From assembly GCA_016210545.1 (NCBI GenBank), contig JACQTY010000197.1, forward strand, positions 1 through 41,515: a stretch of 41,515 nt of DNA, in the 5' to 3' direction. The position numbers and the translations under genes were made by a program. Source of the stretch: Chloroflexota bacterium. GTDB lineage: Bacteria > Chloroflexota > Dehalococcoidia > JACVQG01. The stretch's first letter is position 1. The number at the start of each line of letters is the position of its first letter. The notes under the pieces were generated by a model. It did not search any database, was not told the origin of the DNA, and saw only the letters and a list, made by a program, of their open reading frames with translations. Below are positions 1 to 41,515 of this stretch, in pieces.

Positions 1-26
1 ACTAATGGTCTCATAATAGTCTATAC

Positions 27-96
27 AGGCTGTCCGAAAACGCCCCCAGCCCTGAGATTCTTCGCTTCGCTCCAGAATGACAATTTCGGACAGCCT
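27..96. repeat. hyphenated inverted repeat, 13-bp perfect arms
   Basis: The arm AGGCTGTCCGAAA (27-39) is matched by its exact reverse complement at 84-96. The 44-bp interior carries a GATTC...GAATGAC segment like that found in other palindromic repeats of this window. No gene lies in 1-431. The element could be a small non-autonomous mobile element or a REP-like unit; nothing in it codes for protein. Confidence 0.6.
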
Positions 97-378
97 CGGG
101 TAATGTTTTCTGAGTCCATGTTATTTTAAGACGATTAGTATCGACAAGTCGATGGGCACGCGGTGAGCCACTGGTCAGATGACAAACGGCGCCGCGCCGG
201 TTGCTGCATGGGCCCAACGAGTCCGGGGAGGATGAGGGGAGGGACTGCCACAGGGCGCAGGGATTTGAAGTTGTTACAGCTTGCGTAATCGTATCACAAA
301 GAACCGGAAAGCGCAAGGAATTTTTTCCCAAGTGTCGAAAAATCATTTGCGTTTGGCTATTCGCCTCCGCCTACAAGG

Positions 379-387
379 TGATAGAAT
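379..387 (+). promoter_or_regulatory. extended -10 promoter for the cupin gene
   Basis: The sequence TGATAGAAT combines a TGn extension with a TAGAAT hexamer (5 of 6 to consensus), about 45 bases before the cupin start. No good -35 element is visible at the expected distance. Confidence 0.35.
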
Positions 388-431
388 ACTCAAAAGCAGG
401 GTATCCGCCTAAGCAGTCAAGGAGGGTTGAT

Positions 432-842
432 ATGGAAGTGAAGCCCGGTGATGGCGTCTCGCTGGTGCGGGCGACCGAAGAGTCCATGTCCAAACAGGGT
501 TTACCCTATTACGTGGGCATAAGCGCCGAGAACGTCGGGGCGAAGCGCATCTCCTTGAATCTGATCATCATCCCGCCCGGCGGCCACGCCGAGGCGCACT
601 TCCATCGGGACCACGAAAGCGCCATATACCTGATCAAGGGCCGGACGGTAACGCGCTATGGGAAGCGGCTGGAGAAGGAGATGGTTATGGAGGCGGGCGA
701 CTTCCTGTTCATCGAGCCGAACGTACCCCATCAGCCATTCAACCTGGATGACAAGGAGCCGGCGATGGCGGTGGTGACCCGCAGCGACCCAAGGGAACAG
801 GAAAGCGTCGTGCTGTACCCCGGGCATGAGAGGAAGAAATAG
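432..842 (+). CDS. small cupin-domain protein
   Basis: This encodes a 136-residue single-domain cupin. The first cupin motif is visible as H56-x-H58-x3-E62 after a PPGG turn, and the second as G89-D90 with a P-x-x-x-P-H100 ending. These supply the usual three-His-one-Glu metal site of mononuclear cupins. The start at 432 is chosen because an AAGGAGG ribosome site lies just upstream and the protein then begins immediately before the cupin fold; the frame is open back to 201 but that extension has no protein-like character. The family covers dioxygenases, isomerases and sensory domains, so the substrate cannot be named. It is transcribed away from the hyu genes that follow on the other strand. 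Confidence 0.85.
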   Translation: MEVKPGDGVSLVRATEESMSKQGLPYYVGISAENVGAKRISLNLIIIPPGGHAEAHFHRDHESAIYLIKGRTVTRYGKRLEKEMVMEAGDFLFIEPNVPHQPFNLDDKEPAMAVVTRSDPREQESVVLYPGHERKK

Positions 843-1257
843 GGGGACCGCGGCGGTGGTTCCGGTCTAGCTGGGGCGCCCCTCGTGGTCGCTCGTTCCG
901 CCAAAATGCCTTGAGCACCCGTACTTAGACAGATAGCGAGAGGCGTTCCCCCACCTGTCATTCCGGCCACCGAGCCGGAATCCAGGAGACGTGACTACTG
1001 CGGGGCCCCCGATGCATCGGGGCCGGAGTTTACCCCGTACACCGATACGGGGCTGGAACGACGCGTTGCCGGGCCATCTCCTCCATGCCTCAGGTTGGCT
1101 ACCGCTATCTGGTCAGGAATACGTTGGAACAGGCGCCCTCGTGGTCGCCCGTGACAGGGCAGGCACAAGGCCTGCCCCTACAGATTGCCCGCGCGTTACC
1201 GCCGCCAAGGCGCCGGTTCGGTCGCTTGTAGTCGGCGGAGGGCAGCGGCAGACCACC
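843..1257. other. gene-free gap with three hairpin repeats
   Basis: No coding region is supported here. The gap holds a 36-bp repeat at 951-986 (ATTCCGGC arm paired with GCCGGAAT), a perfect CCCCGATG/CATCGGGG dyad at 1007-1022, and a GGGCAGGC-acaag-GCCTGCCC hairpin at 1157-1177. The cupin and hyuB genes converge on this gap, so some of these hairpins could help end transcription, but none has a T-run. Confidence 0.5.
951..986 (+). repeat. 36-bp palindromic repeat, copy 1
   Basis: This copy matches a second copy on the opposite strand at 20548-20583 at nearly every base. Each contains an 8-bp stem ATTCCGGC/GCCGGAAT flanked by CCACCTGTC and CCAGG. This is a dispersed intergenic palindromic unit of the REP type. 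Confidence 0.65.
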
Positions 1258-3429
1258 CTACACCTCCAACTGCACGTCCCAGATGAACGGGGAGTCCTTC
1301 AGATTGACCTCTGTCTCCAACATCGTCCAGCAGCCGGGGCAGTAGAACTCCCGGAGCACAAAGCGGTCATTGCGCATGCCCGGCGCCAGTCCGATGCTCC
1401 CCCGGTCAGCGGTGAACTCGCCCACCGGCAGGTAATTCTTGTAGTTCAGGTCCGCCGGGGCTACGATTCGCTGGCATTTGTGGCAGCGGACGTAGGCCCG
1501 TCCTTCCTTCCTCACAATGTCCAGGTAGTAGCTCATGGGCTTGAGGAATTCCGCCTCGCCCTGAGGCAACTCGGGGGCAGTCCCCGGGGCCGAGTGCTTC
1601 TGGCGTTCGGCCCGGATGGCTTGCCGGCGTTTCTGCGTGGACTTTGGCCCCACCTTCAGCCGGCGGCTCATCATCACGCCGTAGACGTGTTCCGCCGCCC
1701 TCAACGATACCAGCCCGTTCCTGACATCCTCGGCCACCAGCTCCGGCGCCCGTTCCAGGGGGTCGCCGTAGCCGCCTCCCCCGGGCTGGGTGGTCTGCAT
1801 TACGTCCTCGGTGCCCAGGTAGCTCCTGGTTTTGGGTGGCACGGGCTCGGTCTGGCCCTCCAACTCCTCCATATCCTGGGGCAGCCTGCCCTGGCCCAGC
1901 AGTCGCGCCGCATTGGTCTTCCGTTTCAGGTGATACTGCCCGGTGCCGCCGGGATAAGCCCCACTGACCCCGGCCGAAGGCGGCTGCTCCATGCCGTGGG
2001 TGAAGGCGACGATGCTCATCGGCGCCGACGTGCCGTATGGCGCCAGGGCGCTGGCCCCGGCCACGCCGCCACGGAACATGCCCGCACCGCCGCTGTCAGC
2101 CAGCTCGTGGCGATAGAGGTACAGCAGGGGATAAAGGAACTCATACGTTTCCACATTGCCGACGCTCAGGGTGAGGGAGGACAGGATGCCTCCGGTGTTG
2201 ATGCCGTCCCTGTCGCTTCTGGCCCCGGCCCCGCCCAGCAGGTCCATGGCCATGCCGCCGACCCGCCCGCCCTGGCGGCCCTGGGCATCGAAGGTCCATA
2301 TGGCGAAGGCGCCGCTCCAGGTGGACATGACATGGTCCCGGTATTTGGGACTGGCAGCCATCATCCGGGCCAGGCAGACGTTCACATCGACTCTGGCCGC
2401 CCACAGCGCGGCGGCAGTGGCCGAGCTTACCCCCGCCGGCCAGGTAGCATCCACAATCGTGCCGGGCTTCGTGCGGAACTCCAGCGAACGGAGGACCGCC
2501 GCCGGGCACCAGGGTATGTCGTAGCACAGCATGGGCAAGGCAAAGGATAGCACCGCCCCTTTCAGCCCGCCGACGCAGGCGTTGATGAGGCCCGGCGCCT
2601 GGGCGGACGCCTCGGTATAGTCCAGGACTAGCTTGTCGTCCCGCTTCGTCAGTGTGAGGGGACAGGCATAGACCTTGTCCTGCAGGCCGTCGTGTTCAAT
2701 GTAAGCAGTATGGCGGTAGATGCCGTCGGGCAGGTCCTTGAGCCGGGAGCGGAACCGGGCATCGACGTAGTCGATGATGCCGTCGATGGTGGCTTCCACG
2801 GCATCGGGGCCGTAGGCCTCTACCAGCTTGCGGAAACGTTCCCTGGTCACGTTGATGGCTGCCAGTTGCGAGCGCAGGTCCAGGGAGAAGATCTCGGGGA
2901 AGCGGGAGCGGCGCACCACCAGCTTCTCCAGGTCTTTCCGCAGGACGCCCCCCTCGACGAGCTTGAAGGGCGGCATGACCGGGGCCTCGTCATGGACTGA
3001 AGCGGCCCCCACCGCCCATCCCCCCGACACCGGTCCGCCGACGTCGATAAAGTGCAGGGTGCAACCGCACCAGCCCATCAGCTTGCCCTGCCAGTGGATG
3101 GGAGCGACCACGGTGATGTCCGGCTGGTGCAGGGCGCCGTAATAGGGGTCATTGCACAGGAAAACGTCGCCTTCATTGATGCCCGGGTTCTCCTGGTATT
3201 CCTCGAGGACGTGCTTGATGACCTCGCCCTGCACGCAGGCATGGCTGCTGATGTAGATGCCCATGATGACCATGTCGCCGCTGGCCGAGAGGATGCCGGT
3301 ATTGAAGTCGTAGGCCTCGTTGGCCACCGGGGAACCGGAGATGAGTTTGATGGTGGTGCCGGCCTCGTCGTTGATGGCCCACAGCCGGTGGCGGATAACC
3401 TCAAAGGTGACGGGGTCAAGCTTGTCCAT
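1258..3429 (-). CDS. hyuB: hydantoinase B/oxoprolinase-family subunit fused to an acetone-carboxylase gamma-like zinc domain
   Basis: The 723-residue product starts MDKLDPVTFEVIRHRL, typical of HyuB/AcxB subunits, which work with HyuA in ATP-dependent hydrolysis of cyclic amides or ATP-dependent carboxylation of ketones. After the HyuB domain (to about residue 570) the chain runs on to a C-terminal domain with C649-x2-C652 and C697-x2-C700. The order VRC-x2-C ... REFYCPGC-x-T resembles the separate gamma subunit (AcxC) of acetone carboxylase. The fusion therefore favours a carboxylase over a simple hydantoinase; this is inference. An AGGAG site precedes the ATG. Genes upstream on this strand are a DNA methyltransferase and a restriction enzyme, which separate hyuB from hyuA. 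The substrate is unknown; acetone, an aromatic ketone such as acetophenone, or a hydantoin are all possible. Confidence 0.88.
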   Translation of the reverse strand: MDKLDPVTFEVIRHRLWAINDEAGTTIKLISGSPVANEAYDFNTGILSASGDMVIMGIYISSHACVQGEVIKHVLEEYQENPGINEGDVFLCNDPYYGALHQPDITVVAPIHWQGKLMGWCGCTLHFIDVGGPVSGGWAVGAASVHDEAPVMPPFKLVEGGVLRKDLEKLVVRRSRFPEIFSLDLRSQLAAINVTRERFRKLVEAYGPDAVEATIDGIIDYVDARFRSRLKDLPDGIYRHTAYIEHDGLQDKVYACPLTLTKRDDKLVLDYTEASAQAPGLINACVGGLKGAVLSFALPMLCYDIPWCPAAVLRSLEFRTKPGTIVDATWPAGVSSATAAALWAARVDVNVCLARMMAASPKYRDHVMSTWSGAFAIWTFDAQGRQGGRVGGMAMDLLGGAGARSDRDGINTGGILSSLTLSVGNVETYEFLYPLLYLYRHELADSGGAGMFRGGVAGASALAPYGTSAPMSIVAFTHGMEQPPSAGVSGAYPGGTGQYHLKRKTNAARLLGQGRLPQDMEELEGQTEPVPPKTRSYLGTEDVMQTTQPGGGGYGDPLERAPELVAEDVRNGLVSLRAAEHVYGVMMSRRLKVGPKSTQKRRQAIRAERQKHSAPGTAPELPQGEAEFLKPMSYYLDIVRKEGRAYVRCHKCQRIVAPADLNYKNYLPVGEFTADRGSIGLAPGMRNDRFVLREFYCPGCWTMLETEVNLKDSPFIWDVQLEV

Positions 3430-3509
3430 TGTATCTCCTGTTGTCTAAGCTGCACTGGCAAGCGAAGCCGCAAGGATCTGCAAAATCTCCTGGATCTTGC
3501 CCGAACAAA

Positions 3510-4718
3510 TCAACGCTTCGATCTTACGCCGATTAGCGCATCCTTCACGGCTCGCGTGATTACCTTGGAAGCTGAGTCAACGACTATCATCCCAGGTATT
3601 GATACCGTACTTGCGAGTTCCATCTCCTGTTGTGTTGACACCAGAATCATCAATGAAGGATGTTTTGTTTTGGAAGCGGTGTAGAGCGCCAGGGCAGCTT
3701 GTCCGAGGGGTTCGTTCGGCTTTTGGACTCTGATCGGGACCGTGCCATTTGCGGCATCACATTTGATGAACGCGTCTATTCCGCTGTTCCTCTGAACTGG
3801 GATTATGTCTAGTCCGCTCAAATGAGCAAGAGCGTATTTATCCGTATTCTCGTACGCCCCCCTACCCTCTTCCATGAGACAAGACCTGGAGCTCGAGGGT
3901 GACCGGAGCCGTTCTTGAGTAATACGTATGGCGTCCGGCGAATTGTCTATGCCGATACATCTTCGGTTGAGCAGCCGTGCTGCAATGAGAGTAGTTCCCG
4001 ACCCACAGAATGGATCCAGCACGAGGTCGTTCTCATCGGTCACAAGTCGGATAATCTTTTCTAGTAGTAAGATGGGCTTTTGCGTTGGATAGCCTACCCG
4101 CTCCTTTGCCTTCGGATTCAGATATGGTATGTCCCAGACGTCGCCAAGTGGCACGCCTTTCTTATTTCCATTGAAAACGGCCTCCCCGTTTTCGTCTATC
4201 GCATAGATCGATTTGTTATATTCGTCTCTAGCCCGCTTCTGGAGTATTTGATCGACATTGGTCGCCGGTGAGTACGGCACGAACATCGTATTGAACTTGT
4301 ATTCTTGTGACTTCGTGTAGAACAGAATGTTTTGGTGCGCCCGCAACAGGCGTCTCTCGCCGCTTGACCATCTCCTGTACTGCCAGATTATCTCTGAACT
4401 GAACATTTCTTCCCCGAAGACGTTATCCAACAGGAACCTGGCAATGTGCGACGCATTTCGGTCGCAATGGAGGAAGATCGAGCCTGTGGAATTGAGTACA
4501 CGTTTCATCTCGCAGAGTCTGGGATGTAGGAACTGGGCATATTCGTTTGTGCTTCTCCAAACGTCAGAGAATTGAAACCGCTGGGTTCGGTCCCTGGTGG
4601 TCAGCTTTTGGGTGTTTCCCGTAAAAAATGGTGGATCCAGGTACACGAGGTCTACGCTATTCTCGGGAACCTTTGTTAGTATTTCCAGACAATCGCCTAG
4701 ATACACGTCAGCTTCCAT
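3510..4718 (-). CDS. type II DNA methyltransferase, beta-class (N6-adenine or N4-cytosine)
   Basis: The 402-residue protein has the amino-methyltransferase catalytic motif DPPF at 28-31 and the AdoMet-binding motif DPFCGSGTT at 235-243. That order (catalytic before AdoMet motif) defines the beta class. A GYPTQKP segment at about 209-215 is also typical. The last 110 residues form an extra domain that I do not recognise. Its ATG overlaps the end of the upstream restriction-enzyme gene by 11 bases, so the two are translated as a unit. DPPF/DPPY usually means adenine methylation but does not prove it. Base composition is visibly richer in AT than the flanking hyu genes, which suggests recent acquisition. 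Confidence 0.88.
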   Translation of the reverse strand: MEADVYLGDCLEILTKVPENSVDLVYLDPPFFTGNTQKLTTRDRTQRFQFSDVWRSTNEYAQFLHPRLCEMKRVLNSTGSIFLHCDRNASHIARFLLDNVFGEEMFSSEIIWQYRRWSSGERRLLRAHQNILFYTKSQEYKFNTMFVPYSPATNVDQILQKRARDEYNKSIYAIDENGEAVFNGNKKGVPLGDVWDIPYLNPKAKERVGYPTQKPILLLEKIIRLVTDENDLVLDPFCGSGTTLIAARLLNRRCIGIDNSPDAIRITQERLRSPSSSRSCLMEEGRGAYENTDKYALAHLSGLDIIPVQRNSGIDAFIKCDAANGTVPIRVQKPNEPLGQAALALYTASKTKHPSLMILVSTQQEMELASTVSIPGMIVVDSASKVITRAVKDALIGVRSKR

Positions 4719-5343
4719 TCTTGTTCCCCTCCCGTTCCTTGGCGAGCGCCTGCAAGATACCCTTGAGATTCACGGTGGTTTTGGCTTCAACGTACTTCCA
4801 CGCATTGTCACCCTGATAATACTGACCACCAAGGCTTTCATAAATGGCTTGTATCGCTTCCTGGATTCTCATGGCCTGTACCCTATTCGGATAGTAAAAC
4901 ATGACACGTATTGGTATGTAACCAGCCCTGCTAATGGCCTTGATTCTGGTGTGCTCCTTCGTAATATGGTCTCCGTCAGTCGTCGCGTCGCGCCACTTGA
5001 TCTCTATTGCGTCATTCTCGATCACGCAATCTATCTCAAACGTTTTCGGTCTGCTTCCTTCCGTGTTGGCAATGCGCAGCCCCGCCGCGGCTGGAAACTT
5101 GTACTTGAAGCAGAGTTTCGCAGCCTCCTCTGAGAACGCTCCTGCATAATTGTACAGAAACCGTCCCTTATTCTGGTAAACGTCTATCAGTTTGCCCTCT
5201 TTATTAGAAACGCCTAAGACTGTGTAAATAAGATAGTATGACGTATCATCGTGTTCCATTTCTTCCACGCGATGAGCAATCTGTTTTTTCAATTCCTCAG
5301 CGTAGCGCGTAGCAAGTATTCGTATTTCGTCAGCTATTGTCAT
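4708..5343 (-). CDS. ApaLI-like type II restriction endonuclease
   Basis: The 211-residue product resembles the ApaLI restriction endonuclease family, whose founding member cuts GTGCAC. The visible signature is a stretch around residues 100-130 containing KTFEIDC, then AIEIKWRDATTDGDHITKEH. D105 and E114-x-K116 make a plausible PD-(D/E)xK catalytic site. The start at 5343 is preferred over the longer frame to 5442 because a GGGAG site lies 6 bases upstream and the longer frame would overlap hyuA. The adjacent methyltransferase gene overlaps its 3' end. GTGCAC occurs at least nine times in this window, four of them inside hyuA, so protective methylation would be needed if the enzyme has ApaLI specificity. 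The family assignment is from memory of its motifs, not a search. Confidence 0.82.
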   Translation of the reverse strand: MTIADEIRILATRYAEELKKQIAHRVEEMEHDDTSYYLIYTVLGVSNKEGKLIDVYQNKGRFLYNYAGAFSEEAAKLCFKYKFPAAAGLRIANTEGSRPKTFEIDCVIENDAIEIKWRDATTDGDHITKEHTRIKAISRAGYIPIRVMFYYPNRVQAMRIQEAIQAIYESLGGQYYQGDNAWKYVEAKTTVNLKGILQALAKEREGNKNGS

Positions 5344-5410
5344 GCCGACTCCCACGCCCTTTGAAAGATGGCTCCACAAAAAAGAATATGCAACCTTCGC
5401 CCCACGGGCC

Positions 5411-7513
5411 CTACTTTTGTGTCCCCATCTCGATAATAACATTCTTGTACTCGTCTACCCTGGCGTGCTGCCCGGGGTGGATAACGGCGATGGTCGTGGG
5501 GGCCTCTATGATGGCCTGGCCCGCTATTGCATTACCGGGCTGGAGCCTGTCCATCTCGAATACATCGGTGTCCACAAAACCGCCATGCTTCTCGAAGTAC
5601 GCCCGCCGCCGGCTCTTGAGCGCCGGGGCCGGGTCGCTGCCGCCCCGGGGGTATTTCCGCAGGGATGGGAATCTGGTACCGCCGACGCCCATCACGATGT
5701 AGTTCACCATCTCGATGCCGCCCTGTCGAAAGCCCGACCCCTTACCGTACAGCTCTTCATACCGCTGTTCGAATCTGGCAACGATGTCGTCCATGGAGGC
5801 TGCGCTCAGCGGCTTCTCAGAAAGCGACACCCTGACCACGTGCACCTGCCGCCGGTAGCGCATCTCCACGAAACGCAACAACGAGATGTCTCTGCCCTTT
5901 AGCCCCGCCCTGGTCAGCTCCTCGCCGGCCCTTCGCTCCAGGCCCGTGTAGATCTGCTTGAGCCTTTCCACATCGGTAGGCACCGGCAGGGGCAAAGACT
6001 GGGAGTAGAAGGCCGAGACCCTGGACGCGGCCACGCCGAAGGCGGAGAAGGCTGCTGCCAGCGGAGGTATGATGATCCCCTTGACGCCGATATCGGCCCC
6101 GTACACGCCGGCGTACTGGGGACCGGCGCCGCCATAAACCAGCATGACGAAATCCCGCGGGTCGTAGCCCCGCTCGATGCTCACCTTGCGCACCAGGTCG
6201 GCAAGCTGCGATGTAGCTATCTTGAATATGCCGGCTGCCGCCTGGTGCACATCCTTTCCCAGCGGTCCGGCTATCTTGTCTTCCACCGCGTCGAAGGCCC
6301 GTTTCGGGTTGAGGCGCATTTTGCCGCCGAGGAAGTAGTCGGGGTTAATGTAGCCCAGGATGAGGCTGGCATCGGTGAGGGCCGGCAACTCCCCGCCGCG
6401 GTCGTAGCAGGCGGGACCAGGTTCAGACCCGGCGCTCTGCGGGCCTACCCGCAGCACCCCGGTCACCGGCTCGATCCAGGCGATGCTGCCCCCGCCCGTC
6501 CCGATCGAGGCCACGTCCACAGTGGGTATCTGGGTATGGTACTTATCGATAACCGCCTCTCGCGAGTACTCGAACTCGCCCTGGGCCACCAGGCCGACAT
6601 CGAAGCTGGTGCCGCCGACGTCGGTGCACAAGATATTGCTGTGGCCGAGCAATTGCCCCAGGAAACGGGCGCCGCTGACGCCGCCCACGGGACCGGAGCC
6701 CAGAGTATAGATGACCTTTTCCTTCAACTCATCTATGGGCAGCACGCCGCCGCTGCACTGCATCATGAGCAGCGAGCTTTTCAGGCCGAGCCGGCGCAGC
6801 CTTTCGTCCAGCGCCTGGAAGTAGCGGTAGCTCACCGGTCCCAGGTAGGCGTTGAGGACGGTGGTGGCCATGCGCTCGTACTCGCCCATGCGGGGCGACA
6901 GGTCGCTGGAGGCGGTAACGAATAGATTGGGATAGGACTGGCGCGCCATCGCCTTGATCTCTTGCTCGTGTTGCGGGTCCATGAAAGACCACAGCAGACA
7001 GATGGCGATGGCCTCAACGCCGTCCTTAACCAGGGCATCTATGGCCGCAGCCGCATCGGCTTTGTCCAGGGGCACCAGCACCTTGCCCTGGTAGTCCACC
7101 CGTTCGGTCACCCCACGCACCCGCTGCCGGCTGACCAGCGGCGCAGCCTTGTCCAGCTTCACCACGTAGGTGATGTCGCTCTCCTTGAGGCCGGCCACCT
7201 TCTGGTGCACGCGGCCGATGAACATCGTATCCTCGAAACCCCGGGTGGTTATCAGGCCGGTCTTCACGCCGGTGTGCATCAGGAGCATGTTGGTGGCGAC
7301 CGTCGTGCCGTGGCCGAACACATCCGTGTTCTGCAGGAGCTGCTCCGCGGTCAGGCCGAGGGTGGCCGCAGCATCTCCGAGGCTATCGATGACCCCCTGG
7401 GAGAAGTCCCTGGGGGTGGATAGGGCCTTGCCTATGGTGAGGTGGCCGGCGTCATCCACCACCACGCAGTCGGTGAACGTGCCGCCCGTATCTATGCCGA
7501 TGGTGTATCCCAT
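5411..7513 (-). CDS. hyuA: hydantoinase A/oxoprolinase-family ATP-dependent subunit
   Basis: The 700-residue protein begins MGYTIGIDTGGTFTDCVVVD, the phosphate-1 loop of the ASKHA-type ATPase fold found in HyuA, 5-oxoprolinase and the acetone-carboxylase beta subunit. Later landmarks are HGTTVATN, a TDVGGTSFDVG phosphate-2 loop near residue 300, and GGGSIAW. HyuA activates the substrate or bicarbonate with ATP and works with HyuB, here found 2 kb downstream on the same strand. In relatives the two genes are usually adjacent; here a restriction-modification pair lies between them. No strong ribosome site is seen before the ATG. The thiolase operon is divergent, 226 bp away, so a shared control region is likely. 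Confidence 0.9.
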   Translation of the reverse strand: MGYTIGIDTGGTFTDCVVVDDAGHLTIGKALSTPRDFSQGVIDSLGDAAATLGLTAEQLLQNTDVFGHGTTVATNMLLMHTGVKTGLITTRGFEDTMFIGRVHQKVAGLKESDITYVVKLDKAAPLVSRQRVRGVTERVDYQGKVLVPLDKADAAAAIDALVKDGVEAIAICLLWSFMDPQHEQEIKAMARQSYPNLFVTASSDLSPRMGEYERMATTVLNAYLGPVSYRYFQALDERLRRLGLKSSLLMMQCSGGVLPIDELKEKVIYTLGSGPVGGVSGARFLGQLLGHSNILCTDVGGTSFDVGLVAQGEFEYSREAVIDKYHTQIPTVDVASIGTGGGSIAWIEPVTGVLRVGPQSAGSEPGPACYDRGGELPALTDASLILGYINPDYFLGGKMRLNPKRAFDAVEDKIAGPLGKDVHQAAAGIFKIATSQLADLVRKVSIERGYDPRDFVMLVYGGAGPQYAGVYGADIGVKGIIIPPLAAAFSAFGVAASRVSAFYSQSLPLPVPTDVERLKQIYTGLERRAGEELTRAGLKGRDISLLRFVEMRYRRQVHVVRVSLSEKPLSAASMDDIVARFEQRYEELYGKGSGFRQGGIEMVNYIVMGVGGTRFPSLRKYPRGGSDPAPALKSRRRAYFEKHGGFVDTDVFEMDRLQPGNAIAGQAIIEAPTTIAVIHPGQHARVDEYKNVIIEMGTQK

Positions 7514-7617
7514 GATAGGTTCTCGCTTTCTGAAGGAGGGCTGTCGGGAACCGGATTAGGCCGAGAGTAAGTCTAATGAAACGGGAAGCTGGCGTCAAGT
7601 AGCGTACCAACCCGCGG

Positions 7618-7646
7618 TTTACTGGCATGGCTTAATAAGGTAAAAT
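7618..7646 (+). promoter_or_regulatory. sigma-70-type promoter for the thiolase operon
   Basis: TTTACT (7618-7623) and TAAAAT (7641-7646) are separated by 17 bases. The region lies between the divergent hyuA and thiolase genes, about 90 bases before the thiolase ATG. Confidence 0.5.
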
Positions 7647-7739
7647 TCAAGATAGTGCTGGTTTTCGAGCGGCTCGGAATGAATGTTCCGGCGTTAGAGC
7701 GTGCCAGCTATCTTTCAGCAGAAACGGGAGTGTGACTGA

Positions 7740-9005
7740 ATGCCAACAAGAAAGCGGAAGCTGGGGAGAGGCGTGGCCCTGGTGGGCGCTGGGATGTCCA
7801 AGTTTGGCGCCTTCAAGGACAAGAATTCCAGGGAGCTCATGGTAGAGGCTTACCAGGAGCTTCAAAAGAATGTGGACAAGGGCCTGAACCCTAAGGATAT
7901 CCAGGCTTTGTATGAAGGCAACGGTTCCAGCGACCTTTTCGAGAACCAGATCCACACCGCCCCCATAATGGCTAGCTGGCTGGGGCTGGTCCCTATCGCA
8001 GCCACCCGGGTGGAGGATGCCTGCGCCTCGGGCGGAGTAGCTCTGAGGCAAGGGGTGATAGCTATAGCTTCCGGGCTTTACGATGTGGTGCTGGTAACGG
8101 GCGTGGAGAAGATGGCTGACCTTCCCACCGATAAGGTGACCGATATTCTGGCCGCGGCGAGCGATGTGGTCTATGAGGCGCCGGCTGGTTTCACCTTCCC
8201 CGGCCTCTATGCGGCTATGGCCACGGCCTATATGGCCAAATATGGGGCAACACCCGAGGACTTCATGAGGGTGGGCATAAAGAACCACTCGAACGGCGCC
8301 CTGAATCCCAAGGCCCAGTTTGGCTCCATAAGCGACCTGATGAAGAGCCGCGTCGCCCGGGCCAAAGAGAAAGGCCAGCCGGTCCCGACGTGGAAGGATG
8401 AGATGGATTTCATGAGAGACCCCGCCGCCAATCCCGTCGTTGCCTGGCCGATGAGGCTGTTTGACTGTTCGCCCATCAGCGATGGGGCAGCCTGCGCCCT
8501 TCTGGTGGCAGAGGATATTGCCAGGAACTTCACCGACGAACCGATCCATATCATTGGCTCAGGACAGGCCAGCGACCATGCCCTCCACGAAAGGGCATCC
8601 CTTTCGTCCGTTTACGCGGCCCAGCTTGCCGGCAGAGAGGCATATGAGATGGCCGGGGTCAAGCCCGCGGACATTCGGATTGCCGAGGTCCATGACTGCT
8701 TTACCATCGCCGAAGTTATGGCCACGGAGGACCTGGGATTCTTTGCGCCAGGAAAGGGCGCAGCGTGCGCCTCGGAGGGGTACACTAAACGGGACGGGCC
8801 AAAGCCCATAAATACCTCGGGCGGGCTTAAGAGCAAGGGCCATCCGGTGGGAGCTTCCGGCGTGGGCCAGGTAGTAGAGGTGTGGTCTCAGATGAGGAAG
8901 AAGGCCGGGCCTCGCCAGGTGCCTGTCGACGTTCCCCTGGCTCTGACTCACAATGTCGGCGCCACGGGCGGCACCTGTGCAGTCCACATATTCGAGAGGA
9001 GATAA
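7740..9005 (+). CDS. thiolase-fold acyltransferase, SCP2/archaeal type
   Basis: The 421-residue thiolase-fold protein has the nucleophilic Cys at 95 (EDACASGG), the HDCF motif at 318-321 and the GHPVGASG motif at 367-374 with the catalytic His. These are the residues used to make or break a C-C bond on a CoA thioester. The sequence belongs to the lipid-transfer-protein-like thiolases that are usually encoded next to a DUF35 protein, and one follows here after 3 bases. In archaea such pairs bridge acetoacetyl-CoA thiolase to HMG-CoA synthase; in actinobacterial sterol breakdown they act as retro-aldolases. Which applies here is unknown. The divergent hyu carboxylase genes suggest a role in degrading a carboxylated ketone after CoA activation, but no CoA ligase gene is in the window. 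Confidence 0.88.
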   Translation: MPTRKRKLGRGVALVGAGMSKFGAFKDKNSRELMVEAYQELQKNVDKGLNPKDIQALYEGNGSSDLFENQIHTAPIMASWLGLVPIAATRVEDACASGGVALRQGVIAIASGLYDVVLVTGVEKMADLPTDKVTDILAAASDVVYEAPAGFTFPGLYAAMATAYMAKYGATPEDFMRVGIKNHSNGALNPKAQFGSISDLMKSRVARAKEKGQPVPTWKDEMDFMRDPAANPVVAWPMRLFDCSPISDGAACALLVAEDIARNFTDEPIHIIGSGQASDHALHERASLSSVYAAQLAGREAYEMAGVKPADIRIAEVHDCFTIAEVMATEDLGFFAPGKGAACASEGYTKRDGPKPINTSGGLKSKGHPVGASGVGQVVEVWSQMRKKAGPRQVPVDVPLALTHNVGATGGTCAVHIFERR

Positions 9006-9008
9006 ACA

Positions 9009-9413
9009 ATGGAAATCACCTCAGCAGCTTTTCAACAGTTGCTCAATCAAAAGAAGCTGATGGGTTCAAAATGCAAGAAGTGTGGGGCAATTCACCTTCC
9101 CCCGCGGCCGCTGTGCCCTGAGTGCGGCGGGTCCGATGTGGAGTGGACGGCTCTCAAGGGTAAGGGCAAGCTGGTGGCTTTTACGACAATACATGTCGGC
9201 CCGACCCTCATGACACAGGCAGGCTACGACCGGAAGAACCCCTACTGCTCGGGTATCGTGCAGTTGGATGAAGGGCCAAAGGTAAGCGCCCGGATTCTAA
9301 ACGTCGAAGCTCAGAATCCGGTGGGGATCAAGGTGGGTACACCAGTTACGATCGACTTTGTGGAGCAAGGCCAGGGAGAGAGCAAGAGGACGTTTCTAGC
9401 TTTCAGGGCATAG
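9009..9413 (+). CDS. DUF35 zinc-ribbon/OB-fold partner of the thiolase
   Basis: The 134-residue protein has a rubredoxin-like zinc ribbon (C22-x2-C25 and C36-x2-C39) followed by an OB-fold domain, the standard DUF35 layout. Members bind CoA or support substrate transfer for the thiolase encoded beside them. The gene starts 3 bases after the thiolase stop, so the two are almost certainly co-transcribed and form a complex. Its 3' end overlaps that of the convergent MFS gene by 11 bases. Confidence 0.92.
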   Translation: MEITSAAFQQLLNQKKLMGSKCKKCGAIHLPPRPLCPECGGSDVEWTALKGKGKLVAFTTIHVGPTLMTQAGYDRKNPYCSGIVQLDEGPKVSARILNVEAQNPVGIKVGTPVTIDFVEQGQGESKRTFLAFRA

Positions 9414-10701
9414 GCGGCAAGGTCCGGGCCTCCGCCTTGACCGCCGGCTTGCCAAATGGCGAAGCCAGCCTGAACGTGCTTGCCAGTCCCAGATAGCCGA
9501 TGATGGCCGCGCCCCAGATCGCCCAGGTGTAGTTGCCCGCCAGGTCAAAGAGAAGGCCACCCAAATACGCCCCGCCGGCCATCCCCAGGCCAGCGCCGAC
9601 CATCTGGGCGCCGTAGACCTTGGCGATCGGAGCATTCCCGTAGTACTGCCGGTTGAGGATAGGGAAGGCCACCATCTCGCCCCCGTACCCCAGACCAAAC
9701 ACGACGGTGAAAAGGTAGAACATCCACAGGTCGTGGCTTCCCAGCAGGATCAGTATGCCGCCGGCCTGGAGGAAAAGCGCCAGGGCCAGCGACTTCTTGC
9801 CTCCGGCGACGTCGGCCAGGACGGAGAAGCCAAAGCTGCTGGCCATGCTGAACAGGGACATCAGGCTGAGGATGGTAGCCGCGGCCATGGGGGCGATGCC
9901 CTTGTCAGTAGCCATCGCCACCACGTGGGTCAGCGGGATGGAGTGGCTCACACATCCCAGGAAGTGGACAAGTATCATCAACCCAAATGGCTGGGTCTTA
10001 GCCGCGTAGCGGAAGAAGTCGGGCCTGTCCGCTTGATAGAACATGGGGCGCTGTTCCGGACGTACCTCCGCCCGGGCAACGGCGGCCTCGGCTTCGCCGT
10101 AGGCCCTCAACCCCAGGTCGTCGGGCTGGTCGCGAATGAACCAGCTACAGATAACCATCAACACGCCGCTGGCCAGGCCGAGAAGCAGCAGGGTGTTGCG
10201 CCAGTCGGTCACGTCTATCAGATAGCGTATCACCGGGGACAGCAGCAACGGTCCCAATGCCATGGCCACGCTGACTATCCCCATGGCGATCCCCAGCCTT
10301 TTTCGGAACCACATGCCGATGGTGACATGGATGGGCACGAGGAAGGTGCTGCGGGAGACGCCGAACAGCCCGCCGTAGAACAGGTAGAGCTGCCACAGGG
10401 CGCCGGAACGCGCGGCCAGGGCCAGGCTCACCGCATTGAGCAAGGCGCCAAGGAACAGGGCGCGGCGTGTCCCGAACCGGTCGGTGAACCACCCGATCCC
10501 GAAAACGGACACAGCGCCCACCATCCAATGAAGAGCATAGGCGCCGGAGACCTCGGCCCGGCTCCAGCCGGTGGCCTGGGAGATGGGGTCCAGGAATACA
10601 GCGAAGGTGAGGAAAAGGCTGCTGTTGATCAGCACCAGCAGCGACCCGGCGATGACTACCACCCATCCGTAGTGAAAGGGCAGCCTGGAAGTCGAATTCA
10701 T
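9403..10701 (-). CDS. MFS transporter, OFA/monocarboxylate-like
   Basis: The 432-residue protein has about 12 predicted membrane segments in two halves, split by a polar loop near residues 190-225. The opening FHYGWVVVIAGSLL is typical of MFS members in the oxalate/formate antiporter and monocarboxylate porter groups. The start at 10701 is supported by a GGAG site 8 bases upstream; an open frame continues to 10770 without a better start. It points tail to tail at the thiolase/DUF35 operon. A role in uptake of a small organic acid handled by that operon is plausible from location only. Confidence 0.82.
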   Translation of the reverse strand: MNSTSRLPFHYGWVVVIAGSLLVLINSSLFLTFAVFLDPISQATGWSRAEVSGAYALHWMVGAVSVFGIGWFTDRFGTRRALFLGALLNAVSLALAARSGALWQLYLFYGGLFGVSRSTFLVPIHVTIGMWFRKRLGIAMGIVSVAMALGPLLLSPVIRYLIDVTDWRNTLLLLGLASGVLMVICSWFIRDQPDDLGLRAYGEAEAAVARAEVRPEQRPMFYQADRPDFFRYAAKTQPFGLMILVHFLGCVSHSIPLTHVVAMATDKGIAPMAAATILSLMSLFSMASSFGFSVLADVAGGKKSLALALFLQAGGILILLGSHDLWMFYLFTVVFGLGYGGEMVAFPILNRQYYGNAPIAKVYGAQMVGAGLGMAGGAYLGGLLFDLAGNYTWAIWGAAIIGYLGLASTFRLASPFGKPAVKAEARTLPPMP

Positions 10702-10782
10702 GCTATCTCCGGAGATGCCTCTCGCCGAAAAATATGGTAACAGGGTATCAGCCGGCGGGGTTTTCGTCAACAGGGATTCCTG

Positions 10783-10812
10783 TGTAGCGGCAATTCATGA
10801 ATTGCCGCTACA
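10783..10812. repeat. perfect 30-bp palindrome
   Basis: The half TGTAGCGGCAATTCA is followed directly by its exact reverse complement. It lies between two minus-strand transporter genes, 22 bases beyond the stop of the upstream one. It has no T-run, so it would be a weak terminator at best. A mobile or REP-type palindrome is equally possible. Confidence 0.7.
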
Positions 10813-10833
10813 GAGACAGTCGCCCGTTGGCCC

Positions 10834-12216
10834 TCACCGCGTCTTGCCCCTGGCGAGGGAGGCGAATATGCCTCCGAGACAGAGGACGGCGAACGTAATG
10901 AAGGCGATGCGGGTGCTCTTCAGAAACAACGGGTAGTACTCGGGGGTTATCTGCACCTTGCCGACAAGAACGGCAAACAACAACATCACCACCCCCAGGC
11001 TCAGGGTCTGCCCGGTGGCCCGCATCGTCCCCAGCGTGCCGGCAGCTACCCCGTAGAACCTGTTCTCTACGGAGCTCATCACGGCATTGGTATTGGGCGA
11101 AGAGAAGAAGGCAAAGCCCAGACCGAGGATACCCAGACTAGCCAGGATGAACCCGAGGCCCGTGTCAGGCCCCAGGAAGACCAGCATAGCCAGTCCCAGG
11201 GTAGTCGTCGCCATGCCCAGAGAGGCGATCAGCCTCGGCTGTAGCTTGTCCGACAACCTGCCGGCAAGAGGAGAAAGGGCGGCCATTACCACGGGCTGGG
11301 CTACCAGGACCACCCCGGCATGGGCCGGGCTGAACCCTTTTATGTACTGGAGGTACAGGCTGAGAAGGAACCCAACCGCAAAAGTGGCGCTATAATTGAT
11401 CAACGCTGACAGATTGGAAAACGAGAAGGCGATGTTGTCTTTGAAGAGGCTGATGCTCAGCACCGGGCTTTTGGTCATTGTCTCCCACTTGACGAAGGCC
11501 AGCATGCCGATAACACCGGCAACGAACACCCAGACGCCCCGCGCCTCGGACAGAATGGTGAAGCCGTACATGAAGGCTACCAGAGCCAGGCCGTAGACAA
11601 CCGATCCCACAAGGTCGAAATCCTCGCCCCTGGCTTCGGCCCATTCGCCGCGCAGCTTCCACAACACGGCGACGATAATGGCGATGCCCAGCAGCACAGT
11701 CGCGAAGAAAATACTCCTCCATCCGAAGTGCTGCGTCAGCAGTCCGCCGAAGGTCGGGCCGAGGGAAAGGCCGAAGTAGGTGAAAGCGACATTTATCCCC
11801 AGCACCTTGCCCCTATCGCGGGCGGGGAAGATGGAGGTCAGTATGGCTAAACTCGTCCCGGCGCCCATTGCGCCGCCGATTCCTTGCAGGGTCCGGAACG
11901 AGATAAGCACCGCAGCCGAAGGCGAAAGCGCCAGGACGAGCGAAGATACGGCATTGACGATGGCCCCGTATACGAAGACCCTCTTCCGTCCATATATGTC
12001 CCCTATCCTGCCGAAGGGGACAAGAAAGACCGCCGCCGCCAGAAGGTATGAGCTGGCAACCCATCCCAGCGTCACCGCATCCAGCGCGAACTCTCTCCCT
12101 ATGGAAGGCAGGGCCACGTTGACTGCGGAGCTCAAGAACGGCGTTATGAAAGAGGATAATGAGGCAACAACCAGTGCCACTGTTCTGCCGGTGCTGGTGG
12201 TCGGAGCTTCTCCCAC
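10834..12216 (-). CDS. MFS transporter, DHA2 (EmrB/QacA) drug:proton antiporter type
   Basis: The 460-residue integral membrane protein has about 14 hydrophobic segments, as in the DHA2 family. Motif A is visible in GRIGDIYGRKRVFVYG near residues 68-83 and a motif-C-like GLSLGPTFGGLL lies in segment 5. It would export drugs or metabolites using the proton gradient. The first codon is GTG and no ribosome site precedes it. Instead a TATAAT hexamer ends 7 bases upstream, so the message is probably leaderless. The second MFS gene lies downstream on the same strand, past the 30-bp palindrome. Confidence 0.86.
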   Translation of the reverse strand: MGEAPTTSTGRTVALVVASLSSFITPFLSSAVNVALPSIGREFALDAVTLGWVASSYLLAAAVFLVPFGRIGDIYGRKRVFVYGAIVNAVSSLVLALSPSAAVLISFRTLQGIGGAMGAGTSLAILTSIFPARDRGKVLGINVAFTYFGLSLGPTFGGLLTQHFGWRSIFFATVLLGIAIIVAVLWKLRGEWAEARGEDFDLVGSVVYGLALVAFMYGFTILSEARGVWVFVAGVIGMLAFVKWETMTKSPVLSISLFKDNIAFSFSNLSALINYSATFAVGFLLSLYLQYIKGFSPAHAGVVLVAQPVVMAALSPLAGRLSDKLQPRLIASLGMATTTLGLAMLVFLGPDTGLGFILASLGILGLGFAFFSSPNTNAVMSSVENRFYGVAAGTLGTMRATGQTLSLGVVMLLFAVLVGKVQITPEYYPLFLKSTRIAFITFAVLCLGGIFASLARGKTR

Positions 12217-12223
12217 GACAGAT

Positions 12224-12229
12224 ATTATA
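12224..12229 (-). promoter_or_regulatory. perfect TATAAT -10 box, leaderless start of the DHA2 gene
   Basis: TATAAT is read on the minus strand and ends 7 bases before the GTG, so transcription should begin at or next to the start codon. No clear -35 hexamer is seen. The same arrangement recurs at two other genes in the window. Confidence 0.5.
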
Positions 12230-12453
12230 TCCCATTATTGCCGGGCAGAACGGACGTCTCCTGGAACGCCAGTCCGATGTGCGGATGACCGAAGTGTTTA
12301 CAGCCGGCGACAAAAACTGTAGAATTCGGCCTAGTCAGGCGCCATACCCACAACCGGTGGACTCTACTCAGTCCGACCCGTACCCCCCGTCGAAGCTGTC
12401 CTTCGCGCCAGACCCATCCCTTGCCGGGGGGCCGAACGAAATGAGGAGGAACT

Positions 12454-13317
12454 ATGATCAAGGGTCTAACCAATTTCGGCCACGCAGTCAAGAGCATAGA
12501 CCAGGCCGCGCCGGTCTATACCTCGCTACTGGGGATGCCCCTGGCCAAGAGGTTCAGCTCCGCGCCCGAGGGGGTAAATAACGCCGTCTTCCCGGCGCCG
12601 CCCAACTTCGCCGAGATGCTGGAGCCAGCCGGTCCCTCAGGCGTCCTGGGGCGCTTTCTGGAACGGCGGGGGGAGGGGATCTACCACATCGTCTTCATGG
12701 TGGATGATGTGGAGAAGGAAGTACGTTCGTTGCGTCAGAAGGGAGTAGAGGTCAGCGATGCGCCGCCTCTGGAGCACGGGCTTCAACGGCGGGCGTGGGT
12801 CCATCCCCGTTCCACTATGGGGGTGCTGATCGAGCTACTGGATGTGGACCCTTTGAAACAATGGGGACTGCAAGATGCGCCGAAACCGGGAGTGGTAGCC
12901 AGGATAAGCCACGTACATCACATAGTAAAGGACCTGGACAAGGCCGTGGCCCTCTACGAACGCGTATGGGGCCTGCGCCCGAACCAGAGGCATGACTACC
13001 CTGAGGAAGGCTTCAGCAATGCCATAATCCCCATCGGCAGCAACTACATCGGCATATTGTCCCCGACGAATGCCAGGAACCCTCTGACCGCCTTCCTGGC
13101 GAAGCATGGCGACGGGCTGCGCTCAGTATGCTTCATGGTGGACGATATGGACAAGGCAATCGCTGACCTCAGAGCCAAGGGCGTCGAGCCCCTGGTCCAG
13201 GAGCCCAGCCATCACACCCCGTTCAAAGCGGCGTGGCTGAGCCCCCGCCACACCCACGGGTTGGTCGTGGAGTTGTTCCCCACGAAGGCGGCTGGCCCCT
13301 ACATGGCGGGACGCTAG
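12454..13317 (+). CDS. tandem VOC (glyoxalase/methylmalonyl-CoA epimerase-like) protein
   Basis: The 287-residue protein is two VOC modules in a row (about 1-135 and 148-280). Module 1 has candidate metal ligands H10, E54 or E57, H78 and E127. In module 2 the matching positions are H156, G200 or S203, S224 and E273, so two of the four ligands are lost and only one metal site is likely. VOC enzymes include epimerases, glyoxalases and extradiol dioxygenases; the short PFAM-like pattern GHAV...HIVFMVDD is closest to epimerases. An AGGAGG site precedes the ATG. It stands alone between the transporter and dodecin genes. Confidence 0.85.
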   Translation: MIKGLTNFGHAVKSIDQAAPVYTSLLGMPLAKRFSSAPEGVNNAVFPAPPNFAEMLEPAGPSGVLGRFLERRGEGIYHIVFMVDDVEKEVRSLRQKGVEVSDAPPLEHGLQRRAWVHPRSTMGVLIELLDVDPLKQWGLQDAPKPGVVARISHVHHIVKDLDKAVALYERVWGLRPNQRHDYPEEGFSNAIIPIGSNYIGILSPTNARNPLTAFLAKHGDGLRSVCFMVDDMDKAIADLRAKGVEPLVQEPSHHTPFKAAWLSPRHTHGLVVELFPTKAAGPYMAGR

Positions 13318-13409
13318 CGCCCAGCACGGTGCGGCTCAACGGCGTTGGGCAGCGTGGAGACGCATAGCAACGCGCCTTCACGTCATCTATTACAGGCTCG
13401 AACGGGCTA

Positions 13410-13439
13410 TTGACAACGAAGCGCCCCGCGGGTTAGATT
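13410..13439 (+). promoter_or_regulatory. promoter candidate upstream of dodecin
   Basis: A perfect TTGACA (13410-13415) is followed after 18 bases by TAGATT (13434-13439). It lies 150 bases before the dodecin start in an otherwise empty gap. Confidence 0.4.
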
Positions 13440-13592
13440 AGGCATAGGATCCCTACTACTTAGGTCCCTCAGAACATCGCCTGACAGCCGTTAAGCCTGC
13501 TTCTACTACCCGCCTCTTCATCCCTCCTCGCGGCTTGCGGCAGTCCAAGTTGCCAGCGTATGCTGAGCACACTCGATGAAAGGGAGGCTGAT

Positions 13593-13811
13593 ATGGCAGA
13601 GAGCGTTTACAAGTTCATTGATCTGGTGGGGACCTCCACGGAGTCGTGGGAGAAAGCAGCCGCGGCCGCCGTGAACCAGGCCGCCAAGACCCTGCGGGAC
13701 CTGCGCATCGCTGAGGTAAGGGACCTCGACATACAGATTGAAGACGGGAAGATCGTGGCCTACCGCGCCAAGGTAAAGCTCTCCTTTAAGGTCGAGAGCA
13801 AGGTCGACTGA
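13593..13811 (+). CDS. dodecin (flavin-storage protein)
   Basis: The 72-residue protein shows the dodecin pattern: VYKFIDLVGTSTESWEKA, then a helix, then two strands ending KVKLSFKVE. The conserved Trp of the SWE segment is at 19. Dodecins form hollow dodecamers that bind riboflavin, FMN or CoA. The start at 13593 follows an AAAGGGAGG ribosome site; an upstream in-frame start at 13560 has none. It appears monocistronic. Confidence 0.93.
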   Translation: MAESVYKFIDLVGTSTESWEKAAAAAVNQAAKTLRDLRIAEVRDLDIQIEDGKIVAYRAKVKLSFKVESKVD

Positions 13812-14100
13812 TCGCGCCTGTAGACCGGGCCTTCCGGAATCAGTATGATGCGAGTCTCCGTAACATCAGAGGGCAGCTTCAGGTGGAGGGAGGGCGTGTC
13901 CGCTTGTCTCTATCCCCTGAAAATAGAATTCCTCTAAATCCCCCTTACTAAGGGGGACTCCAGGGGATTTGAACCCCTCCCTTTGAGAAGCGCTATTTTC
14001 ATCGTGGCGCCCTGTGCAACCGGGCATGAACGATTCCCTCGACAGATCGCTACGCCTCTAGCGGGGCGCGGCCCCGGCAGCCTGCCTTTGTGCGGCAGGG
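13812..14100. other. gene-free gap with one hairpin
   Basis: I see no gene. A CCCCCTT-act-AAGGGGG hairpin at 13940-13956 lies between the dodecin end and the convergent GAF gene. A following GATTTGAACCCC segment looks like part of a tRNA T-arm, but no other tRNA arm is present. Confidence 0.5.
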
Positions 14101-15132
14101 TTAGTGGCGCACGATCACCGGGGCGTGGGCGGAGGCCTGGGAGACGTGTACTATGTCCCCGACGTTGACCCGGAGTTCGGCCCGCAACAGCGGCCCGGCA
14201 AGAAGGCCGGAAATGGCCTCCAGGAACTCTGTTTCTTCCTGGAAGGCGTGGCTCCTCGTCCAGTACAAGCTAAGGATGCCCAGCAGTCTCTTTTCGTTCC
14301 GGACAGGCAACGCCAGACACGAAAGGATGCCGCTTTTGGCCAGGGAATCGGCCCAGACGACTGTCCTTGTATCGCCGATGTATTGAGTCGCCCGGCCATC
14401 CAGCACCAGTTTGTCCAGCTCGGCGGGCCGGTTGGTAACCGTAAAGGACTCGATGCCCTGATAGCTGTCTACTCGTTCCCCCACTGCAACGTCACCCTTT
14501 ATGAGGGCCAAAGACACGTATTCCGCCCCGATCACGTCCTGCACGTGACTGACCAGCATTCTGGCCACCTCTAAGGGGCTGCCCGTCTGACTTGAGCCGG
14601 ACATGGCCTGGACGAACCGGGCCAGTTGCTGTCGCGCCCTGGCGGCAGCTTCCATAAGCGAGGCCCGTTCGTTAAGCACCTGCGCGTTGAGGCCAGCCAT
14701 GGCGCTTATCTCTCGCTCTCGCTGCTGCATGGTCTTGACCGTGCGTCTCAGTTCACCTATCAGCCAGATTCCGAACAGCGTAATCAGGGCCACCAGTTGC
14801 AAATGGAAGAGCCTCGGGAAATCGGCCAGGAACTGCGCCGAAAAGGTAGGCGCCAGCAGCGCCAGGAACAACAAGATGGCGCCCATCCCCAGGCTGGTAT
14901 CCCACTTGTACGCCGCGTACAGCGCCAGCGCCAGGGCGAGCAATTCGTTGGTCTGAAGCAGGAAGTGCAAATACGGTGTGTCGGCCAACTCCCCGAACAG
15001 AGCGGTAGAAGCCAACAGATTAACGCTGGCCAGGCCGGCCATCGCCAGGGCCAAACAAGCCGCGTGCCGCGGATAACGCGCCACCGCAGTTCGGCCCCGC
15101 CGCAAGGCATCGGCTAAATCGACTTTCACCAT
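14101..15132 (-). CDS. membrane-anchored GAF-domain protein without output domain
   Basis: The 343-residue protein has four hydrophobic segments in the first 125 residues, a coiled-coil linker (about 125-170) and a GAF domain (about 180-325). The GAF core shows SCLALPVRNEKRLLGILSLY, typical of ligand-sensing GAF modules. No kinase, cyclase or HD domain follows, so it may signal through a partner. The long linker looks like those that join sensors to histidine kinases. It is divergent from the radical SAM gene and upstream of a GAF-containing histidine kinase, but no direct link is shown. No clear ribosome site precedes the ATG. Confidence 0.78.
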   Translation of the reverse strand: MVKVDLADALRRGRTAVARYPRHAACLALAMAGLASVNLLASTALFGELADTPYLHFLLQTNELLALALALYAAYKWDTSLGMGAILLFLALLAPTFSAQFLADFPRLFHLQLVALITLFGIWLIGELRRTVKTMQQREREISAMAGLNAQVLNERASLMEAAARARQQLARFVQAMSGSSQTGSPLEVARMLVSHVQDVIGAEYVSLALIKGDVAVGERVDSYQGIESFTVTNRPAELDKLVLDGRATQYIGDTRTVVWADSLAKSGILSCLALPVRNEKRLLGILSLYWTRSHAFQEETEFLEAISGLLAGPLLRAELRVNVGDIVHVSQASAHAPVIVRH

Positions 15133-15540
15133 CTTGTTGCTCTGCTGCCTCGCTGTTTCAGTCCCCTTCCGGTCCCTGGCCGGTACCTCTGCCGGTTATC
15201 GACTACGTTGAGTCCCCTCATGGAATGGCCAGGGAAACGGACTCCGCCCTGATACTCCAAAACTATCCTTTCCTGGAAGATAGATAAACTGGGTAGCCCC
15301 CACTTTAGACCGAACAAACACGCAAATTGCCTGGGGGTTTTCCACTACAAGTAATCCCTCGCATAGAGCACTATTTCCCCGGTGAGAGATCAGGGTAAAG
15401 ATGGCCCATACATTGGAGTCTCCCCCCATGCCGCAGGGCGGCGACGCCCGGCGACCCCGGCCAGTATGTGGTATACTCCTGGGCCGCCGTTTTTACTCGT
15501 TTTGGACCAGGACAGCTATAGAATAGACAACAGGTCAAGA

Positions 15541-15577
15541 TTAGTATATATTAGTATCGGTACGTCAATATCAGTAT
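15541..15577 (+). repeat. iterated TTAGTAT boxes upstream of the radical SAM promoter
   Basis: TTAGTAT occurs at 15541-15547 and 15551-15557, one helical turn apart, and a TCAGTAT variant follows at 15571-15577. Another TTAGTAT lies downstream at 15632-15638. Ten-base phasing next to a strong promoter suggests a transcription-factor array. Confidence 0.45.
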
Positions 15578-15581
15578 TGAC
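15564..15581. promoter_or_regulatory. 18-bp operator-like dyad overlapping the -35 box
   Basis: GTCAATA (15564-15570) and its exact reverse complement TATTGAC (15575-15581) are separated by TCAG. The right half overlaps the TTGACA -35 element, so a bound repressor would block RNA polymerase. Confidence 0.5.
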
Positions 15582-15605
15582 AACCGCGAGCGATCGGTAT
15601 ATGCT
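15577..15605 (+). promoter_or_regulatory. sigma-70 promoter for the radical SAM gene
   Basis: A perfect TTGACA (15577-15582), a 17-base spacer and TATGCT (15600-15605) make a strong promoter about 175 bases before the preferred start codon. Confidence 0.6.
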
Positions 15606-15785
15606 CAGAACAGTCAGTCTCGCACACGTAGTTAGTATCTCCCCGCAGACTAGGCGCCGCCTTGCGTTCCGGATTCCCTCCACGAGCGCGTGACCGTCGC
15701 GGAACACGTGTCTCGGGCAGTCCACCTCGATGGTAGAGGCACCCAGAGCGTAATTGAGCGGACAACCGAAGGAAGCGAGCCGCAG

Positions 15786-17126
15786 ATGAGTCAGTGGAAG
15801 CTATCGTGTTACACGTCTATCATAGACTGCGATTCAGGAGAGTCTATTCTTTACAACAGCTTCATGGGAGGCATTGCCAGGGTCGCCGCCGGCCAGTCTA
15901 TCGCACTCAAAAGGTTCTTCCGGCGCGGTATAGCAGAAACTGAACTGGGCGATCCCACTCTGAAGCGGCTCTGTGACGACGGGTTCTTTGTCCGTCGAGA
16001 CGTGGCTGAACGCAAGCTGGTCTCCCAGATACTGGACAAGGAACGCAACTCGACGTTCAGCGTGATCATACGGCCCCACGAAGACTGCAACTTCAGGTGC
16101 ACGTATTGCTATGACAAGTTCAAAAACGTCAAGATAATATCGGAGGCAGTTGCCGGACTGAAGGCCCTCATTGAGCGGAAGTCGAAAGATTACAGGCGCA
16201 TAACAGTATCGTGGTTTGGTGGGGAGCCGCTTTTAGCCAGGGACGAGGTGTATGAGCTTTCCGATTCCTTCATGCATTGCTGCGCCCGGACCGGAGCGGA
16301 ATACTCGAGCAGCATGACTACCAACGGATACCTTCTCGTCCCCGAAACAGTCGGCGCGCTGCTCAGCCGGCAGATCACACACTTTCAGGTGAGCCTGGAC
16401 GGGCCAAAGGCCACCCACGACAGGATGCGAAAACTGGCCGACGGGAAAGGCACGTACCAAACAATACTGAACAACCTGACCCTGATGCGAAACAGGAATG
16501 AGGACTTTACAGTCAGGGTCCGGGTGAACTTTGATAAGGCTTCGGCCTTGCTATTAGACCGGTGGCTCTCCGATGAGTTAGGGCCTCTTCTGGCCAGTGA
16601 CCCCAGGTTCATCATACGCTTTCACGCTCTGGGAAACGGGAGAGGGCTGAACGACGCTACTCCCGACGCCTGTGACCAGGGCCTGGACTCTGGCATCAGG
16701 CCGGACCTCTTTGAGAAATCCCTGGCATGCGGTTTCTCGGAGGAAACAGCCAGGCAGTTCTTGAAACCCCACGGCAACGTCTGCTATGCGGCCAGGGAGT
16801 CCTCCGTTGTTGTAGGCTGCGACGGCGCCATATACAAGTGTGCCGTGGCTTTCGATGATTCCCGCAACCACCTGGGTAGGCTGACCAAAGAAGGGAGACT
16901 TATCATTGACCGCCGCCTCTGGGACCGGTGGGTGGCGGTGGACGACGAAGTCCTGGGGCATTGCGTCTCTTGTGCGTTGTACCCTGTCTGCCAGAGCAGG
17001 AGGTGTCCCCTCGGAGCGATGGACCGGGGGAAACCTGTCTGTCCCCTTACCATAACGGAGTACGAGTCTCTGGTGAAGTTAGTTGCGCTCGGCCCGACCA
17101 GGACGCTTGTAGTGAGGGCCGAGTAG
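15786..17126 (+). CDS. radical SAM/SPASM-domain enzyme, peptide-maturase type
   Basis: The 446-residue protein has the radical SAM cluster motif C101-x3-C105-x2-C108 (CNFRCTYC), a WFGGEPL segment, and a C-terminal SPASM region with many Cys (CDGAIYKC, HCVSC, LYPVC, RRCPLG, PVCPL) that would hold auxiliary 4Fe-4S clusters. The first 95 residues form a separate domain of unknown type, which in peptide maturases often binds the precursor. SPASM enzymes modify peptides or proteins, for example forming thioether or carbon crosslinks or formylglycine. No precursor peptide gene was found within the flanking gaps. The start at 15786 is preferred over a GTG at 15690 because GAAGGAAG lies upstream and the extra 32 residues look non-coding. 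Confidence 0.85.
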   Translation: MSQWKLSCYTSIIDCDSGESILYNSFMGGIARVAAGQSIALKRFFRRGIAETELGDPTLKRLCDDGFFVRRDVAERKLVSQILDKERNSTFSVIIRPHEDCNFRCTYCYDKFKNVKIISEAVAGLKALIERKSKDYRRITVSWFGGEPLLARDEVYELSDSFMHCCARTGAEYSSSMTTNGYLLVPETVGALLSRQITHFQVSLDGPKATHDRMRKLADGKGTYQTILNNLTLMRNRNEDFTVRVRVNFDKASALLLDRWLSDELGPLLASDPRFIIRFHALGNGRGLNDATPDACDQGLDSGIRPDLFEKSLACGFSEETARQFLKPHGNVCYAARESSVVVGCDGAIYKCAVAFDDSRNHLGRLTKEGRLIIDRRLWDRWVAVDDEVLGHCVSCALYPVCQSRRCPLGAMDRGKPVCPLTITEYESLVKLVALGPTRTLVVRAE

Positions 17127-17255
17127 GGACCTGCAAGGAGCAAGCAAGAGGGGGGTATTCTCATTTTCACGCCCCCGGGCTGAAGCCTGGGGTATGGGGA
17201 ACACCCTTCGCAAGCGGCTCAGGCTCATCGACCAAGAGAGGGCTTCCCGAATCTG

Positions 17256-17291
17256 AAAAAGTGTCGTGTAGTCAGTACACGACACTTTTTT
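17256..17291. terminator. bidirectional intrinsic terminator
   Basis: A perfect 15-bp stem (AAAAAGTGTCGTGTA, 17256-17270, and its complement, 17276-17290) has a 5-base loop and ends in six T on the plus strand and five T on the minus strand. It lies between the radical SAM gene and the convergent histidine kinase gene and could serve both. Confidence 0.7.
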
Positions 17292-17335
17292 CAAAGAGGT
17301 TGCGCGCACCTGTCATTCTGTCCGACGCATCGGAC

Positions 17336-17471
17336 TCCGATGTTTTACTCGGAGGAGCGAAGTCCCGACCAGTCGGGAACAAGTCGGGAAGGGTGGGGCG
17401 GGCAACCCCCACACCCCCAGACCCTTCACTCCCCCTTCACGGCGCCGGCCCTGTCCGAGTAAAACATCGGA
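17336..17471. repeat. 136-bp element with 18-bp perfect inverted ends
   Basis: TCCGATGTTTTACTCGGA at 17336-17353 is exactly complementary to 17454-17471. The interior is G/C-rich and includes a TCCCGAC/GTCGGGA dyad and the phrase CACCCCCAGACCC, which also appears in reverse complement at the right end of the window. A small non-autonomous mobile element is possible. Confidence 0.55.
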
Positions 17472-17688
17472 CTCCGTGCGCGGAGAGGCCCGTTCAGGAC
17501 CGAAGGGTTCAGGGCGACAGACAAACACTGGTCTCAAACTTTCGCCTGTCTTATCCAATGGCGAAAGACTGTCGTGTAATCAGATCCCGTCGAGGGAGAT
17601 CCCGATGTATCTGGATGGGTTGCCTCTTCTATCTGAAGACAATCCACGGATCATGGTGATGACCGGTATCAGTGTTCCAGATTTCAAA

Positions 17689-17730
17689 AAACCTCTGTGT
17701 CCAGCAACCCAAGATATGGGTAAGGATTAG
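17689..17730 (+). repeat. dispersed 42-bp repeat, copy A
   Basis: The copy contains the shared cores CCTCTGTGTCCAGCA and TATGGGTAAGG. Related copies lie at 20081-20124 (minus), 34721-34765 (plus) and 34467-34507 (minus). Confidence 0.6.
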
Positions 17731-17894
17731 TATGGGAGGGGGGGCTTTTTGCTGCCTGCTCTATCTGTGGGAACCCACGGATCGTGTTGCCATCGGATGG
17801 AACGGACTGTTTCGCCGTCCCAGCCCTTCGGGACTCAGGGCTTCGGCTGGCAAAGACGGGGGAAGCCTATTCTCGACACGAGTGCTGCCGGCTG

Positions 17895-19838
17895 CTAGGC
17901 TTTCGCGACGCGGCGGCGCGTGACCGTGTCCGACCTCTGCACCTGGGGGAGGTCCGCAACCACGCGAGTCCCCGATCCCGGGGCTGGCTCTATGGTGAGC
18001 CTTCCGCCGATGGCTATAGCCCGCTCCCGCATCCCAGTGAGGCCGCAGCAGACCCGGCCCATCATGGTCGCCCTGGGGTCGAAGCCCACGCCGTGGTCCT
18101 CCACCTCCAGATGGACGAGTCCCCGCCCGGTCGAGATATTCACAAAGGCTTCCTTCACTCCGGCGTAGCGGGCCACGTTCGTCAGCGCTTCCTGGATTAT
18201 CCGGTAGGCGGCCACCCTTACGTTGCCGGGTATATCCACTTCCAGCCGGTGGTGCTGGAGCACGACGCGCACCCCCGTTCGGGAGGTATAACGCTCGAAG
18301 TGCCACATCAGCGCCGGCAGCAGCCCCAGATCGTCCAGCATGGGAGGGCGCAGTTCCAGGGAAAGGCTGCGTACCTGGGTCATAAGCTCGTCCAGTATCG
18401 TCCTGGCTTCTTCCAGCTTACAGGCGGCCTGCTCGGGAGGGACACGCTGCACAGACTCGATGGAGAGCTTCAGCCCGGTGATGCACTGCCCGACCTGGTC
18501 GTGTAGCTCCTTGGCCACGAAGCGCCGCTCATCCTCCTGAGCATTGACCAGGCGGCTGGTCAGGGCCAGCAACTCCTCCTCGTGGCGCTTACGCTCGGTG
18601 ATGTCCTTGATGACAGCCAGGTACTCGTCAAAGCCCTCCAGACTGGAGTGAGAGACCAGACAGTCGGCAATCGATCCATCCGCTTTGATGACCTTCGTCT
18701 CGTAGACGCCACCCACGCCAGTCTGGATCTCCTCCCACTTCTGCTGCATATAGCCGCGCATGTCCCTGGGGATAAACTCCAGGAAATGCTTGCCTTTTAT
18801 GCGTTCAAATTTATACCCGAGGACGTCGCTCAGGGCCTTATTGGCGTACGAGACAGTCCCGTCCTTTTTGAACGTGAGGACCAGGTCCATGGAGCTGCTC
18901 AGGATAGTCTCTATGTACTCCTGACGCCTCTTTGTCTCGGTCTCGGCCCTCTTGCGATCGGTGATGTCCCGGGCAAAACCCACCACCGCTGGCTTCCCCT
19001 GGTAGGTAATTGGGGTGCCAACAATCTCGATCGGCACCTCCCGGCCGTCTTTGGAGACAGCGGTCACCTCATGGCGCCCGCGTACCTGTTCACCCTGTAG
19101 CATCTGCCGCACTACGCTGGCCACGTCCTCGCGGTCGCGGGGGTGGATGACAGCCAGGAACGAGATACGCGCAAGCTCCTCCTGTGTGTAGCCGGTTATC
19201 CGACTCCACTCCTCATTGGTAAAGAGGTGGGCGCCTTCGACGCCACCGGTATTCTGGATGACGCCGATGGCCTCGCCCATAAGGCTGCCAGCCTCTATCA
19301 GCGCCCGGTAGCGTTCTTCTGTACGCGCTGCGCTGGTAGTCTGCTCCACCAGCCGCGCGTTCGACATGGCAAGAGCCGCGGTGTCAGCCACAACGCGAAG
19401 CGTGCGTAGATGGTCTTGAATCCGGTGGGGCGTGGGCAGGTTCTCTATTTCCAGGGTTCCGGTCACGGCGTGGGCATGCACCAGAGGCAAGCCCAAATAG
19501 GAGTCCAGGCCTGACTCCCCGGTGTTGCCGACGAGGATGAGAGGCTTGACCTCCGCCACCAGCCTCCTGGCCAGGGCCGGAGAAGTAGGGATAGCAGATT
19601 CCTCACGCCCGTTGACCAGGGTTATCGCACCCCAGCCCCCCTGGTGAGACCTGTAAGACAAGCGGACCCTGGCCCCACCCGTCATTTCCCACACCACGTG
19701 CACGACTTCGCGGCATATGTTGTTGAAGTCCAAGCTGTGGCCGAAGGTGGAGAATAGCTCGGCCACCAGGGCCAGGTCAGCTTTAAGCTGCTCCAGGCGG
19801 GACTGAAGGACCTGAGGACTGTCCTGGGAAGAGTTCAA
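17895..19838 (-). CDS. GAF-PAS-PAS sensor histidine kinase, NarX/LuxR-partner type
   Basis: The 647-residue cytoplasmic kinase has a GAF domain (about 13-165), two PAS domains (about 173-298 and 303-419, each ending in a DITDRKR or DITERKR signature), then a HisKA_3 dimerisation domain with the phospho-acceptor His at 446 (AKELHDQVGQ) and a HATPase domain with EALTNVARYA, DHGVGFDP and GLTGMRERA. This class phosphorylates NarL/LuxR-type regulators, but none is encoded here, so it is an orphan. No membrane segment is present. The start is uncertain: I prefer TTG at 19838, with GGAG 8 bases upstream. The frame is open to a GTG at 19979, but those 47 residues read like translated repeat. Copies A and B of a dispersed repeat flank the gene in opposite orientation. 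Confidence 0.9.
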   Translation of the reverse strand: MNSSQDSPQVLQSRLEQLKADLALVAELFSTFGHSLDFNNICREVVHVVWEMTGGARVRLSYRSHQGGWGAITLVNGREESAIPTSPALARRLVAEVKPLILVGNTGESGLDSYLGLPLVHAHAVTGTLEIENLPTPHRIQDHLRTLRVVADTAALAMSNARLVEQTTSAARTEERYRALIEAGSLMGEAIGVIQNTGGVEGAHLFTNEEWSRITGYTQEELARISFLAVIHPRDREDVASVVRQMLQGEQVRGRHEVTAVSKDGREVPIEIVGTPITYQGKPAVVGFARDITDRKRAETETKRRQEYIETILSSSMDLVLTFKKDGTVSYANKALSDVLGYKFERIKGKHFLEFIPRDMRGYMQQKWEEIQTGVGGVYETKVIKADGSIADCLVSHSSLEGFDEYLAVIKDITERKRHEEELLALTSRLVNAQEDERRFVAKELHDQVGQCITGLKLSIESVQRVPPEQAACKLEEARTILDELMTQVRSLSLELRPPMLDDLGLLPALMWHFERYTSRTGVRVVLQHHRLEVDIPGNVRVAAYRIIQEALTNVARYAGVKEAFVNISTGRGLVHLEVEDHGVGFDPRATMMGRVCCGLTGMRERAIAIGGRLTIEPAPGSGTRVVADLPQVQRSDTVTRRRVAKA

Positions 19839-20080
19839 GATTCTTTCTCCGTTGACCCTGTCCGGGCGACCGGTTGGCGCCCGGAATACTTGCACTACTA
19901 CAGTTGTGTGAAGGATGGGGCTCCCCACCCAACTCCCCTTAGAAATTATCTCAAAAAGGGAGGCGCCACGCCTAGGCACAACCAGTAGGGCATCCCGACT
20001 TGTCGGGACTAACCTGCCGATTACTTGGGGTCGGGTTGGGAAACCCGACCTACGGGATTTTGAGATAGATTCTTAGTAAG

Positions 20081-20124
20081 CTGCCCCTTACCCATAAACG
20101 GTCTGCTGGACACAGAGGGTTTTT
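20081..20124 (-). repeat. dispersed repeat, copy B
   Basis: Read on the minus strand this copy contains CCTCTGTGTCCAGCA and TATGGGTAAGG, as in copy A. It forms the last 12 codons of the small gene at 20088-20306, including its stop codon. Next to it, 19993-20008 is a TCCCGACT/TGTCGGGA-type dyad. Confidence 0.6.
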
Positions 20125-20306
20125 GACAAAAGGCCGGTTGCGCCCTGCTTTCTGTTCATGCTGCCAACCACCAACGCGTCGACGAACTGCCGGCGCGATG
20201 CACCGTGGTAGAGGGCGTCGCGGACCAGGCTGTCCACCTGAATCCGGTCGGCGGAGTGGGGGGTGGAAAAGAAAGGTCCTTTGTAGGTGTCTATGACGAC
20301 AGCCAT
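20088..20306 (-). CDS. hypothetical 72-residue protein
   Basis: I do not recognise this protein. It starts MAVVIDTYKGPFFSTPHSAD and has no signal peptide or membrane segment. Support for a real gene is an AAGGGGGTGAG ribosome site directly before the ATG and a TTGACA/TAGCAT promoter at the right distance. Its C-terminus (KTLCVQQTVYG) is encoded by repeat copy B, so the original 3' end may have been replaced. It lies upstream of the histidine kinase on the same strand. It could also be a chance frame in repeat-rich DNA. Confidence 0.45.
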   Translation of the reverse strand: MAVVIDTYKGPFFSTPHSADRIQVDSLVRDALYHGASRRQFVDALVVGSMNRKQGATGLLSKTLCVQQTVYG

Positions 20307-20373
20307 CTCACCCCCTTCCCGGTGATTCCGCTGGGGCCGGGCCGTGTAGCCCGTAGCCGACATCACATTTTAC

Positions 20374-20403
20374 ATGCTACCCCTCGCAGGCTTTCGTTGT
20401 CAA
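20374..20403 (-). promoter_or_regulatory. promoter for the 72-residue gene
   Basis: On the minus strand TTGACA (20403-20398) is followed after 18 bases by TAGCAT (20379-20374). The predicted transcript start is about 60 bases before the ATG at 20306. Confidence 0.45.
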
Positions 20404-20710
20404 ATTCACAATACCCATGCGTGCAGCAAGAAAAGTAGTAGTGCACTACTTGCGCCAGAGCCTCAGATTCATTCCTGCGTGTCCGGCCAAGAAAATAGTG
20501 GAACGAGTGGTCTCAGACCCGCCAGGGGAACCACTGCACGGTCTCCCCCTGGATTCCGGCTCGGAGGCCGGAATGACAGGTGGTCGGAAGTTTCTTTTCA
20601 TCTGGGTCCGCTATGGACGCTGAGACCTGTTGTTGGAACAAGTGGTCTCAGACCGCCCTGGGGAGGGCGCAGTAAAACTGGCCCTCCGGATAGTCTGTGC
20701 AATCGTGAGG
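20404..20710. repeat. gap with direct repeats and a palindromic repeat
   Basis: No gene is supported. A 21-bp direct repeat with one mismatch (TGGAACGAGTGGTCTCAGACC) lies at 20499-20519 and 20634-20654. Each contains the GGTCT-C-AGACC palindrome, which recurs as GGGTCTGAGACCC near 30718. Copy 2 of the 36-bp repeat seen at 951-986 is at 20548-20583 on the minus strand. Confidence 0.6.
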
Positions 20711-20719
20711 TGCTACAAT
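20711..20719 (+). promoter_or_regulatory. extended -10 promoter, probable leaderless start of the DUF72 gene
   Basis: TGCTACAAT gives a TGn extension and a TACAAT hexamer that ends 8 bases before the ATG at 20728. That leaves no room for an ordinary leader. A GGGGTG run between them might act as a ribosome site if transcription starts earlier. Confidence 0.45.
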
Positions 20720-20727
20720 GGGGTGCG

Positions 20728-21663
20728 ATGGGTAGAGTACGTATCGGTACATGCTCGTGGACGGACCCCACCCTGCTCAAGAGCGGGTGGTATCCCCCGG
20801 GGGCAAAGACCGCCGAGACCCGGCTCCAGTTCTATTCCAGCAACTTCGACATAGTCGAGGTGGACTCCACGTATTACTCGCTCCTCCCAGAACGGACCGC
20901 CGGCCTGTGGACGCAGCGAACACCGGACGGGTTCACCTTCAACGTGAAGGCTTTCTCTCTGTTCACCCAGCACCCCACCCCGGTGAAGGCCCTCCCCAAA
21001 GAAATCAGGGCGCTGGTCCCTGCCGAACATGCCCGGCCGACGGTCTATCAGAAAGACCTGCCGGAACAGGCGGTGAAGGAACTGTGGCAGTTTTTCGCCC
21101 GGGCGCTTCTGCCGCTGGACAGCGCCGGCAAGCTGGGAGTGGTGCTTTTCCAGTTCCCTCAGTGGTTCTTCCCCGGCAAGGACTCCCTGGAGTACATCGC
21201 AAGCTGCAAAGAGAACCTGCCGCAGTACCGCATCGCCGTGGAGTTCCGCAACGGCGCCTGGCTTAGCGACAGAAACAAGGATATAACGATGGCCTTTCTC
21301 AGGGACAACGGGCTTATCTATGTCTCCGTGGACGAGCCACAGGGCTTCCGCTCGTCGGCGCCACCCATCGCCGAGGTCACTTCGGATATGGCCGTGGTCC
21401 GTTTCCACGGGAGAAACAGAGAGACGTGGGAGCAGAAGGGCATCTCGGTGGCGGAGCGCTTTGCCTACCACTACTCCAGGGAAGAGCTTCAGGAGTGGAT
21501 GCCCAGGGTCCAGGCGGCGGCCGCGGTTACCCGCGAGGTGCACGTCTTGTTCAACAACTGCTACGGCGACTATGCCGTGAGGAACGCCCGCGACCTCCAG
21601 GACATGGTACGGGACATGCAGCCGGGTCTGTTCACAGAGCAGCTCCAGGAGGAAGGTAGTTGA
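20728..21663 (+). CDS. DUF72-family protein (YecE-like TIM barrel)
   Basis: The 311-residue protein opens with RIGTCSWTDP, continues with a DIVEVDSTYY segment, and later shows VEFRNGAWL and a RFHGRN motif, the landmarks of DUF72. The family has a TIM-barrel fold; its biochemical role is not established, though it is often linked to nucleic-acid or Fe-S functions by context. The start at 20728 places the first strand right after the ATG; the open frame reaches back to 20374 through repeats that are not coding. Its TGA stop overlaps the TTG start of the next gene. Confidence 0.9.
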   Translation: MGRVRIGTCSWTDPTLLKSGWYPPGAKTAETRLQFYSSNFDIVEVDSTYYSLLPERTAGLWTQRTPDGFTFNVKAFSLFTQHPTPVKALPKEIRALVPAEHARPTVYQKDLPEQAVKELWQFFARALLPLDSAGKLGVVLFQFPQWFFPGKDSLEYIASCKENLPQYRIAVEFRNGAWLSDRNKDITMAFLRDNGLIYVSVDEPQGFRSSAPPIAEVTSDMAVVRFHGRNRETWEQKGISVAERFAYHYSREELQEWMPRVQAAAAVTREVHVLFNNCYGDYAVRNARDLQDMVRDMQPGLFTEQLQEEGS

Positions 21664-23105
21664 GTAGAAGGCCGGGGCGCAGTTCCAACCCGGGCGATGG
21701 CCCCGTCCAATTGACTTTCCTGGGCGCGGCCCAGAATGTCACCGGGTCCCAGTACCTCCTTGAGGTCGGAGACCTGCGCCTGCTGGTGGACTGTGGCCTT
21801 TACCAGGAGCGGGAACTCAAAGGCCGGAACTGGCAGCGGTTCCCCATTCCGCCGAAGACGCTGGACGCGGTGCTCCTCACCCATGCTCACCTCGACCACT
21901 GCGGGCTGTTGCCGAAGCTGGTGCATGACGGATTCCACGGCCCGGTCTATTGCACCGATGCCACCGCTGACATCGCGGAGATATCTCTCCTGGACTCGGC
22001 CCAGATCCAGGAAGAGGACGCGGAGACCAAGAGGAAACGGCACGAACGGGAGAGAAGAAGAGGGCCTTACCCTGAACTCCCTTTGTATACTACTGAGGAC
22101 GCCAGGGCGTGCTTGCCCCTGCTCTCGCCTGTCCGCTATGAACGAGCGGTGAAGCTGGCAAAGGGGGTCACGGCCACTTTTCACGACGCCGGGCACGTCA
22201 TTGGCTCCGCCATGATCCAGGTGGACATCAGCCGGAACGGGTCTACAACCACTGTTATCCTCTCCGGTGACATCGGGCGCTGGGACCACCCCATACTGCG
22301 GGACCCGACATTGTTCCCCGAGGCGGATTACGTGCTCATGGAATCCACATACGGCGACCGCCTGCACGAGGGGACAGACACCATAAAAGAGCAACTGGCC
22401 GAGGTCATAAAGTCCACACTGGCCGCCGGAGGCAACATAGTTGTGCCCAGCTTCGCCCTGGAGCGGTCCCAAGAGGTGCTGTACTACCTGAATGAACTGC
22501 TGATGGAGAAGAAGATCCCCCGCCTCAAGGTGCTGCTGGACAGCCCCATGGCCGTGAGCATCACCAACGTGTTCGGAAAGTACCCTGAACTCTTTGACGA
22601 CGAGATGAGACAGCTCCTCCAGCGAGGCAAATCGCCCTTTGAATTCCCCGGACTCACGCTGGTACGCAGTGTGCAGGAGTCGAAGGCCATAAACTTCATG
22701 AAGGAGCCGGCGATGATAGTATCGGGGGCCGGCATGTGCAATGGGGGGCGCATAAAGCATCACCTGGTGCGGAACATCACCAGGCCGGAAAGCACCATCC
22801 TATTTGTGGGCTATCAGGCGGTGGGGACACTGGGCAGACAGATCGTGGATGGCGCCAGGACGGTGCGGATACTGGGCGAGACGTACCCTGTCCGGGCGAG
22901 AATAGTCCAGATGACCGGCTTCTCGGCGCATGCCGACCGGGACGAACTGCTCCGATGGCTATCTGGCTTCCGCCGGGCGCCGAAGCGGCTATTTGTCGTC
23001 CACGGCGAGATGGAGACGGCCCGGCGCTTCGCCGACAGGGTACAGGAGAAGACCGGTTGGGATGTATCGGTGCCCGGCTACCGGGAAAGGGTTGTCCTGG
23101 AGTAG
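21660..23105 (+). CDS. beta-CASP metallo-beta-lactamase-fold RNA hydrolase
   Basis: The 481-residue protein has the metal motif HAHLDH at 75-80, H179 (DAGHVIGSA), SGDIG at 202-206, a beta-CASP insert, and C-terminal FSAHAD and VVHGE motifs. This is the layout of the CPSF73-like RNA nucleases found in bacteria, which act as endo- or 5'-exoribonucleases. It starts with TTG, preceded by AGGAGG, and overlaps the DUF72 stop (TTGA), so it should be translationally coupled to DUF72. No KH domain is present, unlike the archaeal version. Confidence 0.9.
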   Translation: MSRRPGRSSNPGDGPVQLTFLGAAQNVTGSQYLLEVGDLRLLVDCGLYQERELKGRNWQRFPIPPKTLDAVLLTHAHLDHCGLLPKLVHDGFHGPVYCTDATADIAEISLLDSAQIQEEDAETKRKRHERERRRGPYPELPLYTTEDARACLPLLSPVRYERAVKLAKGVTATFHDAGHVIGSAMIQVDISRNGSTTTVILSGDIGRWDHPILRDPTLFPEADYVLMESTYGDRLHEGTDTIKEQLAEVIKSTLAAGGNIVVPSFALERSQEVLYYLNELLMEKKIPRLKVLLDSPMAVSITNVFGKYPELFDDEMRQLLQRGKSPFEFPGLTLVRSVQESKAINFMKEPAMIVSGAGMCNGGRIKHHLVRNITRPESTILFVGYQAVGTLGRQIVDGARTVRILGETYPVRARIVQMTGFSAHADRDELLRWLSGFRRAPKRLFVVHGEMETARRFADRVQEKTGWDVSVPGYRERVVLE

Positions 23106-23115
23106 CCGTGGGCTC

Positions 23116-25145
<2,030 letters not shown>

Positions 25146-25149
<4 letters not shown>

Positions 25150-25538
25150 TCTCCGAACGCGACCTTCCAGGCAAATCTAGCGACCCAATATGATGCCAGC
25201 AGCCACACTGAAATCACGACGACGACTGCAACCCACTTCGCCTTGCTGTTAATGGGCGCAGACTGGGCCTTCTCCCTGCATTCCGCCAGGACTTCGCGGG
25301 GAATCATCCTTCGCGCCAGAACGACCCCGGCAGGAACGATAACCAGGTCGTCCAAGTACCCCAGAACAGGTATGAAATCGGGAATCAAATCTATCGGACT
25401 CAGCGCGTAGCCGATAACCAGGCACAGGAAGGCTCTGGCATACCACGGGACCCTCGGGTCCTTATAGGCCAGATAGAGGGCGTAGACCTCGGTGCGGAGG
25501 AGTTTTGCTTTTTGCTTTAGAGAAATGATGGCCTTCAT
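25146..25538 (-). CDS. YkvA/DUF1232 small membrane protein
   Basis: The 130-residue protein has the DUF1232 core LCLVIGYALSPIDLIPDFIPVLG-like segment (about 42-65), which carries the SPIDLIPD hallmark, and a C-terminal hydrophobic helix (about 102-124). The function of the family is unknown. The ATG at 25538 has no strong ribosome site; an open frame extends to 25685 but the added residues look like translated hairpin DNA. It is translationally coupled to the helicase gene. Confidence 0.82.
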
Positions 25539-25656
25539 TACGTTAAGAACCAAGTGCGCTAGACCTGACCTGATTTGGGCGACTGCTCCGTTCCGAGCGT
25601 CTTCGACCGGTCGCCCCTGCGGAGGGTAAGCGCCCCGGCCCGCGCCTCGGGCTTGC

Positions 25657-25674
25657 CCCCTTTGCGTAAAGGGG
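25657..25674 (-). terminator. hairpin after the SRPBCC gene
   Basis: A CCCCTTT/AAAGGGG stem with a 4-base loop lies 8 bases beyond the stop of the gene at 25682-26080. No T-run follows, so termination is uncertain. A similar CCCTTTACGCAAAGGG unit is found near 34436-34451. Confidence 0.35.
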
Positions 25675-25681
25675 CCAGAGA

Positions 25682-26080
25682 TCACCCATTTCCTTTTCTT
25701 GCCAGTAGCTTCTTCATGGGAGTCCAGTAGTAGTCGCGCCAGCCCTGAGTTGTCCCCTCATACTCCTCGTCGGGAACGCCGCTCTGAGTGAAGGTGAGGC
25801 GAGTCCCGCCCTCGACCTCAGCAAATCTAAACGTCGCCTTCGAGTAAACGCCTTTCGGCCACCCGCTCAACCGCCACGACTGCACGATTTTCCCATCCGG
25901 GACCAGTTCCAGATTGACGCCCTCGATATCCCCGTCATAGCAGCTAAATTTGTCGCCAACCTTGCGGCCAATCGTCGCCCTGGCCCCGGTGAACTTAGAG
26001 TGCTCTTGGGAGTCCATGAGAAGCTCATAGACATCGTGACGGCTAGCCTTGAAGGTCACTGATTGACGCACAATCTTCAT
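25682..26080 (-). CDS. SRPBCC/AHSA1-like protein
   Basis: The 132-residue single-domain protein begins MKIVRQSVTFKASRHDVYELLMDSQEHSKFTGA, typical of the Aha1-C/SRPBCC fold, and ends with YEGTTQGWRDYYWTPMKK, the usual C-terminal helix. These domains bind hydrophobic ligands; Aha1 itself stimulates Hsp90, but stand-alone bacterial members have no settled role. The start at 26080 follows an AGGAGGGG site; the longer open frame lacks one. Confidence 0.88.
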   Translation of the reverse strand: MKIVRQSVTFKASRHDVYELLMDSQEHSKFTGARATIGRKVGDKFSCYDGDIEGVNLELVPDGKIVQSWRLSGWPKGVYSKATFRFAEVEGGTRLTFTQSGVPDEEYEGTTQGWRDYYWTPMKKLLARKGNG

Positions 26081-26175
26081 GGTCCCCTCCTGCGACTTGT
26101 TTGGGTCGGGTCCTTGCCTCCCGGACCGGGGGGGGTAGCCGGCTGAAATGGCGTGCGGGGCAGCCAATTGACACT

Positions 26176-26204
26176 ATTTTAGCGCGAACGGCAGTGTTTG
26201 TCTC
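26176..26204 (-). promoter_or_regulatory. promoter for the SRPBCC gene
   Basis: On the minus strand GAGACA (26204-26199) and TAAAAT (26181-26176) are 17 bases apart. The transcript would start about 90 bases before the ATG. Confidence 0.4.
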
Positions 26205-26232
26205 TTTCGTCCGTTCTGTGACTGTTGCTTTC

Positions 26233-26261
26233 TTGACTAACGTTGGTGCTCTTGATAACAT
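26233..26261 (+). promoter_or_regulatory. promoter for the MBL-lysA genes
   Basis: TTGACT (26233-26238) and TAACAT (26256-26261) are 17 bases apart, about 30 bases before the TTG start at 26292. Confidence 0.5.
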
Positions 26262-26291
26262 GGTTTCAACTCGTGAAAGGTAGGAAAGGCC

Positions 26292-27110
26292 TTGGAGATA
26301 GCGCCCGGCATCCACTCCATCCCCTCGGTTGAGAAGCGGCACCCCGGCCTGTTCCCTCCCAACGTCTACTTGCTGCTGGGACCGGAGCCGGTGCTCATCG
26401 ATTCGGGGGAGGGCAAGGAGAAGATAGTCGGCCCGCGGGTGAAATACCTCCAGGACATGGGCGTTAAGCCCCGCTACATCCTGATAACTCACGGCCATCC
26501 CGACCACTGGGGTGGGGCGGTAAAGATCCGCGAGGTCAGCGGGGCAAAGATACTGGCCCACCGCTCGGAGAAGAAGCCTCCTGAGGGCACGCAGCCCATC
26601 GACGATGGCTTCAAATTGGAACTGGGCAAGTGGACTATCCAGGCCATCCATACGCCGGGCCACACACCGGGGAGCATCTGCTACTGGGCGCCCCAGCTTG
26701 GGGCGCTGTTCACCGGGGACTCGATATTGGGCATCGGCACCACGGTGATACGGCCCAAGGAGGGCGACATGGGCCGGTACGTGGAATCCCTCAAGAAGCT
26801 GCTGCCACTACCGTTAAAAGTGGTATATCCCGGCCACGGCCCGGCGGTTAACTCGCCTCTGCCGAAGATAGAGGAGCTTATCCGTCACCGCCAGGAGCGG
26901 GAAGTCCAGGTCATAGGCTGCCTGAAAAAGGGCGTGGACAAGCCTGATGAGCTGGTGGCGTGCATCTATCCCGAGGTCAGCGGCCGCATCAAGAAGATGG
27001 CCCTGGAACAGGTGATGGCCCAACTGGCCAAGCTGCAGCGGGAAGGTGCGGTGGTGAGGAAGGGGCGGAAGAAAGAGGAGATAAGGTACGTTTTGATACC
27101 CCAGGATTAA
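26292..27110 (+). CDS. LACTB2-like metallo-beta-lactamase-fold hydrolase
   Basis: The 272-residue protein has the metal motif HGHPDH at 67-72, then HTPGHTPGS, a TGDS motif and PGHGP, in the order seen in MBL hydrolases. A C-terminal helical domain after about residue 195 is like that of LACTB2, a single-strand endoribonuclease; other members hydrolyse thioesters or lactones. It starts with TTG after an AGGAAAGG site. The lysA gene follows after 32 bases and may be co-transcribed. Confidence 0.85.
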   Translation: MEIAPGIHSIPSVEKRHPGLFPPNVYLLLGPEPVLIDSGEGKEKIVGPRVKYLQDMGVKPRYILITHGHPDHWGGAVKIREVSGAKILAHRSEKKPPEGTQPIDDGFKLELGKWTIQAIHTPGHTPGSICYWAPQLGALFTGDSILGIGTTVIRPKEGDMGRYVESLKKLLPLPLKVVYPGHGPAVNSPLPKIEELIRHRQEREVQVIGCLKKGVDKPDELVACIYPEVSGRIKKMALEQVMAQLAKLQREGAVVRKGRKKEEIRYVLIPQD

Positions 27111-27142
27111 TCCTGCGGTATCAAACAGGAGGCTCTTAACTT

Positions 27143-28462
27143 ATGGCAACCACAAAGGAGATCGCTCTCCTCCAAGTCTTTCCGGAGTCGGCCCGGGTCA
27201 GGAACAACCGCTTGTTCCTGGGCGGCTGCGACTGCGTCGAGCTGGCCAACAAGTTCGGCACCCCGCTGTACGTCTTCGACAAAGCGGCGTTGCGTCACCG
27301 CTGCCAGGAGTTCAAGAATGAGTTCGGCAGCCGGTACCCGAATAGCCTGGTTATCTACGCCTCCAAGGCGTTCACCAGCCGCGCCCTCATCAAGATACTC
27401 AATGAGGAGGGCCTGGGACTGGATGTGGTGTCGGGCGGCGAGATGGCCATAGCGCGGCAGAGCGGCTTTCCGGCTAGACAGGTCTACTTCCACGGCAACA
27501 ACAAGTCGGAAGCGGAGCTGCGGGAGGCGGTGGAGTGGGGCATAGGCCGGGTGGTAGTGGACAATTTCTATGAAATCGCCCTTTTGGAAAAGGTAGCTGG
27601 CGAGCGCGGCGTCAAGCAGGACATCCTGCTACGCCTGTCGCCGGGTATAGACCCGCACACGCACCGCCTGACCTCCACTGGCATCGTGGATAGCAAGTTC
27701 GGCTTCCTTATGGCGCGGGCGGAGGATGCTGTAGTCGCGGCCCTCAAAGCGCCCCACCTGCGTTTGCTGGGACTCCATGCCCATCTGGGGTCTCCCCTCT
27801 TCGAGGTGGGGCCGTACCAGGAGGCCATCCCCCTGCTGCTGAACTTCGCCGCCGACATGAAGCGCAAGCACGGGCTCAGCCTTCAGGAGTTCAGCCCCGG
27901 AGGCGGTTTCGCCATTACCTATATGAGGGAGAGGCCCGCCCCTCCGGTTAGCTACTACGCCGAGGCCATAACAGCGTGCGTCAAGGCCCAGGTGAAAAAG
28001 TTAGGCATAGAAGAGCCTCGGCTCATCTTGGAGCCGGGGAGGGCCATTGTAGGGTCGAATGCCATCGCCCTGTACCGGGTTGGGGCCAGCAAGGACATCC
28101 CCGGCATCCGCAAGTACGTTTCCGTGGATGGGGGCATGGGCGACAACATCCGCCCGCCTCTCTACGAGGCCAAGTATGAGGCCCTGGTGGCCAACCGCGC
28201 CTCCGAACCGGCCACCGAGAAGGTTACTCTCTGCGGCAAATACTGCGAGTCCGGCGACATCCTGATCAAGGACATCGACCTCCCCTCCCTTTCGCCGGGC
28301 GACGTCATCGCCATGCCCAGCATGGGCGCCTATTCGATACCCATGGCCAGTAACTACAATGCAGCGTTGAAGCCGGCCATCGTGATGGTGGAAGGCGGCC
28401 AGGCCAGCCTGATGCGACGGCGAGAGACCTACGAGGACCTGACAGAAAGGGACGCCGCGTAG
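27143..28462 (+). CDS. lysA: diaminopimelate decarboxylase
   Basis: The 439-residue fold-type III PLP enzyme makes L-lysine from meso-diaminopimelate, the last step of lysine synthesis. Key residues are the PLP-binding K75 (YASKAF), HAHLGS near 212-217, the GGG turn at 253-255, EPGR at 297-300 and C368 of the CESGD motif that contacts substrate. Length fits the family. A GC-rich hairpin (28451-28469) spans the stop codon but has no T-run. Confidence 0.95.
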   Translation: MATTKEIALLQVFPESARVRNNRLFLGGCDCVELANKFGTPLYVFDKAALRHRCQEFKNEFGSRYPNSLVIYASKAFTSRALIKILNEEGLGLDVVSGGEMAIARQSGFPARQVYFHGNNKSEAELREAVEWGIGRVVVDNFYEIALLEKVAGERGVKQDILLRLSPGIDPHTHRLTSTGIVDSKFGFLMARAEDAVVAALKAPHLRLLGLHAHLGSPLFEVGPYQEAIPLLLNFAADMKRKHGLSLQEFSPGGGFAITYMRERPAPPVSYYAEAITACVKAQVKKLGIEEPRLILEPGRAIVGSNAIALYRVGASKDIPGIRKYVSVDGGMGDNIRPPLYEAKYEALVANRASEPATEKVTLCGKYCESGDILIKDIDLPSLSPGDVIAMPSMGAYSIPMASNYNAALKPAIVMVEGGQASLMRRRETYEDLTERDAA

Positions 28463-28483
28463 CGGCGTCAGAAATCCGAAATA

Positions 28484-28601
28484 CTAAATCCTAAACTCTA
28501 CACAAACTCAGATTACAAAATCTCAAATTCGGATAGGCCGTGGCCACGGATGCGGGCTGCGTTTTTTGGAGTTTGGCGTTTGGGAATTGTTTAGGATTTA
28601 G
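28484..28601. repeat. AT-rich imperfect inverted repeat between lysA and holB
   Basis: The 13-bp arm CTAAATCCTAAAC (28484-28496) is exactly complementary to 28589-28601. The surrounding sequence is a run of degenerate AAATCC and GGATTT phrases on the two sides, giving a long imperfect cruciform. It fills most of the 187-bp gap and differs sharply in composition from the genes around it. Confidence 0.55.
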
Positions 28602-28649
28602 GGCTTGGTGATTGGGATTTGGGATATGTGGGGATTGGGGATATAATAT

Positions 28650-29666
28650 ATGTGGCAGGTTCTTGGACAGGATAAGGCTATCAGGTTCTTGGAAAGCAGT
28701 CTGAAGCGGGGCGGCCTCGCCCACGCTTATTTGTTGGTTGGCCCACCCCACGTGGGCAAGATGACTCTGGCGTGCGATATCGCCAAGACCCTCAATTGCA
28801 CCGGAGACAACCCTCCATGCGGCCAATGTCCGGCGTGCGTCCGCGTCACCTCCGGCAAGTACGCTGACGTGGCATCGGTGGGCCGGGTCAAGGATGAAAA
28901 ATCGGGCCGTCTCAAGAGGGACATAGGCATCGACCAGATGCGGGATGTGCAGAAAGCGGCCCATCTCCCCCCATACGAAGGGAAGTTCAAGGTCTTCATC
29001 ATAGACGGGGCGGAGTTGCTCTCCACCGACGCGGCCAACTGCTTCTTGAAGACCCTGGAGGAGCCTCCCCCTCACATTGTCTTCCTGCTTCTGGCAGGTA
29101 AGGAGTCTGATGTACTGCCCACCGTAGTCTCACGCTGCCAGCGCGTGGAGGTGCGGCCCCTGCCCCCTGAACGGATCGAAGCGGCGCTCGTCGATCGGTG
29201 GGCCGTGGGACCGGCTCAGGCCAGGCTTCTGGCCCACCTCAGCCAGGGGTGTTTGGGATGGGCGCTGCAAGCCAAAGACAAACCCGAATTGCTCCAGCAG
29301 CGCGTCGACATGGCGGAGCGTTTTCGCCAACTGGCGGGGTCCGGATACGAGCCCCGTTTTGCCTTCGCCGCTGAACTGGCCACGCAACACGAGCAGAGTC
29401 CCGAGCAGGTCAGTCACGTTTTGGGACTGTGGGGCCTGTGGTGGCGAGACCTGCTCATGGTAAGGGGCGGTTGTCCTCGCTGGTCGGTAAACATCGAGCA
29501 AGTGGACAAGCTTAGCAAGTCCGAGTACGCCTCCCTTTCCACCTCTCAGATAACGGGGTCGATCAGGCGTCTGGAGGCAACGGTCCAGCACCTTCGGCGG
29601 AACGCCAATCCCAGACTGGCCCTGGAGGCGCTCATGCTGGAGCTGCCCCGGGTAACCAGCGCGTAG
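28650..29666 (+). CDS. holB: DNA polymerase III delta-prime subunit
   Basis: The 338-residue clamp-loader subunit begins MWQVLGQDKAIRFLESSLKR and LAHAYLLVG, typical of HolB/DnaX. A P-loop-like GPPHVGKM lies at 31-38, a four-Cys zinc module at C50, C57, C60 and C63, and the SRC motif in TVVSRCQRVE. Delta-prime is part of the complex that loads the sliding clamp during replication. The P-loop keeps Gly-Lys but has Met after the Lys, so ATPase activity is doubtful, as is usual for delta-prime. A TATAAT sits 2 bases before the ATG, too close to be its promoter. Confidence 0.92.
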   Translation: MWQVLGQDKAIRFLESSLKRGGLAHAYLLVGPPHVGKMTLACDIAKTLNCTGDNPPCGQCPACVRVTSGKYADVASVGRVKDEKSGRLKRDIGIDQMRDVQKAAHLPPYEGKFKVFIIDGAELLSTDAANCFLKTLEEPPPHIVFLLLAGKESDVLPTVVSRCQRVEVRPLPPERIEAALVDRWAVGPAQARLLAHLSQGCLGWALQAKDKPELLQQRVDMAERFRQLAGSGYEPRFAFAAELATQHEQSPEQVSHVLGLWGLWWRDLLMVRGGCPRWSVNIEQVDKLSKSEYASLSTSQITGSIRRLEATVQHLRRNANPRLALEALMLELPRVTSA

Positions 29667-29783
29667 CAAAGGGCTGTCCCGCCGTGGTGAAGCACCCAAG
29701 TGTGCCGGGGCGAGTGGCGGCCGACAAAGGAACAAGACTTGTCTTCCGAAGACGTACAGCTCGGAAGTGAAGGGAAAGCAGCT

Positions 29784-30647
29784 ATGGCAGAAGTTGTGGG
29801 CGTCCGCTTCAAGCGGGCGGGCAAGATACACTATTTCAACCCGACGGGATTCGAGTTGAAGGTGGGAGACCTCATAGTCGCCGACGGGGGCAGAGGCCCT
29901 GAAATCGGAAGGGTGGTCGTGGCTCCGCCCCAGGTAATCGCCAGTGACGTCGCGGAGCCTATGAAGCCAGTATTGCGGAAGGCTACGGACGAAGACAAGA
30001 AGAAGGCCGAAGCCAACAAAGAAAAAGAAAAAGAGGCATTCCTCATAGCAAAAGAAATTATCGGCCGGCTCCGCCTTCCCATGAAGCTTATGAACGTGGA
30101 CTCTCCCCTGGAAGGAGACCGGTTCACGTTCCATTTCACCTCCGAGGGACGGGTGGACTTCCGCGAGCTGGCCAGGGAGCTGAGCAACTCCCTGAAAGCC
30201 AAGGTGGACCTGCGGCAGGTTGGGCCGAGGGACGAGGCCAAGATCACCGGCGGCTACGGCCATTGCGGCCGTGTGTTATGCTGCGCCAATCACCTCAGCG
30301 AGTTCGCCCCCGTTTCCATCAAGATGGCCAAAGAGCAGGAGATATCCCTCAACCCGACAAAGATATCGGGCTCATGCGGCCGGTTGCTGTGCTGCCTCGC
30401 CTACGAGATCGAGCAGTACCGGCTACTCAAGGCCAGACTGCCCAAGAAGGGCCAGCAGGTGCAGACACCTATGGGGCCGGCTACCGTCGTTTACACCTCC
30501 CCGCTTACCGAGACGGTGATCGTGGAGCTGGAGACCAAGGCGACGGTGGAATATCCAGCCAGCCAGGTCAAGCCGGTGGCAGCGGCTGGCGGGGAGCCGG
30601 CTCCGAACGGGGCGACAGGAGAAAGCACCCGGCAGGGACAGATCTGA
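29784..30647 (+). CDS. ricT: PSP1-domain protein, RicT/YaaT-like
   Basis: The 287-residue protein has the PSP1 C-terminal domain with two Cys clusters (C161, C166, C167 and C198, C203, C204) in GHCGRVLCC and GSCGRLLCC contexts. In Bacillus RicT these ligate an Fe-S cluster in the RicA-RicF-RicT complex that affects RNA processing by RNase Y. A charged helix (about 66-90) sits between the N-terminal strands and the core. The gene follows holB, the same order as in Firmicutes (holB-yaaT), which supports the call. The start at 29784 has AAGGGA upstream. RicA and RicF genes are not seen nearby. Confidence 0.9.
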   Translation: MAEVVGVRFKRAGKIHYFNPTGFELKVGDLIVADGGRGPEIGRVVVAPPQVIASDVAEPMKPVLRKATDEDKKKAEANKEKEKEAFLIAKEIIGRLRLPMKLMNVDSPLEGDRFTFHFTSEGRVDFRELARELSNSLKAKVDLRQVGPRDEAKITGGYGHCGRVLCCANHLSEFAPVSIKMAKEQEISLNPTKISGSCGRLLCCLAYEIEQYRLLKARLPKKGQQVQTPMGPATVVYTSPLTETVIVELETKATVEYPASQVKPVAAAGGEPAPNGATGESTRQGQI

Positions 30648-30798
30648 GACCTGCCCAGAGGATTGGTGAGAGACCTAGAGGTTGAAACATGGCCCTATGC
30701 CGTCCACCGCCCCGGGTGGGTCTGAGACCCGCCCCTGCGACGCTACTTTCCCACAGACCGAGTCCTGCCCTCTAATGTCTATTCCTACCGGGGACTTC

Positions 30799-31302
30799 CT
30801 ACTGGGGCAGAAACTTCTCCCACTGGGGGTATGTCCGCAGGTGATATGGCGAGACGGTGAAGAGGGTGGCTCGCGGCGGGACCGGCTGGTGCAATAGCTT
30901 CATCCCGGCTTCCAATGGCGTCCGGCCGGCTTTCCGATGGTTGCACGGTATGCAGGCGCTGACGACGTTCTGCCAGGTATGCGGGCCGCCACGAAAACGC
31001 GGCATGACGTGGTCCAGCGTCAGATTGTGGGACTCCTTGCCACAATACTGGCATACGAAGTCATCGCGTAGAAATACCTGAAGCCGCGTCAGCTTATGCT
31101 GCGGGCGGGGACGCCTCACCTGGTAGCCCAGGCGGATCACCGAAGGCAGCGGGAAGACCGTGTAGCTCGTGTGAATTTCCCCGCTGCCGTTCTCCAGCAT
31201 CTCCGCCTTGCCCTGCAGCATGAGAATCAAGGCCCGTCCGGCGTGGCAGACGTTCAGTGGCTCGTAGTTCTGATTGAGGACCAGAACAAGGGAAGTAAGC
31301 AT
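30799..31302 (-). CDS. HNH endonuclease-domain protein
   Basis: The 167-residue protein has an HNH module: C84-x2-C87, the DH pair at 97-98, N112, and C117-x2-C120 followed by N121-H122. The two CxxC pairs bind a structural zinc. The N-terminal 70 residues (LVLNQNYEPLNV...) are typical of a widespread chromosomal HNH family of unknown function, so it is not necessarily a restriction enzyme. It converges with the PSP1 gene; the 151-bp gap between them holds only a GGGTCTGAGACCC palindrome. Confidence 0.88.
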   Translation of the reverse strand: MLTSLVLVLNQNYEPLNVCHAGRALILMLQGKAEMLENGSGEIHTSYTVFPLPSVIRLGYQVRRPRPQHKLTRLQVFLRDDFVCQYCGKESHNLTLDHVMPRFRGGPHTWQNVVSACIPCNHRKAGRTPLEAGMKLLHQPVPPRATLFTVSPYHLRTYPQWEKFLPQ

Positions 31303-31320
31303 GGGCTATTTCTGATTGCT

Positions 31321-31349
31321 AGGATAGCTGTCCAGCCTGCAAAAGTCAA
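31321..31349 (-). promoter_or_regulatory. promoter for the HNH gene
   Basis: On the minus strand TTGACT (31349-31344) and TATCCT (31326-31321) are separated by 17 bases, leaving a leader of about 12 bases before the ATG. Confidence 0.5.
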
Positions 31350-31522
31350 GTTGAAAGCAACCCCGGTGAATCTCTCCTCTACCCAGCCGAACCCGATGCA
31401 TCGGGACGCCCGTTTAGAAAGAAACTCTTCAAAAGGTTATTCCTGTGAGGAGCAGGGATATGGTGTCCGAAACGCCGCGGAATAGGGTGGAGGTGGGGAA
31501 GCATAAAGCGAATGCCAGGCAC

Positions 31523-32164
31523 TCAGAATTCTAACAAGTTCCTCATGCTGTCTCTCGATTGTTTGTCTAGGGACGAGTTGCTATCCATGATCTCATGAAT
31601 CCTATTCTTGTACTTCTGGTCGGCCGTTATGAGGTACGCTCTTCTCAGATAATCAATGGCTAACACTGGATTTTGCCCCAGCTCGCTTGCCATGAGATCA
31701 TAGTGTTTGGCCATCTCAAATAGCGTTCCCAGGAATTTTTCAATTTTGTTGGCGAACCCTTTGTTGTATTCAATGTGCTCAGTCCTCACGAAATCTGATG
31801 GAACCACACTGCCCTTGGTCTTGATGATCAGAGTTTCTTTCCCGAGCGCCTGCATGAGTCCGATCTCATAAAATATGTTGGACAGCGTACCAGACGTCAT
31901 GTCTCGCGAAATAATCGCCACACCAAGAGGCACTGAAAGGATCATGTCCCATATCTTGTTCAAAAAGTCCCGGCCAGTTACCGTGTCGTTCGCATCGATC
32001 GTCTTGATGTTCCGCGCCTCAAGGCATTCCTTCACTTTCTTGGTTATGTTAGTGACATCTTTTGGAACCGGCGGCCCGAGCTTGGTCATGATGAAACATG
32101 TCCTTGGCCTGTAACTGATTCTCTTGGAGTACGCATCACCTCCAACCAGGTCGTAGAAGATCAC
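31523..32164 (-). CDS. TIR-like nucleotide-binding-fold protein, putative effector
   Basis: The 213-residue protein has a fold signature like TIR and nucleoside deoxyribosyltransferase-type domains: a first strand RTCFIMTKLGPP (21-32), helix, VPLGVAIISRDM (78-89), then SGTLSNIFYEIGLMQALGKE (91-110), where E100 sits where such enzymes carry their catalytic Glu. Members of this fold often cleave NAD or nucleotides in antiviral defence or toxin systems; that role here is inference. The last 70 residues are helical. The GTG start overlaps the stop of a 49-residue gene (GTGA). The DNA is clearly AT-richer than its neighbours, which points to horizontal gain. Confidence 0.6.
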   Translation of the reverse strand: MIFYDLVGGDAYSKRISYRPRTCFIMTKLGPPVPKDVTNITKKVKECLEARNIKTIDANDTVTGRDFLNKIWDMILSVPLGVAIISRDMTSGTLSNIFYEIGLMQALGKETLIIKTKGSVVPSDFVRTEHIEYNKGFANKIEKFLGTLFEMAKHYDLMASELGQNPVLAIDYLRRAYLITADQKYKNRIHEIMDSNSSLDKQSRDSMRNLLEF

Positions 32165-32310
32165 TTGCTCTTCTTCCTGATGATAGGTATGTTCTTGTAT
32201 GGCCCGCCGGACGACTTATGTGAGATAATCTTGCCCGCCTCCCTATCAATTTTCACATAGTGACCGGACCGTGGATTCTTCGTCTGAACAATTGTGCGTT
32301 TTGGACTCAT
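32161..32310 (-). CDS. 49-residue basic protein paired with the TIR-like gene
   Basis: This short gene encodes a lysine- and arginine-rich protein beginning MSPKRTIVQTKNPRSGHYVK and ending PYKNIPIIRKKSK. A GAGGGTGAT ribosome site precedes the ATG. Its TGA overlaps the GTG of the next gene by four bases, so the two are translationally coupled. The KIDREAGKIISHK centre reminds me of small uncharacterised proteins that accompany mobile genes, but I cannot name the family. It could be an antitoxin, sensor or inhibitor of the downstream protein. Confidence 0.6.
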   Translation of the reverse strand: MSPKRTIVQTKNPRSGHYVKIDREAGKIISHKSSGGPYKNIPIIRKKSK

Positions 32311-32545
32311 CACATCACCCTCATTGGCTATTCAATGATATTTTACTCCAACGAGAGGCCCACTGCCATCAAACACCGCCAAGGCGTTGTCTTTCGCGGC
32401 ATCCCGCCAGAAGCAAACGACCCCGCAAGCGACCAGAATTCTGCGCTAGCCCTGGGCGCCCTAACGTTGGTGTCAGTTGTTGTCCACATCGTAAACCCCG
32501 TCGACCCGCTCGTCAAGTCTCAGGAAAAGCAACGTTGCGGTTCGC

Positions 32546-32574
32546 GTGACACGAACTCGGCGCGCCGCTATAAT
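32546..32574 (+). promoter_or_regulatory. near-consensus promoter for the FAH-family gene
   Basis: GTGACA (5 of 6) and TATAAT (6 of 6) are separated by 17 bases. The predicted transcript starts about 25 bases before the TTG at 32606. Confidence 0.6.
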
Positions 32575-32605
32575 CAACTCAGCGCCACAGTTGAAAGGGA
32601 CCCTC

Positions 32606-33385
32606 TTGCGCATCGTCCGTTTCCTTGCCGGTGGTAGGGCCAGATATGGTGTACTGGAAGGCGAGACAATACGCGGCCTTCGCGTCAGCCCTTTCGCCCA
32701 GTCGTGGAGCGCAGGCGGCGGGTACGTCCTCGACGGCAGCGCCTACGCGCTGGGAGAAGGAAGGCTGCTGGCGCCGTGCCAGCCTTCTAAGATAGTCTGC
32801 GTCGGGCTGAACTACAGGAAGCACGCCGAAGAGACAAAGCTGGCCTTGCCCTCAGCGCCGCTCATCTTCCTCAAGCCATCTACGGCAGTCATCGGCCCGG
32901 AAGACGAAATCGTGCTGCCGCGCTCCTGGACACGCGTCGACTACGAAGGCGAACTGGCGGTGGTCATCGGCAAGAGGGCGAAGGACGTGCCACAGGACCG
33001 CGCCACCGAGTACGTGCTGGGCTACACCTGCTTGAACGACGTCACGGAACGGGACATCCAGTCTGCCGATGGCCAGTGGACGCGGGCCAAGGGTTTCGAT
33101 ACCTTCGCTCCCATGGGGCCGTGGACGGAGACGGAAATCGGGCCGGATGACCTGAAAGTGGAGACGTATCTCAACGGGCAGTTAAGACAGTCGGGGCGCA
33201 CCAGTGACCTTATCTTCGGCATACCACGATTGGTCAGCTTCATCTCCGAAGTCATGACGCTCCTCCCCGGCGATGTGATCTCCACGGGCACGCCATCCGG
33301 CATCGGCCCCTTACAGCCGGGGGATGTGGTGGAGGTGAAGATCGAGGGGGTCGGCACACTGAGGAACCCGGTTGCCGCACGCTGA
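32606..33385 (+). CDS. fumarylacetoacetate hydrolase-family protein
   Basis: The 259-residue protein has the FAH fold: CVGLNYRKHAEE, a metal site in DYEGELAVVIGK, LNDVTERDIQ, and the closing PGDVISTGTPSGIG. Family members hydrolyse or decarboxylate beta-keto acids in aromatic breakdown, or act on acylpyruvates and oxaloacetate. The exact substrate cannot be read from sequence. The TTG start is chosen because AAGGGA lies just upstream, it fits the promoter, and the chain then starts with the usual RIVRF strand; the open frame begins at 32546 inside the promoter. Confidence 0.88.
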   Translation: MRIVRFLAGGRARYGVLEGETIRGLRVSPFAQSWSAGGGYVLDGSAYALGEGRLLAPCQPSKIVCVGLNYRKHAEETKLALPSAPLIFLKPSTAVIGPEDEIVLPRSWTRVDYEGELAVVIGKRAKDVPQDRATEYVLGYTCLNDVTERDIQSADGQWTRAKGFDTFAPMGPWTETEIGPDDLKVETYLNGQLRQSGRTSDLIFGIPRLVSFISEVMTLLPGDVISTGTPSGIGPLQPGDVVEVKIEGVGTLRNPVAAR

Positions 33386-33774
33386 AAAGCGCCATATTGC
33401 AGACGGCTGCCCCGGCCAATTACTCCCCGGAAAATAGTAGACCACTCGAATAATCCGTAGGCCGTCCCGATCGATCGGGACCGACCCAAGCCCTTTACGG
33501 CTAAGCCGCCAATTCAGTCTATCCGGGCCACCGGCCAGTGAACCTGAATCCGCCATCGAATCCCTCTCAATCTCCCCTTCGGAGATCCTTCGACAGGCTC
33601 AGGACTCGCTCCGCTCGGCTCATCCCGATTCATCGGGATTTTCCAAAGGGAGAGGTGGGCTGGCCGCCTATTTGCCGCAAGGTGCGCACGGACCAAGTTG
33701 CTGCACCAGCCAGGTGAAAGAAGCTCCGCTTTGAACAGATTGAATGGGCGGTGGATTTTGGTGAATGCTCCAGC
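33386..33774. other. gene-free gap with palindromes and a two-copy repeat
   Basis: No gene is supported. Perfect dyads lie at 33464-33481 (GTCCCGATC half) and 33623-33638. Phrases like CTCTCAATCTCCCCTTCG near 33563 recur inverted near 34942. A segment at 33697-33760 is related to 41361-41421 at the right end of the window. Confidence 0.5.
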
Positions 33775-33803
33775 TTGACACGGCAAGGGCAGCCGCGTAT
33801 AAT
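33775..33803 (+). promoter_or_regulatory. perfect consensus sigma-70 promoter
   Basis: TTGACA (33775-33780), exactly 17 bases, then TATAAT (33798-33803). It lies 65 bases before the peroxiredoxin start and should be very strong. Confidence 0.8.
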
Positions 33804-33868
33804 ATAAAGTGTAAATAGGACGCATTAGCATTAACTTCAGTGGAGACTGTAATGAAAGGAGCAGTCCT

Positions 33869-34366
33869 ATGATGCTTATAACTAAACTCCAGATTGGCCA
33901 GGAAGCGCCTGATTTCAGGGCGGAGAGCACCAAAGGGCCTATTTCGCTGGGTCAATACCGGGGAAACTGGGTGGTCCTGTTCTCCTACGCCAAGGATGAC
34001 ACCTCGGTATGCACGGCCCAGTGTCTGTCCTTTGCCGACCACCAGGAAGCATTCAAGACGCTGGGCGTGCAACTCCTGGGCCTGAGCGTTGACTCCGTGG
34101 AGTCCCATGAAAAGTGGGTGGCCAAACTGGAACAGGAAAAGGGGGCGATGCTTGACTTCCCTCTGATAGCTGACCAGGACAAGCGGGTGTCCCGGCTTTA
34201 CGGAGTCCTGGATGAAGACAAAGGCGTGGCGCTGAGGGGGGTCTTTGTTATTGACCCTGCGGGGAAGCTACGCTTCATGGCCTGCTATCCGCTGCGTGTA
34301 GCGCCTAACGTGGATGAGGCGTTCCGGGTTGTCAGGGAACTTAAGGAACTGAAGGATGTGTGGTAG
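33869..34366 (+). CDS. peroxiredoxin (AhpC/TSA family)
   Basis: The 165-residue thioredoxin-fold peroxidase has its peroxidatic Cys at 48 in DDTSVCTAQC, with a second Cys at 52. Thr45 of the usual P-x3-T-x2-C active site is present, but the Pro is replaced by Ala41. The conserved Arg is likely R123 (ALRGVFVID). It would reduce hydrogen or organic peroxides. An AAAGGAG site precedes the ATG pair; either Met could be used. It is monocistronic, with a consensus promoter in front and a terminator behind, as expected for a highly expressed stress protein. Confidence 0.9.
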   Translation: MMLITKLQIGQEAPDFRAESTKGPISLGQYRGNWVVLFSYAKDDTSVCTAQCLSFADHQEAFKTLGVQLLGLSVDSVESHEKWVAKLEQEKGAMLDFPLIADQDKRVSRLYGVLDEDKGVALRGVFVIDPAGKLRFMACYPLRVAPNVDEAFRVVRELKELKDVW

Positions 34367-34390
34367 GACCCGGCGCCTTTGAAGACGACA

Positions 34391-34430
34391 TAGGCTCCGT
34401 CCCCAAAACATCGGGACGGGGCCTATATTA
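34391..34430 (+). terminator. intrinsic terminator after the peroxiredoxin gene
   Basis: A 13-bp stem (34391-34403 with 34413-34425, one G-T pair) is followed by TATTATT. The U-tract is imperfect but the position, 25 bases after the stop, fits. Confidence 0.6.
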
Positions 34431-34466
34431 TTGCCCCCTTTACGCAAAGGGTCCCCCCTTTTCAAA

Positions 34467-34765
34467 CTGAGCATTACCCACATTTTTCGGCTGGACACAA
34501 GAGGATTTCGGAGACTTGGGACATAGCCAGGGTTCGTAATCTTTCACGTGCCAGTAAGGTCAACAAGGCACTGTAGTCGCTCTGGGCAGAAAGCGTAGGG
34601 TGGGTGAAGCGAATCCCGACAAGTCGGGACATTTCGCAGCAACGGGAGGTGGCGGGTTTCGTCCCGATTCCATCGGGGCTGCACCCACCCTACAAGGCAG
34701 TATCCGCGTTCCACATATCAAGAAACCTATTGTGTCCAGCGACCTGACTTATGGGTAAGGGTCAG
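34467..34765. repeat. about 300-bp element bounded by inverted copies D and C of the dispersed repeat
   Basis: Copy D (34467-34507, minus) and copy C (34721-34765, plus) share TTGTGTCCAGC and a GGGTAA core and point outward, giving terminal inverted repeats. The interior has no gene but holds TCCCGACA/AGTCGGGA (34614-34629) and a long imperfect inverted repeat based on GTAGGGTGGGTG and CACCCACCCTAC. It looks like a non-autonomous element. From 34766 to 35004 I see nothing else except AT-poor low-complexity DNA. Confidence 0.5.
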
Positions 34766-35004
34766 CTTTTCAACGGGGGGAAAAGGCCGCAGGCACATCA
34801 ACCTCCCTTTTGGAAAGAGCTTGCCCCCATTCGCTGCCCCCGCGCTTCCCCTTCGCTTTGCTCAGGGCGTTGGCACAGGCGGCTCACCGTTCCGATCGGA
34901 GATCCTGCTTGCGGGGGCGTCTTTGACAGGGCAGTCCGAGCCTATCGAAGGGGAGACTGAGAGGGATTTCGCCGGGGGATTCCGGATGTCGTGGCATGGT
35001 AGGG

Positions 35005-35080
35005 TGGTGCCCCCAATGGAATTCGAATCCATGTTACCGGCTTGAAGGGCCAGCGTCCTAGGCCGCTAGACGATGGGGGC
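35005..35080 (-). tRNA. tRNA-Glu (anticodon TTC), CCA encoded
   Basis: The gene folds as a full cloverleaf: acceptor GCCCCCA/TGGGGGC, D-arm with GG in the loop, anticodon arm CTGGC-CCTTCAA-GCCGG, T-arm ATGGA-TTCGAAT-TCCAT, discriminator A, then CCA. Anticodon TTC reads glutamate GAA/GAG. The base before the anticodon (position 33) is C where U is nearly universal. The D-arm start TCGTCTAG is typical of tRNA-Glu. Confidence 0.93.
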
Positions 35081-35090
35081 TCACCAGAAA

Positions 35091-35119
35091 AGTATATCAG
35101 ACGGCATTCCTCAAGGCAA
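35091..35119 (-). promoter_or_regulatory. promoter for tRNA-Glu
   Basis: On the minus strand TTGCCT (35119-35114), 17 bases, then TATACT (35096-35091). The transcript would begin about 5 bases before the mature 5' end. Confidence 0.5.
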
Positions 35120-35243
35120 CGTTGTTTGCGTCCGGCTCCCCGGAGAAACGACCTGTCCCCCTCGAGACCGACCGCCAGGCTGAATTACTCAAGGGATCTT
35201 TGGTCGTCGTCGGCGGGCCCCAGCGGAAGCTTGTGCCTGGTCC

Positions 35244-35327
35244 GTGGAGAACGTGCACAGGCGATAGTCTGCCTGGTATCTCGGCTGCGAGGAATGGGTC
35301 CCGATGTATCGGGACCCCTTCTTTCTT
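35244..35327 (+). pseudogene. remnant: second copy of the decaheme cytochrome 3' end and terminator
   Basis: About 84 bases match 37661-37743, the last codons, stop and terminator of the cytochrome gene, with roughly 11 differences. The copy would read VENVHRR-stop where the intact gene reads VEKVHKR-stop, and it keeps the shared TAGTCTGCCTGGTATCTCG. It ends in a GGGTCCCGA/TCGGGACCC hairpin with CTTCTTTCTT. Upstream of 35244 the resemblance fades quickly, apart from a possible EACA in frame. It is most simply the tail of a lost tandem paralogue, but a copied terminator module is possible. Confidence 0.6.
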
Positions 35328-35348
35328 GAAACCATCGCCCCAAGCCTA

Positions 35349-35377
35349 TTGACTTACGCCAAAAAATGGCTTAGTAT
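35349..35377 (+). promoter_or_regulatory. promoter of the decaheme cytochrome gene
   Basis: TTGACT (35349-35354), 17 bases, TAGTAT (35372-35377). The predicted start of transcription is near 35384, about 40 bases before the TTG start codon. Confidence 0.55.
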
Positions 35378-35385
35378 ACTGGCTT

Positions 35386-35401
35386 AGTGACCAAAGTCAC
35401 A
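35386..35401. promoter_or_regulatory. CRP/FNR-type operator at the cytochrome promoter
   Basis: AGTGA-N6-TCACA matches 9 of 10 bases of the CRP half-sites TGTGA-N6-TCACA. The symmetric core is GTGAC-CAAA-GTCAC (35387-35400). It sits just downstream of the predicted transcript start, where binding would normally repress. Confidence 0.5.
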
Positions 35402-35425
35402 AGTCTGGCCTGAAGGAGGTCGCCC

Positions 35426-37684
35426 TTGTCCAATGTTAAGACCAGGAGTGGACTGATCGCACTCATCATGTTAGCGGTTGTCTTGTCGCTGGCCATCTTG
35501 TTGGCGGGCTGCGCCGGTAAAGCCGGTGAGCGCGGCCCGGCCGGACCTGCTGGCTCTGCTGGCCCTGCCGGCCCCGCTGGCAAGGCTGGACCCGCCGGTC
35601 CTGCGGGTGAGCGTGGCCCAGCCGGCCCTGCTGGCCCCGCCGGTCCCGCAGGCGCTGTTGGCGCCACCGCTGCGGCGGCTCCCGGGTCCGGCCTCAAGGC
35701 CACTATTTCCAAGGTCGATATTGCCGCGGATGGCAAAGTCACAGTCTCGTATAAGCTGAGTGACGACAAGGGCAACCCGGTTAATCGGGCCACCGATCTG
35801 GATGCCAATAGTGAGCGGTTTTCTATCGCCCGAATTGAGTCAGATAGCGCCAGCGGGCTGACCCGGTGGCTGAGTTACGTACTGGCTGATGTCAAAGGGG
35901 CCAAGTTCACTTTCAAGGGCAAAGAGATGGAGCCTGCGCTGGCCGAGGTGAAGGGTGTGCCGGTGAGCGCCGCTGACGCCACGGGAGAGTATACGACTGT
36001 GCGGCCCGGCGAGTATACATACACGCTTAAGACAGTTCTGCCGGCAAATTATGACAAGAATGCCACTCACCGCGTCATCTATTTTGCTACCAGGAACGCG
36101 CGGGCATTTGTGGCCAATGGCGTCTTTGACTTTGTCCCCGCTGGTGGGGATATTAAAGTGACCCGGCAAGTAGTGGCTACTGAGAACTGCAACCAGTGCC
36201 ACGACCCTCTGGCTGTCCATGGCGGCGTGCGGAGGGATACTAGAGTCTGTGTGGTCTGCCATACCCCACAGAATATAGACGCCGAATCGGGGAATACCCC
36301 TGAATTCAAGGTCATGATACACAAGATTCACCGGGGCAAGAACCTGCCCAGCGTGGCTGTCGGCAAGAAAGACTACTTTATTGTTGGCTTTAACCAGAAC
36401 CCGCTGGACTTCAGTGAGATCGCCTGGCCGCAGGACATCCGCAACTGCACCACCTGCCACAAAAACGCCCCCAATGCGGATAACTGGAAGACAGCCCCCA
36501 GCCGGGCGGCCTGCGGCGCCTGCCACGAAAATATTGATTTTGCTACCGGTAAGGGCCTCTACGGTGGGGCTGACCATCCCGGTGGACCGCAGGCCGACGA
36601 CAACAACTGCAAACTGTGCCACCAGCCCGATGGCGCGGAGTTCACTGCGGCTATCTCAGGCGCTCATACACACCCCAACCGTTCAACCCAGCTAAAGGGC
36701 GCCAAGATAACCATCATGACGGCAAATGCCAAGCCGGGTGAAAAGCCTTCGGTAGACTTCCATGTGATGGATAATTCAGGCGCCTTCCTGGACCCGAATA
36801 AGATGGACTTCCTGGAGGCTACCATCGCCCATCCCACCACGGATTATGCGCACCGTGCTACTGAGCAAGTGAACCAGATACCGGCTGCTGGCGCCCCTGC
36901 TTTCGTGCGTCCGGGCGCCCTGGCGAAGTTGGAGCAGCCCGGCGAACATTACCGATATACATTTAAGGATGCGTTACCCCAAGACTGGAAGGATACGGCC
37001 GCAGTAGGCATGGGCGGCTACATGAACATTACTATCAAGGGGCCACGCGGCAAGGATACTCTGGTGAGACAAGCCGATATTAATCCCGTAACCTACGTCG
37101 CTGTCGGCGGCGGCGTAGCAACGCCGCGTCGGGCAGTAGTGAAGCGGGACAACTGCAATCAGTGCCACCTGGACCTGGGCAATCCCGCAGCGATTTCGAT
37201 TCATGGCGGCATCCGGCGCAACACCGAGTACTGCATCATGTGCCACAACCCCAATCACTCGGACGAAGCTTTCAGAAAAGAAGGCGAGACCCCGGAGAGC
37301 GTCCACTACAAGTACATGGTACACAGCCTTCATATGGGCGAAGAAAGGGCGGTTGCCACCGAATTCCGTGGCCGGGGGGTGGCCAAGACATCGGAGATAT
37401 TCTTCCCCACGCCGGGCGGCCAGAGGAACTGCGCCAAGTGCCACGAGGGCCAGAGTTTCACTATACCTTTGCCGCCTGGAGTACTGGACACGAAGGTGAT
37501 GTTCAAGGACAAGGTGTTATCGACCACACCGCCGATCCAGATGGCGTGCAAGGCCTGCCATATCGGTCGACCGGGCTTCGACGCCCATGTGGAAACCATG
37601 ACCTCCCCCAAGAGCGGCGAGGCATGCGCCAACTGCCACGGCCGGGGCAAAGAACTCGCTGTGGAGAAAGTGCACAAGCGATAG
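35426..37684 (+). CDS. OmcA/MtrC-like decaheme c-type cytochrome lipoprotein with collagen-like stalk
   Basis: The 752-residue protein has a signal peptide ending in a lipobox LLAGC with lipidated C29, then 17 Gly-X-Y triplets (31-81) rich in GPA, then a beta-rich domain (about 88-250) and ten CxxCH heme sites. The heme Cys pairs start at 255, 275, 341, 363, 395, 577, 603, 669, 708 and 734, a 5+5 arrangement with a beta domain between (about 425-570), as in OmcA/MtrC. Such proteins carry electrons across the cell surface to metals, minerals or partner cells. The collagen-like stalk would hold the heme domain away from the membrane. The start is TTG after AAGGAGGT, 6 bases upstream. A strong terminator follows. 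No porin or other cytochrome gene is in the window. Confidence 0.93.
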   Translation: MSNVKTRSGLIALIMLAVVLSLAILLAGCAGKAGERGPAGPAGSAGPAGPAGKAGPAGPAGERGPAGPAGPAGPAGAVGATAAAAPGSGLKATISKVDIAADGKVTVSYKLSDDKGNPVNRATDLDANSERFSIARIESDSASGLTRWLSYVLADVKGAKFTFKGKEMEPALAEVKGVPVSAADATGEYTTVRPGEYTYTLKTVLPANYDKNATHRVIYFATRNARAFVANGVFDFVPAGGDIKVTRQVVATENCNQCHDPLAVHGGVRRDTRVCVVCHTPQNIDAESGNTPEFKVMIHKIHRGKNLPSVAVGKKDYFIVGFNQNPLDFSEIAWPQDIRNCTTCHKNAPNADNWKTAPSRAACGACHENIDFATGKGLYGGADHPGGPQADDNNCKLCHQPDGAEFTAAISGAHTHPNRSTQLKGAKITIMTANAKPGEKPSVDFHVMDNSGAFLDPNKMDFLEATIAHPTTDYAHRATEQVNQIPAAGAPAFVRPGALAKLEQPGEHYRYTFKDALPQDWKDTAAVGMGGYMNITIKGPRGKDTLVRQADINPVTYVAVGGGVATPRRAVVKRDNCNQCHLDLGNPAAISIHGGIRRNTEYCIMCHNPNHSDEAFRKEGETPESVHYKYMVHSLHMGEERAVATEFRGRGVAKTSEIFFPTPGGQRNCAKCHEGQSFTIPLPPGVLDTKVMFKDKVLSTTPPIQMACKACHIGRPGFDAHVETMTSPKSGEACANCHGRGKELAVEKVHKR

Positions 37685-37709
37685 TCTGCCTGGTATCTCG
37701 ACCGTGAGG

Positions 37710-37743
37710 AACGGGCCCCAATGTATCGGGGCCCGTTCTTTTT
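37710..37743 (+). terminator. strong intrinsic terminator after the cytochrome gene
   Basis: A perfect 10-bp stem AACGGGCCCC/GGGGCCCGTT (37710-37719 with 37728-37737) has an 8-base loop and is followed by CTTTTTG. Confidence 0.85.
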
Positions 37744-37895
37744 GAATTATCGTCCTGTAATCCGTGGATTCTTGCTGCTTTGCAGGGGCCATGCGGTCCC
37801 TTGCCCTTGACAGAGAGGACCCCGTTGCCCGTTTCCAGGGTTGGGAGTCTCGGTGTATCGGGACTCCCGTACCGGGAAGGGGTTGGGGTCTCGGG

Positions 37896-37924
37896 TTGTT
37901 GGCGGGGGCCTGGTAGTCTACAAT
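37896..37924 (+). promoter_or_regulatory. promoter of the ABC exporter, probable leaderless start
   Basis: TTGTTG (37896-37901), 17 bases, TACAAT (37919-37924). The hexamer ends 6 bases before the GTG at 37931, so the start codon should be at or next to the transcript 5' end. No ribosome site is visible. Confidence 0.45.
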
Positions 37925-37930
37925 GAAACT

Positions 37931-38686
37931 GTGAAGAAGCGAGACGGTGTTCCGGCGCACCTCGCCCCGCCAAGCAGCGTGCCGCCTCCCCTTGTCATAT
38001 TGCAACAGGTATCCAGGGTGTATCACCTGGGGCCGGTCCGGGTGTCTGCCCTGGACAGCGTCGACCTGGAGTTACAGCCGGGCGAGTTTGTGGTGGTGCT
38101 CGGACCGAGCGGGTCGGGCAAGACTACTCTCTTGAATGTCATTGGAGGTCTGGACTCGCCCACGGCGGGCAGGGTTGTTGTCGACGGCATGGACATTACG
38201 CGCAGCAACGAGGCCCGTCTGACCCAGTTCCGCCGCCGCAAGATAGGCTTTGTATTCCAGTTCTTCAACCTGCTGCCCAACCTCACCGCCAGGGAGAACG
38301 TGGAGCTGGCCGCTGCCCTTGCTGGCACTCAGCGTCTGATAGACAGGGTGATGGACGACGTGGGACTGACGCGCCAGTCCCGTCAGTTCCCCGGGCAGCT
38401 TTCCGGGGGTGAGCAGCAGCGCGTGGCCGTTGCCAGAGCGCTGGTCACCGATGCCCCGCTGGTCCTCTGCGACGAACCCACTGGCAACCTGGACTTCGCC
38501 ACCGGCCGCCGTATCTTGAAGCTCATGACGGATATCTCCCGGCAGACCGGCAAGACCTTTGTGGTGGTCACTCATAATGCAGCTATCGGGCGGGTAGCCC
38601 ACCGGGTGCTCCACCTCCGGGATGGCCGTATCGTGCAGGAAAAGGACAATTTCGAGCCCATAGACCCTGAACGTCTGGAGTGGTGA
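37931..38686 (+). CDS. ABC transporter ATP-binding protein, LolD/MacB type
   Basis: The 251-residue ATPase has Walker A GPSGSGKT at 58-65, the Q-loop FVFQFFNLLP, signature LSGGEQQR from 157, Walker B LVLCDEPTGNLD and the H-loop VVVTHN. The GFVFQFFNLLPNLTA and DEPTGNLD phrases are typical of the MacB/LolD/FtsE group, which power mechanotransmission permeases rather than substrate pores. The first 20 residues before VILQQVSRVY are Pro-rich and divergent. The GTG at 37931 is preferred over the open frame back to 37841 because of the promoter at 37896-37924. Its TGA overlaps the ATG of the permease by one base. Confidence 0.92.
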   Translation: MKKRDGVPAHLAPPSSVPPPLVILQQVSRVYHLGPVRVSALDSVDLELQPGEFVVVLGPSGSGKTTLLNVIGGLDSPTAGRVVVDGMDITRSNEARLTQFRRRKIGFVFQFFNLLPNLTARENVELAAALAGTQRLIDRVMDDVGLTRQSRQFPGQLSGGEQQRVAVARALVTDAPLVLCDEPTGNLDFATGRRILKLMTDISRQTGKTFVVVTHNAAIGRVAHRVLHLRDGRIVQEKDNFEPIDPERLEW

Positions 38687-41112
38687 TGGTGGGTCTGCTG
38701 CCCCGGAAAGTCTTAAGGGATATCCTGGCCTCCAGGTGGCAGTTTGCCGCCGTGGTTGCCCTGGTGATGTTGAGCGTCGCCATGTTCATCGGGGCCTACG
38801 GCGGCTACCTCAGCCTCAGGAATTCGTTTGACCACAGCTACGTCGAGTTGGGGATGGCCGACTACTGGCTGCAAGTGGACGGAGTGCCCCAGAGGGCGGT
38901 GGCCAAACTGAACGCCATCCTCGGCGTCACCGCCGAAGGGCGGATAGTACGCGACGTCCTGGCCTCGGTGCATGAGGGAAGCCCCGAGGAAGTCACCGTG
39001 CATGTCGTCTCTCTGCCCGGCAACGGCCAGCCCGTCCTCAACCAGATAGTGCTGGAGGAGGGCGGCTACTTCTCCGGCCCTTATGCCCGAGAGGTGCTGC
39101 TCCACAAAAAGTTCGCCAGCTATCACGGCTTTCGTTCCGGCGACCGGATAACCCTGGATATGGACAAGTCGAAGGCGCAGTTCCGGGTAGCGGGCATAGT
39201 CAACAGTCCGGAGTACCTGTTTACCGGGCCGGCCCGCAATTATGGCGTGGTTTTCATGTCGAAGGACAGCGCCGAGAAGTTGCTGGACATGAAGGGCTAC
39301 GTCAACGAGTTGGCGTTGCAGATCGATGACGAGGCCGAAAAGGGGGCGACGTTTGAACGGATAGGCATTGCCCTCCGGGAGTACAATATCGGCCGGCTGG
39401 AATTCAAGGGGAGTCCGACGCCTCTGGCCGACCGGAAGACCGACGTCAGCCGCGGCTACCTTACGGCCCGGGTGATAGGTCTGAAAGACCAGGCCAGCGA
39501 CCGGATCCTGCGCATGGATCTGGAAGCTTTCAGCGGCATCGCCATTGTTTTTCCCGTCATGTTCATGTCCATGGCGGCCCTGACCATTTACGTCTTGATC
39601 GGCAGGCTGGTACAGTCGCAGCGGCCACAGATAGGCGTAATGAAGGCCGTTGGCTATTCGCGACGGCAGGTGCTGGCGCACTACCTGACGTACTCCCTGG
39701 TCATAGGCGTCGCCGGCGCTTTAGCCGGGGCGATGGCGGGACTGTATCTGGCCGGGGTCTTCGCCCAGCAGTACGCCGAGGCGCTTAACATCCCCTTCGT
39801 GCAGGTGCAGGTACACTGGCATGTCGTCCTTATCGGCGTGTTGGTCACGGTAGCCGTTTGCACAGTGGGCGGCCTACTGCCGGCCCTGGCCACGGCGAAT
39901 CTACGTCCGGCCCAATCTTTGAGGCCGCCTTTGCCCGGCCAGGGCGCCAGACGACTGTTGGAGCGGCTGCTGCCGACGCCGGGCTGGCTGCCCATGCCGG
40001 CCAAGCTGGCGCTGAGGAACCTGGTGAGGAACCCCTACCGGAGCCTGTTCCTGGTGATGGGTACCGCCTTTGCCGTGAGCCTGGTGCTATCCTCTGCCGT
40101 GTTCCTGGACTCGATAGGCCTGCTCAAGGACATACAGTTCAACCGCATCGAGGCCTACGACGCCAAGGTGTACTTCAAGGGCATCGGCAGCACCGGGCGC
40201 TACTTCGAGTCCGAGTTCTGGACGGGGGTCAATGAATCGGAGCCTCTTCTGGAGACGCCGTACCGCTTCAGACACGAGGGCCACTCCGAGGATAGCACCC
40301 TTATCGGGCTGCCGCCGGACCAGGACCTGACCCAGTTGTTCAACGCGCGGAACCAGGCTTTGCAAGTGGAAAAGGGCCGGCTCTTGCTCACGCCGTTCTT
40401 ACGCAAACAGCTAAAGGTGGAAGTAGGCGATCCAGTGGACCTGGAGCCTATCAACGGGGTCGTCGGCGTAAAGCGGGTTGTGGTCGGCGGGTTTGTGGAG
40501 CAGCCCTTTGACAATGGCGGCTATTTGCCTCTGGAAGAGGTGCAGCAACTGCTCAAAGCGCCCGGGGCGGCCACCGGGTTCATGGTAGGACTCGACGAAG
40601 CTGAAGGCTCCCCGGAGGTAGTCAGGAGGCTGTACGAGCTGCCGGAGACACGGACAGTTGAATTCAAGGCGGAGTCCCGGAGGTTCACTGACGAGGTGCT
40701 GAAGTTCTATTACTATTTCACCGGTTTCATGCTGGTGTTCGGCTTAGCCCTGGGCATCATGATCGTGTTCAGCGGCATCACGGTGAGTGTGGACGAGCGG
40801 CTGCTGGAGATGGGTACCCTGCGCACCATAGGGGCAGGCATGAAGCAGGTAGCCGGGATGATAACCATAGAGAGCCTTGTCCTGAGCGGCCTGGGCATCG
40901 CCGCGGGGGTGCCGCTGGGGAACCGTCTGGCCGATTACTTCGCCAATATGTACCAGGCCGAGGACTTTAACCTCCCGATCACCATATTCCCTCAGACCTA
41001 TGTGTTGACCGTGCTCGGGTTGCTGTTGGTGCTGGTGCTCTCCGAGCTTCCCAGCTTGCGGCGCATCAGCCGGCTCAAGCTGGCCAGCGTCATCCGCCAG
41101 TGGATGGCGTAG
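38686..41112 (+). CDS. FtsX/MacB-like ABC permease
   Basis: The 808-residue membrane protein has two FtsX-type halves. The first has a helix at about 18-40, a large extracytoplasmic domain, and three helices between about 280 and 410; the second repeats the plan with a helix at about 450-475, an extracytoplasmic domain, and three final helices from about 675. The phrases IGVMKAVGYSRRQVL and LEMGTLRTIGAGMKQV are the coupling-helix motifs of FtsX families. A GGAG site lies 5 bases before the ATG, which overlaps the ATPase stop. With the ATPase it would form an exporter or lipoprotein-release machine of unknown cargo. Confidence 0.92.
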   Translation: MVGLLPRKVLRDILASRWQFAAVVALVMLSVAMFIGAYGGYLSLRNSFDHSYVELGMADYWLQVDGVPQRAVAKLNAILGVTAEGRIVRDVLASVHEGSPEEVTVHVVSLPGNGQPVLNQIVLEEGGYFSGPYAREVLLHKKFASYHGFRSGDRITLDMDKSKAQFRVAGIVNSPEYLFTGPARNYGVVFMSKDSAEKLLDMKGYVNELALQIDDEAEKGATFERIGIALREYNIGRLEFKGSPTPLADRKTDVSRGYLTARVIGLKDQASDRILRMDLEAFSGIAIVFPVMFMSMAALTIYVLIGRLVQSQRPQIGVMKAVGYSRRQVLAHYLTYSLVIGVAGALAGAMAGLYLAGVFAQQYAEALNIPFVQVQVHWHVVLIGVLVTVAVCTVGGLLPALATANLRPAQSLRPPLPGQGARRLLERLLPTPGWLPMPAKLALRNLVRNPYRSLFLVMGTAFAVSLVLSSAVFLDSIGLLKDIQFNRIEAYDAKVYFKGIGSTGRYFESEFWTGVNESEPLLETPYRFRHEGHSEDSTLIGLPPDQDLTQLFNARNQALQVEKGRLLLTPFLRKQLKVEVGDPVDLEPINGVVGVKRVVVGGFVEQPFDNGGYLPLEEVQQLLKAPGAATGFMVGLDEAEGSPEVVRRLYELPETRTVEFKAESRRFTDEVLKFYYYFTGFMLVFGLALGIMIVFSGITVSVDERLLEMGTLRTIGAGMKQVAGMITIESLVLSGLGIAAGVPLGNRLADYFANMYQAEDFNLPITIFPQTYVLTVLGLLLVLVLSELPSLRRISRLKLASVIRQWMA

Positions 41113-41515
41113 ACTCCGCTGCCGGCAACGGCAATTCGGCTAACGGTCACTCTCGAAGGCGAAGCTACGAAGAGTCTGTTGTGGAGAGGCTGATCTCCGG
41201 ACAGGATGCCCTACAACCCCAGATGGTTCGCTGCCCCGTTCGCTTCGGTCAGGGCGCTGGCCCAGGGCTTCAGCTTCAGCACGACAATGCACAGACCCAG
41301 AATCCACCATCAAAAGGAGAGCTGACCCCGACTTGTCGGGACCTGTCCATAGAGCGCCCAGTGTTGCACCAGGCAGGTGAAACCCCCTTACCTTTCCTGA
41401 GATTCAATGGGCGGAGGATTCAGGGGCCCATGGTCCGCCATCAAAACGCGCCTTGACCCTGGTTGAGGTGAAGGGAAAGAGGTTCAGGAAACTTTCTGAC
41501 GGGGGTCTGGGGGTG
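41113..41515. other. gene-free end of window with repeats
   Basis: I see no gene. A CCCGACTTGTCGGG dyad lies at 41327-41340, and 41361-41421 resembles 33697-33760 (shared GCACCAG, CAGGTGAAA and AATGGGCGG). The last bases GGGGGTCTGGGGGTG are the reverse complement of a phrase near 17410-17423. Confidence 0.5.

Follow-up and report, generated by a model that had tools for sequence, protein, structure and literature searches.

The stretch of DNA analysed in this work (referred to as the window; 41,515 nucleotides) is contig C156 of a Dehalococcoidia MAG (phylum Chloroflexota), which comprises 3.34 Mb in 263 contigs and is 94% complete. The gene of main interest within it encodes a decaheme cytochrome, and the positions of this gene, its parts and its neighbours are listed in Table 1. 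The ORF starts with a TTG codon, 6 nt 5' of which lies the sequence AAGGAGG. The gene is apparently monocistronic, with its own terminator and its own promoter-like site, the latter located directly 3' of the terminator of an upstream gene remnant. The predicted protein begins with a signal peptide that carries a lipobox, the latter as the preliminary description of this DNA had stated, and Cys29, which is the sole non-haem cysteine in the protein, is the predicted lipidation site, giving the lipoprotein anchor of the TIGR03507 family.

Table 1. Features of the decaheme locus (window positions) and other stalk-bearing proteins of the same genome (contigs)
Feature	Position	Strand	Basis or remark
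Peroxiredoxin	33869..34366	+	order shared with sister genome
tRNA-Glu(TTC)	35005..35080	-	syntenic marker common to L017
Probable remnant of upstream decaheme copy: last codons (VENVHRR stop) and terminator	35244..35324	+	
Promoter-like site TTGACT-17-TAGTAT	35349..35377	+	9/12, consensus match only
Ribosome-binding site AAGGAGG	35413..35419	+	read from sequence
Decaheme cytochrome gene (decaheme A)	35426..37684	+	752 aa, OmcA/MtrC family (TIGR03507)
Signal peptide and lipobox LLAG/C	35426..35512	+	Cys29 at 35510-35512
Collagen-like stalk, 17 Gly-X-Y triplets, residues 31-81	35516..35668	+	PF01391, 32.9 bits
Domain I, beta barrel, ~residues 91-240	35696..36145	+	structure model and fold match
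Pentaheme domain II, CXXCH at 255, 275, 341, 363, 395	36188..36667	+	motifs
Domain II conserved partner His 265, 299, 302, 384, 414	within 36188..36667	+	alignment
Domain III, beta barrel, ~residues 426-560, without CX8C disulfide	36701..37105	+	model
Pentaheme domain IV, CXXCH at 577, 603, 669, 708, 734	37130..37681	+	motifs, PF22113
Domain IV conserved partner His 593, 633, 636, 721, 750	within 37130..37681	+	alignment
Terminator hairpin GAACGGGCCCCAAT..ATCGGGGCCCGTTC, then T run	37709..37738	+	sequence
Stalked monoheme cytochrome	contig C50		20 triplets
Stalked diheme cytochrome	contig C146		18 triplets
Stalked multicopper/cupredoxin protein, copper-nitrite-reductase-like	contig C212		16 triplets
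Stalked repeat protein without family match	contig C263		21 triplets
Stalked second decaheme (decaheme B)	contig C194		18 triplets, one Gly-to-Ala break
Operon locus L138	G000:C194:1-6000		decaheme B at 3' end

The placement of this protein in the OmcA/MtrC family, which had earlier been proposed from the 5+5 arrangement of its haem motifs, is borne out by profile searches, motifs and structure prediction. The OmcA/MtrC decaheme model TIGR03507 matches it with a score of 438 bits (cut-off 209.3) over positions 3-672 of the 672 in the model, and PF22113, describing domains II/IV of MtrC/MtrF, matches residues 569-751 with 181 bits, which is over its cut-off. The ten CXXCH motifs of the protein form two sets of five (residues 255-399 and 577-738), and exactly ten further histidines, which is as many as bis-His ligation of the ten haems requires, are invariant among seven relatives. 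In an alignment of 37 sequences, eight of these ten partner histidines are present in all rows, with His593 found in 36 and His750 in 30 of the 37, and the seven rows lacking His750 have a gap at that position. This conservation suggests that all of the haems are probably bis-His ligated. The structural model of the core that was used (AlphaFold; pLDDT 91.5, pTM 0.87) is based on the 37-sequence alignment, the model obtained from the 7-sequence alignment being poor (pLDDT 49). It predicts the four-domain fold of barrel, pentaheme domain, barrel and pentaheme domain, and in a search of the PDB with this model, the top 16 matches (probability 1.00; E values 2e-12 to 1e-30; TM-scores of 0.57-0.75 for full-length entries) were all to OmcA, MtrC, MtrF or UndA, the next-ranked match beyond these having an E value of 3e-4. 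Judged by its sequence and by this predicted structure, the window protein is a genuine OmcA/MtrC-family decaheme. It shares with OmcA, MtrC, MtrF and UndA of Shewanella the four-domain 5+5 core, the bis-His haems and the lipobox, although its identity to these proteins in the structural alignment is about 18-20%. The CX8C redox switch of MtrC domain III, a cysteine pair that tunes flavin reduction (PMC9973256), is absent, as Cys29 and the 20 haem cysteines are the only cysteines in the window protein.

The collagen-like stalk is separated from Cys29 by one residue. As was described earlier, it consists of exactly 17 triplets without interruption (GKA GER GPA GPA GSA GPA GPA GKA GPA GPA GER GPA GPA GPA GPA GAV GAT), in which Pro occupies the X position in 10 triplets and the Y position in none. 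Its score for the Collagen profile PF01391 exceeds the cut-off of 27.2, and a run of this length was seen in none of 100,000 shuffles of the stalk segment, where the maximum was 10. The DNA encoding it has a GC content of 79% and repeats in tandem with units of 9/27 bp, and an antisense collagen-like ORF (35371-35808) is an artefact of this repeat, since its GGC-CCN-GCN unit is strand-symmetric. In the orthologue from a sister genome, all 17 glycines are kept while the X and Y positions have diverged, as expected if the Gly periodicity is under selection. The rise per residue in collagen is about 0.29 nm, and at this rise the stalk (51 residues) would span up to about 15 nm. However, as the stalk carries no cofactor, it cannot itself conduct electrons. 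The term "conductive spike" from the preliminary description is thus only partly supported, in that the conductive element of it does not hold, and "tether" or "spacer" fits the stalk better.

Stalks of this kind are present on other proteins of the host genome, as five further proteins in it carry a lipobox and 16-21 triplets (Table 1). Matches to the Collagen profile (E up to 1e-6) are found in 90 of 294 Dehalococcoidia genomes, many of them directly after a lipobox, and a stalked diheme cytochrome like that on contig C146 recurs at another locus (L090). Because the same stalk occurs on mono- and diheme cytochromes, a copper protein and a second decaheme, it looks like a generic lipoprotein tether, and the simplest reading of these sequences is that lipoproteins of this lineage, with redox proteins among them, are in general tethered in this way. 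A similar-looking small domain follows the repeat in several of the Dehalococcoidia collagen loci (e.g. L078, L082, L083, L096 and L100 among L073-L101).

Within the decaheme family, the Dehalococcoidia members either have no stalk or have Gly-X-Y runs of 5, 6, 9, 14, 15, 17-19 or 24 triplets, counts which may include a Gly beside the Cys and are then one above careful counts. Stalkless close homologues, which the preliminary description had taken as evidence against its reading should they share the same function, do exist: they are 44-51% identical to the window core (L048, 51%; L052, 45%) and keep the decaheme core, and the N-terminus of L048 and L052 has a hydrophobic anchor segment and no lipobox. 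In Myxococcota, 27 of the 30 best-scoring OmcA/MtrC-family loci (L102, L105-L133) have the same core with at least 4 and up to 42 triplets near the N-terminus, in some cases after a short extra N-terminal module. However, Myxococcota are a phylum with an outer membrane, and their triplets, which are often Asp/Asn-rich and include GTNGTN and GPQGEQ repeats, differ at X and Y from the GPA type of the window protein. Shewanella OmcA (GGSDGKDGEDGKPGVVG) and MtrF (SACGGSDGDDGSPGEPGK) also have 5-6 triplets near the N-terminus in their PDB sequences, in comparison to the 17 seen here. The proposed search for homologues with Gly-X-Y stalks has therefore yielded many of them, and the idea that the joining of stalk and decaheme is special, or a unique fusion, is ruled out by the surveys of Dehalococcoidia and Myxococcota. 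In a tree of 37 cores, the classes with no, short and long stalks need at least 9 changes. In view of these repeated switches and the wide occurrence of the repeats, the stalk is, on the evidence of the sequences, a recurrent, evolvable appendage of the OmcA/MtrC family. A description of a Gly-X-Y tether on such cytochromes was not found in the literature searched (open-licence papers). The tether is common and length-variable in the family and is shared with other redox lipoproteins of the host. It may represent a simple, testable way by which cells set the reach of their surface cytochromes, and it could be of use in bioelectronics as a modular part.

The preliminary description had also stated that porin-cytochrome partners are not found nearby and had raised the possibility of a single-membrane cell, and both of these points gain support from the results for the genome. 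No porin-cytochrome partner was seen among the window genes scanned and no MtrA-like gene is present in the window. MtrB/PioB (PF11854) was found in none of the 27 decaheme-bearing genomes, including that of the host, a search in which no control exceeded the cut-off either. Omp85/BamA (PF01103), which was found in 7 of 14 control genomes, is absent from the host genome. Profile searches of the host genome with PF03264, PF13435 and PF09699 gave no matches, and the last of these profiles missed the window decaheme as well, so that its lack of matches does not count as evidence of absence. Chloroflexota have been described as monoderm (PMC12488501) and Dehalococcoidia likewise (PMC10284905); some tomograms of Chloroflexota are diderm-like (PMC13319060). 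The host thus appears to have a single membrane, with which the lack of detected Omp85 and MtrB and the description of the phylum are consistent. A cell that lacks an outer membrane would not need an MtrA/MtrB conduit.

In its place, the preliminary description had suggested that electrons reach the decaheme by another route, and two gene clusters in the host genome offer one. In a genome-wide search with TIGR03507, the window gene was the sole match, but it is incorrect to conclude that this is the only decaheme in the genome, as a second one, cut by the end of contig C194, was found through a Collagen match at its N-terminus. The operon on C194 consists, in this order, of genes for a Tat-signal 4Fe-4S protein (DsrO-like, 180 bits, which is below the cut-off of the model), an NrfD-family membrane protein (DsrP-like), an Ig-like protein, a diheme, a monoheme and a triheme cytochrome, the last with weak similarity to MtrC/F, and the stalked decaheme B. 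The second cluster, on contig C9, resembles alternative complex III and was assigned by gene order and reading rather than by family search; it contains genes for a pentaheme cytochrome, a molybdopterin/Fe-S-type protein, an NrfD-type protein and a monoheme cytochrome, followed by a type-II NADH-dehydrogenase-like gene. Together these clusters suggest a route from quinol to decaheme without a porin. However, the NrfD operon is linked to decaheme B and not to the window decaheme A, and we infer that the latter is connected to the same route. As the MAG is fragmented and the survey of CXXCH motifs in the host covered the first 100 of 256 sites (contigs up to C116), the haem inventory is incomplete. 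A multiheme fragment that seems to be broken by frame shifts, with CXXCH motifs in different frames, was observed at L065 (G000:C56:6000-13868, - strand, contig positions 12395-13131), which is possibly a membrane quinol cytochrome or a pseudogene.

Based on these results, the explanation that we prefer, and regard as moderately probable, is that the window protein is a decaheme lipoprotein of the OmcA/MtrC family located at the outer surface of a single membrane, where its stalk serves as a spacer and where it receives electrons of the quinol pool via small cytochromes. The lipid at Cys29 would anchor the protein to the membrane, the 17-triplet spacer would allow the ten-haem core to be placed within the cell wall or the S-layer space or to extend across it, and the bis-His haem chain would take up electrons at one point and pass them to an acceptor or redox partner elsewhere. 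The electrons would flow from the quinone pool through the NrfD/Fe-S module or the alternative-complex-III-like complex to small c-type cytochromes, some of them stalked, and from these to the decaheme, the direction presumably being outward, in extracellular respiration. In Tepidiforma, a related Dehalococcoidia genus, the periplasm seen in tomograms, between the membrane and an S-layer, measures about 40 nm and contains a peptidoglycan-like layer of ~20 nm (PMC10284905). As a tether of 15 nm together with the core would extend through much of such a 40-nm wall space, but not clearly past the S-layer, we prefer the idea of a relay or reductase that works on its tether in the wall or at it to that of a conductive spike protruding from the cell.

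Two interpretations of the stalk itself can be considered, and the strict Gly periodicity leans towards a helix while the variation in stalk length and the short forms lean towards a spacer. If the stalk is a flexible, single-chain polyproline-like tether, the decaheme would move as a ball on a chain between donors at the membrane and acceptors on the wall side, with the repeat number setting its reach. This possibility, which is a sub-version of our preferred explanation differing from it only in the state of the stalk, has in our estimation a little under an even chance of being correct; it accounts for the strong variation in length through 9/27-bp repeats, the same tether on unrelated redox domains in the host genome, the stalkless homologues that keep the core and the Gly-to-Ala break in decaheme B, although Gly at every third residue is stricter than a flexible linker requires. 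Alternatively, three Gly-X-Y segments may zip into a triple helix to form a homotrimeric spike with thirty haems at the tip of a rod. The uninterrupted triplets scoring over the Collagen cut-off, the periodicity kept in the orthologue while X and Y change, and the richness in Pro at X, which is expected for triple helices that lack hydroxyproline, are all in keeping with this. However, stalk length in the family ranges from 0 to 42 and has changed repeatedly in the tree, the 4-6 triplets of some relatives would not suffice for a stable triple helix, no separate trimerisation domain is seen and a stalk without cofactor would not conduct, and we consider the spike unlikely. It is highly improbable that the stalks constitute a docking code, by which decahemes A and B and the monoheme, diheme, copper and C263 proteins form hetero-triple-helices and assemble into one membrane-anchored relay.

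Other alternatives to our preferred explanation concern the direction and purpose of the electron transfer. The protein could work in the inward direction, with Fe(II), a mineral or another cell as the source of the electrons, and chains of the OmcA/MtrC type are reversible; in addition, the nitrite-reductase-like multicopper protein and the complex-III-like genes are compatible with the use of another oxidant. However, membrane modules of the NrfD/DsrP type are able to run both ways and nothing in the window favours uptake, and we consider this proposal unlikely. It is less probable again that the decaheme is an electron buffer or sink in the wall space (for peroxide or metal detoxification) rather than a part of extracellular respiration. 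The order peroxiredoxin - tRNA-Glu - decaheme, which is kept in two genomes of the genus, could be viewed in this way, but this order is lost outside the genus, the peroxiredoxin has no export signal as read, and the precedent in this family is for surface electron transfer.

In bacteria with an outer membrane, OmcA/MtrC decahemes are the textbook example of terminal reductases. The occurrence of one in a Chloroflexota genome where Omp85 and MtrB were not detected suggests that this core can also work in the absence of a porin-cytochrome conduit. The window protein clearly belongs to a known family, the cell type in which it occurs is unusual, and its stalk is a long version of one that proved to be more frequent than anticipated. 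Surface cytochromes for extracellular electron transfer in single-membrane cells have been described earlier, viz. OcwA of Thermincola potens and OmhA of Carboxydothermus, both from Gram-positive bacteria (PMC6703420, PMC7829351). However, OcwA, a surface reductase of known structure, is a nonaheme whose relatives are NrfA and c554/octaheme proteins, and it is stated to be unrelated to MtrC/OmcA (PMC6703420), whereas the window protein has ten haems, and neither OcwA nor another structure with the NrfA/HAO-like fold and its three-helix bundle is present among the PDB matches of its model. Gly-X-Y regions in extracytoplasmic proteins are likewise known from Scl1/2, BclA and Lcl (PF01391), but in the Scl prototypes trimers are nucleated by a separate domain and the protein is anchored to the cell wall (PMC8968730), whereas in this case a short stalk links a lipid anchor to a redox core.

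The region upstream of the gene gives an indication of how the locus has evolved. A direct repeat of 81 bp (35244-35324 and 37661-37741; 88% identical) corresponds to the tail of the decaheme gene and its terminator, and a search for further remnants of an upstream decaheme yielded 81-87 nt only. The upstream copy of the repeat is probably what is left of a second decaheme gene in tandem, and a duplication followed by a deletion has probably occurred here. In the sister genome of the same genus (L017), the gene order is peroxiredoxin - PAS protein - tRNA-Glu - decaheme B - decaheme A, both decahemes being stalked, whereas in the window it is peroxiredoxin - tRNA-Glu - decaheme A. The upstream remnant and the presence of decaheme pairs in L017, L047 and L055 suggest that these genes are easily duplicated and lost. 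The two stalked decahemes in L055 (G008:C298; runs of 15 and 14) are located on either side of a P-type ATPase gene. Elsewhere, a decaheme is found near CcmE and CcmF in L056 (G010:C138) and near CcmF in L054 (G024:C3). Directly 3' of the window decaheme (37841-41112, + strand) are genes for a LolD/MacB-like ATPase and an 810-aa duplicated FtsX-type permease, which resemble a lipoprotein-export ABC pair, although the genome is apparently that of a single-membrane cell; this pair was rejected as a partner of the decaheme, since no such pair is present beside the other decahemes of the class. At the other end of the window, genes for an ApaLI-like restriction endonuclease and an N6/N4 DNA methylase (3510-5442, - strand) lie between those for hydantoinase/oxoprolinase A (5411-7513) and B (1258-3429), and this endonuclease/methylase pair apparently splits a hydantoinase/oxoprolinase operon.
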